A stretch of 64,000 nucleotides of DNA from Planococcus shixiaomingii (GTDB lineage: Bacteria > Bacillota > Bacilli > Bacillales_A > Planococcaceae), in the NCBI RefSeq assembly GCF_030413615.1, contig NZ_CP129236.1, forward strand, positions 2,960,001 to 3,024,000, written 5' to 3'. Both the position numbers and the translations under genes were made by a program. Positions 1 to 64,000 of this stretch are shown piece after piece (the first letter of the stretch is position 1; every line of letters starts with the position of its first letter). The notes beneath the pieces were generated by a model. That model was not told the DNA's origin. It searched no databases and was given only the letters and a program-made list of their open reading frames with translations.

Positions 1-162
1 CAGCATGATTCCGCCAAGCAGGATCAGAGCAGCGGGAACTTCAGCGCTTTTTCCGACTTGCCCTTTCTTCTTTGACTCCTGCCGTTTTTGCGGTGTCGCT
101 TTTTCAGTTTTCTCTCCTGAAAAAAATTGTAAATCCAATCGGAGCGGAAATCTTTTATCCAC
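1..162 (-). CDS. flhB: FlhB, flagellar export gate switch protein (N-terminus only)
   Basis: Only the first 54 codons are in the window; the gene runs off the left edge. The start is GTG at 162, directly abutting the fliR stop codon, with an AGGAGG-type ribosome site inside the end of fliR. The visible residues include EKTEKATPQKR followed by a basic stretch and the beginning of a hydrophobic helix, which is the standard FlhB opening. FlhB sits in the flagellar type III export apparatus and switches substrate specificity from rod/hook to filament proteins. The autocleavage site (NPTH in the family) lies outside the window. It is the last visible gene of the flgB operon. Confidence 0.93.
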   Translation of the reverse strand, partial: MDKRFPLRLDLQFFSGEKTEKATPQKRQESKKKGQVGKSAEVPAALILLGGIML

Positions 163-945
163 CTATGCCCCTCCTAATAAGCTAATCAGTTCGGCCATAC
201 TGACAATAATTTTTTCAAATAAAATGTGCAATAAATAAAAGAAAATTGGCATGTAAACCAATAATAGGATAAACCCGACAAGAATTTTCACCGGAAATCC
301 TACAGCAAAAATGTTAAGTTGAGGCACAGACTTCGCCAAGACCCCGAGAGCGATATCGACCATAAACAAGGCACCGACAATCGGCAGCGCAATTTGCAAC
401 GCGATCAAAAACATTTCAATAAACAAATTGGTGATAAATTCAGTCACGCTTTCTATTGAAACCGCGAACGCGATGGAGTCTACAGGGAACACTTGAATGC
501 TATGCATGACACCGTCGAGCATCAGATGATGGCCATTGATAGATAATAAGAACAACGTGGCCAGCATATACTTGAAATGGCCGATGATCGGCACTTGGCT
601 GCCTGTCTGAGGATCCATGACACTCGCAATCGAAAAGCCCATTTGAAAGTCGATGAACGCTCCGGCAATTTGAATCGTGTACAACACCAGAGCAGCGGTA
701 AAGCCAAGCGCTAAGCCGATAGCCAGTTCTTTTATTATCAATAAAATATAAAATGAGTCTAAAGAAATCGGTTGTTCTGTCGATATACTAGTAAAGGCGA
801 TAAAAGCGATGAACACACTAAGGCCGATTTTGAATTGGTTTGGCACACCTTTAATCGAAAAAATCGGAGCCATGATGAAAAAACTAGTGAACCGGACGAA
901 TATTAGCAATACGTATGGCAAAGTTTCAACAATAAAAGTCATCAT
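163..945 (-). CDS. fliR: FliR, flagellar type III export gate membrane protein
   Basis: A 260-residue, very hydrophobic protein with about six membrane segments, the usual length for FliR. With FliP and FliQ it forms the export gate inside the MS ring. It starts at a double ATG seven bases after the fliQ stop and ends against the flhB start, so translation of fliQ-fliR-flhB is probably coupled. Assignment rests on length, hydrophobic pattern, the family-like opening around FVRFTSFFIMAPIF, and the invariant fliP-fliQ-fliR-flhB order. Confidence 0.95.
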   Translation of the reverse strand: MMTFIVETLPYVLLIFVRFTSFFIMAPIFSIKGVPNQFKIGLSVFIAFIAFTSISTEQPISLDSFYILLIIKELAIGLALGFTAALVLYTIQIAGAFIDFQMGFSIASVMDPQTGSQVPIIGHFKYMLATLFLLSINGHHLMLDGVMHSIQVFPVDSIAFAVSIESVTEFITNLFIEMFLIALQIALPIVGALFMVDIALGVLAKSVPQLNIFAVGFPVKILVGFILLLVYMPIFFYLLHILFEKIIVSMAELISLLGGA

Positions 946-952
946 CTGGCCA

Positions 953-1222
953 CTATCCGATTAGCTGAGGAAGTTGCTGGAACAAATTTCTCGTGTAATC
1001 CAAGAGAATCGTCAGCATCCATGGACCGAATATTATTATTGACAAGAATACAGCCAAAATTTTCGGGACAAATGCTAAAGTTTGTTCCTGAATTTGGGTC
1101 ATGGCCTGAAAAATACTGACAATCAACCCTACTCCTAATGCGACCAACAGCATTGGCGCGGATAGGATAAGAATTGTATAGATAGATTGCTCTGCCAGTT
1201 TCAATACCGTATCTGGAGTCAT
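953..1222 (-). CDS. fliQ: FliQ, flagellar export gate membrane protein
   Basis: An 89-residue protein with two hydrophobic segments, the normal size and topology for FliQ. Recognisable features are the APMLLVALGVGLIVSIFQA segment and TQIQEQTLAFVPK, which match the conserved FliQ loop. A GAAGGGAAG ribosome site lies six bases before the ATG. The gene follows fliP by 17 bases. It is part of the inner-membrane export channel with FliP and FliR. Confidence 0.95.
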   Translation of the reverse strand: MTPDTVLKLAEQSIYTILILSAPMLLVALGVGLIVSIFQAMTQIQEQTLAFVPKILAVFLSIIIFGPWMLTILLDYTRNLFQQLPQLIG

Positions 1223-1239
1223 ATCGTTCTTCCCTTCAG

Positions 1240-1929
1240 TTAAAAGCTGACAAGCAGCGATTCAATTATTAAATACCAGCCGTCCACCAGGACAAATAAT
1301 AAGATTTTAAACGGCAGCGAAATCATGACTGGCGGAAGCATCATCATCCCCATGGCCATGAGTGTACTCGCCACTACCATATCGATGACCAAAAATGGAA
1401 TGAAAATAACAAATCCTATTTGGAATGCCGTTTTTAATTCACTGATCGCAAACGCTGGAATAAGTGCAGTGAATGGAATTTCTTCAATACTATCCGGTTT
1501 TTCAAGACCAGCGTATTTGAAAAACAAAGCCAAGTCTTTCTCGCGTGTATGCTCTGCCATAAATTCCTTGATCGGAAGAGAAGCTGCATCCAATGCTGCT
1601 TGCTGGGAAGTTTCGCCGTCCAGGTAAGGCTGCAAAGCGGTTTCGTTGATTTCGTTCATAACTGGCGACATGATGAAAAATGTTAAAAATAAGGCAAGGC
1701 CGACAAGCACTTGGTTCGGGGGCATCGACTGCGTGCCTAAGCCCGTTCGGACAAAGGACAAGACGATGATAATACGTGTAAAGCTTGTTACCATGATTAA
1801 TATGGCTGGAGCCAATGACAATATCGTCAATAAGGCAAAAAGCTGAAGGGTAGTTGAAACATCCCCAGGTGCATCGCTGCCAAAATCGACACCTGGAATA
1901 TTAATAGAAAGCAAAAGTTCCGGCATCAT
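1240..1929 (-). CDS. fliP: FliP, flagellar export gate membrane protein
   Basis: A 229-residue membrane protein carrying FliP signatures: the SFTRIIIVLSFVRTGLGTQ segment, PPNQVLVGLALFLTFF, and a C-terminal MGMMMLPPVMISLPFK segment. The N-terminal hydrophilic stretch (about residues 1-30) fits the extracytoplasmic leader of FliP. Its ATG overlaps the end of fliO by four bases, implying translational coupling. It forms the core of the export pore. Confidence 0.96.
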   Translation of the reverse strand: MMPELLLSINIPGVDFGSDAPGDVSTTLQLFALLTILSLAPAILIMVTSFTRIIIVLSFVRTGLGTQSMPPNQVLVGLALFLTFFIMSPVMNEINETALQPYLDGETSQQAALDAASLPIKEFMAEHTREKDLALFFKYAGLEKPDSIEEIPFTALIPAFAISELKTAFQIGFVIFIPFLVIDMVVASTLMAMGMMMLPPVMISLPFKILLFVLVDGWYLIIESLLVSF

Positions 1930-2600
1930 GATGAACTACCTTCTTCTTTATCGTTTTTGTTCAAATCTTTAGCGACTTGTTCTTGCTTGAGTTTTTGTTT
2001 GGTCAAGCTTTGGCTGAACAACTGTTCGAAGCCTGATGTTTTTCCAGTTTTTGTGCGGTTATTTACTTTTTCTTTAACAAAGCTGACTACTGGATTTGAC
2101 ATGAGCGTCGGCTGGTTATCCAAGTCTTTTTCGATGCCCTTGATTTCGTCGGCATCCGTAAATTCTTTGATCAACGTCACTTGGTCGCCGACACCAATCA
2201 TGTAAACTTGGCTTCCTACCTTAACTAGTTGCAGTGATTTGTTATTGCCGAGCGGCGTACCGCCCATTAGCTTCACTGCTTGATTCGGCTGGAATTTTTT
2301 CTGGCGCATTGCCAAAAATTTGATGAGCCCGTAAATCATCACGAGAATGAGCAGCGTATACAAAATCAGCTTGCCGATGATGACAGTTAAACTTTTGTCT
2401 TCTGTTACCACCGGTTCTATAGGTTGTTCCGTTTCATTCTCATCCGGTTTCTCATCTTTTACCCAGTCGGACACATTCGTATCTTCAGCTTGGGCTAGCA
2501 TTGGACCAGACAACGCAATAAACGACAAAGTAAATAATATTATCATTACATAAATAATTTTTTTTCGGCTCACACTCAGTAAACTCCTTACTACACGCAT
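1926..2600 (-). CDS. fliO: FliO/FliZ-like flagellar export assembly protein
   Basis: A 224-residue protein with a signal-peptide-like N-terminus (basic start, hydrophobic core at about 15-35, AQA-type end), an acidic extracytoplasmic linker rich in Glu and Asp, one transmembrane helix near 75-95 and a basic cytoplasmic tail. This layout is that of the Gram-positive FliO (called FliZ in B. subtilis), which helps assemble the FliP-containing gate. The stop codon and the fliY/fliP flanks overlap tightly. In B. subtilis cheY lies between fliY and this gene; here it is absent. Confidence 0.88.
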   Translation of the reverse strand: MRVVRSLLSVSRKKIIYVMIILFTLSFIALSGPMLAQAEDTNVSDWVKDEKPDENETEQPIEPVVTEDKSLTVIIGKLILYTLLILVMIYGLIKFLAMRQKKFQPNQAVKLMGGTPLGNNKSLQLVKVGSQVYMIGVGDQVTLIKEFTDADEIKGIEKDLDNQPTLMSNPVVSFVKEKVNNRTKTGKTSGFEQLFSQSLTKQKLKQEQVAKDLNKNDKEEGSSS

Positions 2601-3667
2601 TACCGCAATTTTGAAATACGGTCCGCTGTACTTATTATGTCGGTTACGCGTACTCCAAAGTTTTCATCAATTACGACAACTTCTCCGACTGCAATCAGTT
2701 TATTGTTGATCAAAATATCAACAGGCTCGCCTGCTAATTTATCCAATTCAATGATGGAACCTTGGGAAACTCCTAGAATCTCTTTCACCATTCTTTTTGT
2801 ACGCCCTAATTCCACAGTTACTTGAAGCGGTATGTCGAGCAGCATGTTCAAGTTGTTCGGTTCTGCTTGAGCTGAAACCGTTTCATCAAAACTTGAGAAT
2901 TGGACACTTTGAATATTTGGTGAAGTGTTGGTGTTAATTTGATTAGTAGAATTGTTTGTAGGATTATTTGATTGGAATTCCATTTGTTGTGTCTCCTCCG
3001 GATTTTCTTCGTTCATCGTGTCAGTTAATATGTTTACAATATGTTGCGCCAACCGGATGGGAAGGTATAAGTGGAAGCTGAGTTGGGTTTCACTGCCGAT
3101 TTGCATTTGGAAGGCCGCTTCGACAAACCACTCTTCTTTCGTAAACTTGTTAATCGGAAACTCTTGTTGGTTTTCGATGATATCCATGCCAGATAAAGAA
3201 TGGGCAATGTCCTGCTCCAAAATTGTTGTCATCGATCGGGTAGCCGACATAAACATTTGCTGAACCATTTCCTGGATTACTTCAAATTGCTTTTCCATAT
3301 CTTCCATATCGCTTTGATCATCGACTAATCGAGTGATTGTTTGTACGTCCTTTTTGTTAATCGAGAGAAACTGAAGGCCTGTAATGCCACCTGTATATTC
3401 GCCCAAGACAACAAAAAATGGAGTTTCATTACCTATCATCAATTTATCTTTTTGCAAAACCGAAAGCTTTGGAGCTTTCACTGTCACTTGTTCTGAAAAC
3501 ATCAGAGACAGGACAGCAGAAGCCCCCCCTAATGATACGGTCAATAATTCTGTCATAGCTTCTTTTTCAAGAGCCGATAAAGAATTTTTGGACATCTTTT
3601 TCTCCTCCGTGCCTTGCTTGCCCAATAATCCACTTATTTCATCAGAAGATAATTTTTCAGTTGTCAT
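2600..3667 (-). CDS. fliY: FliY, flagellar switch protein (CheC-like plus FliN domain)
   Basis: 355 residues from the ATG at 3667, preferred over an upstream start at 3694 because GAAGGAG lies just before it; it overlaps fliM by 11 bases. The N-terminus ([10 protein letters not shown], residues 5-14) resembles the CheY-P binding peptide of FliM/FliY. The centre has two CheC-like halves, and the last ~75 residues are a FliN domain (C-ring rim). In the family each CheC half carries a phosphatase signature (D/S)xxxExxN-x22-P. Here the first reads E-AMT-E-LL-T followed by exactly 22 residues and P, and the second ends in Q with Ser 23 residues later. Both catalytic Asn residues are therefore replaced, so CheY-P phosphatase activity is doubtful (inference). 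Confidence 0.93.
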
Positions 3668-4646
3668 CAAATTCTTCTCCTTCTGCGTGAACATCAGTAA
3701 TTTGGACTGCTATTTTCCCTTTAGAAACGCCAGGTTGAGCAAAAAACTTCTGTTTGTCGTCTACCATGATAGTCACTGGATCGGTATACGATTCATTCAG
3801 GCGAATGATATCGCCTCTTTTCAAGTTTAAAAAATCGCCGATTTCAATAATGGATTTCCCAAGCACTGCAGTAACATCCAGCTTAGTCCCCTGCAGTTTT
3901 TTCTCGAGCGCTTCCACTTCGTGGTTTTCAATGATTTTTTTTTGATTAGCGAGCCAGTGCCGCGCCGATAGTTTGGGCAATACTTGCTCTAAGCCGACGT
4001 GGGTCAAACATATGTGAATCAGTCCTTCAACATCGCCGATTTTAGTGGTTAATGAAATTAAAATGACGGTTTCGTTGGGTGGAGACATTGTTAAAAATTG
4101 AGGATTTACTTCTAATTCACGTAATTCTGGCGTTAATTTGACAACTGATGACCATGCTTCTTCAAAATTGTTTAACGCATTTATGAACACGCGTTGAATA
4201 ACATTGGTTTCAATTTCAGTTAAATCGCTTGTTTTTTTAGTAATATTGCCTTGCCCGCCAAGCAAACGATCTAATACAACATAAGAAATTGTCGGAGAAA
4301 ATTCCAAAATCATATTGCCATGCAGAGGCGGTGCTTTAAAGACGCCCAGAATGGAATTCTTCTCCATATTCTGGATTACCTCTTCGTAAGAAAATTCGTC
4401 CACCGAATCCACAGTAATTTGCACAAAAGTCCGAAGCTGAGTAGACAGATACGAAGTAAGCAAACGCGCAAAGTTTTCGTGTATTCTCGTCAATGTGCGG
4501 ATCTGATCTTGGGAAAAGCGTAAAGCTTTTTTAAAGTCATACGTATGGACTTTTCTTCCTGTACCGTCTCCATCTCTTTTTGGCTCTTCTTTTTCAATGG
4601 TCGCAAGTAGAGCATTGATATTTTCTTCAGAAAAAATATCTGCCAC
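3657..4646 (-). CDS. fliM: FliM, flagellar motor switch protein
   Basis: 329 residues from a GTG at 4646, chosen because AAAGGAG lies eight bases upstream; an in-frame ATG at 4664 overlapping the swrD stop has no good ribosome site. The N-terminal [10 protein letters not shown] segment is the CheY-P docking peptide. The middle (about 45-235) is the FliM domain that contacts FliG, and the last ~80 residues form a FliN-like (SpoA) domain with [17 protein letters not shown]. FliM with FliG and FliY makes the C ring that sets rotation direction. It is followed by fliY with an 11-base overlap. fliL, usually immediately upstream in B. subtilis, is missing here and lies at 20360-20776. Confidence 0.95.
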
Positions 4647-4660
4647 AGCATTCTCTCCTT

Positions 4661-4876
4661 TCATTCTTCTAAGTTTGGTCTATGCAGGCTGGATAAAACA
4701 TTTATTTCACGGTAATAACTAGTCACTTTTTCAGCAACTTCTTCAACGGTCTCCAGTACATAAACCTTTTTACCAGATATCATTGTGACGATCGTATCCG
4801 GAGTGGCATCCAATCGTTCGATATAAACAGCATTTAAGGATATTTTTGTTTGGTTCAACATAGTTAATTGGATCAT
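4661..4876 (-). CDS. swrD: SwrD/FlbD-family flagellar protein
   Basis: A 71-residue protein of the FlbD family (MIxLT.LN near the start, IERLDATPDTIVTM and GKKVYVLE in the middle), equivalent to B. subtilis SwrD, which raises flagellar torque and supports swarming. It sits between flgE and fliM as in B. subtilis. The stop codon overlaps an in-frame fliM ATG. No convincing ribosome site precedes the ATG; instead a 10-bp hairpin (4888-4911) ends 11 bases upstream, so translation may be weak or coupled. Confidence 0.9.
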   Translation of the reverse strand: MIQLTMLNQTKISLNAVYIERLDATPDTIVTMISGKKVYVLETVEEVAEKVTSYYREINVLSSLHRPNLEE

Positions 4877-4887
4877 GTAAAAGCGGA

Positions 4888-4911
4888 GAGAGAGAAGAAA
4901 CCTTCTCTCTC
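4888..4911 (-). other. Hairpin between flgE and swrD
   Basis: Perfect inverted repeat GAGAGAGAAG / CTTCTCTCTC with a four-base loop, just upstream of swrD on the coding strand. It is followed by CGCTTTTACATG rather than a run of T, so it is not a convincing terminator. It may be an mRNA processing or translation-limiting element. Confidence 0.5.
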
Positions 4912-4926
4912 AACTACCCCCTTCTA

Positions 4927-5706
4927 TTATCGTTTCAAGTTAACAACTTCTTGTAGGATTTCATCAGAAGTCGTGATGGTACGGGAATTCGCCTGGAAAC
5001 CACGTTGCGCAATAATCATTTCCGTAAATTCTTCTGTTAAGTCAACATTTGACATTTCTAGCATACCAGAAGCGATCTGTGTATTTCGCGTGGCTGCAGT
5101 CCCAGTATTTATACCATCTGGGCTAGCAGAAGCAGTCATTTCATACAACGAACCACCTACTTTTCGTAAACCTGCTGGATTTTCCGGAGTTGAAATTCCG
5201 ATTGTTTGAATAGTTACTTCTGCACCGTTATCTTGTCGCTTTCCAATAACTCTGCCTTGTGGATCAATTGCAAACGAAGAATACGTGCCCATTGGAATAT
5301 TAATAGCATTCCCGTTTCCATCTACTACGTTATGGCCTTGTGTAGTAACCAAATCGCCATCCGCATTTACTAAAAAGTTCCCTGCACGCGTTAAGAATTG
5401 GTCGCCTTGTGCGTCTTCAACTACGAAGAATCCATCTCCTTGAATCGAAAGATCTGTCCCGACACCAGTTGTCTGAGAGGAACCAGCAGTATGAACTGTG
5501 CTAATTGAAGAAGTTTGTGAGCCGAGTCCAACTTGCATTGGGTTAACGCCGTTACTCGATAGGTTCTGGCTTAATAAATCCTGGAAATTGATTGTGCTTT
5601 TTTTGAAGCCTACCGTGTTCACGTTTGAAATGTTGTTACCGATAACATCTAATTTTGTTTGAAAACCTTTCATACCTGACACGCCTGAGTATAATGAACG
5701 AAGCAT
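4927..5706 (-). CDS. flgE: FlgE, flagellar hook protein
   Basis: 259 residues from the ATG at 5706, which has AAAGGGG upstream. The N-terminus (MLRSLYSGVSGMKGFQTK, then GNNISNVNTVGFKKS) and C-terminus (SNVDLTEEFTEMIIAQRGFQANS, then EVVNLKR) are the conserved terminal helices of hook/rod axial proteins. The length matches the short hook protein of B. subtilis (FlgE, formerly FlgG). Position right after flgD, the hook cap gene, supports hook rather than rod. It is a substrate of flagellar type III export, with no Sec signal peptide. Confidence 0.92.
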   Translation of the reverse strand: MLRSLYSGVSGMKGFQTKLDVIGNNISNVNTVGFKKSTINFQDLLSQNLSSNGVNPMQVGLGSQTSSISTVHTAGSSQTTGVGTDLSIQGDGFFVVEDAQGDQFLTRAGNFLVNADGDLVTTQGHNVVDGNGNAINIPMGTYSSFAIDPQGRVIGKRQDNGAEVTIQTIGISTPENPAGLRKVGGSLYEMTASASPDGINTGTAATRNTQIASGMLEMSNVDLTEEFTEMIIAQRGFQANSRTITTSDEILQEVVNLKR

Positions 5707-5806
5707 TTGTTTTTCCCCTTTCAAGAACTGTCCTTGGCCCATTGCGGGTTGGACTGTTTCTTGTTGAATGTGATTTTATTTACTAAGAAAGATAAGGTAA
5801 ATTCTT

Positions 5807-6241
5807 TTATTGTTTTTCAATACGATTAATTGAGCCGAGTGGAACTTTAACGTCATTTTCAAGTTCGACTTGCAGCTCTCCGTTTTTAAGCGACAATGCT
5901 TTCACAGTGCCTTCCCCTGACTCAAGCTTGCCGTTCACTTCTTGTTCCCAGTAAACCGTGTTGCCAATTAAGTCGGCATGGTCGGTTAAGGACGTGTTGG
6001 ATTGTGTGCCGATAAATTGAGTCATTGCTGTATTTAAATTTGTCAATTGCTCTAAGCTGCTGAATTGCGCCATCTGCCCGATAAACTCCGTATCTTTTAA
6101 CGGCTCTAACGGATTTTGATTTTTCATTTGCGTAACTAAAATCTTCAAGAACGCATCTTTACCGAGAGCATTGGGAGCTGCCGTTTGTTTTTGGGCAGCT
6201 CCTGCTTGGGTGCTGACTGAATTGGAACTTGTTACATTCAT
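5807..6241 (-). CDS. flgD: FlgD, hook assembly scaffold (hook cap)
   Basis: A 144-residue protein with the conserved FlgD N-terminal segment (LGKDAFLKILVTQMKNQNPL, then EFIGQMAQFSSLEQL) and a short C-terminal beta region (VNGKLESGEGTVKAL). It is short like the Gram-positive FlgD, lacking the larger Ig insertion of enteric homologues. It caps the growing hook and follows fliK, which controls hook length. Confidence 0.94.
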   Translation of the reverse strand: MNVTSSNSVSTQAGAAQKQTAAPNALGKDAFLKILVTQMKNQNPLEPLKDTEFIGQMAQFSSLEQLTNLNTAMTQFIGTQSNTSLTDHADLIGNTVYWEQEVNGKLESGEGTVKALSLKNGELQVELENDVKVPLGSINRIEKQ

Positions 6242-6258
6242 GGAATTGCCCTTCTTTC

Positions 6259-7641
6259 CTAGATGGTATAATCCACCTTCATCGTTAAGCCGTCGTTCGA
6301 CTGTCGCCGAACAATTGTTGCCGCATCTTCTTCAAAGCGTTGATAGCCGTTACGGCTATGGGATGATGACCCTTGTTTTTGCTGTTGTGAAAACCGTTGA
6401 TCCAGATGAGCGCTTTGTTGCCCGAATGATTGCTGTGAACTTTGCTGGCTGATCTCAATTTTCTCGACGGCTATGCCTTGCTGAATCATAGAGCTTCTCA
6501 GCAAACTCGCTTGCTGGTCAAGCATCTCTTTTGCCGCTAAGCTGCTCGTGAAAATTTGTGCCACAATCTTTCCATCTACCGAAGTTAATCGAATATCCAT
6601 ATGGCCAAGATGTTCCGGGAAGATACTGATTTTAATTTGTTTGTTGTCACCTTCACTATTTAACCGGAACGAACCGCGTAATACTTCTCCCAATTCTTCA
6701 ACCAAGTTGGACATGCGGACCGTCGTTTGTGGAACACTCGCTTCTGGGCGCTGTGGGATCTGGCTCGCCTTTGCTGCTTCTGTACCAGCTCCAGCTGCTG
6801 GCAGGCTATGTTCATTTAGTGCGGGAGCAGGTGCCTCTTGCGGTTTCGCTGACACTTCTTCAGCTTCCGCTTTAGGTTGAATAGAAGCTTCTACAACCGG
6901 CATCGCCAATGGCTGCTGGATTTCTTTCGGCTGAACCAAATTAATCGGCTCTTGCTTTAATCCCGTCACTTGTTTTAATACTTGTTCAAGCTGCTGCGTT
7001 TTTACGGCATCTTCTTTTGTCTCAGATTTTTTCTGTTCTGTTTCAAGCTGTTCAACTGCACTGGCTAATTGGTTGAATACTTGCTCAAGCTTTTCAGCAT
7101 CAATCGACAATCCAGGAGCATCTCCAGTTTTAACTGGAGATGCAGTGGTCAGTTTTTTCAGTAGTTCGACCGCATCTTCAAGCACATCGATTAATTTGGC
7201 TTGCTCAGGAGAAGGGTTGGCAAGCTTTTCAAGAACAGGGGGTGTTAATACTAACTCGTTTTTAATTGCTTCTTCACTACCGGCACTTCTCTTCAGTGCA
7301 TCTTCCGGCGTTGTGCCAGTGCCTTGAAGTTTTTCTTCTTGCGATTGAAGCAGCTGTGTCATCATTTGCATGATTGCTTGCATCATTTCCTGTTGTTCCG
7401 GCGTTAAGTTTTCTTGCGGCAGTTCTTGCAAACTTGAAAGCTGGTTTTCTAACTGAGCCAGCAATTCTTCCCGCTGACTTGTGTCCTCTTGCTGGGTTTC
7501 AACTGAAACTGAAGAAGCGGCATTCAATAGCTGGGCAAAATCGACTGCTTCAACAGCGGCCGGAGTTTTAGGCGTTTTTTGTTCAGAGGCAGTGGCCGGC
7601 GTTTTGACTGGCGCTTGAAATGAAAGCGGCAATGCGTTCAT
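6259..7641 (-). CDS. fliK: FliK, flagellar hook-length control protein
   Basis: A 460-residue protein with a low-complexity, Gln/Glu/Ala/Pro-rich N-terminal two thirds and a conserved C-terminal FLK domain (about 330-430) containing KISIFPEHLGHMDIRL and IAVEKIEI. The disordered N-terminal part acts as the molecular ruler in the family and the C-terminal domain triggers the FlhB switch. The gene starts four bases after the fliJ stop. B. subtilis has motE (ylxF) between fliJ and fliK; no equivalent is present here. Confidence 0.9.
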   Translation of the reverse strand: MNALPLSFQAPVKTPATASEQKTPKTPAAVEAVDFAQLLNAASSVSVETQQEDTSQREELLAQLENQLSSLQELPQENLTPEQQEMMQAIMQMMTQLLQSQEEKLQGTGTTPEDALKRSAGSEEAIKNELVLTPPVLEKLANPSPEQAKLIDVLEDAVELLKKLTTASPVKTGDAPGLSIDAEKLEQVFNQLASAVEQLETEQKKSETKEDAVKTQQLEQVLKQVTGLKQEPINLVQPKEIQQPLAMPVVEASIQPKAEAEEVSAKPQEAPAPALNEHSLPAAGAGTEAAKASQIPQRPEASVPQTTVRMSNLVEELGEVLRGSFRLNSEGDNKQIKISIFPEHLGHMDIRLTSVDGKIVAQIFTSSLAAKEMLDQQASLLRSSMIQQGIAVEKIEISQQSSQQSFGQQSAHLDQRFSQQQKQGSSSHSRNGYQRFEEDAATIVRRQSNDGLTMKVDYTI

Positions 7642-7644
7642 GGC

Positions 7645-8112
7645 TTACCCTCTTTCTGCTAAGCTAGCTTGAGAATTCCGGAAAAACCGAGTACTTGCGA
7701 TTTCGTCGAAGAAGTTTTGCTCTTCGGCTTTTGCTTGCTCTTCAAATAGAATGAGTTTTTGCTGTTTGAGATTATCCCAAGTTTTTTCTTCTTGCGCTTT
7801 TAGTTGTAGATTGTTTTGTGTTTTCTTGACATTCGTCTTTAAGCGATCAAGCTCGCGGTTTGACGATAACAACTGGTCTTGTAATTGCTGAATATAGTCC
7901 ATTAACATTCTCAATTCGGAAATGTTGACGCCACCTTGTTGTTTTTCCTTTTTCATAAGCTCGGCATCGTGGAGCTTATTGTAGATGACTTCTTTTTTCT
8001 GTTGGCCGGCTTGTTCTTGTTTCATGGCATCCGCCATCTGGATTTGAGCAAAGCCCTTTTCATTTCCTTTGATTTCTAGTATTTTCTGAAAGCGAAAGTT
8101 GAATTGTGTCAC
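7645..8112 (-). CDS. fliJ: FliJ, flagellar export chaperone/ATPase stalk
   Basis: A 155-residue, almost entirely alpha-helical, Lys/Gln/Glu-rich coiled coil, the normal FliJ form. It starts with GTG at 8112, whose last bases overlap the fliI stop (GTGA), and GGAGGAG lies seven bases upstream. FliJ is the central stalk of the FliH-FliI ATPase and escorts chaperones. Identification relies on length, coiled-coil character, the FRFQKILEIK opening and position between fliI and fliK. Confidence 0.88.
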   Translation of the reverse strand: MTQFNFRFQKILEIKGNEKGFAQIQMADAMKQEQAGQQKKEVIYNKLHDAELMKKEKQQGGVNISELRMLMDYIQQLQDQLLSSNRELDRLKTNVKKTQNNLQLKAQEEKTWDNLKQQKLILFEEQAKAEEQNFFDEIASTRFFRNSQASLAERG

Positions 8113-9431
8113 GTGTTCACTCCTCCAAATTGTGCGGATAACCGGCCAACGCTTTCTTCAAGCTTGGCTTTTTCATATATGTCTTGCTGCAAATATTCTC
8201 GTATTAAAGGGTATGCCCGAACAGCATCATCGATTTCTTTATTAGCGCCGCTTTTATATGCGCCAATATTGATCAAATCTTCGGATGCGTTATAAGTTGC
8301 AAGCAATCTTTTCAACTCGGTAGCTGCTTGTTGGTGTTCTTTGGAAACGACTTCGTGCATGACCCGGCTGACACTCGACATGACATTAATTGCCGGAAAT
8401 TGGCCTTTTTGGGCAATCTTCCTATCTAACACAATGTGACCATCCAAAATACCACGGACTGCATCGGCAATTGGTTCATTCATGTCATCTCCATCGACTA
8501 ATACTGTATAGAAAGCAGTAATCGAACCTTTGCTTGAAGTGCCGGAGCGCTCTAAAAGTTTTGGCAATAGTGCGAAAACACTTGGCGTATAGCCTTTACT
8601 TGTCGGAGGTTCGCCAACAGCGAGCCCAACTTCGCGTTGAGCCATTGCAAAACGGGTGACCGAATCCATCATAAGCATGACGTTTTTGCCTTGATCGCGG
8701 AAATACTCTGCAATCGCAGTTGCCGTCAATGCACCTTTAATGCGTTGGAGCGGAGTCTGATCAGAAGTTGCAGCAACGACTACTGACTTTTTCAAACCTT
8801 CCGGACCTAAATCGCGTTCGATAAAGTCACGAACTTCACGGCCCCGCTCGCCGACCAACGCGATAACGTTGATATCGGCTTCTGTATTGCGGGCGATCAT
8901 GCCCATCAAAGTACTTTTACCTACGCCGCTTCCTGCAAATACGCCGATGCGTTGGCCTTGGCCAACCGTCAACAATCCATCGATGGCACGCACACCCACT
9001 TCCAGTGGTTTTTCAATACGCGGCCTGCTCAGCGGATTCGGCGGCATGTTATTAGTTGAATAATTAGTTAAACCTTTCGGCAACACACTCTCATCGAGTG
9101 GTTTTCCCATGCCGTCCAATACTTTTCCTAAAATGGATGGCCCTACTTTTATTTGCAAAGGAAATCCGGTTGCGACGACCAAGCAGCCTGGCCCTATTTG
9201 AGAAATGTCGCGGAGCGGCATCAGAAGAATTTTGTTTTCTTTGAAACCGACCACTTCCGCTTCAATTGGCCGTTCATGCTGGTTCGGATATAATAAGCAC
9301 AGTTCGCCCATTTTGGCGTAAGGACCGCGTGATTCAATCGTCAAACCAATAACCTGAATTACTTTCCCATGTTTTTTCACCGGCTCAATTTCATCCAACA
9401 GTGCTAAGTATTCATCTTTCTGCAAGGTCAT
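8109..9431 (-). CDS. fliI: FliI, flagellum-specific export ATPase
   Basis: A 440-residue F1-ATPase-like protein with Walker A GVFAGSGVGKSTLMG (about residues 165-180), Walker B VMLMMDSVTRFAMAQRE and the downstream SRPRIEKPLEVGVRAIDG segment. It powers export together with FliH and FliJ. AGGAGAAG precedes the ATG. The gene overlaps fliH by 20 bases upstream and fliJ by four bases downstream. Confidence 0.97.
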   Translation of the reverse strand: MTLQKDEYLALLDEIEPVKKHGKVIQVIGLTIESRGPYAKMGELCLLYPNQHERPIEAEVVGFKENKILLMPLRDISQIGPGCLVVATGFPLQIKVGPSILGKVLDGMGKPLDESVLPKGLTNYSTNNMPPNPLSRPRIEKPLEVGVRAIDGLLTVGQGQRIGVFAGSGVGKSTLMGMIARNTEADINVIALVGERGREVRDFIERDLGPEGLKKSVVVAATSDQTPLQRIKGALTATAIAEYFRDQGKNVMLMMDSVTRFAMAQREVGLAVGEPPTSKGYTPSVFALLPKLLERSGTSSKGSITAFYTVLVDGDDMNEPIADAVRGILDGHIVLDRKIAQKGQFPAINVMSSVSRVMHEVVSKEHQQAATELKRLLATYNASEDLINIGAYKSGANKEIDDAVRAYPLIREYLQQDIYEKAKLEESVGRLSAQFGGVNT

Positions 9432-10209
9432 CGTTTGTCTTCTCCTCGAAATATATGAGCAGTTGCTTTTTAATTTCTATTAATTGCCCGTCAATTGTGG
9501 CATCGTATGAGCCGCTTGCGGTATGAATCATACAGTCCCCTTTTGACAGCGTTGCAACCGGAATTATTTTTAGTTGTGAATCTGCCCGCACATAGGTTTT
9601 AAGTTCTTCAATAAAGGGTAGAATAATCGGGTAGTCTTCTGAAGAGATTTGCAAAAGTACATCTTCCGACTCCTCGATTTGCAGCAACGCTTGTTTTACA
9701 ACGTTTAATAACTGCTCTTCGTGTTGCTTTAATTCGCCTTTAATGACTTTTCCAGCTACTTTTACGCTCAGTTCGAGCAAAAACGGTTCCGCTTGCTGAA
9801 TGATTTTCTTTTTCTCTGCATATGCGAGTTCAAGCAATTCACGCATATTCTCTTGTTTTTGTCGATAATCTTCTTCTGCTTGCTGAACCCCTTGTTCAAA
9901 ACCCGCTTGAAAGCCTTGAATTGCCGCTTCGTCCGCCAACCTTTGCGCTTCTTGTTCGGCTTCTTGTTGTTTTTCTTGCCACCAATGGTTAATTGCGGTC
10001 TGGGCTTCTTCTTGTTCTGCCTTCAACTGGTCCTGCAATTTGCTGAGTTGCGCTTCTAAGATGGTGATTTCTTGTGTCAAGTACTGCTTTTGCTCGCCTG
10101 GAGCCATTTCCATTCCATTAAAATCGAGCCGTTTTGTTTCAATTTTTTTCGTCCCGATAATTTTTTTGTCGGTTGGGGAAATGGATTGGAAGCGAATCAC
10201 ATTAGACAA
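9412..10209 (-). CDS. fliH: FliH, negative regulator of the flagellar export ATPase
   Basis: A 265-residue protein with a long Gln/Glu-rich coiled coil (about 40-135, including AAIQGFQAGFEQGVQQAEED with the GxxxG-like pattern typical of FliH) and a globular C-terminal domain (SVKVAGKVIKGELKQHEE onward) related to the stator subunits of ATP synthases. FliH holds FliI at the C ring and export gate. It overlaps fliG by eight bases and fliI by 20. Confidence 0.92.
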   Translation of the reverse strand: MSNVIRFQSISPTDKKIIGTKKIETKRLDFNGMEMAPGEQKQYLTQEITILEAQLSKLQDQLKAEQEEAQTAINHWWQEKQQEAEQEAQRLADEAAIQGFQAGFEQGVQQAEEDYRQKQENMRELLELAYAEKKKIIQQAEPFLLELSVKVAGKVIKGELKQHEEQLLNVVKQALLQIEESEDVLLQISSEDYPIILPFIEELKTYVRADSQLKIIPVATLSKGDCMIHTASGSYDATIDGQLIEIKKQLLIYFEEKTNDDLAER

Positions 10210-11215
10210 TCACTTCATCCCCTTCACCACGGGATACAATAATTTCGCCATCTTCGTCTAGGCTGCGAATCAATGCAACTATAGTTGTCTGTGCTTTTTC
10301 AACATCTTTCAATTTAACTGGACCCATAAATTCAATTTCTTCTTGAATAACTTCGGCCCGGCGAGAAGACATATTGGCGTAAATGCCATTTTTCACTTCT
10401 TCGCTTGCTACTTTTAATGCATATGTTAAATCGATGTCGTTGACATCGCGGATAATTCGTTGAATCGAACGTGTATCCAAGTTAATAATATCTTCGAAGA
10501 CGAACATCCGTTTTTTGATTTCTTCGACAAGCTCAGGTGAATCTGTTTCCAATTCGGAAAGAATCGCTTTTTCAGTTCCGCGATCGACTTTGTTCAAGAC
10601 ACGAACAATTGCTTCAACACCACCGGTAGACGTATAGTCTTGTGATCCTGTTGCGGTTAATTTTCGTTCAATAATTTGTTCCACTTGGTGGATAATTTCA
10701 GGAGAGGTGCTTTCCATCAATGCGATTCTCCGAGCTACTTCAGTTTGCTTTTCGGGTGGCAATTGAGACAAAATTTGCGACGATTGTTTAGGATCCAAGT
10801 AAGAAAGGACAAGGGCGATTGTCTGTGAATGCTCTGGCTGCAAAATATTTAAAATTTGCGTCGGGTCGGCTTTTCTTGCAAAATGAAACGGTTTTACTTG
10901 CAGCCGGCTTGATAAACGTCCGATTGTCTCATTCGCTTTTTCTTTTCCCAACGCTTTTTCCAAGATATCTCTGGCGTAATCCAAACCACCTTCGCTGACA
11001 TAGTCTTGGGCAAGCATCATTTCATAAAACTCATCCATTACTTCTTCTGTTTCGCTGCTTTTCAAATGCCGTACATTGGCAATTTCCATAGTTAACTGAT
11101 CGATTTCTGATTCCGTCAATTGCTTGAAGATGTCGACCGATACCTCTGGACCAAGTCCTACAAGCAAAACAGCCACTTTTTGAACCCCAGTCAACTCTTT
11201 CATACTTTTAACCAT
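10202..11215 (-). CDS. fliG: FliG, flagellar motor switch and torque protein
   Basis: A 337-residue protein with the three FliG domains. The N-terminal domain contacts FliF (KVAVLLVGLGPEVS), the middle domain carries the EHSQTIALVLSYL motif, and the C-terminal torque domain has FVFEDIINLDTRSIQRIIR and the charged-ridge helix. Its C-terminal charged residues engage MotA. The start has GGAG nine bases upstream. It follows fliF by 11 bases. Confidence 0.97.
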   Translation of the reverse strand: MVKSMKELTGVQKVAVLLVGLGPEVSVDIFKQLTESEIDQLTMEIANVRHLKSSETEEVMDEFYEMMLAQDYVSEGGLDYARDILEKALGKEKANETIGRLSSRLQVKPFHFARKADPTQILNILQPEHSQTIALVLSYLDPKQSSQILSQLPPEKQTEVARRIALMESTSPEIIHQVEQIIERKLTATGSQDYTSTGGVEAIVRVLNKVDRGTEKAILSELETDSPELVEEIKKRMFVFEDIINLDTRSIQRIIRDVNDIDLTYALKVASEEVKNGIYANMSSRRAEVIQEEIEFMGPVKLKDVEKAQTTIVALIRSLDEDGEIIVSRGEGDEVIV

Positions 11216-11226
11216 AAGCCACTCTC

Positions 11227-12858
11227 CTACTCTTCAGCCATCCATGTACGCAATAATTTCGCAAAATCATCTGGGCGTCCTTTGGCCAATTTCTCAATTG
11301 TCTTCCGCTTCGGATTTTCTGCCGCATCAAATTCCGACAAATCGATTTCGTTATCTACCAATTGTTCTACCTTTACAACCGGTTGGTCGAATATATCAAA
11401 ATCGAAATCTTCTTCATTTTTTCTTTTTCTTCGTATCAGTAAGACCACAATGCCACCAACCAGCAACACAAACGCGCTGGCAATAGCTAAAAACAACGGA
11501 TTTCCGATTAGAGTATCAAGCCACGACACCTGTACAGGTTCTTTTTCCACTATTGCTTCAGGTTTCCCTTGGAATTCAGTCGCAAAAACCGATATCCGGT
11601 TATCCAACTCTTCTTCTGTCACTACTTGCCCGCTCATACTTAATGACGTGCTTACAGTATTTTTCAGTAAATTGCTGATATCGTCTATATTTTGCTGAGA
11701 CAAACTTGCAGGATTCTGCGGGTTCGGAGGTTCTACTCCGACATTGATTGTAATGTCGTCTATAACATATGGACTCATCTCAATTTGGCGGTTAATGCGG
11801 TTTACTTCACGGTTGATTCGCTCTTCCGTTTTTTCGGATTCCGTCTTGCCAGCTTCACCGGCTCCCGGATAATTGGCAATTTCACTTTCACCAGTACCTG
11901 TTGTATCTTCCACTGTCGCGCCTTCGCTTGAATAAGTTTCCACAATGCGTTCAACGCTAATATCAATGCCTTCGTTCGTTTCTTTATTGACCGGTTCAAC
12001 CAATTTTTCTTCCCGGTTTTCTTTAGTAAAGTCAATGCTCGTCATTACAGAAACGACCACTTTATCTTGTCCAAGCGTCAAACCGAGCATTTGCTGCAAT
12101 TCACGCTGAATATCTTTTTCAATGTCTTGCTTAATTTCACGTTGCTGCTGATAAACAGACAAGCTAGTGTCCATTTTGTTTTCTTCTTCTGCTTCGAACA
12201 CTTGGCCATTCTGGTCCATAATAACAATTTCTTCAGCCGGCAAATCCGGTACACTTTTGCTGATCAAATGGTAAAGGCCGTTGACTTGTTTTGGATCCAT
12301 TTTGAATGAAGGATCACCTTGAATAACAACCGATGCCGTAGCTACCTGTTCTTCATCCGTAATCCAGACGTTTTCTTTCGGCAATGTGATCATGACGCTC
12401 GCTTCAGTTACGCCATCAATGCGTTTGATAAGTCCAGCGAGTTCATTTTGCATCGCATCACGCTCGACAACATCAAAATGTCGATCGGTCATGCCAAGCC
12501 CCATATTTTCACTGAAGATTCCGTAGTCGACATTACCGCTTTCAGGGATTCCTTCAGCTGCAAGGTTTACTTTCAAATTAGAGATTTGTTCTTTTGGAAC
12601 GCTGATTGTTGTACTATCAGTTGAAACTTGTACAGGAATTCCTTGCTCTTCGATTGCCGCCTTTATTTCACCAGCTTCAGAAGCTTCTAATCCAGAATAG
12701 AGCGTACCGTATTCTGTTTTATTGCTGAAAAAGACGAAAGCTAAAATAATCAGAACCGTTGCAAAAAATGAACCGACAATCGTCCATTTGACGACTGGCG
12801 AAAAATTGCTCCATGAACTTGTTAATTTACTTTTAAAACCTGCCATCTTTTCTTTCAT
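11227..12858 (-). CDS. fliF: FliF, flagellar MS-ring protein
   Basis: A 543-residue protein with an N-terminal transmembrane helix (about 25-45), a YscJ-like ring-building region (EAGEIKAAIEEQGIPVQV), a long extracytoplasmic domain, a second transmembrane helix (about 450-472) and a short acidic C-terminal tail that binds FliG (AKLLRTWMAEE). It builds the MS ring, the first structure of the basal body. Length and topology match the family. Confidence 0.97.
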   Translation of the reverse strand: MKEKMAGFKSKLTSSWSNFSPVVKWTIVGSFFATVLIILAFVFFSNKTEYGTLYSGLEASEAGEIKAAIEEQGIPVQVSTDSTTISVPKEQISNLKVNLAAEGIPESGNVDYGIFSENMGLGMTDRHFDVVERDAMQNELAGLIKRIDGVTEASVMITLPKENVWITDEEQVATASVVIQGDPSFKMDPKQVNGLYHLISKSVPDLPAEEIVIMDQNGQVFEAEEENKMDTSLSVYQQQREIKQDIEKDIQRELQQMLGLTLGQDKVVVSVMTSIDFTKENREEKLVEPVNKETNEGIDISVERIVETYSSEGATVEDTTGTGESEIANYPGAGEAGKTESEKTEERINREVNRINRQIEMSPYVIDDITINVGVEPPNPQNPASLSQQNIDDISNLLKNTVSTSLSMSGQVVTEEELDNRISVFATEFQGKPEAIVEKEPVQVSWLDTLIGNPLFLAIASAFVLLVGGIVVLLIRRKRKNEEDFDFDIFDQPVVKVEQLVDNEIDLSEFDAAENPKRKTIEKLAKGRPDDFAKLLRTWMAEE

Positions 12859-12890
12859 CTATCGTTCATCCCTCGTCTTTGCCATAAGGA

Positions 12891-13190
12891 TCATAATTGC
12901 ATTCTCATAACTTCTTGATAGGCTTCCACAACTTTGTTTCGTACTTGTACGGTCAAATCCAGTGATAGGCTCGCTTTTTGCGCCGCGATCATCACTTCAC
13001 TGACATCATTCACTTCACCAGTCACCAGTTGTTTAGTTTTATTTTCCGATTCTTTTTGCGCCGCATTGACTCCTTGTAGCGCCTGTTTAAATATATCGCC
13101 AAAGCCTTCGGTCTTGTTTTCTGCATTCGTTGCTTTTGGAAACGACGGGTTTTGGATCATCGGCGTTTGTAATTGGCTAATTCTTTCCAT
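12891..13190 (-). CDS. fliE: FliE, MS ring-rod junction protein
   Basis: A 99-residue protein whose C-terminal half carries the conserved FliE segment (GDIFKQALQGVNAAQKESEN, DVSEVMIAAQKASLSLDL, VRNKVVEAYQEVMRMQL). FliE links the MS ring to the proximal rod and is exported through the flagellar system. It lies between flgC and fliF, the standard order. Confidence 0.95.
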   Translation of the reverse strand: MERISQLQTPMIQNPSFPKATNAENKTEGFGDIFKQALQGVNAAQKESENKTKQLVTGEVNDVSEVMIAAQKASLSLDLTVQVRNKVVEAYQEVMRMQL

Positions 13191-13217
13191 GGTACACTCC
13201 CTAACTTTATTAGATAC

Positions 13218-13673
13218 TTACTTCCCAATCTCCAGTGCTTTCATAAACATTCCCTTAGAAGCATTGAGCGCCGTAACATTCGCTTCATAGGAGCGGGTCG
13301 CCGACATTAAATCGACCATTTCTTTTACAGGATCTACATTCGAACTTAGTACATACCCTTCCGCATTGGCATCGGGGTGTGTCGGATCATACGTTTGGAC
13401 AAAAGGTGCATTGTCTTCTTTTATATGAGAAGCCATAACTCCTGAAACTTGCCCCGATCCTTTATTTAGTGATGCTTGTAATTTCTGTTCAAATGGCGAA
13501 ACTCCCATTTGCGACAATTCCACTGTTTTCCGGCGATATGGCAGCCATTCCCCGTCTACTAATTTCGCCCGATTTGTATTAGCATTTGCAATATTGGAAG
13601 AAACGACATCCATTCGCAAACGATTTGCCGTTAGCCCCGACGCACTGATATTTAATCCACTAAATAAACTCAT
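13218..13673 (-). CDS. flgC: FlgC, proximal rod protein
   Basis: A 151-residue axial protein with the conserved N-terminus FSGLNISASGLTANRLRMD and SSNIANANT, and the C-terminus VDPVKEMVDLMSATRSYEAN. Size and order (flgB-flgC-fliE) identify it as FlgC. It is exported by the flagellar type III apparatus and forms part of the proximal rod. Confidence 0.96.
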   Translation of the reverse strand: MSLFSGLNISASGLTANRLRMDVVSSNIANANTNRAKLVDGEWLPYRRKTVELSQMGVSPFEQKLQASLNKGSGQVSGVMASHIKEDNAPFVQTYDPTHPDANAEGYVLSSNVDPVKEMVDLMSATRSYEANVTALNASKGMFMKALEIGK

Positions 13674-13678
13674 TTCTC

Positions 13679-14080
13679 TTACCGCCCGCCATTAATTACT
13701 GTCCGAAGACTGTTTAAATTTCCGTTCACACGTTCAGTCAATGCGTTATACCACAACTGATTTTCTGCCAACTCGGCCATTTCAACGTCCATATCTACGT
13801 TGCTACCGTTCGTATTGTATTGCGTGGAATTATTTACTTTTATAGAGGGATTGGTGTGTGAAGAGCTGTTCCCAAATGAAATATGTTTTGCATCTGTTTT
13901 ATAGCTAGCCATCGGCTGGTTGTTCAAAACACCATTCAATGTTGCCTGGAAATCTACTTGCTTGCTTTTATAATTCGGTGTATCAACATTTGCAATGTTG
14001 GAGGAGTGCACTTTTTGTTTCAGCGCGGCCGCTGATAGAGCTTGTTCCAGTGAATTGAATGTTGGAGATAGAAGTTTCAA
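13679..14080 (-). CDS. flgB: FlgB, proximal rod protein
   Basis: A 133-residue axial protein with the rod signature SSNIANVDTPNYKSKQVDFQ and a C-terminal helix containing VDMDVEMAELAENQLWYN. It starts with TTG at 14080, nine bases after AAAGGGG; there is no ATG alternative in a suitable position. It is the first gene of the long flagellar operon and lies directly behind a terminator and a c-di-GMP riboswitch. Confidence 0.95.
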   Translation of the reverse strand: MKLLSPTFNSLEQALSAAALKQKVHSSNIANVDTPNYKSKQVDFQATLNGVLNNQPMASYKTDAKHISFGNSSSHTNPSIKVNNSTQYNTNGSNVDMDVEMAELAENQLWYNALTERVNGNLNSLRTVINGGR

Positions 14081-14114
14081 TTTTACATACCCCTTTGATT
14101 AATATATTTTCCAT

Positions 14115-14142
14115 AAAAAAATCCACCCTAAAAAAGGTGGAT
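14115..14142 (-). terminator. Riboswitch-associated intrinsic terminator upstream of flgB
   Basis: On the minus strand, ATCCACC pairs with GGTGGAT across an eight-base loop and is followed by a run of six T. It lies between the c-di-GMP aptamer and flgB, so in this position it can only act as a premature terminator of the flgB operon leader. That is the expression platform expected for a transcriptional riboswitch. Confidence 0.85.
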
Positions 14143-14162
14143 TCGAGTAACTAAATCCAGCT

Positions 14163-14245
14163 TTCGGTAACCCGGCTACCTTATATTCCTACTTAGGCCC
14201 GTGGCTTTGCGTCCCTATCTTTCGAAAAAGTTTGCCTTTGTCGTT
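14163..14245 (-). promoter_or_regulatory. Cyclic-di-GMP-I (GEMM) riboswitch aptamer
   Basis: The minus strand carries the near-invariant GEMM-I blocks in order. These are AGGCAAAC, a GAAA-capped short hairpin (TCGAAAGA), GGGACGCAAAGCC, CGGGCCTAAG, and GGTAGCCGGGTTACC. This class of RNA binds cyclic di-GMP. It precedes a terminator and then flgB, so c-di-GMP probably controls read-through into the whole basal-body operon. In other Firmicutes (for example Clostridioides difficile flgB) the same arrangement turns flagellar genes off at high c-di-GMP; the direction here is inferred. No confident promoter was found upstream of it. Confidence 0.93.
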
Positions 14246-14454
14246 GTAAACACTGTTCAAGTTTTCAAACTCGTCATTTAGAACTATTTTGAAATATTGG
14301 TCTAAGCCATAATATCACCTTTCTATGAATTTGTATATTTTTCTTTTTAAATTTTTTTAAACTTTATTTTCCATTTTTTTGTTTTGTTTATCCTATATTG
14401 ATGATATGCTTACGAGATAATCATCATATTCTTAATGAGAGGAAGTTACCTACT

Positions 14455-15291
14455 ATGTTTCGTGGTTTATACACTGCCACATCTGGAATGATGGCTCACA
14501 ACCGAAAACAACAAGTATTAACCAATAATCTTTCCAACGCCAATACCCCAGGATTTAAGCAAGATCAAACGGTTTTACGCGCATTTCCAGCCCAGCTTTT
14601 AAGTGCAATGGGTAAAGGAACCGCCATGCAGAGCGGTTCTCAGAAAATCGGAGTATTAAATACAGGCGTATACGCACAAGAAGGCATCCCTTCTTTTGCA
14701 CAAGGTGCATTGAAAGAAACGGGGAATAGTACCGATATTTCTTTGATGTCTGATCTCTTGCCGGTGAATCCCGCAACTGATCAAAAAGGCACAACCATGT
14801 TTGCAGTCCGGACTGAAGCCGGAGAAGTACGATATACCCAAAATGGTCAATTTGCTGTTGATCAAAACGGTGTCCTTAGAACGAGTGATGGTCATACAGT
14901 TCTCGGTCGGGACTTAACACCTATAAACGTTATTTCAAAAGAATTTACCGTGCAAGATGACGGCCAAATTACCCTGAAAAATGGCAACAACGCCGGCAAC
15001 TTGTGGATTGGTTACACGGAGACTCCTGAACAATTAGTAAAAGAAGGACAAGGCTTACTACGCTGGGAAGGAATCGAGGCCGACGCTCCTCAGTCGGTTG
15101 AAGATGTTCCTTTACTAAACAATTCAGCTTCTTTCGTCAAACAAGGCTATATTGAACAGTCTAATGTCGACTTAACAACCACAATGACTGAAATGATGAG
15201 CACTTACCGCGGATTTGAGTCAAACCAAAAAGTAATCCAAGCCTATGATCGCAGCATGGAAAAAGCGGTCAACGAAATTGGCCGAATTTAA
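14455..15291 (+). CDS. flhO: FlhO, flagellar rod protein (FlgF/FlgG family)
   Basis: 278 residues from the ATG at 14455, which has GAGAGGAAG upstream; a longer reading from 14398 is not supported. The N-terminus FRGLYTATSGMMAHNRKQ, NNLSNANTPGFKQDQ and C-terminus SNVDLTTTMTEMMSTYRGFE are the conserved axial termini. Closest in form to B. subtilis FlhO, a distal rod protein encoded away from the main operon next to flhP. It is transcribed divergently from flgB and ends 16 bases before flhP. Confidence 0.87.
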   Translation: MFRGLYTATSGMMAHNRKQQVLTNNLSNANTPGFKQDQTVLRAFPAQLLSAMGKGTAMQSGSQKIGVLNTGVYAQEGIPSFAQGALKETGNSTDISLMSDLLPVNPATDQKGTTMFAVRTEAGEVRYTQNGQFAVDQNGVLRTSDGHTVLGRDLTPINVISKEFTVQDDGQITLKNGNNAGNLWIGYTETPEQLVKEGQGLLRWEGIEADAPQSVEDVPLLNNSASFVKQGYIEQSNVDLTTTMTEMMSTYRGFESNQKVIQAYDRSMEKAVNEIGRI

Positions 15292-15307
15292 AGGAGAACA
15301 TGAATAG

Positions 15308-16132
15308 ATGAACATTCAAATGAATACCGCAGCTACCACAATGCGCGAATTGCAGAAAAAAGTCGATATGATTGCGAATAATATGGCTAATGTGAATACC
15401 GCAGGCTATAAACGCCAAGAAGCAAACTTTTCAGACGCGCTTGTCCAGTCGATTGAAAAGCAGGCAGCCCCTCATCATGAAATCGGCCGGCAAACTCCGT
15501 ACGGACTTCGCGTAGGTGCGGGTGCAATTTTCGCTCAAACAAGTTTGCAGACAGAACAAGGTACGACCAAACAAACCGACCGCCCTCTTGACTTTATGAT
15601 CCAAGGCGATTCCGGATTTTTCCGAGTTGCTTCTGAAGGAAAAACCTTTTACACACGTGATGGTTCATTCCAATTGCAGCCTTCTCCCAGTACTAACCAA
15701 GTGAGCTTAGTAACAGCAAATGGAGATGCAGTTCTTGACAGCAACAACCAACCGATTCGTTTTGATGGAGACTATAAAGAAATAAAAGCAACTGAAAACG
15801 GCACACTCCAAATCACTTATCAAAATCCGGCTAAACAACCCACCCAAATTCAGTTAAGCATCGCGGACATCAACCGCCCTAATTTACTTGAGAAAGTGGG
15901 CGGCAACCGTTATCAACTTCCAGGTACAGAAGCTCAGCAAATAGCGAGCGGCAATTTGCTGCTTGGTAATAATGACATCAAAGTTAGCCAAGGAGCACTT
16001 GAAATGTCTAATGTCGATATGACGGATGAAATGACGGAATTAATCGCCACTCAACGATTGCTTGAATCTCAAGGCAAAGCGATCACATTCGCTGATGACA
16101 TGATGGGCTTAGTCAATACAATAAAAGGATAA
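15308..16132 (+). CDS. flhP: FlhP, flagellar rod protein (FlgF/FlgG family)
   Basis: A 274-residue axial protein with MRELQKKVDMIANNMANVNT near the N-terminus and a typical C-terminus (ALEMSNVDMTDEMTELIATQ). It is paired with flhO as in B. subtilis, where both form the distal rod. Ribosome site AAAGGAGAA precedes the ATG. A strong terminator follows immediately. The N-terminal segment lacks the usual LYTATSGM opening and begins MNIQMNTAATTM, a mild divergence from FlhO. Confidence 0.85.
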   Translation: MNIQMNTAATTMRELQKKVDMIANNMANVNTAGYKRQEANFSDALVQSIEKQAAPHHEIGRQTPYGLRVGAGAIFAQTSLQTEQGTTKQTDRPLDFMIQGDSGFFRVASEGKTFYTRDGSFQLQPSPSTNQVSLVTANGDAVLDSNNQPIRFDGDYKEIKATENGTLQITYQNPAKQPTQIQLSIADINRPNLLEKVGGNRYQLPGTEAQQIASGNLLLGNNDIKVSQGALEMSNVDMTDEMTELIATQRLLESQGKAITFADDMMGLVNTIKG

Positions 16133-16140
16133 TAGAAAAA

Positions 16141-16168
16141 GCAGGTGCATTGTGCATCTGCTTTTTTT
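16141..16168 (+). terminator. Terminator of flhO-flhP
   Basis: GCAGGTGCA pairs with TGCATCTGC (one G-T pair) across a three-base loop, followed by seven T on the plus strand, nine bases after the flhP stop codon. Confidence 0.92.
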
Positions 16169-16479
16169 GTTGATATTAAAAAGAGAATCCTCTTCATGAA
16201 CTTCTTACATCTTTTCAGAAAAAGCACTAAATTTTCACTGTCAATATAAAACCTTTGGAAAAGTTGTTATGTCTATGTATTTATTTTTCATAGCTATTCC
16301 CATTTTTTTCTATACCTTATGCAATAGCTAATTTTTATTTCTTACAGGCATTTCGCCTGTAGATAATTTTCCTTCTATATATAATAGAGAAAATTTACAA
16401 GGCGAATACTTTTAATATTGTTAGTATTTTCATTAGTTTTTCTGTCTTATCCTACGCAAAGAATAAACTCTCCTTTTCT
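16169..16479. other. Gene-free AT-rich intergenic stretch
   Basis: Between the flhP terminator and the 21-bp repeat no credible gene, RNA or promoter was recognised. The sequence is strongly AT-rich with frequent stop codons in most frames. Confidence 0.6.
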
Positions 16480-16605
16480 ACCAACACTTTTTCAGCTCTT
16501 ACCTGCATTCTTTCAATTTCTATCGACACTTTCAAAGCCTCTACCTGTACTCTTCACATTTCTATCGCCACTCTTACAAATTCTATCTTCATTTCTCCCA
16601 AAGCA
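16480..16605. repeat. Degenerate tandem repeat, six units of 21 bp
   Basis: Six consecutive 21-base units begin at 16480, 16501, 16522, 16543, 16564 and 16585, sharing the pattern A(C/T)C..CACT.TT...(A/G)...TCT. A plus-strand reading frame (16418-16714) translates them as heptads of the LPxLFxF type, but it has no ribosome site or homology-like features and is probably not a gene. A 20-bp repeat of related style lies at 56698-56837. Confidence 0.8.
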
Positions 16606-16807
16606 GTCATTTAAAAGAAAAGTTATAAAGACTAGAATGGATGCTTTTCGTCCAGGGATGAAAAGCATTAACCCAAATACAAAAGCGATCTATAAATCAT
16701 GTTATTTTCCATAAAGATATTTGCCTATTGAATTAGTAGTGACTTCTATAGATTTCCGTAACTAGCAAGCAAAATATCCATACGATGCTAGTTAATAAAA
16801 CAAACAA

Positions 16808-16835
16808 AAAAGCATGTCCCAGAATCACTTCTGAG
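16808..16835 (-). terminator. Probable terminator of the yvyF-flgL operon
   Basis: On the minus strand CTCAGAA pairs with TTCTGGG (one G-T pair) across a four-base loop. It is followed, after the short segment ACATGC, by a run of six T. It lies just after the flgL stop codon. The six-base gap before the T run makes it weaker than the other terminators here. Confidence 0.6.
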
Positions 16836-16851
16836 CCATACTCATGTACTT

Positions 16852-17736
16852 TTATCGCAAGAAATCCATCAAACTTGGTTGAATGATCTTTGCTGAAGAA
16901 GCCAAGCTTGCTTGGTAGACGCTTTCTTCGCTTTTCAATTTGATGATTGCTTCTGCATAATCAAGATCTTCGATTTTCGAAAGCCGCGCTTCAAGATCGA
17001 TCATAGTATCTTGAATACGGTTTTCGATTGATTCTACTCGGTTGGACCGGGCACCGACTTCTGCAGCTGTTCCAAGCAAGCGGTCGATGCTGATATCAAT
17101 CGTTTCTAGTGAAACCGTGTTTTCTCCTGAACGCAAGCCCGCTGCTAAATCGCTTAACGTTTTAAACAAATTCCCTTCATCTTCAGATTTGCCGAAGATT
17201 TGATCTGCTGTAACGTTGACATCCACCGTTACACCTTCCCCGATCGTCACCAATTTCTTAGTGGCATCAAAAGAGTCCGTTAAGTAGGAATCCGCATTTG
17301 GAAACGGTGCTACATCCGTTTTCGTGCCATTAAATATATAGTTGTCATTGACTTTTGTATTGGCAAACTGACGAACTTGTTCGTTCAGTTGATCCACTTC
17401 AATGGCAATCGCTTCACGGTCGCTCGCCGACAAGGTGTCATTCGCTCCTTTGACCGCTAGCTCACGCGCGCGTTGCATGACGTTGACCACTTGATTGATC
17501 GTCTGATCGCTTTCATCCAACCACAACTTTGCTTCATCGACGTTGCGTTCGAATTGTTCATTCGCCGCAATGGTGCTTTTCAGATTCATCGCTTTGCTGA
17601 CGCCGTTGGGGTCATCGGATGGACGTGACAGCACTTTCCCCGATGCCACTTGGTTGTTCAGCTTCTCGAATCGGCTTAAGTTTTGGTTCATATGGCGCAC
17701 CGAATTTTGATGCATCATTTGTTGTGTAACTCTCAT
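16852..17736 (-). CDS. flgL: FlgL, hook-filament junction protein 2
   Basis: 294 residues from the ATG at 17736, eight bases after GGAGG; the longer reading from TTG at 17751 would start inside the ribosome site. The N-terminal flagellin-like helix contains QNLSRFEKLNNQVASGK and RPSDDP, and the C-terminal helix ends RLSKIEDLDYAEAIIKLK. FlgL joins the hook to the filament together with FlgK, encoded 10 bases after flgK ends. Confidence 0.95.
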   Translation of the reverse strand: MRVTQQMMHQNSVRHMNQNLSRFEKLNNQVASGKVLSRPSDDPNGVSKAMNLKSTIAANEQFERNVDEAKLWLDESDQTINQVVNVMQRARELAVKGANDTLSASDREAIAIEVDQLNEQVRQFANTKVNDNYIFNGTKTDVAPFPNADSYLTDSFDATKKLVTIGEGVTVDVNVTADQIFGKSEDEGNLFKTLSDLAAGLRSGENTVSLETIDISIDRLLGTAAEVGARSNRVESIENRIQDTMIDLEARLSKIEDLDYAEAIIKLKSEESVYQASLASSAKIIQPSLMDFLR

Positions 17737-17761
17737 TTTCTGTTCCTCCAATTAAGCCGAC

Positions 17762-19027
17762 TTATCGTCCCATTTGATTGATGATGACATCGAGCATTTG
17801 ATCTGTTGTGGATACGAACCGCGCCGCAGCACTGTAAGAATGTTGATACATAATCAAGTTCGCCATTTCTTCATCTAGTGATACGCCAGTAACGGACATG
17901 CGGCGGTTATCAGTCGCCAGTAATGCCGCTTCGTTGTTTTTAACGGAATTTGTTGCTGACTGGCTTTGCGCCCCTAATTCACTTACTAACGATTGGAAAG
18001 ACTTATTAACTTTTGAAACATCGCCATTAGCGTTTTGCGCCGGATTATCTTTGCTGATGGTCAAGTTGGCGTTCAACTCAGAGACTTTAAACGCCGCATT
18101 TTCTTTCGTGAAGAGGTTAGCCCCAGGTGCACTAGCAGCTGCCAAACCGTTAGCTGTAACAAACTGCTCCACTGTGTTCGCAAGTTCCGTTTGATATTTC
18201 CCAACGATTGCTTTCGACTCAATGATACCGGCCAGTTTTCCGCCGCTCGCTTCGCTGCCGTCTACAATCGAATCACTTTGAACATCGCCTTTGACGAGTT
18301 CTGTTCCAGCTGTCCCATCCGCTTTTCGCAAGCTGACGTTGTTTGTGCCGTCCGCATTAGCAGTTACTTTAATAGAAGCAAGTGTAGACAATTCCCCGAC
18401 AAGCAAGTCGCGTTTATCAAGCAAGTCGTTCGCTTGGTTGCCTGCTTTTTTAATGCTGCCGTTCAATTCTGCGATTTGCTTCACTAATTCATTGGCATCT
18501 CTAACAGTATTCGTTTGCTGCAGGTTTAAATCATCTATTGCATAAGTCATATCGCGGTCCATTGCCTGCGCCGTGTTGACAAATTCGATTGCCCGTTCTT
18601 TCAATACCGTCTGTGCGGCTGAACTTTTCGGCTCATTGGCAACATCTTGCCAAGCTGCCCATAACTTATCCATAGATGAACTAAGGCCAGTCTTGCTCGG
18701 TTCGTTGATGATCGTTTCAAGCCGGTCAAACGTTTGTTGTTTGACTTGCGATTCCCCAAGCGTTGATGCTTGATCATGATGTTGGCGGTCTAGAAAAACA
18801 TCTCTTACACGTGTTATTGAATCTAAGGAAACGCCGGTACCTAATTGGCCGCTCTTTCCGCCAGTTGTCCAAACATCCAGTGACGGTGTCGCGCTTGCGT
18901 TCACTTGTTGGCGTGAATAGCCTTTCGTATTCGCATTGGCGATATTTTGCCCTGTCGTTGTGATGCTTGCTTGAGTTACCGCTAATCCGCGTTTTCCAAG
19001 TTCTAATCCGTGAAATGTTGAAACCAT
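17762..19027 (-). CDS. flgK: FlgK, hook-filament junction protein 1
   Basis: A 421-residue protein with the conserved FlgK N-terminus (FHGLELGKRGLAVTQ, GQNIANANTKGYSRQQV) and C-terminus (VSLDEEMANLIMYQHSYSAA, DQMLDVIINQMGR). It is shorter than the B. subtilis protein (about 500 residues), with a reduced variable central region. It is exported by the flagellar system with FlgN as chaperone, encoded directly upstream. Confidence 0.96.
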   Translation of the reverse strand: MVSTFHGLELGKRGLAVTQASITTTGQNIANANTKGYSRQQVNASATPSLDVWTTGGKSGQLGTGVSLDSITRVRDVFLDRQHHDQASTLGESQVKQQTFDRLETIINEPSKTGLSSSMDKLWAAWQDVANEPKSSAAQTVLKERAIEFVNTAQAMDRDMTYAIDDLNLQQTNTVRDANELVKQIAELNGSIKKAGNQANDLLDKRDLLVGELSTLASIKVTANADGTNNVSLRKADGTAGTELVKGDVQSDSIVDGSEASGGKLAGIIESKAIVGKYQTELANTVEQFVTANGLAAASAPGANLFTKENAAFKVSELNANLTISKDNPAQNANGDVSKVNKSFQSLVSELGAQSQSATNSVKNNEAALLATDNRRMSVTGVSLDEEMANLIMYQHSYSAAARFVSTTDQMLDVIINQMGR

Positions 19028-19052
19028 GTTTTTTCCTTCCTTCTGCCATCAA

Positions 19053-19538
19053 TCAAGCTTTTGTATCAAAAAAGCCGCGGCTGCTAGTTTGTGATTTTTG
19101 TTGCGCTAGTGGAGATTGGTAATTGAAATTTTGATTTTTCGTTTTGGTTACTTGTTCAATCATGTGCTGAACAAAATTCATCGAGTCTTGCAAAAGCCGC
19201 TCATTAACACGGTTTTTCGCTTGCAGTTCGGCTATTACTTCTTGCAACGCCTCTATGCACGACCGCAACTCGTGTTTCATTTCTTTATCCGACAATACTT
19301 CGATGAATTGGCTGAACGAAAGGCCCGGATAGTTTTCCAACACTGCATTTACAAGCCGTTCGCGCTCTTGGTCTAATCGGCCAAGCTGCTTGATCAGCTT
19401 CGCTTCTTGTTTAACTAATAAATTCAACTCATTGATATTGCGTTCAATTAAAATCGTTTGTTTTTGTTCCGCAAAATCGATTAGTTGTTTTTGTATGACA
19501 ATCAGTTCATCTAATGTCTTTACGACCGATTGAAGCAT
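19053..19538 (-). CDS. flgN: FlgN, export chaperone for FlgK and FlgL
   Basis: A 161-residue, predominantly helical protein of the FlgN family (LIVIQKQLIDFAEQKQTIL in the N-terminal half). It lies between flgM and flgK as in B. subtilis (YvyG). FlgN binds the C-termini of the junction proteins FlgK and FlgL before export. Confidence 0.9.
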   Translation of the reverse strand: MLQSVVKTLDELIVIQKQLIDFAEQKQTILIERNINELNLLVKQEAKLIKQLGRLDQERERLVNAVLENYPGLSFSQFIEVLSDKEMKHELRSCIEALQEVIAELQAKNRVNERLLQDSMNFVQHMIEQVTKTKNQNFNYQSPLAQQKSQTSSRGFFDTKA

Positions 19539-19566
19539 CCGGCACCTTCCTTTTTAACACCCATTA

Positions 19567-19839
19567 CTACTTGCCGAACCAGAACTGAAACACTTTGTCG
19601 GCTACTTTTTCCGAATTGTTCACATAGTCTCCGGATTCGATCTGGGCTTTTAATAAATTGATTTTTTCTTGTCTCGCCGCATCAACTTCGTTCGTTTTTA
19701 CGAACATTTCTTTTGCCTGGCTTGAAATTTGCACTTGATCTTCCTTTTGTACCGGCTTGTTTTTTGCTGCCTGAGTGGCTTGCAGTTGTTTTTGATAAGA
19801 TTGAATAAAGGATGAACCTGTCGTTTTGTCTATATTCAT
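19567..19839 (-). CDS. flgM: FlgM, anti-sigma-D factor
   Basis: 90 residues from an ATG at 19839, with GGGCGGTGAAGG upstream; the reading frame stays open further up but that part overlaps yvyF. The C-terminal half (QISSQAKEMFVKT, ARQEKINLLKAQIESGDY, VADKVFQFW) is the sigma-binding FlgM segment. FlgM holds SigD inactive until the hook-basal body is complete. Its own operon is driven by a SigD-type promoter, a feedback loop. Confidence 0.94.
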   Translation of the reverse strand: MNIDKTTGSSFIQSYQKQLQATQAAKNKPVQKEDQVQISSQAKEMFVKTNEVDAARQEKINLLKAQIESGDYVNNSEKVADKVFQFWFGK

Positions 19840-19859
19840 GCCTTCACCGCCCTGTTGGT

Positions 19860-20291
19860 TTATTTGCTGTTCTTTACATGCCAATAGCCTCGCTCTTTAC
19901 GCGGCTGTTGTTTCTGAACCATGCTGTCAGTGACTTTTTCGCTTTTCAAGACGCGATTGACGTCAGTCGCAAAATCATCGAAGCACGTATTGCATAATAA
20001 TTGTTTTTTTATCATTTTACCACAACGCGAGCACGCGTAACCCAAGTTCGGGTAATCGTCGGCGAAGATGCGGCCTTCTCGAATAAACTCTGTCATTCGC
20101 TTACTGGAAACACCGGTAGCTTCAGTCACTTCCGCAATAGTAGCCATTCGGTTTTGATCGTTTTTCAAAAATTCGCTGACGCGTTCATAATCTTGCTCTA
20201 TATTTTTATAACAATCCAGGCAGTGATCGGTATGCACTTGCAAAAACAATCTGCCGCAAATGGTACAATTCTTTAAGCGGTTTGAATCCAT
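19860..20291 (-). CDS. yvyF: YvyF-family flagellar operon protein (zinc-ribbon)
   Basis: 143 residues from the ATG at 20291, with AGGTGAT upstream. It has an N-terminal cysteine cluster (CTICG, then CLDC) and a second one further on (CSRCGK, then CNTC), so it likely binds two zinc ions. A helix-turn-helix-like segment lies between them (IAEVTEATGVSSKRMTEFIR). It is the first gene of the yvyF-flgM-flgN-flgK-flgL operon. In B. subtilis YvyF has been connected with flagellar regulation, but its exact role is not clear from sequence. Confidence 0.9.
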   Translation of the reverse strand: MDSNRLKNCTICGRLFLQVHTDHCLDCYKNIEQDYERVSEFLKNDQNRMATIAEVTEATGVSSKRMTEFIREGRIFADDYPNLGYACSRCGKMIKKQLLCNTCFDDFATDVNRVLKSEKVTDSMVQKQQPRKERGYWHVKNSK

Positions 20292-20319
20292 ATGGATCAC
20301 CTGATGCTTTCTATTATTT

Positions 20320-20346
20320 ATATCGGCATAAGCCGCAAAAAGTTTA
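20320..20346 (-). promoter_or_regulatory. SigD-type promoter of yvyF-flgM-flgN-flgK-flgL
   Basis: On the minus strand TAAA, exactly 15 bases, then GCCGATAT, a perfect match to the SigD (sigma-28) consensus. It lies 28 bases upstream of the yvyF ATG and 14 bases past the fliL stop, so this operon can also be reached by read-through from motAB-fliL. Confidence 0.95.
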
Positions 20347-20359
20347 GCCTAAAACGAAA

Positions 20360-20776
20360 TTATTGTACTTTAAACTCGGTCACCAAAACGCGTTCGACTT
20401 TGCCGGATGACACCATCTTGTTGAGTTTCACATATAACTCTTCTTCGAGAAGGGTAATGCCGTCTTTTCCGACCATTTGTTCTTTAGTCATTCCGGCTAC
20501 CGTAGAAATAATGGCCGCGCGGATTTCAGGCGTTCGCTTTTCAGTTTCCTCTTTTGCTTTTTTACTATCCAGTTGGATATTGAATTGCACGATGCCGAAA
20601 TGGTCAGGCGTCGCCAAGTTCGTCGTGATAATATCCGTGTCGACACTGCGTTCTGCCAATTCTTCTGCAGATGGCTTTTTATCTGCCGCTTCGCCAGTCT
20701 TCATAAAATACAAGAACCCTCCGCCAGCTAGCAACGCTATGATAATAATGATGAGAATCATGTTTATTTTCCCCAT
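20360..20776 (-). CDS. fliL: FliL, stator-associated flagellar protein
   Basis: A 138-residue protein with a single N-terminal membrane anchor (about 5-24) and a FliL domain outside the membrane (FGIVQFNIQLDSKKAKEE, TLLEEELYVKLNKMVSSGKVERVLVTEFKVQ). GAGGTG precedes the ATG. In B. subtilis fliL is in the fla/che operon before fliM; here it is the third gene of a motA-motB-fliL group, next to the stator it stabilises. Confidence 0.93.
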   Translation of the reverse strand: MGKINMILIIIIIALLAGGGFLYFMKTGEAADKKPSAEELAERSVDTDIITTNLATPDHFGIVQFNIQLDSKKAKEETEKRTPEIRAAIISTVAGMTKEQMVGKDGITLLEEELYVKLNKMVSSGKVERVLVTEFKVQ

Positions 20777-20805
20777 GGGACACCTCTAAACGATTAATTT
20801 TCTTG

Positions 20806-21570
20806 TTACTGTTGGTAATTTGAAATCAATACTTCTACACGGCGATTTTCAGCGCGTCCCGCAGCAGTTTTGTTTGACTTGATCGGCTGATGTTCGCCGT
20901 AACCTGTGGCGCTGAACCGCTTTGGGTCCAACTTTTTGTTTTCTAAAATGATTTTCATGAAATTGATTGCCCTGGTTGAACTGAGTTCCCAGTTTGTCGG
21001 GAATTCGTCCAATTTTGTCGGAACATTATCAGTATGCCCTTCGATAAAGATATCCCGCGGCGGATCCGTAACGAGCAACCCCGAAATTTCCACCGCAATG
21101 GTTTTCGATTCTTTAGTGATATCCGCGCTGCCCGACTCGTATAAAACGCCTTCTTTGATCTTTAAGACCAAACCTTTTGCCGTCATCTCGGTTTGCAGCT
21201 TCGGATCTAATCCTTTTTCTTTAATGTAGCTTTCAATTTTCTTTTGAAGCTCACCAAGTTCTTTCTGGTCTTGAAGCCGGGAGATCTCTTCTTGGCTGCC
21301 TTTTTCTGGCTCATCCTCGCCAATTTTCGTTATTGGAGAAGTCTCTTTTGTCGTTTCGATAGCTGCTTGACTCTCCAAAACCCCGGCACCGCCTTGCAAC
21401 TCACTATTAAATGATTTGGAGATTTCTTCAAACTTTTTGGAATCCACTTCACTGGCCGCGAATAAAACAATAAATAATGCGAGCAAAAGCGTTAAAACAT
21501 CGGCATAAGGCAATAGCCACGCTTCATCCACATGTTCTTCATGCTTTTTTTTACGCTTCAACTTGAGCAC
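20806..21570 (-). CDS. motB: MotB, flagellar stator protein
   Basis: A 254-residue protein with one N-terminal transmembrane helix carrying the ion-binding Asp (LLPYADVLTLLLALFIVLFA), a linker, and a C-terminal OmpA-like peptidoglycan-binding domain with FIEGHTDNVPT and RFSATGYGEHQP. It anchors the stator to the wall. The frame starts with GTG at 21570, overlapping motA by 20 bases; a TTG at codon 4 is an alternative start. Whether the stator uses protons or sodium cannot be decided by eye. Confidence 0.95.
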   Translation of the reverse strand: MLKLKRKKKHEEHVDEAWLLPYADVLTLLLALFIVLFAASEVDSKKFEEISKSFNSELQGGAGVLESQAAIETTKETSPITKIGEDEPEKGSQEEISRLQDQKELGELQKKIESYIKEKGLDPKLQTEMTAKGLVLKIKEGVLYESGSADITKESKTIAVEISGLLVTDPPRDIFIEGHTDNVPTKLDEFPTNWELSSTRAINFMKIILENKKLDPKRFSATGYGEHQPIKSNKTAAGRAENRRVEVLISNYQQ

Positions 21571-22348
21571 CTACTCCGTCCGGCTCATCCAGTTCACGAT
21601 CTTTCGCCGGCAAATACGTCATCAGTTTTTCTTCAACCACACGGGCCGGAAGTCCGCTTTGTACGGCTAATAACCCCTCAAGCATAATCAACTTCGTTCT
21701 TACTTCTTGTTCGGATTTTCGCTTTAGTTTGTTGGCGAATGGATGCCACAATACATAACCCATGAAAATACCGAACAATGTTGCAATAAAGGCCGCGGAG
21801 ATCGATTTCCCAAGAAGCGCAATATCGTCTAAATGTCCGAGTGCGGAGACAAGCCCGATAACGGCACCCAATACACCAAGTGTCGGCGAGTAGGTCCCCG
21901 CTTGCGAGAAGATTTTCGCGCCAAGTTCATGGCGTTCTTCCATAGCCGCAATTTCCTCTTCCATTAATTCACGGATTTGTTCTTGCGATTGCCCGTCTAC
22001 TACCATTTTCAAGCCACGCTTCAAAAATGCATCTTCCACTTCTTCTGAACGCGCTTCTAGCGACAAAAGCCCTTCTTTTCGAGCCACCATGGCCCATTCT
22101 GTAAACATCGGAATCATGTCTTTAATCGGCACTAGTTTCAAGTCGGTAAAAATAACTTTAAAAAGTGTCGGTACTTTCTTCACTTCGTTCATCGGAAATG
22201 CCACTAAAATACATGCGACCGTTCCACCCATAATGATGACCAGTGCGGCTGGATTGTATAAAGCGATCGGGCTTGACCCTTTTAAAATCATCCCGCCGAT
22301 CAGTACAACAAAACCGAGTATTACGCCTATTCCTGATGTCTTATCCAC
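21551..22348 (-). CDS. motA: MotA, flagellar stator ion channel
   Basis: A 265-residue protein with four membrane segments, two near the N-terminus and two near 145-200, separated by a charged cytoplasmic loop that contacts FliG. It contains the MotA/ExbB region PTLGVLGAVIGLV. It begins with GTG at 22348 behind GAGGG. The gene is 36 bases after fliS with no terminator between, so it is probably in one transcript with flaG-fliD-fliT-fliS. Confidence 0.95.
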   Translation of the reverse strand: MDKTSGIGVILGFVVLIGGMILKGSSPIALYNPAALVIIMGGTVACILVAFPMNEVKKVPTLFKVIFTDLKLVPIKDMIPMFTEWAMVARKEGLLSLEARSEEVEDAFLKRGLKMVVDGQSQEQIRELMEEEIAAMEERHELGAKIFSQAGTYSPTLGVLGAVIGLVSALGHLDDIALLGKSISAAFIATLFGIFMGYVLWHPFANKLKRKSEQEVRTKLIMLEGLLAVQSGLPARVVEEKLMTYLPAKDRELDEPDGVGAQVEA

Positions 22349-22384
22349 ACCAAAACCCTCATTTCAATCTTTAATCACGCTTGA

Positions 22385-22762
22385 TTATTTTCCTTTTGCG
22401 AGCCCCATTGCCTCTTTCCACGTATCGCGCATGTCGCGTGTATAGGCTTCGACTTCTTCTAATATCTCTACATCATTTTTTGTATTGGCTTCAACCAAGC
22501 GCGTATACATATATTCATATAACTGATCCATATTTTTTGAGATTTCAATATCAAGATCCAGCGTAGCGCGCAGTTCCTGCACAATGTTCTGGGCTTTGAT
22601 GATATTGGTATTTTTTTCTTGAAAATTCTTTTCAAGCATCGCTCGTTTCGCCATTTTGATAAATTTGACACAGCCGTTATACAGCATAAGCGTCAATTCC
22701 TGCGGTGAAGCGGTGAACACTGAATTTTGCTGATACGCCTGATAAGGATTGATTGTTGACAT
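22385..22762 (-). CDS. fliS: FliS, flagellin export chaperone
   Basis: A 125-residue helical protein with the FliS opening (NPYQAYQQNSVFTASPQELTL, shown in part as YQQNSVFTASPQELTLMLYN), and a second conserved helix (IVQELRATLDLDIEISKNMD). AGGAGG precedes the ATG. FliS binds the C-terminus of flagellin to prevent early polymerisation, and also contacts FliW in B. subtilis. Confidence 0.96.
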   Translation of the reverse strand: MSTINPYQAYQQNSVFTASPQELTLMLYNGCVKFIKMAKRAMLEKNFQEKNTNIIKAQNIVQELRATLDLDIEISKNMDQLYEYMYTRLVEANTKNDVEILEEVEAYTRDMRDTWKEAMGLAKGK

Positions 22763-22779
22763 GGTGATCCTCCTGTAAG

Positions 22780-23169
22780 TTAGTTCCGTTTATCGATAAA
22801 AGATCCATCTGTCGCTGTCGTTTGATAAGCGCCAATGTACTTTTTCGATACTTGTTTTGTTTGGCTGATCCGTTTCATCTGCTGGGAGAATGACTCGTAC
22901 AAATTGTTGATCAGCGGCTGCAGCTTATGCTCTATTTCCTGCAATTGCTTAATTATCTTTTGGTCTTGTTCTGACCACTGAAAGGCTTTAGTTTGAATAA
23001 AAGCGTCTAACCGCTCTATTGCCTGCCCTCTTCTTTCAAAAAGCGCTGGAATTTCTTCCAAACTGTCTTCTTCGTTCTCATTCATATTCGACCGAATTGT
23101 TTGAGCTTGGCCGAAAACTTCTTCAGTCAGCGCCAACAATTCGCTTAACTCATGTTGATAGCCGTTCAT
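22780..23169 (-). CDS. fliT: FliT-like export chaperone for FliD
   Basis: 129 residues from an ATG at 23169 that overlaps the fliD stop (TAATG). It is a small, Gln/Glu-rich, all-helical protein. The family match is mostly by size, helical pattern (LLALTEEVFGQAQTIRSN, IIKQLQEIEHKLQPLINNLY) and position between fliD and fliS, where B. subtilis has fliT. FliT holds the filament cap protein FliD before export. Confidence 0.8.
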   Translation of the reverse strand: MNGYQHELSELLALTEEVFGQAQTIRSNMNENEEDSLEEIPALFERRGQAIERLDAFIQTKAFQWSEQDQKIIKQLQEIEHKLQPLINNLYESFSQQMKRISQTKQVSKKYIGAYQTTATDGSFIDKRN

Positions 23170-24665
23170 TATGCGCCACCAAACATATTTTGCTGCATCC
23201 ACGTGCTTTGCGAATTCATTTGGCTCATCGCTTTTTCCATAGCCGTGAACTGTTTCCAGTAGCGGTCTTCAATTCGGACAAGCTTATCTTGCCAGCGAGT
23301 AATTTCTTGGTTCATTTGTTTAATTTTTTTGGAAATAGTACTGTTGTCGACTGAGCTTGATAGACTACCGGCTTGACCACTTAGTTTTGAAACAATTTCG
23401 TTGAGTTTCGCATACACCTTATCGCCAACGCCTACTCCATCGCCAGCAGCATTTTTATAAACAAATAAATTCATCACTTCATCGGGTTTATTCGTTAACG
23501 CTTCTTTTAACTTAGCTTCGTTAATAAATAGTTTTCCACCTTCTGTATACGCGCCTGTATTAATACCGATTTGCGAAAGATGTTTGAAGTTCCCATCCGG
23601 AATTTCTCCTACTTCATCCATGAAGGCACGGCGCAAGTCTTGTACAGCTTTCTTCAAAAGTGGATCATTTCGTAGTAACCCGCTTCTCGCTTTTTCTTCC
23701 CATAGTTCGATTTCTTTATCAGACATATCTTTCTTTTGCTCGTCTGATAAAGGCTTAAAATCAGGATAACGTTTTTCCACTAGCTGCTTTTCTAAATCAG
23801 CGATGGTCTTGTTATAGCTTTCCACAAAATTCTTGATCATTTCGAGTGGCTTTTCTGGATTTGATTGTACGGTGATTGTAGATGCAGTAGTACTCGCTGC
23901 GACCATATTGATTATTAAGCCATTGACTGTTGTTTTATTCGTGATCAAATTTTCGATCTTCACACCATCGAACTCGATCGCTCCATATTTCGCAGTATCT
24001 GTTGTCATTTCAACTGCTCCATTATTGATCACTTTGTCAGCTAAAGCTTTAGCTGCTGCTGGATCCGCACCATCAAATGTCATCTTAAAGTTCTGGTCTG
24101 CCCCCATCTCTTTAGAAGAAATGAAAAATCTTGATGTTGTGTTGTCAAAATTAGCACGCAGTTCCGGTTTTCCGCCTATTGTGGCATCTTGGATTGCTTT
24201 TGCAACTTTTTCAAAGGTCATGTCAGCAGTAATAGGAACAGATGTTTCTCCAGCTCCATTTGAAATTTTAATTGTACCCGCAAGGCCGATCACGTCTGTA
24301 GATTTTGCCTTCTCTGTTGCTGATTTCATAACAGCTTCGGTTGAATTGAATTTCGCTGCAGTCGCTAGGCTAATAACTTTTACTGAATAAGAACCGCTTA
24401 CTGCTTTAGCCGTAGTCTCTACCGTAGCACTTGATGGATTTGAAGATGTTGCACTATAAGCATTAAAAGAAGACTGGAATCGCAAGTTGCTAGCGCTTGT
24501 ACGCAATGTGGAAAATGCTAAGTTCTTTTCGCGCATTGCTGACTGCTGCCATTCGGTGAATGTTTTTTGCTGAGTTAATTTGTCTAATGGCATTTTTTGT
24601 ACTGCCATCATTTCTTTGATTAACGAATCCGTGTCGATCCCTGATGCTAAACCGCCTATTCGCAA
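23169..24665 (-). CDS. fliD: FliD, filament cap protein
   Basis: A 498-residue protein with the FliD N-terminus (GGLASGIDTDSLIKEMM, KMPLDKLTQQKTFTEWQ) and C-terminal helix (MNQEITRWQDKLVRIEDRYW). It begins with TTG at 24665, nine bases after GGAG. FliD sits at the filament tip and guides flagellin insertion. The length is typical for Bacilli. Confidence 0.95.
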   Translation of the reverse strand: MRIGGLASGIDTDSLIKEMMAVQKMPLDKLTQQKTFTEWQQSAMREKNLAFSTLRTSASNLRFQSSFNAYSATSSNPSSATVETTAKAVSGSYSVKVISLATAAKFNSTEAVMKSATEKAKSTDVIGLAGTIKISNGAGETSVPITADMTFEKVAKAIQDATIGGKPELRANFDNTTSRFFISSKEMGADQNFKMTFDGADPAAAKALADKVINNGAVEMTTDTAKYGAIEFDGVKIENLITNKTTVNGLIINMVAASTTASTITVQSNPEKPLEMIKNFVESYNKTIADLEKQLVEKRYPDFKPLSDEQKKDMSDKEIELWEEKARSGLLRNDPLLKKAVQDLRRAFMDEVGEIPDGNFKHLSQIGINTGAYTEGGKLFINEAKLKEALTNKPDEVMNLFVYKNAAGDGVGVGDKVYAKLNEIVSKLSGQAGSLSSSVDNSTISKKIKQMNQEITRWQDKLVRIEDRYWKQFTAMEKAMSQMNSQSTWMQQNMFGGA

Positions 24666-24691
24666 AGTGATTCACTCCATTCTTGAAAATT

Positions 24692-25033
24692 TTATATACG
24701 ATCGTCTATAACTAACCCAGACAATTCCATCATTGAAGCGTACATGTCCAGGAATTTCTTATGCGGAATTTCTTTCAATACTTCATCCGTATTGGAATCG
24801 ACCAATTGGACATAATAGACATTCAGTTTTTCATGCAGCTGATATTTTAATTCAGTAGTGGATTGCTCTAAAAACTTATTCATGCTTTCCACTTTATCTA
24901 TAAGCTTTTCTTTCGGATATTGTTCAATTAGCTCATCAAGTTGTTTTTCAGATTTCTCTTGTATCGGTTTAATCGGCTTAACAGCCTCAACCTTTTGCGG
25001 ATAAATAACAACGGGTGTATGTCTCACTTCCAT
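24692..25033 (-). CDS. flaG: FlaG family protein
   Basis: 113 residues from the ATG at 25033, preferred over an upstream in-frame start at 25156 because AAGGGGAG lies nine bases before it and the SigD promoter overlaps the longer version. The C-terminal half has FlaG features (LKYQLHEKLNVYYVQLVD, VLKEIPHKKFLDMYASMMEL). FlaG proteins influence filament length. It heads the flaG-fliD-fliT-fliS-motA-motB-fliL series. Confidence 0.9.
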   Translation of the reverse strand: MEVRHTPVVIYPQKVEAVKPIKPIQEKSEKQLDELIEQYPKEKLIDKVESMNKFLEQSTTELKYQLHEKLNVYYVQLVDSNTDEVLKEIPHKKFLDMYASMMELSGLVIDDRI

Positions 25034-25123
25034 CGGTAGCACTCCCCTTAATTTCTGTACGTAAGCGGTTGAGATGAGGCAGTACGCTCTTGGAGACAAT
25101 TCAACCGTTAGCTCTATCTTAGT

Positions 25124-25150
25124 TATCGGCAGAAGTAGCCAAAATTTTAA
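25124..25150 (-). promoter_or_regulatory. SigD-type promoter of flaG-fliD-fliT-fliS
   Basis: Minus strand TAAA, 15 bases, GCCGATAA: one mismatch from the SigD consensus, with optimal spacing. It lies about 90 bases upstream of the flaG ATG and just below the terminator of the preceding gene. Confidence 0.9.
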
Positions 25151-25160
25151 CGGCATTTAA

Positions 25161-25194
25161 CAAAAAATAAAACCGATTCAATTAAGAATCGGTT
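25161..25194 (-). terminator. Terminator of the cell-wall hydrolase gene
   Basis: Minus strand AACCGATTC, six-base loop, GAATCGGTT, then TTATTTTTT, starting five bases after the hydrolase stop codon. Confidence 0.9.
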
Positions 25195-25198
25195 CGAG

Positions 25199-25969
25199 TC
25201 ACCCTATATTATTGAAATTTCGCGAGACACCTTTTGTCCAGTGGTTGTTCAGTCCAGTTGGATCATTCGCTGCACCGACCGGAGCGTACTTAGCTCCAAT
25301 TTCAGCAATCGTGTTTTTTCCTTGGTCTAAATAATTTTGGCGCAAGTTGCGGGCCATATCAAAAATACTTTCTTCAACAGAACCGTAGCTTCGTAAGCCG
25401 TTCTTGCCCATCATGCCAGCGACATTGTTTTTCTCGTTGACCGCTCGGGAACTTCCATTGCCAGTCTCGTGTTTCGCAATCGCTGTTAGCAAATTCGGAT
25501 CGATGTTGTATTTTTTCCCCGCATTGATAAAGTGAACGGCCGTCCCGCTAAGTTTGCCGCCTAACGTACTATCCATTTTCATAAACTGAGCAGGCTTAAA
25601 TTCAAGTCCGTTTGCACTCCCTGTGTTTGTAGTTCCTGGAGCCTGGCTCATATCAATTGGCTTTCCGTTCGCCCCTTTCGTTTCGACTGTCGGTGATGCG
25701 TCAGGCGAAATTGCAGGATTAAAAGAAGCAGGCATTTGAATGAAAAATTGATTATTAACAATCGGTTGCTGCATTTGAGGAACACTTGCGTTTGCGGTTT
25801 GGGCTCCTTGCATAGCTGCCTGAAGCAGCATCATGAACATAGAGTTGGCGTTCATGCCGCTTCCCACTTGGTTCATAGAAGGTCCCATTTGATTTATAGA
25901 AGGCATTGCTTGTGCCATCGACGTCATTGCCATGTTATTTAACCAGTTAGAAGAAATTGGACTAGTCAT
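25199..25969 (-). CDS. Glucosaminidase/lysozyme-like hydrolase without signal peptide (candidate FlgJ analogue)
   Basis: 256 residues from the ATG at 25969, with GGTGGGG upstream; the longer frame to 26173 lacks support. Residues 1-60 are unusually rich in Met, Asn and Ser with no signal peptide. The C-terminal ~130 residues form a GH73-like/lysozyme-fold domain (VHFINAGKKYNIDPNLLTAI, AKHETGNGSS with the probable catalytic Glu, YLDQGKNTIAEIGAKYAP). Because it lies between flagellar operons and lacks a Sec signal, it may be exported by the flagellar apparatus to open peptidoglycan for the rod, as FlgJ does in Gram-negatives. That role is inference. It has its own terminator. Confidence 0.8.
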   Translation of the reverse strand: MTSPISSNWLNNMAMTSMAQAMPSINQMGPSMNQVGSGMNANSMFMMLLQAAMQGAQTANASVPQMQQPIVNNQFFIQMPASFNPAISPDASPTVETKGANGKPIDMSQAPGTTNTGSANGLEFKPAQFMKMDSTLGGKLSGTAVHFINAGKKYNIDPNLLTAIAKHETGNGSSRAVNEKNNVAGMMGKNGLRSYGSVEESIFDMARNLRQNYLDQGKNTIAEIGAKYAPVGAANDPTGLNNHWTKGVSRNFNNIG

Positions 25970-26149
25970 TGATAAATTTACCCCACCCTTTGCATAAATA
26001 AATGAATGCATGTTTATTCTACAAGAAAATGATAGAAAAAAGAATAGGATAATTGTGGTAGAAAAAATAAAAAATAGGAATAAAGAAAAATAACACAATA
26101 ATGTATAGTCATTTAATAACGCTGCTCTTCTGGTTAATTTATCAAATAC

Positions 26150-26204
26150 AAAAATAAAAAAACGAAAAGCCATATCCTATATACAACTAAAGGATATGGC
26201 TTTT
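26150..26204 (-). terminator. Terminator of the FN3/Ig-like repeat protein gene
   Basis: A 14-bp perfect stem (AAAAGCCATATCCT with AGGATATGGCTTTT) with a 12-base loop, followed on the minus strand by CG and then TTTTTTT and TTTTT tracts. It lies nine bases past the stop codon. Confidence 0.93.
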
Positions 26205-26212
26205 AATCTTTA

Positions 26213-29200
26213 TTATTTTTTATTAGAACCTTTTGTTTCTACCGTAGCTTGGCCGATAACTAGATAGTCATCTACCATGCCGCGGAATTCGAGCGATTGC
26301 TCGCCGTCGTACCATATGAAGTCTTCGCGTTCAAAACGGAAATGCCCATTTTCTGCTTGCTTGTCAAAACCATTCTTGCCGGAAATAGCGGAAACGCCGT
26401 TGATGGCTGCTGTTTCCAATACAAAATCTTTTGTACTGAAGCCTTTTGGAAGAGACACTTGCACATTGAAGACGCCGCTGTTGCCTTTGATGACTCCAGG
26501 GTTTATTTTGATCGTATTTACTGGGATGTAAACGGCAATCGTTTTTTCCAGCATCGTTGTCCAACCCGCGTTATCCGTTACGGTTACCTGAATTTTGTAC
26601 TCGCCTGGCTGATCGAATGAAATAGTTTCTCCATTTTCTACTTCTTTGCCATTAACAGTCAATTTTTCAGAAGCGATTCCGGATACAGCATCTGCAGCTG
26701 AATAAGAAAGCGGCAATTTTGTGCCCAATGCATATTCTCTGTTCAAAGCCCATGAGACCGTTGGAGCAGTTTTATCAATTTTTACTTGCGCTGTGTTTGC
26801 TTGTTCTTTGTTTCCTGCAATGTCCGTGCTGTAGAACTGGACATCGTTGACGCCTTCTTCACTTACCAGGAAGCTTGTGCCTTCCGCAAATTCAGCGTCC
26901 ACCAATGCATAATACGTAGCTGCAACGCCGCTTAAGCCGTCTTTCGCAGTCAATTCAACTGCAAAATCCTCTTTCAGCCAGTTATCCGTGATATTTGAAA
27001 GGGTTTCAGGTGATGTGAAATCGATCTTCACTTCGGCTGTTTTCACTTCTTCTTTGTTGCCGGCTTTATCCACACTGTAGAAAGAAATCTCATTGATTCC
27101 TTCAGTTTCTACAGTAAAGCTTGTGCCTTCTGTGAAGTCAGAACCGTTTATAGAGTAGAACGTGTTTGCCACTCTGCTCTTATCATCTTCCGCTGTTAAT
27201 TCTACAGCGAATTCTTGGTGCCAAACGTTATCTGCGTTTGAATTTGTGACTGGTGCTGAACGGTCGATTTTCACTTCTGCTGTTTTCACTTCTTCTTTAT
27301 TTCCTGCTTTATCGACACTGTAGAATGAAATTGTGTTAATGCCTTCTTCAGTTACCGTGAAGTTCGTGCCTTCAACAAATTCAGAACCGTTTACTGAATA
27401 GAAAGTTTGTGCCACTCCACTTTGATCGTCTGTTGCTGTTAATTCAACTGCGAATTCCTGGAACCATTGCTCTGCAGCATTTGAAGCCGTTTCAGGAGCA
27501 GTTACATCGATATTTACTTCGATGGTTTTCATTTCTTCTTTGTTTCCTACTTTATCAACACTGTAGAAAGCTACATTGTTGACACCCGCTTTGGTTACAG
27601 CAACACTTGTGCCTTCTGTAAAGTCAGAACCGTTCACCGAGTAAAAAGTCTTATCAACGCCGCTCTTTTCATCAGTCGCTGAAAGTTCAACTACAGCTTC
27701 CAGTTGCCAGTCAGCAGATTGAGTTGCTTCCGTTTCTGGAGCAGTACGGTCGATTTTCACTTCCGCTGTTTTCACTTCTTCTACGCCGCCAGCTATGTTG
27801 ACGCTGTAGAATTCAATTTTGTTGATGCCTTCTTTATCGACAGTAAAGCTAGTGCCTTCTGCGAATTCAGAACCGTTTAGCGAATAGAAAGTGTTTGCTA
27901 CTTCACTCTTATCATCCGTTGCTGTCAACTTGACGTTGAACTCTTTGTGCCATTCTTCGTCAGTGTTAACAGCTGTCTCAGGAGCCGACTGGTCGATTTT
28001 CACTTCGGCCGTTTTCGCTTCTTCACTATTGCCTGCTTTATCAACGCTGTAGAAGGAGATTGTATTTATGCCTTCTTCAGATATTGTAAAGTTTGTACCT
28101 TCTTTGAATGTAGCCCCGTTCAAAGAATAAAACGTTGTTTCGACGCCTGCTTTATCGTCTGTTGCAGTCAAATCAACTGCAAATTCCTGATGCCATTCAG
28201 CGTCAGCATTTGAAGCCGTTTCTGGTGCTGTCTGATCGATTTTCACTTCAGCCGTTTTCGCTTCTTCCACATTCCCTGCGATATCAGTTGAATAGAATGA
28301 AACCGTGTTGATGCCTTCTTTATTCACCACTACGCTTTCGCCTTCTATGAATGCCGAACCGTTCTCCGAGTAGAACGTTTTGTCCACTCCGCTCTGTGCA
28401 TCTTCAGCAGTGAACTTCACAGTATATTCTTGATACCAGTTGTTGTTTGCGTTTGAGTTTGTTTCTGGAGCTATTTTATCGATATTCACTTGAGCTGTCT
28501 TAACTTCTTCCACATTTCCTGCTTTATCCACGCTATAGAAAGAAACTTTTTGTGTTTTATTTACGGTAACACTAGTTCCTTCTTTAAAATCAATTCCATT
28601 TAATGAATAAAATGTTGAAGCAACACCGCTCTTATCATCTTCTGCGGTCAATTCAAAAGAAACGTCTTGTTTCTGCCATACGTCACTTGCGCTTGCGGAT
28701 GTAGTCGGTGCTGTTTTGTCACTTTGCACTTCGAGACCGACTAAGTTCGAATAACCTGAATCGCCGAAACGGCTATGTGTAACTGTTACAACATATTCAT
28801 GTTTGCCATCTGTAATTTTCTCTACATTAAAAGTTCTCTTATCTGTTGATCCCAACAAAATATATTCACCATTAATTACTTCAAAAACATTATAAACTGA
28901 AGCTCCTGTGATTTCTGTCCAATTCAACTTCGCTGTTTGAGTATCGAATGGCACTATTTTAAGTTCTGGACTTTGTACTTTCGGAAACCCTAATGTATAT
29001 TCCACTTTTGATGGAGCAGATTCACCAAAACGGCTACTAATTGCAGTCACTTCGTATTCATACCAATCTTCCGGCATGTTGGTGAAAGTACGACTTGCAC
29101 TAGTAGTTGTTGCTGCTAATTTTTTAATTCCATCTTTAATCCGGTAAATATTGTAGCCAGTAGCAAATTGCGTTTCTGTCCATTTTAAAGACAAGTTATT

Positions 29201-30667
29201 CCCGTTAACAACGGTAAGTTTTAAATCTTCTGGCGCGGCCATTACGGGATGCACCAATGTAGTTTGAACTTTACTCGTAGTTTTAGATTCACCGAATCTG
29301 CTACTAACTGAACTCACTTCATAAACATAATCACCTGCTGGCATATCAGCAAAATTTCGAGTTAAACCGGTTGTATTCAATACAAATTTTTTCTTTCCTT
29401 CTACTATTTGATAAATATTATAACTAGTTGCAAATTCCACTTCATCCCACTTTAAAAAAACATCATTTCCATTACGGATAGAAAGATTTAAATTTAATGG
29501 AGCTTTCATTTCTGGATGTATTAAAGTTGTGGCGATCGAAGCAGCTGATTTTGACTCTCCGAATCGAGTGCTTACCGAATTAATTTCATATTGATAGTTG
29601 CCTTCAGGCATATTAGTAAAAGTTCGGCTTACACCTTCTACAGTAGTCTTCAGTTCTTTTACGCCATTTTTCACTTGATAAATATTATAACTAGTAGCGA
29701 ATTCAGTTTCGGCCCATCTTAAAACTAAATCATTACCATTTCTAATTAATTGGCTTAAGTTTTGAGGAGCAGCCATTTCTGGATGTTTCAAAATAATCTT
29801 AGTTGAGGTTGGAATTTTTGATTCACCAAACCGAGTGCTTACTGAAGTCACTTCGTATTCATAGTCGCCTTCTGGCATATTACTAAAAGTTCGGCTTACG
29901 CCTTCTACAGTAGCCTTCAGTTCTTTTACGCCATTTTTTACTTGATAAATATTATAACTAGTAGCATATGCTGCTTCTATCCACCTTAATTGGAGGTCAT
30001 TTCCGTTTTTGATAGAAATGCTTACTTCGGATGGAGACTCCATTTTAGGATGCACTAATTCAGTCTTGGCAGAACTAGCTGTTTTAGATTCACCAAATCG
30101 AGTGCTTACCGAAGTCACTTCATATTCGTAATCGCCTGCTGGCATATTGCCAAAAGACTTGCTTAAAGAAGTTGTGTTAAAAACTAATGTTTTTATACCA
30201 TCTTTTATTTGATAAATATTGTAGCTAATTGCAAATTCTACTTCGGCCCATTTTAATAACAGATCATTTCCATTACGGACAGATAAACTTAAATTTGCAG
30301 GGGCAGCCATCTCAGGGTGCACCAAAGTATATATAACACGAGAAAAATCAGATTCTCCAGTTGCGGCGTTAAAAGATGCAACTTCATATGTATAAGTGTT
30401 TTGAGGCATGTTTGCCATACTGAATGCTGTATTCGTTGTTGAGCTCATTAACGTTCTTTCGTCATCATTTATCCGATAGACATTATATTTCTCCGCAGAA
30501 CTAATTGCATCCCATCTTAAAGTTATATTATTTCCGCTGTTCACTGTTAATCTTAAATTTAAAGGATTTTCTAATTCAGCAGCAACAGCAGCAGTTGTTG
30601 ATAAAATCAACTGAAGTACTAGTAAAACACTCAATAACAGTGAAATTTGACCATTCTTTTTTAACAT
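26213..30667 (-). CDS. Giant secreted protein with seven FN3-like and eight OmpL47/Ig-like repeats
   Basis: 1484 residues from the ATG at 30667, nine bases after AAAGGAG. A signal peptide (basic MLKKN, hydrophobic core, AVA-type end, about residues 1-32) is followed by seven FN3-like repeats of about 88 residues (each with YNIY in the middle and RFGES near the end). Next come eight ~81-residue repeats of the OmpL47/bacterial Ig type (APET...W...F.V.LTA.D, TFYS.NG, FYSVDKAGN.EE.KTAEV.ID). The end holds an Ig-like domain and a cohesin-like C-terminal domain. No LPxTG, SLH or other wall anchor is visible. It lies between the hydrolase and flagellin, in the same direction. A surface, matrix or adhesive role is plausible but not shown. 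Confidence 0.88.
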   Translation of the reverse strand: MLKKNGQISLLLSVLLVLQLILSTTAAVAAELENPLNLRLTVNSGNNITLRWDAISSAEKYNVYRINDDERTLMSSTTNTAFSMANMPQNTYTYEVASFNAATGESDFSRVIYTLVHPEMAAPANLSLSVRNGNDLLLKWAEVEFAISYNIYQIKDGIKTLVFNTTSLSKSFGNMPAGDYEYEVTSVSTRFGESKTASSAKTELVHPKMESPSEVSISIKNGNDLQLRWIEAAYATSYNIYQVKNGVKELKATVEGVSRTFSNMPEGDYEYEVTSVSTRFGESKIPTSTKIILKHPEMAAPQNLSQLIRNGNDLVLRWAETEFATSYNIYQVKNGVKELKTTVEGVSRTFTNMPEGNYQYEINSVSTRFGESKSAASIATTLIHPEMKAPLNLNLSIRNGNDVFLKWDEVEFATSYNIYQIVEGKKKFVLNTTGLTRNFADMPAGDYVYEVSSVSSRFGESKTTSKVQTTLVHPVMAAPEDLKLTVVNGNNLSLKWTETQFATGYNIYRIKDGIKKLAATTTSASRTFTNMPEDWYEYEVTAISSRFGESAPSKVEYTLGFPKVQSPELKIVPFDTQTAKLNWTEITGASVYNVFEVINGEYILLGSTDKRTFNVEKITDGKHEYVVTVTHSRFGDSGYSNLVGLEVQSDKTAPTTSASASDVWQKQDVSFELTAEDDKSGVASTFYSLNGIDFKEGTSVTVNKTQKVSFYSVDKAGNVEEVKTAQVNIDKIAPETNSNANNNWYQEYTVKFTAEDAQSGVDKTFYSENGSAFIEGESVVVNKEGINTVSFYSTDIAGNVEEAKTAEVKIDQTAPETASNADAEWHQEFAVDLTATDDKAGVETTFYSLNGATFKEGTNFTISEEGINTISFYSVDKAGNSEEAKTAEVKIDQSAPETAVNTDEEWHKEFNVKLTATDDKSEVANTFYSLNGSEFAEGTSFTVDKEGINKIEFYSVNIAGGVEEVKTAEVKIDRTAPETEATQSADWQLEAVVELSATDEKSGVDKTFYSVNGSDFTEGTSVAVTKAGVNNVAFYSVDKVGNKEEMKTIEVNIDVTAPETASNAAEQWFQEFAVELTATDDQSGVAQTFYSVNGSEFVEGTNFTVTEEGINTISFYSVDKAGNKEEVKTAEVKIDRSAPVTNSNADNVWHQEFAVELTAEDDKSRVANTFYSINGSDFTEGTSFTVETEGINEISFYSVDKAGNKEEVKTAEVKIDFTSPETLSNITDNWLKEDFAVELTAKDGLSGVAATYYALVDAEFAEGTSFLVSEEGVNDVQFYSTDIAGNKEQANTAQVKIDKTAPTVSWALNREYALGTKLPLSYSAADAVSGIASEKLTVNGKEVENGETISFDQPGEYKIQVTVTDNAGWTTMLEKTIAVYIPVNTIKINPGVIKGNSGVFNVQVSLPKGFSTKDFVLETAAINGVSAISGKNGFDKQAENGHFRFEREDFIWYDGEQSLEFRGMVDDYLVIGQATVETKGSNKK

Positions 30668-30784
30668 ATTCACCACTCCTTTATACCCACTAAAACTTCA
30701 ATAAAAAAAGCCCATAATAATACTAGGCCACAAATTATAATAAATATATATTACAAATTTCTTTTTCATACTTAATCAAATAAT

Positions 30785-30824
30785 AGACTTAAAATAAGAG
30801 ACTCTATAGAAGAGCCTCTTATTT
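30785..30824 (-). terminator. Probable terminator of hag
   Basis: Minus strand AAATAAGAG pairs with CTCTTATTT around a loop that can pair further (GCTCT/AGAGT-like). It follows the flagellin stop by about 18 bases. The T tract afterwards is short (TTTTAAGTCT), so some read-through into the repeat protein gene is possible. Confidence 0.65.
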
Positions 30825-30842
30825 AAGAAGTAACTTTTGAAA

Positions 30843-31676
30843 TTAACGTAATAACTGAAGTACTTGTTGTGGAGCTTGGTTAGCTTGAGCCAACATTGCT
30901 TGTGATGCTTGAGCTAAAATTGAATTCTTAGTTTGTTCCATCATTTCTTTAGCCATGTCAACGTCACGGATACGTGATTCCGCTGCTGTTAGGTTTTCAG
31001 AAGATGTGTTCAAGTTGTTGATTGTGTGCTCAAGACGGTTTTGGTTTGCACCCATCTGAGAGCGTTCTGCTGAAACTTTTTTGATAGCATTATCAATTGT
31101 TGTGATAGCAGCTGATGAATCCGCAGCACTAGTGCTTAAATCAGGAGCCGTAGCACCTAATAGCGCTTCTGATTGCATATCGGCAAACGTAACTTCTAGG
31201 TTTTGTTTGTCATTCGCACCGATTTGGAATGTGAATTTACCATCTGTACCTGTACCGCCTCCGCCATTCAACAATTTTTGAGTATTGAACTCAGTAGTTG
31301 TAGCGATGCGATCAATTTCACTAATCAATGCTGCATTTTCTTTTTGGATTTGCGCTCTGTCATCAGCAGTATTAGTATCTGATGAAGATTGAACTGCTAA
31401 TTCACGCATACGTTGAAGAATGTCATGAGTTTCGTTCAATGCGCCCTCAGCTGTCTGAATCATAGAGATACCATCTTGAGCATTAGTTGAAGCTTGCTCC
31501 AAACCGCGGATTTGACCACGCATTTTTTCAGAGATCGAAAGTCCTGCTGCATCGTCTTTCGCACTGTTGATGCGAAGACCAGAAGACAATTTCTCCATGC
31601 TGTTCATTTGTGCGCTTTGAGCTGAGCCCATTTGGCGGTGAGTGTTAAGTGCTGCGATATTGTGATTGATAATCAT
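30843..31676 (-). CDS. hag: Flagellin (Hag), filament protein
   Basis: A 277-residue flagellin with intact D0/D1 helices at both ends: MIINHNIAALNTHRQMGSAQ and MEKLSSGLRINSAKDDAAGL at the N-terminus, and RSQMGANQNRLEHTINNL and ILAQASQAMLAQANQAPQQV at the C-terminus. The central variable region is very short (about 140-190), as in compact Bacillus flagellins. The gene stands alone behind a SigD promoter and a CsrA-type leader. It is exported with FliS as chaperone. Confidence 0.98.
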   Translation of the reverse strand: MIINHNIAALNTHRQMGSAQSAQMNSMEKLSSGLRINSAKDDAAGLSISEKMRGQIRGLEQASTNAQDGISMIQTAEGALNETHDILQRMRELAVQSSSDTNTADDRAQIQKENAALISEIDRIATTTEFNTQKLLNGGGGTGTDGKFTFQIGANDKQNLEVTFADMQSEALLGATAPDLSTSAADSSAAITTIDNAIKKVSAERSQMGANQNRLEHTINNLNTSSENLTAAESRIRDVDMAKEMMEQTKNSILAQASQAMLAQANQAPQQVLQLLR

Positions 31677-31719
31677 TGTGTATTACCTCCGTGTAATATG
31701 TTTTTTTGTTTTTGTCAGG

Positions 31720-31737
31720 GTTCAAATCCGTTTGAAC
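31720..31737 (-). promoter_or_regulatory. CsrA-type binding hairpin in the hag leader
   Basis: In the untranslated leader, GTTCAA pairs with TTGAAC around the six-base loop ACGGAT, the preferred CsrA target (A-N-GGA in a hairpin loop). A second ACGGAGG lies at the ribosome site (about 31686-31693). This two-site arrangement is that of the B. subtilis hag leader, where CsrA blocks translation until FliW titrates it. csrA and fliW are the next genes upstream. Confidence 0.85.
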
Positions 31738-31752
31738 TTCCTTACACTATTT

Positions 31753-31779
31753 ATATCGGAGGGTTTAAGAAAATGTTTA
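31753..31779 (-). promoter_or_regulatory. SigD-type promoter of hag
   Basis: Minus strand TAAA, 15 bases, TCCGATAT: seven of eight bases of the SigD -10 with ideal spacing. It lies about 77 bases upstream of the flagellin ATG and just past the csrA terminator. Confidence 0.94.
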
Positions 31780-31806
31780 GCGGTTTTTGAAACTTTTTTC
31801 AAACAA

Positions 31807-31836
31807 ATTAAAAAAGCCTGCGACTATCTCGCAGAC
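31807..31836 (-). terminator. Terminator of fliW-csrA
   Basis: Minus strand GTCTGCGA, five-base loop, TCGCAGGC (one G-T pair), then TTTTTT. It begins nine bases after the csrA stop. Confidence 0.92.
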
Positions 31837-31844
31837 TTTCCGTT

Positions 31845-32069
31845 TTATTGTTTCTTCATATTCAAGAAATCACTCAAGTTAATCACGTTTGACGTCGCTT
31901 GTTTGTTCTCTTCTTGGATCTCCAGATACACTTCTTTCCTATGAATGGTAATATGCTTTGGCGCATTGATGCCGAGTTTCACCGTTTCCCCTTCAACTGC
32001 CGTCACAATGATTTCGATATCATCATCGATAATAATCGATTCGCCTTTTTTTCTACCGAGTACCAACAT
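31845..32069 (-). CDS. csrA: CsrA, translational regulator of flagellin
   Basis: A 74-residue protein with the CsrA core ([20 protein letters not shown], then [20 protein letters not shown] and [11 protein letters not shown]). It is an RNA-binding dimer that represses hag translation by binding GGA motifs in its leader. The gene follows fliW by three bases, with AGGTG before the ATG. Confidence 0.98.
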
Positions 32070-32072
32070 CGC

Positions 32073-32522
32073 TTACACCTGCCTTGCGTCAGCGGTTTGG
32101 AATAATGGCTGCTTGATCTGGTAGGTTTTATTGTCCAAGACGGTTTGCATGCCGAGCTGCTTCATGTTGTTTATTACAAGCGGCGCTTTTAAGTTCGTCG
32201 TCGCGTCTTTCATTTCGCCTGTGACGGAAACCGTCGTCAGTACAATCACGTCCGCCGCATCTTCTAATGCCAACCGCTCCACCATCTTCTCTTCCAATTT
32301 CACATCATAGTCTTTAAAGAAAGAAAACGGATCAACCAAAAAGAAACTAAGTTCTTCTATATCAATCGATTGCAGGAAAAAGAATGGCGACTCGCCGTTT
32401 TCATCGGCAGGCAGCAAAATATACTGCTTCGATTCCTCAAACCCGGGAATGCCTTTTTCAAAAGTGATGATGCGGTTATCCGCTATCTTCAGTTCACCAA
32501 ACTGCGTTGTTTGAATCTTCAT
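32073..32522 (-). CDS. fliW: FliW, CsrA antagonist and flagellar assembly factor
   Basis: A 149-residue protein with FliW features (FGELKIADNRIITFEKGIPG, FFFLQSIDIEELSFFLVDPF, TVSVTGEMKDATTNLKAPLV). It binds either flagellin or CsrA; when free it removes CsrA from hag mRNA. GAAGGGAG precedes the ATG. An extended -10-like TGCTATAAA on the minus strand (32552-32560) could be its promoter, though the -35 is poor. yviE, which precedes fliW in B. subtilis, is absent. Confidence 0.97.
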   Translation of the reverse strand: MKIQTTQFGELKIADNRIITFEKGIPGFEESKQYILLPADENGESPFFFLQSIDIEELSFFLVDPFSFFKDYDVKLEEKMVERLALEDAADVIVLTTVSVTGEMKDATTNLKAPLVINNMKQLGMQTVLDNKTYQIKQPLFQTADARQV

Positions 32523-32787
32523 AAGTAGCTCCCTTCAATTCTGCTAACTAATTTATAGCAATTTCTTCTATTAGCTTAACCTATTTTCTCGAACATTCCA
32601 TCCTTCTGTTTCATCTGTTTTTTGCAGACTTACTATAAAATAATCAAAATCCCACAAATTAGTAGTGATAAAAGACTATTAGTATGGTATTGTTTGTAAT
32701 ACTATGAGGCTTTTATGGAAAGAAATACAATTTCCATCTCATTTAGCTCTATCACTACTGCATAGAAAAGGGAGCGTTGCTCTTCTT

Positions 32788-34608
32788 ATGAAACCCATTC
32801 TTACGAATTCCATCTCACCAATGATTGTATTAATTATCCTGGCATTTCTTTTATTTTCTTTTTTGATATTGAGTTACAGCAATTTTCGTAAGGATATAAA
32901 GTTGAAAAATCAATCGAACGAATCTGAACAGAAATTCCAATCGGTCATAGAATCCGCGAATGACGCTATTATTGTGGCGGATCAGTTAGGCCTCGTTATC
33001 CAGTGGAACCAAGGCGCCGAAGCGATTTTCGGCTTTTCAAAAAAAGAAGTGCTTGGGAAGAACCTCGATCTCATTATACCCGACCGTTTTAAAGAAGCGC
33101 ATCGAAAAGGATTAGAACGATACTATACTTCAAAATCGCCAAGTCTGATGGGCAAAACACTGGAATTGACGGGTTGCCGAAAAGATGGGACAGAGTTTCC
33201 ATTGGAATTGTCCCTCGGTTCATGGGAAACAGAAAGTGGTCTGTATTTCAGCAGTATTATCCGTGATATATCTGAACGCAAACAGACGGAAGAAAAGATC
33301 AATGATTTGGTCTATCTGGATCCTTTGACCAAGCTGCCAAACCGACGACTGTTTTACGACCGATTAAGTTCTATATTAAGTCAAGCAAAAGAAGATGAGC
33401 AATCTTTCTCACTTTTGTTTATTGACTTGGATCATTTTAAATTGATCAACGATACGTTCGGCCACTCAATCGGCGATCAGTTGTTAATCCAAGCAACTGA
33501 CCGGCTGCAATGCAACTTATCGGAACGCGACACAGTAGCCCGTCTTGGCGGTGATGAATTTGTCTTGATTTTGCCTCAGACAGATCACAATAAAGCGGCT
33601 GCGTTCGCACAGGATTTACAAAATATTTTCAATAAACCTTTCTATTTCAGCAGTGAAGAGCTATTCGTCAGCGTATCGATCGGCATTGGTATGTTTCCGA
33701 ATGACGGGGATACAAAGGAAGCCTTGATACAAAGCGCGGACATTGCCTTGTACCGGGTAAAAGAAGAAGGACGAAATGGCTTCCAGTTCCATACGAGCGA
33801 GATGAATGAAATTGTTGCCCGAAAATCGAAGTTGGCAATGAGCCTCAGAAAAGGGCTGGAATACGGCGAATTCGATATTCACTACCAACCTCAAATCGAT
33901 ATAAAGAGCGGGACAATCATTGGCGTGGAAGCGCTTGCTCGTTGGACGCATTCAAAAATGGGGAAAATTTCCCCCGCTGAATTTATTCCGCTTGCAGAAG
34001 ACACCGGAGCGATTATCCAGATTGGCGAATTTGTCCTGCGAGAAGCATGCAAGCAAAACAAAGCGTGGCAAGACGCTGGCCTCCCTCCTTTTCGAGTAGC
34101 GATCAACATTTCAGCCCGCCAATTTTCTCAGACAAATTTGGCGGAAATGATAAAAGATGCTTTAGAGGAATCCGGCCTTGAGCCGAAGTATTTGGAACTT
34201 GAATTGACCGAAAGCATTATCCAAGGATCGAAAAGCGCCATTTCGATGATGCAGGAACTGAAAAAAATGGGCATCCATTTATCGATTGACGATTTTGGAA
34301 CTGGCTATTCTTCGTTGAGTTACTTGAAACTGTTCCCAATCGATACATTGAAAATTGACCAGTACTTTACCCGTAATATACAGGTGGATCCAAAAGACGC
34401 AGCCTTGGTGGATACCATTATCCGGATGGCTCACAACTTGGAACTCAATGTAATTGCGGAAGGTGTAGAAACAAGCGAGCAGCTGGAATTTTTGAAAGTC
34501 AGGCACTGCGACCAAGCGCAGGGCTACTACTTCAACAAACCGCTGCCGGCTGAAGAGATTGAACGGATTTACCGGCAGCTTGAAGGCGCTCAGTTATTGA
34601 TTCAATAA
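32788..34608 (+). CDS. Membrane-anchored PAS-GGDEF-EAL protein (c-di-GMP synthesis/breakdown)
   Basis: 606 residues if started at the ATG at 32788; an in-frame ATG at 32704 is possible but has no ribosome site, and AAAGGGAG before 32788 is far away, so the start is uncertain. Order: one transmembrane helix (about 10-32), PAS domain (about 50-165), GGDEF domain (about 175-335, RLGGDEF intact), EAL domain (about 350-600). The EAL catalytic set is complete: EALAR, NIS, LTES, DDFGTGYSS, KID, EGVET, QGYYF. The GGDEF inhibitory RxxD site reads SERD, so product inhibition is probably lost. Both activities look possible. It lies in the flagellar cluster that also has a c-di-GMP riboswitch. Confidence 0.93.
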   Translation: MKPILTNSISPMIVLIILAFLLFSFLILSYSNFRKDIKLKNQSNESEQKFQSVIESANDAIIVADQLGLVIQWNQGAEAIFGFSKKEVLGKNLDLIIPDRFKEAHRKGLERYYTSKSPSLMGKTLELTGCRKDGTEFPLELSLGSWETESGLYFSSIIRDISERKQTEEKINDLVYLDPLTKLPNRRLFYDRLSSILSQAKEDEQSFSLLFIDLDHFKLINDTFGHSIGDQLLIQATDRLQCNLSERDTVARLGGDEFVLILPQTDHNKAAAFAQDLQNIFNKPFYFSSEELFVSVSIGIGMFPNDGDTKEALIQSADIALYRVKEEGRNGFQFHTSEMNEIVARKSKLAMSLRKGLEYGEFDIHYQPQIDIKSGTIIGVEALARWTHSKMGKISPAEFIPLAEDTGAIIQIGEFVLREACKQNKAWQDAGLPPFRVAINISARQFSQTNLAEMIKDALEESGLEPKYLELELTESIIQGSKSAISMMQELKKMGIHLSIDDFGTGYSSLSYLKLFPIDTLKIDQYFTRNIQVDPKDAALVDTIIRMAHNLELNVIAEGVETSEQLEFLKVRHCDQAQGYYFNKPLPAEEIERIYRQLEGAQLLIQ

Positions 34609-34610
34609 GA

Positions 34611-34643
34611 AAGGGCGGACACATTGAGTGTCTGCCCTTTTTC
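34611..34643 (+). terminator. Terminator of the PAS-GGDEF-EAL gene
   Basis: A 12-bp stem (AAGGGCGGACAC with GTGTCTGCCCTT, one G-T pair), five-base loop, then a T-rich tail on the plus strand, directly after the stop codon. Confidence 0.93.
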
Positions 34644-34694
34644 TTTGCTTACAAAGCAAAACTAAGCCGTAATTAATTAAGGGGTCCATTAAAA

Positions 34695-34737
34695 TCTAAA
34701 AAGAAGGAAGTGATCAGTTTAAGATCACTTCCTTCTT
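34695..34737 (-). terminator. Terminator of the first subtilase gene
   Basis: A 15-bp perfect stem (AAGAAGGAAGTGATC with GATCACTTCCTTCTT), seven-base loop, and TTTTTAGATTTT on the minus strand, five bases past the stop codon. Confidence 0.93.
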
Positions 34738-34742
34738 ACAAT

Positions 34743-37700
34743 TTATTTAGGCATTGCTATTTTAGGTATAAGTTCCGTTTTCTGCATACTATAAGAATTA
34801 TAGTAGCCAGATTCGTCAATTCCAAAACGGTATGCATTCCCCAGTTGGTCTTCATATTGAATAACATAATATAAATCCTCCGCAGACTTTTTGGTGTATG
34901 TTCTTTCATTTTTCCCTTCGTCTAAATTATAAGTTTCTTTGTCTACTATATAATCACTATAATACCCGTCATATACGTATAAGGTCATTTTTGTTGGCTC
35001 TTTTACATCTATTAATAGATTAAGCTGTGTATTTTCCCAATAATAATCGACCGATGGAGTAAAAGAATAAGAATGTGCTGTAAGCCACGCTGGACTTTCC
35101 TCATTGGTGATTTTCCCTTTAACCGTTGTTTCATTTCCGAAAGCATTCTTAGCTTTGATTACGTAATAATAGACCTCATAATCCCAATACTCATAATACC
35201 CTTCGTCATCATAACCGTCCCAATTGAAATGATTAATGCCGGCTTTACGAGAAGCCTTTTCGATAGTCCGTATTTTGGTATTGCTGCTGTCAAAGATTTC
35301 AATAGTCACGCTTGAGTCTTGTGATAATTTATAATAGATATCACTACCTGCACCGTATTCAAAAAAGTTTGAAACAGATGGATACATGATATCCACCGCT
35401 GTCAAAGATACAGTCATATTGCCTATATAAGAATTGGTGTTTTTATATTTGTCGACTGCTGTAATATTAAATTGATACTTTCCATCTGGCAAAATGTTGC
35501 CTGCTTGGTCTTTGCCGTCCCAAACAAAAATATTTGTCCCAGTATTTTTGGAGTTGCCCGTTTCTACTGTTCTAACAACTTGTCCGTTATTCAACAATTG
35601 AATGGTTACGGAAGCTGGCTTGCTAATGTTATAGCTGAAGGATGCATTTCCTTCCTTCTTAAAAGTTAAATCTTTTGTTGAACTAACGATTGGTTTCTGC
35701 CAGTCCTGTAAAGAAAAGACTTTCGATTTTGTAACCATTTGATTTCCAGCAGCATCTTTGGCTTCCGTTTGATACATATAGCTGCCCTCGGAAACGAACT
35801 TGCCACTATCATTTTTTCCGTTCCATTGAAGTGTAACTGCACCTGAATTAAACGTTTGCTTGTTTGTTAACCGTTTTACTTTTACTCCTTTATCTGTCGT
35901 TACATAGGTGGTTGCCGTAACTTTTTCTTTGAAGGTTACTTTTACCGCATTTTTCGATGCTCCATCGGATTTGAATGGAGTTGCCAGTAGATCGATTTGA
36001 GCTGCTGGTTTCGTAGCATCAATTTTTATGGATACGTTGACATTTGAGGCTTTAATCTTATTAGCGCCAACTCCTGATAGGACAAGTTTATACGTACCGT
36101 CTTTTACCTTTTCCTCTTTACTGTTGGTACCATTCCACTCGATTTTATTCGTTTTGGCGGTTATGGATTTGTTGCTGAATATCGTTTTGATTACTGTGTT
36201 TTTGCTGTTATAAATTTTGGCGGTAATGGCCGTTTTTTGATTTACATCAAAATATAGTTTTAGCTTACTTTGCACAGTCGGCGAGTATAAAGCCGATGAG
36301 CTGATCTTGATCGACGGTTTAACTTTGTTTGTAAGTTTAACCGTTTTTTTCTTATAGACGCTTTCTCTGCCGTTAGTCAGTTTTGCAATAACGTTATAGG
36401 ATCCTGTTGGTGCGTATAATCCATTTTCTTGTTTGCCATCCCAAGATGCAGTAAGTTTTCCGCCAGTCCATTTTTCTGGCTTAACCAATTTCTTGATTGT
36501 CGTCCCTTTGGAATTTTGAATATAAAACGATACCGTTTTTCCTTTTTGTGCAGTAAAGCTCATGCGGTTTTTATTAGTCCCGGATGCCGTGAAAGCAGCA
36601 GCCGATGAAATATTGGTAAGGGGTGTAGGTGTTTGTTTCAGAGCCTTTGACGCATCTACCCGACCATAACCGTAATAATAATCCCATCCCTTGCTCCCCA
36701 AATCAACGGCTGATTTAGTCAGGATATTTTCAACTTGATCAGGGCTTAACAGCGGATTCTTAGACAAGACCAAAGCAGCTACCCCCGAAACTACAGGAGC
36801 CGCCATCGACGTTCCATCCATGTATTTATAAGAGCTTCCTGACACAGTAGAGTAAATGTCCTCTCCCGGAGCAGCTAAATCAATATTGTATCCAAAATTT
36901 GAAAAACCGGTAATTTTGTCGCTGCTATTAGTAGCACTAACAGAGATGACAGAGGGCAATGATGCGGGATAAATATCGTAATATGTATTGTCATTACCGG
37001 CTGCCGCTATAATAGTGACCCCTTTATTTTTCGCATAAGTTGTTGCATCGTCCAGGGCATAATCATAGTAATAATTGCCAAGACTCATGTTTATTATGTT
37101 TGCTCCATTTTTGGTTGCATATACAATGGCATCAATAACATCGTAAGTATCAGCCCCTGAACTTTGGAATACATTGATTGGCATAATTTTAACGTTAGGA
37201 GCAATTCCTACGACTCCTTTTTTATTAATTGAAGCAGCAACCACCCCAGCCACATGGGTTCCATGTTCGCTGGCAGAAAAAGTTTTTTTCCCGGTAACAA
37301 CGTTATATGGCGAAACAATTTTACCTTTAAGATCTGGATGATTAGTTTGTACACCGCCGTCAATAACTGCAACTATGATGCCTGACGACCCTTTAGTTGC
37401 GTCCCACGCTTTCTGCATTTGAATCTTTTTCAAATGCCATTGCTTTTTATAGCCTGAATCGCTTGGTACATAAGCTTGTGTTATTTCATAATTCGGCTGT
37501 ACAAATTCAATTGTTTCTTGTTTAAGTAATTGATTTGCAGCTGTCAGCAACTCGCTGCCTTTTGGAAGCGAAACTAACGAAATTTTTCCATCTAATACAC
37601 TCGAAACTTCTGTCCCTTCTACTGAACTCAAAATTCCCTGCTTTTCTGCTGCCGTAACGTATTCTTTAAATTTCACAATCAGTTCATTGTGGTTATACTC

Positions 37701-37847
37701 TTTTTTCTCATCAAACATTGTAACCAAGTTCTCTTTCGGTATTACCGGTTTATCTAGAACCTCATTTGCTGAAACAGTAGTTGAAAAAAGAAAAAAAGTT
37801 AGTAAAAAACTGATGAAAACTGTAGAGAATGAAAATTTGAGTTTCAT
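34743..37847 (-). CDS. Secreted subtilisin-like protease (S8) with FlgD-type Ig repeats
   Basis: 1034 residues from the ATG at 37847, ten bases after GAAAGG. A signal peptide (about 1-30) precedes an inhibitor-like propeptide (NELIVKFKEYVTAAEKQ). The S8 catalytic domain follows (about 125-405), with Asp in VAVIDGGVQTNH, His in EHGTHVAGVV and Ser in DGTSMAAPVVSG. After it come about five FlgD-type Ig repeats (each with WDGK/WNGK...GxY) and one degenerate copy. The protein should be active and extracellular. No wall anchor was seen. It is monocistronic, with its own terminator. Confidence 0.92.
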   Translation of the reverse strand: MKLKFSFSTVFISFLLTFFLFSTTVSANEVLDKPVIPKENLVTMFDEKKEYNHNELIVKFKEYVTAAEKQGILSSVEGTEVSSVLDGKISLVSLPKGSELLTAANQLLKQETIEFVQPNYEITQAYVPSDSGYKKQWHLKKIQMQKAWDATKGSSGIIVAVIDGGVQTNHPDLKGKIVSPYNVVTGKKTFSASEHGTHVAGVVAASINKKGVVGIAPNVKIMPINVFQSSGADTYDVIDAIVYATKNGANIINMSLGNYYYDYALDDATTYAKNKGVTIIAAAGNDNTYYDIYPASLPSVISVSATNSSDKITGFSNFGYNIDLAAPGEDIYSTVSGSSYKYMDGTSMAAPVVSGVAALVLSKNPLLSPDQVENILTKSAVDLGSKGWDYYYGYGRVDASKALKQTPTPLTNISSAAAFTASGTNKNRMSFTAQKGKTVSFYIQNSKGTTIKKLVKPEKWTGGKLTASWDGKQENGLYAPTGSYNVIAKLTNGRESVYKKKTVKLTNKVKPSIKISSSALYSPTVQSKLKLYFDVNQKTAITAKIYNSKNTVIKTIFSNKSITAKTNKIEWNGTNSKEEKVKDGTYKLVLSGVGANKIKASNVNVSIKIDATKPAAQIDLLATPFKSDGASKNAVKVTFKEKVTATTYVTTDKGVKVKRLTNKQTFNSGAVTLQWNGKNDSGKFVSEGSYMYQTEAKDAAGNQMVTKSKVFSLQDWQKPIVSSTKDLTFKKEGNASFSYNISKPASVTIQLLNNGQVVRTVETGNSKNTGTNIFVWDGKDQAGNILPDGKYQFNITAVDKYKNTNSYIGNMTVSLTAVDIMYPSVSNFFEYGAGSDIYYKLSQDSSVTIEIFDSSNTKIRTIEKASRKAGINHFNWDGYDDEGYYEYWDYEVYYYVIKAKNAFGNETTVKGKITNEESPAWLTAHSYSFTPSVDYYWENTQLNLLIDVKEPTKMTLYVYDGYYSDYIVDKETYNLDEGKNERTYTKKSAEDLYYVIQYEDQLGNAYRFGIDESGYYNSYSMQKTELIPKIAMPK

Positions 37848-38149
37848 ATTTTGACAACCTTTCACAAGCTTTTAATTATAAATTACTTCAATGCCTCTAC
37901 CTTATGTTGCCATTCTATTTATATAAATAATGCTTAATAAAAGCCTTATTCTCTTTTTCTGTCCTATCACTTAAAAAGAGATCCTCTTATTGTCTATTTA
38001 GAATGACACTTAATATATCCATTATTGCCCATTTAAACTCTTAAAGATAGTCTTTTTTATCTATCAAATTACTAGTCTAATGTATAAAAATGTTAGGCGC
38101 TTTCTTTTCCGTTACCTTCGTAGATTGTAAGCAATGAGTTAGGCACTAA
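37848..38149. other. Intergenic stretch upstream of the first subtilase
   Basis: AT-rich and gene-free. It must contain the subtilase promoter, but no convincing -35/-10 pair or SigD-type site was found. Confidence 0.5.
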
Positions 38150-38177
38150 AAAGAAAAAGAGACACACGATGTGCCCC
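38150..38177 (-). terminator. Terminator of the BIG2-repeat protein gene
   Basis: Minus strand GGGGCACA pairs with TGTGTCTC (two G-T pairs), loop TCG, then TTTTTCTTTT. It starts 16 bases past the stop codon. Confidence 0.85.
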
Positions 38178-38192
38178 TTTTTTCTGATACTA

Positions 38193-40019
38193 TTATTTTT
38201 TTGTGAAGAGAACTTTATTTAGGCCACCGATATATATACGATCTCCATTTTTAAGGGTGGTTGTTACACTTCCAACTCCCCATTCATCTGGATCCCTCAT
38301 CAAGGTTTCAATCACAAACATGTCATCTCCTCTAGAAATGAATAAATTCCCTACATAATCCGTTGTTGTAATTTTATATCTACCCGCGTTTATATCTTTG
38401 CCAACAGTCCAATAACCAGCATGCAGCGTAGTAGACTTTACATGTGAAACCTCAGTGAATTGTACACTGTCAATAAACTCAATTTCGATTGTGTCCCCTG
38501 CTTTAATATCTGTTGTAATCGCAGTTACACCGTATTCTCCATTGCTATCAAGGGTTTCAATTATATCCCGATCGTAAGAATTCGATGTTATATATACATT
38601 GCCAACTCCTGATTTTGCAGTAATTTTATAACGGCCTGCCGGTAAATGAGTTCCAGCCTTCCAAGTACCTGTAGTTAAGGTTTTGCTGTAAGGAACTTTA
38701 ATAGTCGCAGATGTCACTTTGCCATTAGTCGTTGTAGCCGTGATTTTTGCAGTACCCGCTCCGACCGCAGTCACTTTTCCTTCGCTGTCGACTTTCGCTA
38801 CTTTTGTGTTAGATGATTTCCACTTTAACGTTTTGTTCGTTGTGTTGCTCGGGCTTACAGTGGCAGTCAACGTAAGAGTTTTGCCTTTTGTAACGGTCGC
38901 AGCCGATTTGTTCATCTTCGCTGATTTCGCAGCTACCGGTGCGGTTACTGTCACTTTCGCCGTTGCAGATTTTCCGCTTTTTACAGATGCAGTAATAGTC
39001 ACCGTACCTTTTGCTTTGCCGGTCACTTTCCCTTTACTGTCTACTGTAGCAATTTTGGTATTTGATGATTTCCACGTAACCGCTTTGTCTTTGCTGTCAG
39101 CTGGTGAGACAGTTGCAGAAAATGTACCCGTTTTGCCTTCCATTACCGAAAGACTGGTTTTATTAACTTTTACTGACTTAGCTGAAACATTTACATTCAG
39201 TGTTTTCACTACTTTTGAATTACCAGTAGCTGTAGCTGTTATTTTGGCTGTACCTTTAGCAATTCCTTTAACGTTGCCTGATGCGTCAACAGTAGCAACT
39301 TTAGTGTTTGAACTTTTCCACGTAATTGTTTTGTCCGTGGCATTTGACGGTGAAACAGTTGCGGTTACTTTGTATGTTTGGTTAGGTGTGATGGATAAAC
39401 CTGATCTGGCAAGTTTGATGCTTGTCGGAACAATGATGGTTTCTTTAAAGCTCATTGTACCAGCTAAATCAGTAATATAGATTTTTTCGCCGGCAATCAG
39501 TTTTAACTCGACCGGGTCTTTATTTTCATACACTGCTACCGATTTTTTTTGATTTCCGTTGCTGTCTAGCACAAAAACATTAGCAAGATCCTCTTCATAG
39601 AGAGGTTGGTCAACATCAAGCAAATAAGTTCCGGCCGGGAAGTCTGTTCCAATAACGTAATAACCATTTGTCATTGCGTTTAAATCTGCTAGTGCAAGAA
39701 TTCCGACTTCCAACTTCGGACTACTATCGATGAAAGAAACATCTACACGGTCTTCTGTTTCTAAATGAATGTTCAATTGGTTTGAGCGATAACTGTTGAT
39801 CGTCTCTGTAATTACAGCTTCTTGGCCTCTATAAACCTCGATTTTCACGTAACCGTCTGTTGCTTTGAACTTATTTAAACCAGCAGAAATTTCATTTCCA
39901 ACTACATACGTACCTTCATCCAACAATATATTCCCTTCAGCTTGCGCTGAAGTTCCAACAAAAAACGATAATAATAATACTAGCGTGAACGCCATCTTCA
40001 ACCTTAATCCCTTTTTCAC
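38193..40019 (-). CDS. Secreted BIG2-repeat protein with four copies of a flanking domain (SigD-linked)
   Basis: 608 residues from GTG at 40019, seven bases after GAAGAAGG; an upstream ATG at 40037 overlaps that ribosome site. A signal peptide (VKKGLRLK, hydrophobic core, SAQA) is followed by two ~80-residue domains, three BIG2 Ig-like repeats (about 200-445, each with WKSSNTKVA(T/K)VD), and two more copies of the N-terminal-type domain. The four copies share G(T/Y)(Y/W)..G.(E/D/H)(I/F/L).AG near their start, and the C-terminal pair share GRYKIT. No catalytic motif or wall anchor is visible. A SigD-type promoter lies about 47 bases upstream, so expression is probably tied to motility. Function unknown. 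Confidence 0.88.
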   Translation of the reverse strand: MKKGLRLKMAFTLVLLLSFFVGTSAQAEGNILLDEGTYVVGNEISAGLNKFKATDGYVKIEVYRGQEAVITETINSYRSNQLNIHLETEDRVDVSFIDSSPKLEVGILALADLNAMTNGYYVIGTDFPAGTYLLDVDQPLYEEDLANVFVLDSNGNQKKSVAVYENKDPVELKLIAGEKIYITDLAGTMSFKETIIVPTSIKLARSGLSITPNQTYKVTATVSPSNATDKTITWKSSNTKVATVDASGNVKGIAKGTAKITATATGNSKVVKTLNVNVSAKSVKVNKTSLSVMEGKTGTFSATVSPADSKDKAVTWKSSNTKIATVDSKGKVTGKAKGTVTITASVKSGKSATAKVTVTAPVAAKSAKMNKSAATVTKGKTLTLTATVSPSNTTNKTLKWKSSNTKVAKVDSEGKVTAVGAGTAKITATTTNGKVTSATIKVPYSKTLTTGTWKAGTHLPAGRYKITAKSGVGNVYITSNSYDRDIIETLDSNGEYGVTAITTDIKAGDTIEIEFIDSVQFTEVSHVKSTTLHAGYWTVGKDINAGRYKITTTDYVGNLFISRGDDMFVIETLMRDPDEWGVGSVTTTLKNGDRIYIGGLNKVLFTKK

Positions 40020-40065
40020 TAATGAACCTTCTTCCATTTTTATTTATTTTGTATTGCTATTAAAT

Positions 40066-40092
40066 ATATCGGCAGAAAAAACTTTATTTTTA
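40066..40092 (-). promoter_or_regulatory. SigD-type promoter of the BIG2-repeat protein gene
   Basis: Minus strand TAAA, exactly 15 bases, GCCGATAT: a full consensus SigD promoter, identical in core and spacing to the one before yvyF. It places this secreted protein in the motility/late flagellar regulon. Confidence 0.9.
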
Positions 40093-40298
40093 CTGTTTTA
40101 TTTGCAATTCTTCTTATATTTTTGCTTCAGTCAATTGCAGAATTCGATATATAATAATCAGATTCATGCGTTAGATCATTCTTTACTCTCTGATCTTATT
40201 AATATAGTTTGCACCCCCATAGCAGATGGCACCTTCAAAAATCAAAAAAATGAGAGAAAGAAGAAATATTCATTATTATCATTTCTCTTTTGTTTTTT
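40093..40298. other. Intergenic stretch between the second subtilase and the BIG2 gene promoter
   Basis: AT-rich, gene-free. Nothing recognised apart from the flanking promoter and terminator. Confidence 0.5.
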
Positions 40299-40336
40299 AA
40301 TAAAAAAGCCTGTCCCTCAAAATTAGGAACAAGCTT
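40299..40336 (-). terminator. Terminator of the second subtilase gene
   Basis: Minus strand AAGCTTGTTCCT pairs with AGGGACAGGCTT (two G-T pairs), then TTTTATT. It overlaps the region just after the stop codon. Confidence 0.9.
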
Positions 40337-40339
40337 CTT

Positions 40340-42979
40340 TTACAATTTAACTGCAGCCGTTGCAGTAAAAGTACTATACATCTTTTTGCCGTTTACGAAT
40401 CGGTATGCCCGTACTTTGTAGTAGTAAGTCTTTCCTTTTGTTAAGCTCTTATCCGTGTAGATGATAGCAGAGCCTGAGGTGTAGGCTTTGATTTTGAAGT
40501 ATGTTCCGGTTTTGCTTGTAGCTCGGTGAAGTTCATAGCCGCTTGCTTCTTTCACTTTAGGCCATGACGCTTTAATGGAAGTGCTGCCCGCTTTAACGGC
40601 TGAAATACTTGAAGGTTTAGCTGATGCTGTCTTAGAGCTAACAGGACCGGAATATGGATTGATGTATTTTTTTCCAGTAACCGTGCGAGATTGAGCGTAA
40701 TAAGCCTTTCCTCCAGCCAGACCTTTATGGATATAGCTAAAAATACTGTTACTTCCAATGGATTTAACTACAGATCTTATAGGAAGGACCGGTTTTGCGC
40801 TAGCTGTACTGGAATACGGACCGAAGTATTTTTTGCCGTTGACTGTGCGGTAAGCTCGTACTTTGTAGTAATACGTTTTGCCGGCTGTTAATCCGGTTTT
40901 TGTGTGAGTGAGTGTGCTGCCGTTTCCAATCATTTTGATGTTTCTGTAAGCACCGTTTTTCGAAGTCGCTTGGTAAACGGCATAGCCGCTTGCACCGCTG
41001 ACAGGGGACCAGCTAATCTTATTTTTGTTGTATCCGCCCGCTGCAGCTTTAACGGAAGCTGTATTCGATACAGCCGGTTTTCCGCTTGCAATGCTTATAT
41101 AGGGACCGTACACTTTTTTACCGTCAATAGTCCGGTAAGCCCGCACTTTATAATAGTAGGTTTTGCCGGTTGTCAAACTGCTGTTGGTGTAGCTTAACGT
41201 GCTGCCGCTTGCTGCGGTGCCGACTTTGCTGTAAGTTCCTGAAAGTGATGTACTTCGGTATATTTCATAGCCATGTGCTCCTGCAGTTTGAGACCAGCTC
41301 ACTTTCAGCTTATTGTATGCAGTTGTCGCAACTTTTAGAGTCGCATTCCCGACAGTGATTTTGGCAGCTGGACTTTTATTCCCTGCTGCGTCAACCGCAA
41401 CCAAGGTTACGCTCGTACCTGCTGGCTGCTTGGCGATTTTCATCGTGAAGCCACCTCCGACAGCAGTCGCTTTCCCGATTTCTTTAGTCCCGGCATAGGC
41501 GTGAACTGTAGAGCCGGATTCAGCTTTTCCTGTAATCGAAGCTGATGTGTTGTAGAGCGAAATGACAATCGGCGCGTGTGGCGCCGTGACATCTGCCACT
41601 ATGACCCCTTCTGCTTCGCTGACTTTTCCATTAGCGTCTGCAACAGTAACTTTCAATTTGGTTCCCGCTCGCTGTTTCGGAATGGCGACGGTGAACTTGT
41701 CGTCTTCCTCAACTATACCGGTTCCTAAAAGAGCTGTTCCGGCTTTAACAGTGACTGTTGCCTCCGCTTCCGCTGTACCTTTGACAGCAGTTGATTGATC
41801 GGTCACTCGATCGACTCCCGGTTTGGCAGGATTAAGCAGCAAGGCATCTTTGGCATTGACCCGGCCGTTGCCGAAAAGGTCGTCTCTGCCTGGTGCCCCT
41901 AGATCTTTTGCTGTTTCATATAGCCGCTTTTCAATTTCTTTATTTGATAGTTCAGGTTCATTGGACATGACCAATGCGGCGACTCCCGCTACTACCGGAG
42001 TTGCCATGGAAGTTCCGCTCATACTTTCAAACAACCCACCTGGCCACGTCGAGTAAATCGAATCTCCGGGTGCTGTAATGTCAATTGTCGAACCATAATT
42101 TGAAAAAGTGGATAACTCATCAGTGGATGTAGTAGAGCCCACTGAAATGACACCTGGGTAAGCCGCAGGATAGTTCGGCGTGCTTTTTCCGTCGTTTCCA
42201 GCCGCTGCGACCAAAACTACCCCGTTTTCATTAGCGGTTTTGACCGCAGTTTCAAAAGCTTCACTATATACCTCGGTTGCAAAACTCATATTGATGATGT
42301 CCGCTTCATTTTTCACCGCGTAGCTAATGCCCGCAATAATGTCAGAAGTTAGACTATATTGGCCGTTAAAAACATTAATCGGCATAATGCTTGTTTTTGG
42401 AGCAACGCCTGCCCCCATCGTTCTATTGCCGATTGACGCACCAATAATTCCTGCGATATGTGTGCCATGGCTTCCTGCTGGAATGGCAGTTGCACTGTCT
42501 TTCACGATATCGTATGGAGAAACCCATTTCCCGGCTAAATCAGGATGCAGCAAATCTGCGCCATCATCAATGACAGCGACTACGACATTTGGGGAACCGA
42601 GTGTCTGATCCCAGGCCCGAATGGTTCCGATTCTTTTGTGATGGTACTGCTCGAAATTTATAGCTGGATCGTTCGTTGTATACGCAAGCTTAATCAAATG
42701 ATCCGGCTCAACGCTTTTAACGTCGCTTCTTTTCTCCAGCTCTTGTATAAAGCCATCTATCGTTTCACCTTTCGGGATTTCCACCGATACGAGTTGGTTT
42801 TCTTCCCCTTCAACCGGAATCACTTTTCCGTTCTTCAAAGGAACAGTGGCATCTTCTTCCATGATGACAATCACTTGATCGGTTTCCGCAGTTTTTGGTT
42901 GTTGACCTTCCGCGTATATGACTGTCTCTAAATTTAAAAATATCGTTAACGCCGCCAGCAAGGCTAATGTCTTTTTCAT
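40340..42979 (-). CDS. Secreted subtilisin-like protease (S8) with Ig-like and FN3 repeats
   Basis: 879 residues. A signal peptide (MKKTLALLAALTIFLNLE, ending near IYA) is followed by an inhibitor-like propeptide and an S8 domain (about 110-385), with Asp in VVAVIDDGADLLHP, His in GSHGTHIAGIIG and Ser in SGTSMATPVVAG. Then come two bacterial Ig (Big) domains and a series of FN3 repeats ending GKTYYYKVRAYR. Three FN3 copies are about 90 residues; the third of the four is only about 58, apparently after an in-frame internal deletion. Paralogous in layout to the 34743-37847 protease but with different accessory domains. It should be active outside the cell. Confidence 0.92.
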   Translation of the reverse strand: MKKTLALLAALTIFLNLETVIYAEGQQPKTAETDQVIVIMEEDATVPLKNGKVIPVEGEENQLVSVEIPKGETIDGFIQELEKRSDVKSVEPDHLIKLAYTTNDPAINFEQYHHKRIGTIRAWDQTLGSPNVVVAVIDDGADLLHPDLAGKWVSPYDIVKDSATAIPAGSHGTHIAGIIGASIGNRTMGAGVAPKTSIMPINVFNGQYSLTSDIIAGISYAVKNEADIINMSFATEVYSEAFETAVKTANENGVVLVAAAGNDGKSTPNYPAAYPGVISVGSTTSTDELSTFSNYGSTIDITAPGDSIYSTWPGGLFESMSGTSMATPVVAGVAALVMSNEPELSNKEIEKRLYETAKDLGAPGRDDLFGNGRVNAKDALLLNPAKPGVDRVTDQSTAVKGTAEAEATVTVKAGTALLGTGIVEEDDKFTVAIPKQRAGTKLKVTVADANGKVSEAEGVIVADVTAPHAPIVISLYNTSASITGKAESGSTVHAYAGTKEIGKATAVGGGFTMKIAKQPAGTSVTLVAVDAAGNKSPAAKITVGNATLKVATTAYNKLKVSWSQTAGAHGYEIYRSTSLSGTYSKVGTAASGSTLSYTNSSLTTGKTYYYKVRAYRTIDGKKVYGPYISIASGKPAVSNTASVKAAAGGYNKNKISWSPVSGASGYAVYQATSKNGAYRNIKMIGNGSTLTHTKTGLTAGKTYYYKVRAYRTVNGKKYFGPYSSTASAKPVLPIRSVVKSIGSNSIFSYIHKGLAGGKAYYAQSRTVTGKKYINPYSGPVSSKTASAKPSSISAVKAGSTSIKASWPKVKEASGYELHRATSKTGTYFKIKAYTSGSAIIYTDKSLTKGKTYYYKVRAYRFVNGKKMYSTFTATAAVKL

Positions 42980-43169
42980 CCATCAAGCTCCCTATCAGTT
43001 AATATAAGAAATGAAAACTAAATCATTTCTTTCTGTCGGGTCTCATTATACTTTATTCCTACTCCAATTAATAGAAATTTACCAGCAAAATTACATGTTT
43101 TTCTTACAAATTTAGTTATTTTTAATTTGTTATGGAATGATTCTGGTAGTTCATTTCTTAAAATAAAGA

Positions 43170-43215
43170 AAATAGCCGCCCTTGGAATCTAGTGATTCCG
43201 AGAGCGGCTATTTTA
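43170..43215. terminator. Bidirectional-looking terminator after the threonine synthase-like gene
   Basis: A long stem (AAAATAGCCGC with GCGGCTATTTT, continuing inward as GGAATC/GATTCC) with T-rich tails on both strands. It serves the minus-strand gene ending at 43235. The plus-strand tail has no gene to terminate. The inner ATC-TAGT-GAT motif recurs in the hairpins at 55742-55779 and 63715-63756. Confidence 0.9.
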
Positions 43216-43234
43216 GTTTTTCAAAAAAGATAAA

Positions 43235-44461
43235 TCAATTCGGAACTTTTCCATCAAGAGAATCGCCAATTTCCAGTACCGGAACATTCACCTTAACCGT
43301 ATCCGGATATTTTATGCCTGCTCCTGTATTCAAAGCGACCACCGTTTCCCCTTCTTGAATCCATCCGCTTTCCCTTAATTTGCGGATGGCCGCAAATGCA
43401 GCGGCTCCTTCCGGGCAAATAAAAGCCCCTTCCAATTGCGCGATTTTTTCTTGTTCTTCTATCATCACTTGATCGTCCACTGCAATGGCACAGCCTGCTG
43501 TCTGGTAAAGAGCCTTCAAAACGAGAAAGTCGCCGAGTGCTTTCGGCACATTGATCCCAAAAGCGATTGAAGCAGAGCCTGGCCAAAATTCGGACTCAGC
43601 CTTTTTCTCCTCCCAAGCCTTAACAATCGGAGCACAACCCACCGCTTGAACCGCAACGAGGCGCGGCAAGTCTCCAGTTACCCAGCCGAGAACCTTTAAT
43701 TCCTTCAGCGCCTTATAAATACCGATCAAGCCAACTCCACCGCCTGTCGGATACACAATCACATCCGGCAGTGTCCAGCCGAGCTGTTCCGCTATTTCCA
43801 GCCCCATCGTTTTCTTGCCTTCAATTCGGTAAGGCTCCTTTAACGTCGAAGCATCGTAAAGCCCATGTTCGTTTACGGCTTTTGCTACAATTTTTCCGGC
43901 ATCGCTAATCAGCCCGTTAACCAAGTAAAGCTTTGCACCGGATAACGCAACTTCATTCCGGGTGATCAACGGAGCGTCGACCGGCATAACGATGGTGGAT
44001 TTGATTCCTGCCCGGGCTCCGTAAAGTGCCCATGCTGCTCCGGCATTGCCGTTCGTTGGCATGGCAAACTCGCGGACGCCCAGTTCCTTCGCTTTCGAAA
44101 TGCCTACCGCCGCTCCTCTCGCTTTGAACGTGCCGGTCGGAACCATTCCTTCATCTTTCATATACAAGTTTTCTACAGACATTTCCCTTCCGAGCCTTGG
44201 CATGGCTATAAGCGGAGTCATCCCTTCCCCGAGAGACACTTTATTTTGTTCATGTTCAACCGGAAGCAGCTCATGGTATCTCCACAAATCATGGGTTCTT
44301 CCTGCTATTTCTTCACGCGTAACATTTGCTTGGATCTCATCCCACTTGTAATCGACTAATAGCGGCGAGCCGCAAACGCATAAATGGTGCTGCTCTTTAA
44401 CGCTGTATGTATTGCTGCACTTTGGACAATAAAGATGCGAAATATAGCTGTATGTCATCAT
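43235..44461 (-). CDS. thrC: Threonine synthase-like PLP enzyme (long form with zinc ribbon)
   Basis: 408 residues. An N-terminal zinc-ribbon-like segment (LYCPKCSNTY, then CVCG) precedes a fold-type II PLP domain with the Lys in PTGTFKARGA and a phosphate-binding PTGGGVGLIG. Threonine synthase converts O-phosphohomoserine to threonine. This long form differs from the ~350-residue ThrC of B. subtilis and it is not next to hom or thrB, so it could act on another amino acid substrate. AAAGGGG lies eight bases before the first ATG. Confidence 0.8.
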   Translation of the reverse strand: MMTYSYISHLYCPKCSNTYSVKEQHHLCVCGSPLLVDYKWDEIQANVTREEIAGRTHDLWRYHELLPVEHEQNKVSLGEGMTPLIAMPRLGREMSVENLYMKDEGMVPTGTFKARGAAVGISKAKELGVREFAMPTNGNAGAAWALYGARAGIKSTIVMPVDAPLITRNEVALSGAKLYLVNGLISDAGKIVAKAVNEHGLYDASTLKEPYRIEGKKTMGLEIAEQLGWTLPDVIVYPTGGGVGLIGIYKALKELKVLGWVTGDLPRLVAVQAVGCAPIVKAWEEKKAESEFWPGSASIAFGINVPKALGDFLVLKALYQTAGCAIAVDDQVMIEEQEKIAQLEGAFICPEGAAAFAAIRKLRESGWIQEGETVVALNTGAGIKYPDTVKVNVPVLEIGDSLDGKVPN

Positions 44462-44603
44462 TTGTGTGCCCCTTTCAGATTGCCTTCATCTTAATCATTA
44501 CTGATATGCCCCGAAATAACAAATAGAATTTTCTAAATTTTTTTTAAAAAGATTCATATGAAGAAAATAAGATTATTAAGCGGAAAACTTTTGAAAGAAG
44601 CGG

Positions 44604-44643
44604 AAAGCTGTGTCCCTTCTATGGATGGGACACAGCTTTTTTT
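44604..44643. terminator. Strong hairpin between the threonine synthase-like and alcohol dehydrogenase genes
   Basis: A 13-bp perfect stem (AAAGCTGTGTCCC with GGGACACAGCTTT) and ten-base loop. The T run (seven) is on the plus strand; the minus strand gives only TTTCC after the stem. Position just past the alcohol dehydrogenase stop suggests it ends that minus-strand transcript, but its polarity is better for the plus strand, where no gene is seen. Confidence 0.65.
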
Positions 44644-44664
44644 AAAGAAAACATTCTATTATCA

Positions 44665-45774
44665 TCAGCCAACCTTTATAACGATCTTCCCAAAATGCCT
44701 TCTTTTATCCAACTCAACCTCTGCAGTTGCGATGTCTTCCAACAGATAAACCGCATGGACTTGCGGATTGAGTTTTCCTTGCCATACGCACTCGGTCACT
44801 TGCAAAAAGTCTTCCCAATTTCCCATAGGTGCTCCGAGCACTTGCCGATGCCATTGATAAATCTCACGGATGCTCATTTCCGGGAAATCTCCGGCGGTGG
44901 CTCCGGACAGCACAAGCCTTCCGCCAAAATCCAAGCAGTTCAAACTTTTTCGGAAAGTCGGTTTGCCGACGGAATCAAGAACCAGATTCACGCCTTCGCC
45001 GCCCGTCCACTTCATCACGTCCTCTTGCCATTCCGCGTGTGAATCGAACATGGCCACCGCTCCCATATCCAAGCATTTTTGGCGCTTTTCCTCGCTTCCC
45101 GCAATGCCGATGACCGTCGCTCCTGCTGCAACAGCAATATCAAGTTGAGCTGAACCCAAGCCGCCAGAAGCACCTATCACCAAAACGGTGTCCGACGGTT
45201 TGACTTTCCCGACTGTTACGACACCTCGCCAGGCCGTCGTATAGACGGCAGGAATGGCGGCCGCCACTTCGGACGGGATATGTTCTGGAATCGACACGAT
45301 GTTTCGCGCCGGCACAACGACATATTCAGCAAGTCCACCCCATAGATGTTCACCGACGATTTTGTAATCGCGGCACATGCTCGGTTCACCCGCTCTGCAT
45401 GCACGGCACATTCCGCAGCCAAATGACGGATTAACCAATACTCTTTCTCCTATTTGATGCTGGGAAGAATTTCCGCTTTCCCCTGGACCGTAGACAGCCA
45501 CCCGGCCGACAATATCTACGCCCGATATGTGCGGCAAGGTCAGTTTCGGTACACCGGGCCCTTTCAGTCCTTCCCGGGCAAAAACGTCCAGATGATTTAA
45601 CGCAGTATGTTCCACTTTGAGCAACACTTCGCCGAAGCCAGGTTTTGGAGTTTCGATTTCTTCTATAGAAAGAACTTCCGGTCCGCCGTGTTCCCGGATC
45701 ATGACCGCCTTCATTTTATCAGGAACTGTTTTCATTCCATTCGTAGCACCAAAAGCTACTAAATGTTTGTCCAT
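44665..45774 (-). CDS. Zinc-containing alcohol dehydrogenase-family oxidoreductase
   Basis: A 369-residue medium-chain dehydrogenase. The N-terminal catalytic domain has the structural zinc cluster CGMCRACRAGEPSMC and a GVDIVGRV segment; the NAD(P) domain has VLVIGASGGLGSAQLDIAVA. It interconverts an alcohol and aldehyde or ketone; the substrate is unknown. AAGGAGGAG precedes the ATG. It lies 24 bases before the capA-like stop codon side of the cluster, the last gene of the probable catabolic operon. Confidence 0.88.
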   Translation of the reverse strand: MDKHLVAFGATNGMKTVPDKMKAVMIREHGGPEVLSIEEIETPKPGFGEVLLKVEHTALNHLDVFAREGLKGPGVPKLTLPHISGVDIVGRVAVYGPGESGNSSQHQIGERVLVNPSFGCGMCRACRAGEPSMCRDYKIVGEHLWGGLAEYVVVPARNIVSIPEHIPSEVAAAIPAVYTTAWRGVVTVGKVKPSDTVLVIGASGGLGSAQLDIAVAAGATVIGIAGSEEKRQKCLDMGAVAMFDSHAEWQEDVMKWTGGEGVNLVLDSVGKPTFRKSLNCLDFGGRLVLSGATAGDFPEMSIREIYQWHRQVLGAPMGNWEDFLQVTECVWQGKLNPQVHAVYLLEDIATAEVELDKRRHFGKIVIKVG

Positions 45775-45798
45775 CGTTCTCCTCCTTTTGCTAAAAAT

Positions 45799-46923
45799 TT
45801 AATGCCCCAGGTCCAGCACAATTTGTTGATTTTCCAGTACCGCCTTCGCCCCCCGTGATGCCGAAAATTGATAGAGGCGTTCTGCAACCAATTGTTTCTG
45901 CTCCTCTGTTCCTTCCACCGCTTCGCCAATATCATCTAACATAGCGGGATACAAAATAACCTTTTCTAACTTCAGCTTTTCTCCAACAGGTGCAAGCACC
46001 AGTTCCGCTAAACAGCTTTGGTGGTTTTCCGCAACCATCTCCATCTTGTAAGGAACAGGGAATGGTGAAATATCCAGTCCGGCAGGAAAGAACTCGGGAT
46101 GGAAAATATAATTGCCTAAGCTGTATAAGATCGGAACTTCTTTTGGCTCACCCTTTTCCGCTTGATAAGTCTCCAGACCATAAGGGGCATGCGAGTGATG
46201 GCCGATCACCACATCCACCCCGGCATTGGCCACACGCTGCGCCACAATCTTTTGGTATTCGGCAATCGGATCTTGTGGCACTGAACTCCACTGCGGCGGC
46301 ACTCCCCAATGCATCGCCAAAATGACAAAATCCGATTTGCTTGCAGCATCTTTTATCGCTTGTTCCAACAAAAGCAGGTCTTCTTCGACCGGTATCGTTT
46401 GGATCCAGGGAGGTGTACCCGGCTGTTCATCCAGGATGCTCGAATCGATATGGAACGATGTTTTGATGCGGACGCTTGCAATTCCCGGTCGGTTTTTGAT
46501 TGCCCGAAACCCAGGCGGAACAGCAGAGGACCAAGAAATAAACGCAATCGTAAAGCCTTCTTTTTCGATAAAGACGGGTTCGGCAGCTTGTTCCAAATCG
46601 TTTCCTGCTCCTGTATGGCGGATTCCCGCTTCATCAAGAAACCGGCACGTTTGTTGGAGCCCTTCTATGCCCCAATCCAGCATATGGTTGTTTGCCAGTG
46701 AAACGGCTGTTATATGCAGCTCATTTAACCATGAAGCCGTTTCGGCCGGTTGTTTCATGCGGACCATTTTATCTGCCGGCGGTCCGGGAGTTGCCACAAT
46801 GGGAGCTTCAAGATTCGCCAAGCAAATATCCGCTTGTTCCATCATGCCTTTCCAAATGTCTTTTTTAGGCTTTTGCAAAACGGCGATATCCCCAAGTGCG
46901 GCGATTCGTATTTTTTTGCCCAT
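45799..46923 (-). CDS. CapA-family metallophosphoesterase-like protein
   Basis: 374 residues of the CapA/PGA-synthesis family. It has AALGDIAV near the start, NLEAPIV, the metal-binding VSLANNHMLDWG, the ILAMHWG segment and VVIGHHSHAPYGLE. The family name comes from poly-gamma-glutamate capsule synthesis, but no pgsB/C partners are present here. It has no signal peptide or membrane anchor, so a cytoplasmic hydrolase-like role within the peptide catabolic cluster is more likely (inference). AAAGGAGG precedes the ATG. Confidence 0.85.
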   Translation of the reverse strand: MGKKIRIAALGDIAVLQKPKKDIWKGMMEQADICLANLEAPIVATPGPPADKMVRMKQPAETASWLNELHITAVSLANNHMLDWGIEGLQQTCRFLDEAGIRHTGAGNDLEQAAEPVFIEKEGFTIAFISWSSAVPPGFRAIKNRPGIASVRIKTSFHIDSSILDEQPGTPPWIQTIPVEEDLLLLEQAIKDAASKSDFVILAMHWGVPPQWSSVPQDPIAEYQKIVAQRVANAGVDVVIGHHSHAPYGLETYQAEKGEPKEVPILYSLGNYIFHPEFFPAGLDISPFPVPYKMEMVAENHQSCLAELVLAPVGEKLKLEKVILYPAMLDDIGEAVEGTEEQKQLVAERLYQFSASRGAKAVLENQQIVLDLGH

Positions 46924-46967
46924 TTCTTGCCTCCTTTATTGCGGCTGTTATTTGATGTGCCAAAAGA

Positions 46968-47816
46968 TCACTTTGCTGCAGGAGTTGAGACTTTGCTTAA
47001 AAATGTCCGGACCAATTGCAGATATGCTTCATTTTCTTCGTGCTGGGGTGAATGGCCGCTGTTTTCGAATATCACCAGTTGCGAATTCGGAATTTTTTCG
47101 GCAATCAATTCCGAACATTCGACAGGCGTAATCCAGTCGTGCCTGCCGACAGTCACCAAAACCGGAACAGCGATTTTATGCAAATCGTCATCCAAATTAA
47201 ATTCAGGTTTGTTGTAGCGGAACGCAAAGTTATGCGTTTCATACCGGTAATAAATCGAATCCATCCGCTCCTTCACCGCTTCTTCATCGAATTTCACTGT
47301 GTAGAGCGGCTGGATAGCCACAAACATCCTCTTTAGTTCTTCATTGGATTCCACTTTTCCGTCGAACAAGCGCCGAATGCCATCTTCTTCGATTCCTGGC
47401 AGGTTGCTGTTTAATGCGCGGTCCACTGAAAGGTGGTCGAAGTTGCTGTTCGATCCCGTGTCCCTAAGCATGACATGGGTGACGTTTTCCGGATAGCGCA
47501 GCACATACTCGAGAGTCAAAAACCCGCCATAGGAGCCGCCTAAAATTTTAATGGGGCCGCCAACGATCGTTTTTCTCATTTCCTCAATGTCCGCAGTCCA
47601 TTGTTCGTGCGTAAAGGGCGGCTTCCCTTCCGATCTTCCGGATCCTCTCATGTCCATGAACACCAGCCGGTACTGGTCTCCTAATGGAGAAAAAGCCTTT
47701 ATATCCCCTCGGCAGTCGCCAAGCCCTGGAGCCCCGTGAATGAAGAAAATCGTTTCGCCTTCCGGATTGCCATGAATCTCATAGTAAAGCTTGTTGCCGT
47801 TGATTGTCGTAAACAA
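46968..47816 (-). CDS. Alpha/beta hydrolase, proline iminopeptidase-like (S33)
   Basis: 282 residues with an alpha/beta hydrolase fold: oxyanion region HGAPGLGD, DMRGSGRSEG, nucleophile in GGSYGGFLTLEY, Asp in VGRHDWITP and His in NSGHSPQHEE. The S33 family removes N-terminal proline from peptides. It begins with TTG at 47816, nine bases after GGAG. The position next to a peptide importer and dipeptidase supports a peptidase role. Confidence 0.85.
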   Translation of the reverse strand: MFTTINGNKLYYEIHGNPEGETIFFIHGAPGLGDCRGDIKAFSPLGDQYRLVFMDMRGSGRSEGKPPFTHEQWTADIEEMRKTIVGGPIKILGGSYGGFLTLEYVLRYPENVTHVMLRDTGSNSNFDHLSVDRALNSNLPGIEEDGIRRLFDGKVESNEELKRMFVAIQPLYTVKFDEEAVKERMDSIYYRYETHNFAFRYNKPEFNLDDDLHKIAVPVLVTVGRHDWITPVECSELIAEKIPNSQLVIFENSGHSPQHEENEAYLQLVRTFLSKVSTPAAK

Positions 47817-47837
47817 GTCGCATCGCTCCAGTTCAAG

Positions 47838-48731
47838 TTATTTTTTCACAAATTTCGGGTCGAGGGCATCACGCAGCCCATCACCTAAAAAGTTATAGGC
47901 AAGAACCACAATGGTGATGGCAGCTCCAGGCAGAATTCCAAGTACAGGGGCAGTCCAGATGTATTGCTGCGAGTTTTGCAGCATATTGCCCCAAGTGGCT
48001 GTCGGCGGCTGAATTCCCAAGCCGAGGTAACTGATGGCGCTTTCGGTCAAAATAGCTGCTGCAATCGTCAATGTCCCAGAAACGATAATCGACGGAACAA
48101 TTTGAGGAATGATGTACTTGGTTAAAATCCGGAGCGGTGTGGCACCTGACGCGTTGGCTGCTTCGACAAACTCATATTCTTTCCATTTCAATGTTTCGCC
48201 GTAAACGACCCGGCCGATTTCCATCCACCCTGCCAACGCAATCACCACCACGACCATTACTGGACTAGTGCCCAGTACAGTTAAGGCAACGAGAATAAAG
48301 AAAAAAGTCGGAATCGCCATCATGGCTTCCGTTATCCGCATCAGCACCGATTCTGCAACTTTTCCGAAAAAACCGGCACACGCTCCGACCACCGTTCCGA
48401 TCAATAAAGAAAACAGCATCGCTGCCAAGCCGACAATGAGCGTCACTCTTCCTCCGTGGAGCATACGTGCCAACACGTCACGCCCCAAATCATCCGTGCC
48501 GAAAGGGTGCTGGAGAGACCAGCTGGCTAATGAACCAGTAGCCTGCAATTCTTCTGGATTTACTGTCCAAACCAAAGGCCCCAGGAAAACGGCAACATGG
48601 ATAAGGATCAAAAACCAAAGAGAAAAATAAGCGACCTTATTTTTGCGTAAAGCTTTTGAAATGCTCGGTTTTCCTTGGCTTGGTTTTAATGCAATTTCTT
48701 CAGTCAAATTCGGTTTTGTCGATACTACCAT
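47838..48731 (-). CDS. Peptide/nickel-type ABC transporter permease (DppC/OppC family)
   Basis: 297 residues with an N-terminal cytoplasmic tail, about six membrane helices, and the permease EAA loop (VEAANASGATPLRILTKYII). The LQHPFGTDDLGRDVLARML segment is diagnostic of the DppC/OppC side. It pairs with the permease encoded 19 bases upstream. AGGTG precedes the ATG. Confidence 0.93.
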   Translation of the reverse strand: MVVSTKPNLTEEIALKPSQGKPSISKALRKNKVAYFSLWFLILIHVAVFLGPLVWTVNPEELQATGSLASWSLQHPFGTDDLGRDVLARMLHGGRVTLIVGLAAMLFSLLIGTVVGACAGFFGKVAESVLMRITEAMMAIPTFFFILVALTVLGTSPVMVVVVIALAGWMEIGRVVYGETLKWKEYEFVEAANASGATPLRILTKYIIPQIVPSIIVSGTLTIAAAILTESAISYLGLGIQPPTATWGNMLQNSQQYIWTAPVLGILPGAAITIVVLAYNFLGDGLRDALDPKFVKK

Positions 48732-48750
48732 CCCATTTCACCTCCCGGCG

Positions 48751-49698
48751 TTATACGTTTTTCACTCGTGGATCAACTCTGGAATACAGCAAATCCACGA
48801 GCAGGTTGCAAACGACCACGACAATCGTGATGACCATCGTCACTCCCATAACAAGTGGATAATCCCTTCCTCTTGCAGCTTCAATGATCAACGTTCCGAT
48901 GCCCGTCCAGCCGAAAATGGCTTCTGTGATTACCGCTCCGCTCAATAAGCGCGGAATCAGCATGCCGATAATCGTGATGATTGGAATCAATGCGTTGCGC
49001 AGTGCATGGCTGTACAGAACAATCGACTCTTTTGCGCCTTTTGCTCGTGCCGTCCGGATGTAGTTTTGTGAGATGACTTCAAGCATGGACGAACGCGTAA
49101 AGCGCACAATGTGCGGAAGTACGGTAGTCGTCAAAATCAGTACTGGCAGTATTAAGTGAGAAATCCAGCCCCATAAGTCGAATTCCGTTCCTCTTGGCCC
49201 GACGCCGGAAGAAGGCAGCCAGCCTAGCGTAATCGAAAACAGCAAAATCAGCATCAGCCCCAGCCAAAACGCAGGGACGGATAAGCCGATCACGCTGACA
49301 AAATTGATGACGTGATCTTGTGCCCTTCCCCGTTTTATCGCAGACATGACACCAAAGAGAATTCCAAAAAACACCGAAATGATGATAGTGAAAATTGTTA
49401 GTTCAATGGTATAAGGAATGCGTTCCATGATCCGTTGAAGGACCGGTTCACTCGAAGTAAAAGATGTGCCGAGATCGCCTTGGACCGCATTGGTGATCCA
49501 ATCCAGATACCGGACCATGATGGGTTGGTCCAAGCCTAATTTTTCAACCATCGCCTGCCGCTCTTCCTCAGTCGCATCCATTCGCATTGTACTTGCCGGT
49601 CCGCCCGGAGCAAGATTGATCAGAAAAAAGGTGATGATCGAAACAATCAGCAGCAACACAATGCTTTGTCCCAATCGATTAAGCAGGAATCTTACCAT
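48751..49698 (-). CDS. Peptide/nickel-type ABC transporter permease (DppB/OppB family)
   Basis: 315 residues from the ATG at 49698, with AAGGAG just upstream; a longer frame to 49740 is unlikely. It has the typical opening (NRLGQSIVLLLIVSIITFF, NLAPGGPA), about six membrane helices and an EAA-type loop (YIRTARAKGAKESIVLYSHA). It is the partner of the DppC-like permease. Confidence 0.93.
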   Translation of the reverse strand: MVRFLLNRLGQSIVLLLIVSIITFFLINLAPGGPASTMRMDATEEERQAMVEKLGLDQPIMVRYLDWITNAVQGDLGTSFTSSEPVLQRIMERIPYTIELTIFTIIISVFFGILFGVMSAIKRGRAQDHVINFVSVIGLSVPAFWLGLMLILLFSITLGWLPSSGVGPRGTEFDLWGWISHLILPVLILTTTVLPHIVRFTRSSMLEVISQNYIRTARAKGAKESIVLYSHALRNALIPIITIIGMLIPRLLSGAVITEAIFGWTGIGTLIIEAARGRDYPLVMGVTMVITIVVVVCNLLVDLLYSRVDPRVKNV

Positions 49699-49728
49699 TT
49701 CATCTCCTTCTCCCTCCATATTGAGTAA

Positions 49729-49758
49729 ATGGAAGTGCACTTTTCAGCACACTTCCAT
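49729..49758 (-). other. Intercistronic hairpin between substrate-binding protein and permease genes
   Basis: ATGGAAGTG pairs with CACTTCCAT around a GCTG-containing loop, six bases after the stop codon of the binding-protein gene. There is no T tract on the minus strand, so it probably protects or processes the mRNA and does not terminate. Such hairpins commonly raise binding-protein levels relative to permeases. Confidence 0.55.
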
Positions 49759-49764
49759 CCTTTT

Positions 49765-51399
49765 TTATTCCGCAATGTACCACTCATGGATATAGTGCAG
49801 AGCGTCTCCAAATGCTAAATCTGGAACTCCTTTTAAGTTATTGGCACGCACTTGTGCTTCTTGTGGGTACCATAGGAAAATATACGGAAGTTCTTCTGAC
49901 ATCAACTTTTGAGCCTCGGCGTAGATTTTTTTGCGTTCTTCCACATCGCTTGTCTGTGCTCCCGCTTCCAGCAGTTTATCCAGTTCCGGATTCTTGTAGC
50001 CCGGGATGTTGTTGCCTTTTACAGCATTAGAATGCATGTACGCTGATAAGTCTGGATCTGCCGGGTATCTCCACCAGTTCAGGCTCATTTCGTAATCACG
50101 GTTAACAACAACGTCTTGGATCATAGCGTTCCATTCCATCGCATTTAACTTGACATCAAAGCCGGTTTTCATCAAATACTGCTGAACCATCTGCGACACT
50201 GCTTCCAAGTCTCCTTGAATGCCGATTTCAAAATCAACGGTGAATGGTTCCCCGTCTTTATCGACAATCCCATCACCATCCGTATCTTCCCAACCCGCTT
50301 CAGCGAGCAATTCCTTAGCGCGTTCAGGATCGTAATCGTAGCGGGTCACGTCGTCTGTGTAGTATTCCTTCAGAGCCGGGGCAATACCGGCATCAGCGAT
50401 CGTGCCGTAACCTTTCAAAACGGTATCAATGATATTTTGGCGGTCGATCGAATGAAGAATCGCTTGTCTGACGCGTACATCTTGGTACTTCTCATCATTT
50501 TGATTGGTAATGATCCAGAAGAAACGCGGCGTCTCTCTTGCATAGATGCCCACATTGTCTGCACTTTCAATTCGGTCAATGGCAGACAGGTCATCGAGAG
50601 CGAAAATGGATAATTCTCCGCTCAAAAGCTGGGCTACGTGCGTATTGACATCGGCAAGCACTTTGTACTCCACTTCATCCAAAAGCGCTTTTTCCCCGTA
50701 GAAATCTTCATTGCGTTCCAGCACGACATTTTGTCCGGAAGTATAGCTTTTCAATTTGAAGGCCCCTGTACCAACCGGTTTTTCTTTATTGAACGAAGTC
50801 AGCTCCCATGGATCTTGTCCTTCAAAAATATGCTGCGGAATGATTTCCGTGTTGAAGCTCAAATATGCCGGCAACGCAGCAAGCGGGCTTTCCAGGATGA
50901 ATTTCACCGTATAGTCGTCCACGGCCTGGACTTCTTTTAAGTTTTGGAAATACGACGTATTATTCGCTCCCAATTCTTCGTTCAAGACGATTTCATTAAA
51001 AGTGAAAGCAACGTCATCGGCTGTGAATTGTTCGCCGTCATGCCATTTGACATCGTCTCTTAAGTGGAACGTCCATTCTAGTTCGTTTTCAGATGTTTCC
51101 CATTCCTTCGCTAAATCCGGAGAAGGTGCCAAATCTTCCCCCGGTTGCGTCAGTCCGGAAAACAATACCCGATTTACTACATTGGACTCGGCATAAGCGT
51201 TCGGATGCCAAGGATTGAAAGTAGGATCGGCGACAATCGGGATCGAAACTTTCCCACCCTTTTTAGGTTCTGCTGCTGCGTTTTCTTCGCTTTCTCCACC
51301 CGTCGTTGTCCCAGAATCACTTCCATAAGAACAAGCAGCAAGAAGAACAAGCGAAATCAAGATCAACCACAAACTGGACCATTTCGATTTCCTCATCAT
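49765..51399 (-). CDS. Peptide-binding lipoprotein of ABC importer (family 5)
   Basis: 544 residues from the ATG at 51399; neighbouring in-frame ATGs at 51405 and 51396 are alternatives, all behind GGGTGG. A lipoprotein signal peptide ends in LLAAC. The body is a family-5 solute-binding protein (NPWHPNAYAESNVVNRVLFS, WHDGEQFTADDVAFTFNEIV, VRQAILHSIDRQNIIDTVLK). It captures peptides or similar solutes at the cell surface. It lies 21 bases after the dipeptidase gene. Confidence 0.93.
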   Translation of the reverse strand: MMRKSKWSSLWLILISLVLLAACSYGSDSGTTTGGESEENAAAEPKKGGKVSIPIVADPTFNPWHPNAYAESNVVNRVLFSGLTQPGEDLAPSPDLAKEWETSENELEWTFHLRDDVKWHDGEQFTADDVAFTFNEIVLNEELGANNTSYFQNLKEVQAVDDYTVKFILESPLAALPAYLSFNTEIIPQHIFEGQDPWELTSFNKEKPVGTGAFKLKSYTSGQNVVLERNEDFYGEKALLDEVEYKVLADVNTHVAQLLSGELSIFALDDLSAIDRIESADNVGIYARETPRFFWIITNQNDEKYQDVRVRQAILHSIDRQNIIDTVLKGYGTIADAGIAPALKEYYTDDVTRYDYDPERAKELLAEAGWEDTDGDGIVDKDGEPFTVDFEIGIQGDLEAVSQMVQQYLMKTGFDVKLNAMEWNAMIQDVVVNRDYEMSLNWWRYPADPDLSAYMHSNAVKGNNIPGYKNPELDKLLEAGAQTSDVEERKKIYAEAQKLMSEELPYIFLWYPQEAQVRANNLKGVPDLAFGDALHYIHEWYIAE

Positions 51400-51420
51400 T
51401 ATCATCCCCCACCCTTTAAA

Positions 51421-52644
51421 TTATTTTGCCCATGTAGCTTCAAGCACCCGGAAGATGTTGCCGCCTGCAACTTTGCGGATATCTTCGCGGCTGTATCCTT
51501 TTTTAACGAGCCAGCGGATAATATTCGGGAAGCATTCCGCTGGGTTTTCAAGGCCTTCTACATATTCCACTTTTTGCATATTGGCCATTTGAGCGCTTTT
51601 GATGGACAACTGCCCTGACAATAAATCATGCGTGCCAACATGGTCGCCGAACAGCGTATCCGGACCAAAAGCCACATGGTCAATCCCTATGAGGTTGGCT
51701 GTGTATTCAAAATGCTCCATAAACGATTCGATGTTATGTCTTGGGTGTTTCTCGGTAATGGTGGAATGCGGCGCCGCTTCTATGCCAATGACCCCGCCTT
51801 TTTCTGCACATGCTTTCAGCACGTTATCCGGCTTTAAGCGTTTTGTGTTCCATAACGCACGTGCTCCGACATGGTTAATCGTTACAGGTTTTTCACTTGT
51901 TTCAATGGTATCTAGCGATGTCTGGTCGCCCGCATGCGACACATCAATCGTGATGCCGAGTTTATTCATTCGCTGTACGGCCTGCTTGCCGAATACGGTC
52001 AAGCCGCCATCGCTCGGCTCTCTTAATCCGGCCCCTAACTGATTGGCTTCAGAGTAGACAATCCCCATCGTCCGGATGCCAAAGCCGTATAACACATCCA
52101 GCCGGTCAAGTTCGTTTTCGATCATCGTGGACGATTCCAACGCTCCGACAAAAGCGATCTTCCCTTCTTTTTTGGCGCGGTACAAATCGGATAAACGCTC
52201 CGCTTTGATGACCATGTCCTGATGCGCAATGTCGCTAAAGCGAATGCCGATGTCGTGGATAACGTCCGACCATTTCCAGCCCGCCTGAGAAGTGACCATG
52301 GCAGTTCCATCCATGAAATTTTCGAAAATAACATCGAGCCCGGATTGGCTCAACGCTTCGTATCCTGTCCAATCACGGCCTTGTCGGCGGAATTCGTAGA
52401 ACTCTTGCAAATTCTCGGGCATCACGAACGTATGCTCATGCATCGACACCATGTGATCTTCTGCCATAATCGTTTGCACCAATTCTTCTTCCTGTTGTGA
52501 TACGGGATAGACAAAAGGCGTAACGCGATCATTTTCTTTTGAAAGCTTGTATTCTTTGTAATCCGTTCCTGCTTCCAAATACTGAAAAGATTTATAGCCG
52601 TCATATGATTTTTGATTTCCTTGCTTTTGAATTTTTTGAGTCAT
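51421..52644 (-). CDS. Membrane dipeptidase-family (M19) metallopeptidase
   Basis: 407 residues of the renal dipeptidase/M19 family. It has an N-terminal SMHEHTFVMPENL (replacing the usual DGHND-like motif), a central ALESS and VLYGFGIRTMGIVYSEANQL segment, ITIDVSHAGDQTSLD, TINHVGARAL with the probable metal His, and a C-terminal DHVAFGPDTLFGD. M19 enzymes cleave dipeptides, including D-amino-acid-containing or dehydro forms. No signal peptide, so it likely acts on imported dipeptides. AAGGAG precedes the ATG. Confidence 0.88.
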   Translation of the reverse strand: MTQKIQKQGNQKSYDGYKSFQYLEAGTDYKEYKLSKENDRVTPFVYPVSQQEEELVQTIMAEDHMVSMHEHTFVMPENLQEFYEFRRQGRDWTGYEALSQSGLDVIFENFMDGTAMVTSQAGWKWSDVIHDIGIRFSDIAHQDMVIKAERLSDLYRAKKEGKIAFVGALESSTMIENELDRLDVLYGFGIRTMGIVYSEANQLGAGLREPSDGGLTVFGKQAVQRMNKLGITIDVSHAGDQTSLDTIETSEKPVTINHVGARALWNTKRLKPDNVLKACAEKGGVIGIEAAPHSTITEKHPRHNIESFMEHFEYTANLIGIDHVAFGPDTLFGDHVGTHDLLSGQLSIKSAQMANMQKVEYVEGLENPAECFPNIIRWLVKKGYSREDIRKVAGGNIFRVLEATWAK

Positions 52645-52701
52645 TGTAAGTCTCCTTTTTCATCTGTTTTTATTTTTGTATATTTTTCTAACTTCCTTCA
52701 T

Positions 52702-53763
52702 CTACTGCGGAATCGGTTCACGATTTTGCGCTTTGGCTTCCATCGCTTGCTTTAGCGTTTGCCCTTTTTGCAGCGGATAGTGGCAAGCTGCATAGTGGTT
52801 TTCCCGTACTTCACTGAGTGGAGGTGTTTCAAGTGCACATTTTTCCGTTGCCAATGGGCATCTTGTCCGAAAATGGCAGCCTGATGGCGGATTTGCCGGA
52901 GAAGGAACTTCCCCTTTCAAGACAATCCGGTCTTTTTTCACTCTAGGGTCCGCTTCAGGGACGGTGGATAGGAGGGCCGCTGTATAAGGGTGGGCCGGGT
53001 TATCAAAAATATTATCCGTTTCCGAAAGCTCGACGATTTTCCCTAAATACATCACGCCGACCCGGTCCGAAATATGCCGTACCACATTCAGCCCGTGGGC
53101 AATGAACAGCATGGTCAGCCCCAACTCTTTTTTCAAGTTCATCAGCAAATTGATGATTTGCGATTGAACCGAAACATCCAGTGCCGATACCGGTTCATCC
53201 GCAACCACAAATTCCGGATTCAATGCCAGCGCTCTTGCAATCCCGATCCGTTGGCGCTGCCCGCCTGAAAATTCATGCGGGTAGCTGTTGTAGCGGCTCG
53301 GATCCAAGCCGACCAGTTCAAGCATGTCTTTCACTTTCCGTTCTTTTTCAGCCCCCTTTGCGATTCCATGAATGCCATACATTTCACCTATTATTTCACC
53401 CACGGTAAACCGCGGATTCAGTGAACTAAACGGATCTTGGTAAATAATCTGCATTTCTTTCCGCAGCTTTCTGAGTTCATGGCTTTTATAGGTCAAAATA
53501 TTTTTATCTTTAAAAAAGATTTTGCCGTCTGTCGGTTCCTGCAGCCGCAAAAGGTTTCGGCCAAGCGTGGATTTGCCGCAACCCGATTCGCCTACCAGCC
53601 CCAGTGTTTCGCCTTTATAAATAGTAAAAGACACATCATCCACTGCTTTGATCACTTTCTTAGGCCGGCCGATTCCCGCTTTGACGGTGAAGTGTTTTTT
53701 CAAATGCTCTATTTTCAACAAGGGTTCTGCTTGATCAGTAAGTGAATTCTTTTGAGGATCCAT
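52702..53763 (-). CDS. Peptide ABC transporter ATPase (DppF/OppF family)
   Basis: 353 residues from the ATG at 53763, which has AGGAGGTG upstream. Walker [16 protein letters not shown], signature [19 protein letters not shown] and Walker [14 protein letters not shown] are all present, plus the C-terminal cysteine motif of the OppD/F type ([15 protein letters not shown]). It overlaps the other ATPase gene by 29 bases. Confidence 0.94.
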
Positions 53764-54778
53764 TCTCTTCACCTCCTCTGGTTTGGCTATGCAGCAAGTT
53801 GTTTTCGAGCAGATAATCGACACGCCAGCACGCCACTTGCCGGTTCCCTCGCGTTTCCAAAGGCGGAAGTTCGTCGCGGCATTTATCTGTCGCAAACGGG
53901 CAGCGCGGCGAAAATCTGCAGCCTTTCGGAACTTCGTTCAGCCTCGGGATAGAGCCTTTAATCGAATTCAGCGGAACCCCCCGTTCCCCGTCCATTCTTG
54001 GCACGGATTCCAACAACCCTTGAGAATACGGATGCAGCGGCTGATCAAACAAATCTTCAGTGTTGGCGATTTCCATAATTTTTCCTGCGTACATGATGAT
54101 GATGCGATTGGCCATTTCGGCTGCAACGCCGATGTCATGGGTGATCAGCATGATTGACATATTCCGGTCTCTTCGCAAACCGCGAAGAAGTTCCAAAATC
54201 TGCGCCTCAATCGTTACATCCAAAGCGGTTGTCGGTTCATCTGCAATAAGAAGCTCCGGTTCGGAAGCGAGGGCAATTGCAATCATGACCCGCTGCCTCA
54301 TTCCGCCGGACAGTTCATGCGGATATTGCTTTAGCCGGGATTTCGGATCTGAAATGCCGACCAGCCGCACCAGTTCTTCCGCCCGTCTCCACGCCTCTTT
54401 TTTGCCGATTTTATGGTGAAAGAGGATTGCTTCCGTGATCTGTTTGCCAATCGTGAAAACAGGATTGAGTGCGGTCAACGGTTCCTGGAAAATCATCGAG
54501 ATTTTCGATCCTCTGATGTCCCGCATTTCCTCATTGTTTTTAGTCGTCAATTCTTCGCCGTTAAATTTGATTTTCCCGCTCAAAATTTTTCCATTTTCAA
54601 ATTCGACCAACCGCATAATGCTCATCGACGTTACACTTTTCCCGCTCCCGGATTCCCCAACAACGCAAACCGTCTCTCCTCTTTCTATGTCAAAGGACAC
54701 GCCGTCCACCGCATTCACAAATCCGTCTTTGCCTTGGTAGCCCGTAACCAGATTTTTTATCTCCAAGATCTTATCCAA
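53735..54778 (-). CDS. Peptide ABC transporter ATPase (DppD/OppD family)
   Basis: 347 residues starting with TTG at 54778 behind AGAGGTG. Walker [15 protein letters not shown], signature [18 protein letters not shown], Walker [14 protein letters not shown], and the C-terminal [14 protein letters not shown] motif identify the DppD type. It lies 18 bases after the iclR-like gene and heads the structural part of the operon. Confidence 0.94.
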
Positions 54779-54796
54779 CTTCTATTCACCTCTTTC

Positions 54797-55585
54797 TCAT
54801 ATGAATTTTGTTGCTGAAAAATTTCTGCGGGAGGGAAAATATACTTTGCTTAAAATGGAGTTCAATTTCTCAATGTTCTCTTTTAGAAGTGGAAGAATTT
54901 GTTCGCTTTTTTCCTGCGAAAAACGATAGCGCGGTCCGGCGATCGACAACGAACCTAATATCATTTGCCTGTTGTCGAATAGCGGCACCGAGTAAGCAGC
55001 TACATCTTCAAACGTTTCGCCTTCTGTGTAGCACCAGCCTTTTCCCCGTATGCTTTCCAATCTTTCAAGAAGTGCTTCTTTGGAATCGATATGCCGATCG
55101 CCATCCTGTATACCTTGATCAATAATTTTAATTTGAATGTGGCGAGGCAAGTACGCCAGTATGATTTTGTGCGAAGCTCCAATGAATAACCGATTTCGTT
55201 TGCCTACCGATTCGGCAAAACGGACTTTTTGATCGCTTTCAACGATTTTTACGAAGACGCCTTCTTCATCGTCCAAAATCGTCAAAACGACACTTTCCCC
55301 TGCATCTAGCGCAATATTCTTCATGATCGGCTGGATCAAATCAAATAGATTAAGGTGTTCTTCCACCACATGATTCAATTCGATGAATTTTATGCCCAAT
55401 TGGTATTTTTTCGTTTCCGGGTGGCAGTACAGATAGCCCTTTTCTTCAAATGTCGAAAGAATTCTATGAACGACTGTATGGTTCATATCCAAGTGCCTTG
55501 CTAATTCCCGTAATCCCCAGGTCGGAGAATCGACTGTAAAAACATCCAAAATGCTTAGGGCTTTATCAACTGTTTTTGAAGTCAT
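54797..55585 (-). CDS. IclR-family transcriptional regulator
   Basis: 262 residues. An N-terminal winged helix-turn-helix (ALSILDVFTVDSP, WGLRELARHLDMNHTVVHRI) is followed by the IclR effector domain (GESVVLTILDDEEGVFVK, HKIILAYLPRHI, SVPLFDNRQMILGSLSIAGP). It is the first gene of the peptide-transport cluster and lies 18 bases downstream of an IclR-type palindrome, so it probably controls its own operon in response to a small ligand. Confidence 0.94.
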   Translation of the reverse strand: MTSKTVDKALSILDVFTVDSPTWGLRELARHLDMNHTVVHRILSTFEEKGYLYCHPETKKYQLGIKFIELNHVVEEHLNLFDLIQPIMKNIALDAGESVVLTILDDEEGVFVKIVESDQKVRFAESVGKRNRLFIGASHKIILAYLPRHIQIKIIDQGIQDGDRHIDSKEALLERLESIRGKGWCYTEGETFEDVAAYSVPLFDNRQMILGSLSIAGPRYRFSQEKSEQILPLLKENIEKLNSILSKVYFPSRRNFSATKFI

Positions 55586-55603
55586 AGCCTCTCCCGCCTT
55601 CTT

Positions 55604-55620
55604 GGTTCGATAATAGAACC
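55604..55620 (-). promoter_or_regulatory. Candidate IclR operator upstream of the peptide-transport operon
   Basis: Palindrome GGTTCGATAATAGAACC. It resembles operators of IclR regulators such as PcaR/PobR (GTTCGATAAT core). It lies between the regulator ATG and a possible promoter (TTGATT, 16 bases, TATTTT; 55649-55676, minus strand), a position fit for repression. Confidence 0.7.
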
Positions 55621-55734
55621 AGTAGTCCGAATTTTCTGTCTTTTTATTAAAATACCACTTTCAAGGAAATAATCAATAGATTTTTGATATTTATTAGAAT
55701 ATTTAATCAATTAAATATCAAGGTAGAGCTGAAT

Positions 55735-55779
55735 ACAAAAAAAGCCGCTGTTGAAATCTAATGATTTCAACAGCGGCTT
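55735..55779 (-). terminator. Terminator of the CBS-pair protein gene
   Basis: A 17-bp perfect stem (AAGCCGCTGTTGAAATC with GATTTCAACAGCGGCTT), four-base loop, and a T run on the minus strand, 36 bases past the stop codon. Its sequence is closely related to the hairpin at 43170-43215. Confidence 0.93.
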
Positions 55780-55814
55780 GGTTCATATTTTAAATTTTTT
55801 CGATTTAATTAAAG

Positions 55815-56246
55815 TTAATCATTCGACTGGGACGGTTTCGAAATATCTTCGATAGCAGCTCCGGCATTTCTGTCAGTTGGGTCTTTCACTGCAATATCTC
55901 CAAGTGAAACAACGCCCAACAGCTTGTTGCCTTCGCAAATCGGCAAACGGCGAATTTGGTTATCCGCCATTAAAGTGGCTGCATCTTCCACATCCATATC
56001 AGGCGTTCCTGTAACCAATTCAGAAGAGATGATCTGGCCGACCGGCGTGTCCAAGGTGAAGTTGGCAGCTATTCCGCGTATGACGATATCCCGATCTGTG
56101 ATGATGCCGACTAAGCTCCCGCCATTCGTATCCACTATTGGAATCGATCCGACATCCAAATTCAACATCTGTGTAGCTACTTCCTGAATTGAAGTATCCT
56201 TAGTGCAAGTTTCCACATCTGTCGTCATAATTTCTGTTACTTTCAT
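55815..56246 (-). CDS. CBS-domain-pair protein
   Basis: 143 residues from the ATG at 56246, which has AAGGAGG upstream. Two CBS motifs are clear (VTEIMTTDVETCTKD, MLNLDVGSIPIVD, GIITDRDIV; then DMDVEDAATLMADNQIRRLP). Such small CBS-only proteins bind adenine nucleotides and act as sensors. The target is unknown. It shares its strand with, but is not clearly cotranscribed with, the iclR cluster. Confidence 0.92.
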   Translation of the reverse strand: MKVTEIMTTDVETCTKDTSIQEVATQMLNLDVGSIPIVDTNGGSLVGIITDRDIVIRGIAANFTLDTPVGQIISSELVTGTPDMDVEDAATLMADNQIRRLPICEGNKLLGVVSLGDIAVKDPTDRNAGAAIEDISKPSQSND

Positions 56247-56323
56247 GATTAATTCCTCCTTATAGTTTGGGTAACTAATTGCAGTGGTTTTCATGAAATC
56301 ACACTTTTTCAGGCGACTAAATT

Positions 56324-56545
56324 TTAAGCGGTTATTCGGGTTTTTTTCTGGTCCATGCCAAGGGCGTCCGTCAATGGACAATAATGAACAATTCCTTCCG
56401 CCACTTTTTGCGCGCCCATTAGCGACACGAAAAGTTGTCCTACAGATGGCTTGTCACTCGCCATTTTGGCAATCGACCAGGCAAGCAGCGTCAAGCCGCC
56501 CGTGATACGGACCATTGAATCGATCGTTCCAATGTTTTGTTTCAT
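56324..56545 (-). CDS. Small membrane protein, DUF2892 (YgaP-like)
   Basis: 73 residues from the ATG at 56545, behind AGGAAGGGG. It shows the DUF2892 pattern: NIGTIDSMVRITGGLTLLAW, a hydrophobic stretch, and a C-terminal HYCPLTDALG with a conserved Cys. Members are small inner-membrane proteins often linked to sulfur metabolism; no specific role can be assigned here. Confidence 0.85.
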   Translation of the reverse strand: MKQNIGTIDSMVRITGGLTLLAWSIAKMASDKPSVGQLFVSLMGAQKVAEGIVHYCPLTDALGMDQKKTRITA

Positions 56546-56697
56546 CCAGTATCCCCTTCCTGTTTCCAATTCACACCTATACTGTTCCCGTTTCTTTTCG
56601 AACTAAACGATTTTTTACTTTACATTTTGATGTCAAAACCTGCTTATGGGTGCTTTTCGCAAGCGAAAAGCGAAAGAGCGGACGACCGGTAAGTCTT

Positions 56698-56837
56698 ATG
56701 CACGCTCGGAGGAAAATACGTACGCTTGGCGAATCTTACGCACGCTCAGAGGAAAATACGCACGCTTGGCAAATCTTACGCACGCTCAACAGAATTTATG
56801 CACGTTCAGGAGAAAATATGCCCGCTCGCTTCTTTCC
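56698..56837. repeat. Tandem repeat, seven units of 20 bp
   Basis: Seven exact-length 20-base units, for example ACGCACGCTCAGAGGAAAAT, start at 56698, 56718, 56738, 56758, 56778, 56798 and 56818. The A(C/T)GCACGCT core is conserved in most units, and alternating units end GGAAAAT or AAATCTT (the last unit is degenerate). It lies in the gap between the amidase and DUF2892 genes. No reading frame of note crosses it. Similar in style to the 21-bp repeat at 16480-16605. Confidence 0.9.
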
Positions 56838-56875
56838 ATAAAAAACAGCCGTCCTCGTAAAGTACGAAGACGGCT
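56838..56875 (-). terminator. Terminator of the amidase gene
   Basis: Minus strand AGCCGTCTTCGTA pairs with TACGAGGACGGCT (one G-T pair), three-base loop, then GTTTTTT. It lies 15 bases past the amidase stop and directly next to the 20-bp repeat. Confidence 0.93.
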
Positions 56876-56889
56876 TTAAGCAAACTATT

Positions 56890-58341
56890 TTATTCAAACC
56901 TAGGTGCAACACGCTTTTTCATCGCTTGCTCGTAAGAATACGCGAGCTCGATCAATCGCGGTTCGCTAAAAGCGAGTCCACTAAAGGTGACGCCTACCGG
57001 TTTGCCTGCCTTCGTGTAGCCAGCTGGCACCGTAATCGATGGATAGCCTGCTTTTGCCGGCATGGCCGCGCCGTGGTTGTTCTCAAACAACAAAGCGTCC
57101 AAACTGTAGCGAGCCATGACCACATCAATTCCTTCAGCCGCAGAAATTCGGAGATCGGTTTCGCGGTGCTCCACATAAATCGGATCTTGTGGATCGTCGC
57201 TCAAACTCAGCGACTTTTCCAGTTCGCTTTGGCCGAATTTCATTCGGACCGCCGGATCCAGCTTGTTGAATTCGATGACATCCGCCAGCGATTTCACCGG
57301 CACTTCGTCGGAAACTTTGCGCAAGTAATCATTTACCCCGCGTTTAAACTCATACCACAGCACTTCCGAATCGAATTCCTGTTTTGGAATAATCACTTCC
57401 TCAACAATTGCTCCAAGAGATTTTATTTCTTCAATCGCCTGTTCCATGACGGCGCGTTCTTCTTTACTCGTTTCGCTCAAGAAAGAAAGGTCAACGCCGA
57501 TTCGCGCTCCTTTCAAACCATCCCTTTTCAGGAAAGGCGTATAGTCAGTCAGCCCTTTGCCAACACTGGACTGGGTCGCCGGATCCCGTTCGTCCACTCC
57601 AGTCAACACACTAAGCGTGATTGCCGCATCCGCAACCGTACGCGCCATCGGACCCGCCGTATCTTGGCTTTCCGCAATCGGGATGATGCCGGTTCGGCTA
57701 ATCAAACCGACCGTCGGCTTAATGCCGACAATCGAGTTTGCGCTAGCAGGACTAAGAATCGAGCCCGACGTTTCCGTACCGATTCCGACAACCGCAAAGT
57801 TCGCTGCAATGCTCGCGCCGGTCCCTGAACTCGATCCACCGACGCTACCCGCTTCGAACGTTCCGACGCCGTATGGGTTCAACACTTGGCCGCCGAGCCC
57901 ACTATAGCCGCTCGGCACATTTTGCGTCATAAAATATGCCCACTCGCTCATGTTGACCTTGCCAAGGATGATGGCGCCCGCTTGCCGCAGCTGGGTCGCC
58001 ACAAAGGCATCTTCCAAAGCGTAATTATCCTGAAGCGCGATAGTTCCCGCTGTCGTCGGCATATTATCGGCTGTATCGATATTGTCTTTCAATAAAACCG
58101 GAATCCCGTATAACGAGCCTTGTCCATCCTGGCCGCGCATGTCATCCAGCTCCTCCGCGATTTTCAATGCATCAGGATTGATCGACAAAACCGAATTGAT
58201 CTTCGGGCCGCTTATATCATATTTTTCGATCCGGTCCAAATAGGACTGCACGAGTTCAACTGATGTTAATCGGTTATCTTTGAATGCTTGCTGGATTTCG
58301 TTGATTGTTGCTTCCTCTAGCATGAATGTGGTTTTTTCCAT
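56890..58341 (-). CDS. Amidase-signature-family hydrolase
   Basis: 483 residues with the Ser-cisSer-Lys triad: Lys in PVLLKDNID, the two Ser residues in GSVGGSSSGTGASIA and TETSGSILSPAS. The family hydrolyses amides; GatA is one member but here no gatB/C flank it. The N-terminal TSVELVQSYLDRIEKYD opening is typical. AAAAGGAG precedes the ATG. Substrate unknown. Confidence 0.9.
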   Translation of the reverse strand: MEKTTFMLEEATINEIQQAFKDNRLTSVELVQSYLDRIEKYDISGPKINSVLSINPDALKIAEELDDMRGQDGQGSLYGIPVLLKDNIDTADNMPTTAGTIALQDNYALEDAFVATQLRQAGAIILGKVNMSEWAYFMTQNVPSGYSGLGGQVLNPYGVGTFEAGSVGGSSSGTGASIAANFAVVGIGTETSGSILSPASANSIVGIKPTVGLISRTGIIPIAESQDTAGPMARTVADAAITLSVLTGVDERDPATQSSVGKGLTDYTPFLKRDGLKGARIGVDLSFLSETSKEERAVMEQAIEEIKSLGAIVEEVIIPKQEFDSEVLWYEFKRGVNDYLRKVSDEVPVKSLADVIEFNKLDPAVRMKFGQSELEKSLSLSDDPQDPIYVEHRETDLRISAAEGIDVVMARYSLDALLFENNHGAAMPAKAGYPSITVPAGYTKAGKPVGVTFSGLAFSEPRLIELAYSYEQAMKKRVAPRFE

Positions 58342-58489
58342 TTTGAACGCTCCTTTTCATGTCTGTAAAACACTAAATTTGTTCACTTTTTTAGTGTATA
58401 CCAATTAAAGAGCAATTTATCAAAATAAAAAATTAATTGTTTTGATTTAACAGTTTTCAACTACACTATATTGCATAAAATCATATTGA

Positions 58490-61400
58490 TCATTTTATTT
58501 TTTTATATATTCTATGATTGTCGTCTACCCAATATTCAATGGTATTTTTGTTTAGAATAACAGCTTTATCGATACCTTCAGTGAAATGAACGGTATCCTT
58601 CTCAAATTTCATTTCTTGTTCACCATAGAAATTAGTATGAGTATAGGGGAAAACTCGGAAATCTATGTCTATAGAATTCGTGTCACCTTCAGCCCAATCC
58701 ATAGTAATATAAGCGTCTTCTTTCCCCTTTTCTTTAGACATCCATTTCCCTATTAAAGGTTTTATCTTGGCTCTGATCGCTGCTTTCTCTTTTTCTTCTA
58801 GGGCTATCTCTTTTTGGATTTCTCTCTGTTCTTCTAATAAAGAAGTGAACTCTTCTTTTTCAATCCTCGAATATTGGTCATAGTTTGCCGTAAGTTGAAA
58901 AGAATCTGGAAGATTAGCCGAATAACTATCTCTGGAAGTATTTATTGCAGTAACTTCGTCCTCCATTTTGATATTCAAATCTTCATCAATGACATATTTT
59001 TTAGATTTCCCTTCAATAAATTCTTCTAAGATGAAGTCTTTGCCTGACTGATATATTTTAGCAGCGATAGGATCTTCTGAACTTAATCCCCAAAATCCTT
59101 TAAGGCTTTTCAGTATAGCGAAGTTAGGCTGCGCACCTTTCGCTAATAATACATCAACATATTCGTCTGTTTCTTTTCTTTGCGCATACTCAATTGGCGA
59201 AGTAAAATCTTCAGAAACGAAATTCGGGTTTATTCCGTATTCCAATAACGCTTTTAGAATGTCGATGTCTTCATCAGCTATTGACTGCAGCAAGTACCTT
59301 TGGCCATCCTGTTCATCAATTCGAGGGGCAGTATCCATTTCAAGAAGCAGTTCAGCTAACGCTACTTCTTGGTTTTCAATAGCTTGCTCCAGCATATCCG
59401 TAAATTCTTTTTTGCTTAACTGGCTATAAGGCAGCAGTATTTTTATTAGTTTATTATTCCCTTTTTCCAATGTCAGCATCAACGCATTGACTTCATTTTT
59501 ATCTTTGATTACAGGATTAGCACCGTTTTTCACCAAGAAACTAATGGCATCTTCATTTTCTTGACGTACTGCGGATAGTAATGGCGTTAGTCCTTCTTTT
59601 TCTTGGGCATTCACATCGGCCCCATATTCAATCAATAGTTCCAATATCCCTTGCTCGCCTTGTTTTACAGCATGGTGCAATGGTGTCTTTCCTGTGTTAT
59701 CCTGGCTGTTTGGATCTAGCCCTTTTTTTAAGAAGTATTCATAAAAGGGATGTGAATATTGTGTATGAGAAGCTAAATAGGACAAAATATTTTTCCCTTC
59801 CTTATCATGGGAATCGATTTTCGCACCAGCAGCTAATAGCATATCGAAAATTCCAAAAGAGGCCCCATCATCAATTGCATGGAATAAGATCGTCTTACCA
59901 TCAATGAGTTCGTTTGGGTTTCCATTCATGTCTAATATACTTTGCAATGTTATTAAATCATTGTTGGCTACAGCATTCATCATTGTAATACCTTCGACTT
60001 TATAGCCAGCTACATTTGAATAATCCTTTAATAGCAATAATACGATAGGATAATATTCTTCATTGTCCTCTTTAGCATTTATATACCCAAGTGAATCAAA
60101 CCCCTTGTTCCCGCCGCGATAAACCTCCGCTTTATATTGGAGCATTAGTTTTACTAATTCTTCGTTTTTCGAATCGATTGCATAAAAAACTAAAGGGACA
60201 TTATCGATGATACGGTTCGGATCTGCCCCATTCTCCAACAACTCACGGCTGACTTGCAGATTATTTTCTTTCAAACTGTATTTAAGTAAATTAACAGAAG
60301 CTTCATTTTCGAAATTTGGATCTGCGCCGTAGGAGAGTAGCTGCTTGATGTAACTGAATGGCTCTTCTTCCGTAATTGCCCTGCTTAGCACAGTAGTTCT
60401 GTCAGCAAGAATCAGATTAGCATCAGCCCCGATTGCTAACATTTGCAGCACTCTTTCTTTGTCTTTTCTAAGGATTGCGGCTTTTAGGGCGAAGTAGTCC
60501 AAATTAGTGTCAATTTTTTTATTTTCAATGTAGGAGAAATAACCGTTATCTACTCCCGGCAAAAGCTTTCCACTACTGGCAAATGAAACACTATTGGCAC
60601 TTAAGAAAAACACCATCGTAAATAGAGCTACATACCTCACTTTGAAAACTTTATACCTCATCGACATTTCTTTATAGCTATACGAAGCTTTAAAAATTAA
60701 GCGAAGTTTTGAGGAAGCAATTAAACTCCTGCGCTTCAAGTATTTAGAGATTGGGTCCTCCTTCACATGACAATCTCTCAATATTGATTCATAAACCAAA
60801 GACAACGCAACAAAGTCTATCTTCTTCACCGCTATTGCAATTCTTTGTTTTCTGGAAGTAAAACCTTTATAAATTTCAAATACTTTTGCCAGTTGAACCG
60901 AAACCGAAGTATTTTCAAAATCCAAAGTATGATAATGGAAAAAGTCTTCAAAAATCCGTCTTCCTGACTTTTGGTTTTTATTCACACACACAAAAATCAT
61001 TCTGGCAACGACTGTGCTAATACTGGGAACTTTAATATTCCCGAATCCTTGAACACCTTCTATTTGCAAGGAAAGTTTTTTTAACAAAATACCGTATTGC
61101 CTTACCGCTTCTATATATTCTTTTTTCTCCCAGTACTCCCGTTCAATTACAGCAATCATATATGCGTATTTGATTTTCAATAGTTGATCTTTTAATTTAA
61201 TACCATCAATTAATACTTCCCCTACTGGTTCGTTCATTTTAATGTACTGCTGCATTTTCTGCAAAAGATGCTCACCGAAAGTATACTTATTTTCATCAAA
61301 TGCCACTTCTAATACCTGAACATTTTCGGTGAACCAATTTATCACTTTTTCCTTTTCCGATTCCTGAACTCCAATTTCCAATTCATATGTATCGGGATTG

Positions 61401-62221
61401 ATATCAGTGATTTCATAACCGAATGTATTCAAGTCATCATTTACTCTTTTAATATATACACCATATAAAGTGAAATAAATTGCTGAATAACCTTTTTCCA
61501 AATCGTTAAGCAACGATTGGAAGACAGTTAAAACTTCTTCCCAGCTTTTATCTACTTCTGCCCACGATGCCTGAATTACTTCTTCATCGCTAGTGAGTGC
61601 TCCGGAAATTTTTCTTCCGACTATTCCACCGAAGGGACCGGCTACTAATGTACCCACTATACCTACTCCAAAATTGAATAATTGTTTTCCTCCTCGTTCG
61701 GCAGCAATGTCTTTCAATTTTTTGAAATGGCCTTTAATCACTCTTCCATGATTTTCTAATGCAAACATCAATCGATTAGTTTTTCCAAACAAGCTTTCCT
61801 GAAAGGCCTTAAAGACGACAGTATCTGCTCGATAACGCTTAAAAATTGTTGGAAATGTATTGGACTTTGAAGCATTACTATAAAACTCTAAGTAAGAATC
61901 CCAAACTCTTTGAACGGTTAAAACATTATTAAGCTCTTTTATAAATTTATGCGGCAAAATCAGCTCAACACATTCGTTGACAAACTTTTTACGTTCTTCG
62001 GAAGTTAAATTTTTCTCGCCTAACCGGCTATTTAGGTGAAAGACTTTATTGAAAATTTCTTGATCAAACGCTTTTTCAATAATACCAATTTCTTCTTTAG
62101 CCTGTTTATCAACGATTCGAAGAAGATGCTGAAATAATTCATCGTTTGTTCCTCTTTTTAGTTCTTGTTTTAACTGATCGACTTGTTTAATTAATGAGTT
62201 AGCATATGTAGTTTCTTTCAT
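58490..62221 (-). CDS. 1243-residue ankyrin-repeat protein with internal signal-peptide-like segment
   Basis: 1243 residues from the ATG at 62221, behind AAGAGG; a GTG at 62236 would lie in the ribosome site. Order: a helical, charged N-terminal region (1-520) with a glycine-zipper stretch (VGIVGTLVAGPFGGIVGRKI) near 190; a basic-hydrophobic segment at about 523-548 (RYKVFKVRYVALFTMVFFLS, ending VSFASS) that looks like a signal peptide or anchor; about ten ankyrin repeats (about 570-1040; NGADPN, GKTPLHHAV, YGADVNAQ); and a C-terminal acidic domain. If the internal segment inserts, the ankyrins lie outside the cytoplasm. I do not recognise the protein as a whole; it may be a fusion. It is 34 bases downstream of the acidic 201-residue gene. 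Confidence 0.8.
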   Translation of the reverse strand: MKETTYANSLIKQVDQLKQELKRGTNDELFQHLLRIVDKQAKEEIGIIEKAFDQEIFNKVFHLNSRLGEKNLTSEERKKFVNECVELILPHKFIKELNNVLTVQRVWDSYLEFYSNASKSNTFPTIFKRYRADTVVFKAFQESLFGKTNRLMFALENHGRVIKGHFKKLKDIAAERGGKQLFNFGVGIVGTLVAGPFGGIVGRKISGALTSDEEVIQASWAEVDKSWEEVLTVFQSLLNDLEKGYSAIYFTLYGVYIKRVNDDLNTFGYEITDINPDTYELEIGVQESEKEKVINWFTENVQVLEVAFDENKYTFGEHLLQKMQQYIKMNEPVGEVLIDGIKLKDQLLKIKYAYMIAVIEREYWEKKEYIEAVRQYGILLKKLSLQIEGVQGFGNIKVPSISTVVARMIFVCVNKNQKSGRRIFEDFFHYHTLDFENTSVSVQLAKVFEIYKGFTSRKQRIAIAVKKIDFVALSLVYESILRDCHVKEDPISKYLKRRSLIASSKLRLIFKASYSYKEMSMRYKVFKVRYVALFTMVFFLSANSVSFASSGKLLPGVDNGYFSYIENKKIDTNLDYFALKAAILRKDKERVLQMLAIGADANLILADRTTVLSRAITEEEPFSYIKQLLSYGADPNFENEASVNLLKYSLKENNLQVSRELLENGADPNRIIDNVPLVFYAIDSKNEELVKLMLQYKAEVYRGGNKGFDSLGYINAKEDNEEYYPIVLLLLKDYSNVAGYKVEGITMMNAVANNDLITLQSILDMNGNPNELIDGKTILFHAIDDGASFGIFDMLLAAGAKIDSHDKEGKNILSYLASHTQYSHPFYEYFLKKGLDPNSQDNTGKTPLHHAVKQGEQGILELLIEYGADVNAQEKEGLTPLLSAVRQENEDAISFLVKNGANPVIKDKNEVNALMLTLEKGNNKLIKILLPYSQLSKKEFTDMLEQAIENQEVALAELLLEMDTAPRIDEQDGQRYLLQSIADEDIDILKALLEYGINPNFVSEDFTSPIEYAQRKETDEYVDVLLAKGAQPNFAILKSLKGFWGLSSEDPIAAKIYQSGKDFILEEFIEGKSKKYVIDEDLNIKMEDEVTAINTSRDSYSANLPDSFQLTANYDQYSRIEKEEFTSLLEEQREIQKEIALEEKEKAAIRAKIKPLIGKWMSKEKGKEDAYITMDWAEGDTNSIDIDFRVFPYTHTNFYGEQEMKFEKDTVHFTEGIDKAVILNKNTIEYWVDDNHRIYKKIK

Positions 62222-62255
62222 GTTCGTCCTCTTCACTTTTCTTAAATTATGACTA

Positions 62256-62861
62256 TTAAAGCCAATCGAAAATACCTAAACCTTCACTGATATAATCCAA
62301 ATCCATATCAACAATTAAATCTCCTCCGGTAAAGACTGCTGCTGCATCTCCAGCTCCCTGAAATACCACTTGACTTGCATAGCTTGTCAACTCTGGGAGA
62401 GATGAGGGGTCTAAATTGCCTCCACTGAAATTATATTGAACTCCTTGTGCAACAGGCCCTGATACTCCCAACAATTCCATGTCGCTTGAGTAGTAGGCAG
62501 TTTCACCTGTCGGGCTTTCAAACGTCATACTTTCAAGTTGAAAGTCGTTTGTATATAACAGTTCTCCCCCAGCTGCACTATCTGCTGTAAAAGCTTGCTG
62601 ATTATAACTAGCATTCATAATCGACTCTCCCCCTAGGGGTGATGCTGCAGACAGTCCTTGTATGTTCATGTGCTGATCACTAATCGTTATGCCACCCATT
62701 AAATTATTAGATACATATCCAATTGCATTTTGATTTGCATCCAACAGAAGCAACTGATCTCCCGCCCAAGGCATTACAATTGTTCCATCCATACTTATCC
62801 CGTTTGTTTTTAATACATTAGCAATTGATTGTTGCGGGTATACACTATTTAAAAAATCCAT
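62256..62861 (-). CDS. Unrecognised highly acidic 201-residue protein
   Basis: 201 residues from an ATG behind AGGAGG. Composition is extreme: 23 Asp/Glu, one Lys, no Arg and no Cys. It is rich in Gly, Ser, Asn and hydrophobic residues, with beta-like repeats (MNIQGLSAASPLGGESIM, ESMTFESPTGETAYYSS, NFSGGNLDPSSLPELTS) and an acidic hydrophobic end (IVDMDLDY, LGIFDWL). No signal peptide, membrane helix or known domain was seen. It is the first gene of a pair with the ankyrin protein. Function unknown. Confidence 0.75.
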   Translation of the reverse strand: MDFLNSVYPQQSIANVLKTNGISMDGTIVMPWAGDQLLLLDANQNAIGYVSNNLMGGITISDQHMNIQGLSAASPLGGESIMNASYNQQAFTADSAAGGELLYTNDFQLESMTFESPTGETAYYSSDMELLGVSGPVAQGVQYNFSGGNLDPSSLPELTSYASQVVFQGAGDAAAVFTGGDLIVDMDLDYISEGLGIFDWL

Positions 62862-63113
62862 TTAAATCCTCCTGTATTCTCTTGCCTTATTTATTATAAA
62901 ATCCATTTAACAAGTACTTTGTAACTATAAGTATTATACCGTTTTTACCACAAAAAATAATAGACTAAAGTATTTATTATTTAGAAAATAATGTAATTTT
63001 TTCAGTCTTTTAAAACGCTGAAGCAAAAGCCATTACTAGAGTATCAAAAGCACGGTGTAAAAATCGGAGCAAGGCAGCTAATATGAAGCAATTTTTAAAA
63101 GGACTTTTAAGCA
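62862..63113. other. Intergenic stretch upstream of the acidic protein gene
   Basis: AT-rich. It contains a good -10-like TATAAT on the minus strand (about 62939) but no matching -35, and no gene. It likely holds the promoter of the 62256-62861 gene. Confidence 0.5.
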
Positions 63114-63150
63114 TAAAAAAATCCCCAAATGACTCTAGTCATTTGGGGAT
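63114..63150 (-). terminator. Terminator of the VOC-family gene
   Basis: A 14-bp perfect stem (ATCCCCAAATGACT with AGTCATTTGGGGAT), two-base loop as drawn, and TTTTTT on the minus strand. Confidence 0.93.
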
Positions 63151-63166
63151 CTAGGAACTTATAATT

Positions 63167-63592
63167 TCATCTCACTGAACCATCATCATAACTAAACTGC
63201 CACTCCACACCAAACTTATCCTCGACAACACCATAAGCCGGGCTGAAGAAGGTTTTCTGGAAATCCATAATCACTCTGCCGCCCTTACTTAATGCGGCAA
63301 ACTCTTTATGCAATCTGTCCAAGTCATCTGAAGTAATGGCCAACGTGACGTTCTTGCCAAAGACAACAGGCGATTGCGGGAACGCATCCGAGAACAGGAC
63401 CGGCGTGCCATGGATGTTCAAATGAGCATGCATGACCAGATCTTTCATTTCCGGTGGAATGGTGCTTCCTTCTTCAGGCGGAACTTGCCCAAACGTCATC
63501 GGCTCCGGTCCAGGCAGCCTAAAAACATCGGCATAATACTCAATCGCTTCGCGGCAATTTCCATTGAACGTTAAATACGGATTTACAGGCAT
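63167..63592 (-). CDS. VOC-superfamily protein (PhnB/glyoxalase-like)
   Basis: 141 residues of the PhnB-like group (PVNPYLTFNGNCREAIEYYA, HAHLNIHGTPVLFSDAFP, ITSDDLDRLHKEF, YGVVEDKFGVEWQFSY). The family fold binds metals or small ligands in glyoxalase, dioxygenase and resistance proteins; the substrate cannot be told from sequence. It is a single gene with its own terminator. Confidence 0.9.
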   Translation of the reverse strand: MPVNPYLTFNGNCREAIEYYADVFRLPGPEPMTFGQVPPEEGSTIPPEMKDLVMHAHLNIHGTPVLFSDAFPQSPVVFGKNVTLAITSDDLDRLHKEFAALSKGGRVIMDFQKTFFSPAYGVVEDKFGVEWQFSYDDGSVR

Positions 63593-63709
63593 AAAGCAGC
63601 TCCTCTCACATTTCTTCTATTTTTACTAAGTTATCTAATTGTTATATGCCCGCTTTTTAATAGAGTAAACTAGCTTTTCCCATCCCCTCCACTATACGGA
63701 TTTTTAAAA

Positions 63710-63756
63710 TGAATAAACGCTGTCCAAGGAATCAAATGATTCCTTGGACAGCGTTT
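63710..63756 (-). terminator. Terminator of the pepF gene
   Basis: A 19-bp perfect stem (AAACGCTGTCCAAGGAATC with GATTCCTTGGACAGCGTTT) and a four-base AAAT/ATTT loop, then TTCATTTT on the minus strand, just past the stop codon. It has the inner ATC-nAnT-GAT motif seen in two other hairpins. Confidence 0.9.
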
Positions 63757-63768
63757 CAAGATGCATTC

Positions 63769-64000
63769 TTACCCTACCGCCACTTCCGTCAATGCCAAAA
63801 ACTCCTCCACATCTTTCACACACAGTGCAACCGCGTCTTCCCAGAAGCCCGCTTGTTCAAGATCGACGCCTAAGTGTTTCTGGGCTAATTGCTCAACCGT
63901 CATGCGCCCGGTGTCCCGCAGCAAGGCGTTATATGATTCTTCAAAACCGCCTTCCGCTTCAAGAGCTTTGGCATATATTCCTTGGCTGAACAAATAGCCG
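63769..64000 (-). CDS. pepF: Oligoendopeptidase F family (M3) peptidase, C-terminal fragment
   Basis: Only the last ~77 residues are visible; the gene continues past the right edge. The frame reads GYLFSQGIYAKAL at the edge and then LLRDTGRMTVEQLAQKHLGV, LEQAGFWEDAV, matching the C-terminal helices of PepF (the GYLFxxGLYA and TGxMTxE regions). PepF is a cytoplasmic zinc oligopeptidase. The HExxH site lies outside the window. Confidence 0.8.
   Translation of the reverse strand, partial: GYLFSQGIYAKALEAEGGFEESYNALLRDTGRMTVEQLAQKHLGVDLEQAGFWEDAVALCVKDVEEFLALTEVAVG

Follow-up and report, generated by a model that had tools for sequence, protein, structure and literature searches.

Two neighbouring genes of Planococcus shixiaomingii, encoding a small acidic protein and a large protein with a helical N-terminal domain (N-domain), look like one undescribed machine, since they recur next to each other in distantly related bacteria and carry interchangeable end domains. 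They were analysed within a stretch of 64,000 nucleotides (contig NZ_CP129236.1, positions 2,960,001 to 3,024,000), hereafter the window. Profile searches located the N-domain in 10 genomes of the phylum from two classes, and in all 10 the N-domain gene is directly preceded upstream by a small ORF for an acidic protein whose tail is acidic-hydrophobic. The pairwise divergences of the small and large proteins were correlated (Mantel r 0.97, 0/5000 permutations; 10 pairs, including close kin). These results strongly support the two-gene system suspected in the sequence-only reading and refute adjacency in this strain only, while the statement that the genes have no recognised relatives did not hold.

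The gene pair, its locus and its distribution

The features of the locus are as follows.

58490..62221, minus strand: large gene, 1243 aa (ORF)
58493..59116, minus strand: acidic C-terminal region of the large protein, residues ~1036-1243, no family recognised (Pfam, alignment)
59120..60505, minus strand: ankyrin-repeat region, residues ~573-1034 (Pfam, repeat pattern)
60575..60631, minus strand: predicted transmembrane or signal-like helix, residues 531-549, N-terminal side basic (hydropathy 1.65)
60647..62221, minus strand: helical N-domain, residues 1-525, constant part of the family (profile matches in 10 genomes)
61616..61672, minus strand: glycine-rich hydrophobic segment, residues 184-202 (hydropathy; between two long helices in the model)
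62222..62255, minus strand: intergenic gap of 34 bases with a ribosome-site-like stretch inside (sequence)
62256..62861, minus strand: small acidic gene, 201 aa (ORF and composition)
62259..62312, minus strand: acidic-hydrophobic C-terminal tail of the small protein, last 18 residues (composition)
62448..62759, minus strand: five 21-residue repeats, beta-flower-like, residues ~35-139 (lag-21 self-similarity)
63119..63152, minus strand: terminator-like hairpin between the pair and the VOC gene (hairpin scan)

Both ORFs were recovered as first described, 34 bases apart, and the good ribosome sites claimed for them correspond to purine-rich, site-like stretches read before both start codons. The large ORF counts 1243 aa from ATG and 1248 aa from an upstream GTG. 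The pair is flanked, as had been noted, by an amidase (PF01425) and a glyoxalase-type protein (PF06983, PF00903), the VOC gene, which the hairpin splits off; the region 58300-63200 contained 4 terminator-like hairpins compared with a mean of 2.5 in shuffles. No Rfam family matched 56000-64000 at the gathering threshold. The interval holding the pair is variable: its order is amidase-[pair, VOC]-pepF in the window, and the three relatives whose amidases show the highest identity have amidase-[MscS channel, ABC ATPase, further ORF in 2/3]-pepF. Genes ~4-11 kb from the pair look, from names given by eye, like a polysaccharide cluster.

The pair was rare, being found in 5 of 261 genomes of the family. 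The first searches listed matches in 6/150 genomes, and beyond the source genome, G020 and G041, six weaker matches were examined within larger loci (L015-L020). G110 (a dynamin operon), G005:C33 and G006 (pairs) were kept. G005:C35 and G007 were dropped as encoding a BNR-repeat-like protein, as was G008 (E 4.4e-4), an enzyme resembling a glycosyl hydrolase which a later profile did not recover; a match in G670 (E 0.008) lay inside an isopropylmalate-dehydrogenase-like gene and was also discarded. Between the close relatives L013 and L014, dN/dS was ~0.22 and ~0.29 for the two genes, and both look constrained. The small protein of G1014 matched that of the window at E 5e-17, and those of G006, G735, and G658 weakly or not at all (E 0.001, 1.6, and 9.9). 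Position, charge, and tail identified the small partners in G005, G006, G735, G658, G828, and G829, three of which were also compared by sequence.

The small acidic protein and its beta-flower-like relatives

The Planococcus small protein carries a computed net charge of -22 on 201 aa, with one Lys and no Arg, so its strong acidity was confirmed; the label "Arg-free" is right for this protein and not for the family, in which Arg absence is not constant. Its lag-21 self-similarity exceeded that of all 300 shuffles, and the repeat units begin, by eye, at G34, G56, G77, G98, and G119. Of 11 small proteins, 7 had lag 21 as their strongest single lag, and five of these were significant alone. The structure model shows strand pairs at low confidence (pLDDT 35). 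The last 25 residues contain 4-6 D/E in 10/10 small proteins and are free of K/R in 9/10. Even in G658, G828, and G829, where the small protein is reduced to 102 aa and one GG repeat, a similar tail survives, suggesting that the tail is the indispensable element. N-terminal hydropathy stayed below 1.3 in 9/10 small proteins (L038 reached 2.0). With no strongly hydrophobic N-terminus, these proteins should be inside the cell, and the secreted partner once suggested is unlikely.

No model of Pfam, NCBIfam, PHROGs or PADLOC matched the window small protein, and a PDB sequence search with the small family returned no match. NlpE matched two of the 11 small proteins weakly (best E 0.0057), which is ascribed to chance or composition. 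The concern that the small protein might be a fragment of a known family was therefore not borne out, although it is beta-flower-like. The 5-fold beta-flower (Pfam PF21785) was named in 2023, with no function stated in the description consulted (Durairaj et al. 2023, PMC10584680). In common with the fold as described there, the window protein has five 21-residue repeats, with hairpins seen only as low-confidence strand pairs, and a hydrophobic element at the C-terminus (PMC10584680). The hairpin-tip motif [DNEQ]xxG is in phase in 3/5 of its repeats, at residues 45, 66, and 129 (modulo 21), with four more out of phase, and the L041 protein likewise has three in phase and others out of phase, both being raw counts without a shuffle control. 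The closed shallow beta-barrel of the fold can be compared only with the pLDDT 35 model. Unlike the beta-flower, the small protein is strongly acidic, its partner gene encodes a large helical protein, and the 102-aa members retain one GG repeat only. PF21785 gave no match to the window protein at E <= 10 and its curated cut-off was exceeded in 0/10 genomes, the best relative being L019 with 19.2 bits against 38.

Operons of three dynamin-like GTPases (L019, L030) were also found to encode small GG-repeat proteins. A profile built from two of them, containing no window sequence, found the window small gene at E 1.5e-5; across 131 Bacilli genomes, which possibly do not include the other pair-bearing ones, it found only one of its own sources and the window gene. 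The alignment of the two families by hhalign had a probability of 71. On this profile evidence, the window small protein is detectably related to the small proteins of dynamin operons, which would link it to membrane-remodelling machines. The 21-residue period and the look of the repeats are shared, whereas the dynamin-operon proteins have GTPases as partners and a tail of the FPPL type instead of an acidic one. A repeat-unit HMM from two dynamin-linked proteins was equalled by 2 of 500 shuffles for the window protein, 0 for L017, 0 for L038, and 21 for L041, but by 194-353 for L013, L014, L016, and L029, which amounts to support in 4/8 small proteins. A literature search for a bacterial dynamin with a beta-flower found none.

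The large protein, its exchangeable module and its predicted topology

The sequence-only reading had centred the large protein on about ten ankyrin repeats. The repeats are real (Ank_2, E 6.9e-42; 8 by simple pattern, about 12 by eye), but they occur in 4/10 large proteins and the N-domain is the constant part. Across the 10 genomes, the C-terminal module is exchanged, being ankyrin in four, SH3b in two, and a bare membrane helix in four. The acidic C-terminal region shares 61 of 204 aligned residues with L013. A Kyte-Doolittle scan with a threshold of 1.4 recovered both hydrophobic features described earlier, the glycine-rich segment 184-202 and the internal segment 531-549, together with a borderline third segment at 395-413 (1.46).

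A membrane helix was predicted after the N-domain in 9/10 large proteins, which fits the proposed membrane anchoring except in G1014, where no such segment precedes the ankyrin repeats and the module is thus expected to be cytosolic. The helix of L014 scored 1.53, and the usual cut-off for such scans, 1.6, lies above it. K/R residues were more frequent before than after the helix in 9/9 proteins having one (3-5 vs 0-2; 5 in the 15 residues before and 1 after in the window), the count after the helix being trivially 0 in L029, L039, and L040, where the protein ends with it. This excess suggests that the N-domain is inside and the module outside. In L016 and L017, SH3b occupies the post-helix position. 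The glycine-rich segment is at the same place in the window, L013, L014, L016, L017, L038, and L041; in G658, G828, and G829 it falls under the hydropathy threshold and the sensor module is absent, as is the module in G735.

No library model exceeded its cut-off for the N-domain. All 10 N-domains were compared with Pfam and PADLOC, 6 small proteins with Pfam, 11 with NCBIfam, and the two window proteins only with PHROGs. C19orf12 in 3/10 N-domains (best 0.013) and the NCBIfam match pdsO (0.016) were weak and are attributed to chance or composition. Below E 0.01, the PDB sequence search matched the N-domain only to a designed coiled coil (5.1e-6). Its structure model is all-helical at low confidence (pLDDT 45), with helices at 124-176, 179-199, and 208-266; a fold search with it gave no match at E <= 0.001, and the long-helix proteins listed (BAR domains, spectrin, pore-formers) were not used as evidence. 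Like bacterial dynamin-like proteins, the large protein has a glycine-rich hydrophobic segment within a helical region, but it is without a GTPase domain, Dynamin_N being absent from it and from the 10 N-domains. For a GTPase-less dynamin stalk, which was considered, the profile comparison with the third dynamin (128 columns beginning at the glycine stretch) had a probability of 12, which is not significant. With Dot/Icm ankyrin effectors (NCBIfam AnkH and others) only the repeats are shared, and the score was far below the cut-off (105 vs 600 bits).

Possible mechanism, alternatives and significance

We tentatively propose that the two proteins form a complex on the cytoplasmic side of the cell membrane, a reading that is possible but doubtful. 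The small protein would be a cytosolic 5-fold beta-flower-like adaptor whose acidic-hydrophobic tail docks on the N-domain. The N-domain, read as a glycine-rich hydrophobic hairpin between two long helices, would be a membrane-active effector whose activity either the small protein or the anchor holds back. A cue would be sensed by the exchangeable C-terminal module, outside the cell where a membrane helix precedes it, and upon the cue the hairpin may enter or remodel the membrane. The likeliest setting would be a response to envelope insult, including attack by a phage or a competitor. Speaking for this reading are the constant pairing, the tail kept by the shortest small proteins, the charge bias around the helix, SH3b beyond the helix in L016 and L017, the non-hydrophobic N-termini of nine small proteins, the recurrent glycine-rich segment, and the dynamin-operon relatives of the small protein. 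Speaking against it are the low confidence of both structure models, the expected cytosolic module of G1014, the sub-threshold glycine-rich segment of G658, G828, and G829, the missing sensor module there and in G735, the low helix score of L014, the weak profile match to the third dynamin, and the housekeeping-like neighbours in G658 and G828.

Other functions were considered for the same parts. Helical pore-forming toxins of the ClyA/YaxAB/Smh type have a long helix, a hydrophobic helix, and a long helix in succession, and the N-domain repeats this layout in its low-confidence model. Together with the small-then-large order, the co-inheritance, and the patchy spread (5/261), this would suit a membrane-damaging toxin acting abortively in its own cell, with the small protein as antitoxin or folding partner. 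We regard that as unlikely: neither the large protein nor the N-domains matched a toxin family, the fold search with the N-domain model gave no match at E <= 0.001, and a toxin of this kind would not usually carry a long ankyrin or SH3b module. The large protein also differs from the helical pore-formers in its long C-terminal module and in having no hydrophobic N-terminus. An envelope scaffold or stress sensor, in which the large protein ties the membrane to wall or surface polymers and the small one is a stabilising subunit, is quite unlikely. The wall-associated domain SH3b in L016 and L017, the polysaccharide cluster near the window pair, and SLH-like surface proteins upstream (directly in L014, ~5 kb off in L013, by eye) are consistent with it, but presence is patchy, the external module is absent in 4/10, and the glycine-rich segment is left unexplained.

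It is likewise unlikely that the pair is dedicated to anti-phage defence, the module sensing infection and the pair killing or arresting the cell. Its position in the variable amidase-pepF interval fits, as do two neighbourhoods: in G041 a match to the MkoA defence protein (E 4.7e-115) lies two genes upstream of the amidase orthologue, and in G735 the pair adjoins the candidate defence family PDC-S68 and a McrBC-type gene (PF10117). However, PADLOC gave only ankyrin-type matches to the window proteins and a best N-domain match of E 0.027 among 10. Among 8 neighbours of pairs, taken from four of the ten loci, it matched 2/5 in L038 (two pieces of PDC-S68), 0/1 in L041, 0/1 in L017, and 1/1 weakly in L016 (E 0.0031). 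By tblastn, neither the window N-domain nor the window small protein matched any of 50,697 phage records or 72,556 plasmid records, and searches of viral contigs with the N-domain profile and with the small proteins of L041 and L019 found no relative. A MazG-like gene adjoins the pair in G658 and G828, and that of G658 is also near ffh (names by eye); these look like housekeeping genes, and a housekeeping role fits as well. Literature searches found no ankyrin-repeat two-gene anti-phage system in Bacillus, and for ankyrin repeats in Planococcus only titles on unrelated subjects.

The conserved couple thus has a constant core and exchangeable ends, and both the N-domain and the small protein stay below the cut-offs of all models tried. 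A constant effector, a swapped sensor, and a small partner that is always present, as in the set found here, are typical of conflict and stress systems. The beta-flower fold would also gain two concrete partner contexts, the helical N-domain protein and the dynamin-like GTPases. It is a long shot that the pair represents a new class of GTPase-free machine for remodelling or breaking membranes, with an acidic beta-flower adaptor and interchangeable sensors, akin in layout to another, likewise undescribed, system where an adaptor of the same kind would serve three dynamin-like GTPases. If true, beta-flower proteins would be general adaptors of bacterial membrane-active machines.

The gene pair and its relatives

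The sequence-only reading had proposed two minus-strand ORFs separated by 34 bases, and both were present in the window:

62256-62861, minus strand, small acidic gene, ORF of 201 aa, net charge -22
58490-62221, minus strand, large gene, ORF of 1243 aa

The gene pair is real, and a terminator-like hairpin lies between it and the upstream VOC (glyoxalase-type) gene. The small protein had no matches in Pfam, NCBIfam, PHROGs and PADLOC, and in the same libraries the large protein gave only ankyrin-type or weak sub-threshold matches.

The window proteins were searched against 150 relatives, with six of the 150 listed per search, the own genome among the six. Among the matches listed, both genes were matched full-length and adjoining in G020 (locus L013) and G041 (locus L014), which belong to the same genus as the window genome and correspond by coordinates to records named Planomicrobium stackebrandtii and Planococcus sp. 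CPCC 101016, respectively. The identities to the window proteins were 57% for the small protein and 41% for the N-domain (residues 1-525 of the large protein). Distant pairs were recognised in G005 (L016) and G006 (L017) on reading weaker matches. A profile of the N-domain found 5 of 261 family genomes, all from one genus. With E <= 0.01 it matched three genomes out of 398 in the phylum, which were the window's own, G658 (a real match, E 2.2e-26) and one chance match. The profile also matched 4/154 genomes in the class of G658 (G658, G735, G828 and G829), 2/299 genomes in Bacilli (the own genome and G1014), and in the family of G1014 only G1014 itself (1/91). In total, the N-domain occurs in 10 genomes and is rare and patchy; it is probably old, because these genomes are spread over two classes.

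A check proposed in the sequence-only reading was whether other genomes keep the pair side by side, and they did throughout: a small acidic ORF lies directly upstream of the N-domain gene, on the same strand, in 10/10 genomes. These partners have 102-220 aa and net charges of -7 to -31; six were identified from position, charge and tail features, not from sequence match. The gap to the large gene is 9-34 bases in seven genomes, 1 base in L017, 1 base from the ATG in L016 and 75 from the ORF start (6288) in L038 (G735), while the values first calculated for the latter two (-5 and 225, respectively) stem from start points picked for domain alignment. The last 25 residues of the small proteins contain 4-6 acidic and 12-15 hydrophobic residues, with K/R absent in 9/10, and the 102-aa proteins of G658, G828 and G829 all begin similarly and retain both one GG repeat and the tail. 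The small-protein and N-domain distances were correlated with r 0.97, which none of 5000 permutations reached, although close kin drive much of this value among the 10 pairs. Between L013 and L014, the dN/dS values of the pair's two genes were 0.023/0.103 and 0.026/0.090, and both genes look constrained.

Architecture of the large protein

Eight N-domain positions are conserved across the 10 proteins: L87, Y110, R129, Y130, L155, W227, G254 and R407. The part of the large protein beyond the N-domain is exchangeable. An ankyrin module follows the membrane helix in the window, L013 and L014, and an SH3b module follows the N-domain in L016 and L017 (PF08239 above cut-off). The large proteins of L029 (G658), L038, L039 (G828) and L040 (G829) stop at the membrane helix, and that of G1014 (L041) has an ankyrin module without the helix. 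A membrane anchor was predicted in nine of the 10 proteins. K/R are more numerous before the helix than after it in 9/9, which is trivial in three proteins ending with the helix; the N-domain should therefore be cytosolic and the module outside the cell. The N-domain model from 3 rows (pLDDT 45) suggests a layout of long helix, hydrophobic helix and long helix, and a fold search with this model did not support a fold assignment.

The small protein and the dynamin link

The small window protein is self-similar with a period of 21 residues, scoring above 300/300 shuffles, with units beginning (by eye) at G34, G56, G77, G98 and G119. The small protein of L041 can be aligned with it gap-free along 132 residues, at 23% identity (E 5e-17). 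In G110, the weakly matching protein (E 1.8e-4) has GG repeats and is encoded in an operon together with three dynamin-like GTPases (L019; E values to Dynamin_N of 2e-29, 1.5e-28 and 1.2e-18). A second such operon was found in G544 (L030), where the third GTPase shares 30% identity with its L019 counterpart and the other two were named by eye:

L019:456-8354 and L030:4164-12083, three-GTPase dynamin-like operons, two GTPases of 575-619 aa and one of 1261-1301 aa

In both, the small GG-repeat protein is encoded between the second and third GTPase and ends in FPPL(V/I). A profile built from both small proteins, with no window sequence in it, found only G110 and the window small gene (E 1.5e-5) in 131 Bacilli genomes. 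For the N-domain of the large protein, profile comparison did not establish dynamin kinship.

Lag 21 was the best lag in 7/11 small proteins and tied in L013. Taken alone, it was significant (p below 0.05) only in the window, L014, L041 and the two dynamin-linked proteins; the significant lag of L038 was 19, and the test was not significant for L013, L016, L017, L029 and L039. According to Durairaj et al. (PMC10584680), the hairpin tips of five-fold beta-flowers carry [DNEQ]xxG. The small window protein has this motif in phase at 45, 66 and 129 and out of phase at 53, 144, 168 and 193, counted with no shuffle control. The L019 relative, of another family, scored 19.2 bits to the beta-flower family PF21785 (cut-off 38), and the AlphaFold2 model of the small protein had a pLDDT of 35. 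The small protein thus resembles a beta-flower and is not a proven one.

Genomic setting and proposed mechanism

The neighbouring amidase was matched at E <= 1e-80 in 46/46 Planococcus genomes, in some only by a more distant paralogue, and its flanks were compared in ten of these (L047-L056), with L016 as the eleventh. In L047, L048 and L049, the closest by identity, the amidase-to-pepF interval contains genes for an MscS channel and an ABC ATPase (confirmed with Pfam for L047 only), with one further ORF in L048 and L049. In the window, the pair and the VOC gene stand in their place. A channel gene adjoining the amidase, judged by a look at the sequence, with pepF beyond, was seen in 7/10 flanks (L047-L051, L053 and L054), and L052, L055 and L056 depart from this arrangement. 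L056 (G041) carries an MkoA-like protein two genes from the amidase orthologue, and G005 carries an SH3b-type pair whose distance to the amidase is about 3 kb, with the order and orientation of the window. The chromosomal site of the pair is variable.

The MkoA-like protein (L056:2345-6112, PADLOC E 4.7e-115) is encoded upstream of the orthologous amidase gene, on the same side as the pair in the window genome, which also has a second amidase copy with one in-frame stop (G000:C1:1064449-1065864). In G006, the genes directly upstream of the pair encode two zinc-ribbon membrane proteins in tandem, as judged by eye (L017:4881-7777), and zinc-ribbon genes also precede it in L016 (6921-8140). Just downstream of the pair in G735, the candidate defence family PDC-S68 covers two overlapping frames (L038:8262-11524), with a McrBC-type gene (PF10117) beyond. 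In L029 and L039, the pair directly precedes a MazG-like gene (by eye), with ffh nearby in L029; its position in these loci looks conserved, unlike the variable site in Planococcus.

Neither the papers nor the libraries searched in this analysis described the pair, and none of the tools applied revealed its function. It is far from known systems, and its mechanism is weakly constrained. We infer that the tail of the small protein may dock on the N-domain, which would act on the membrane via a glycine-rich hairpin, and that the C-terminal module would do the sensing. The novelty is not a demonstrated new mode of action; it is the pair together with an N-domain family outside the libraries searched.
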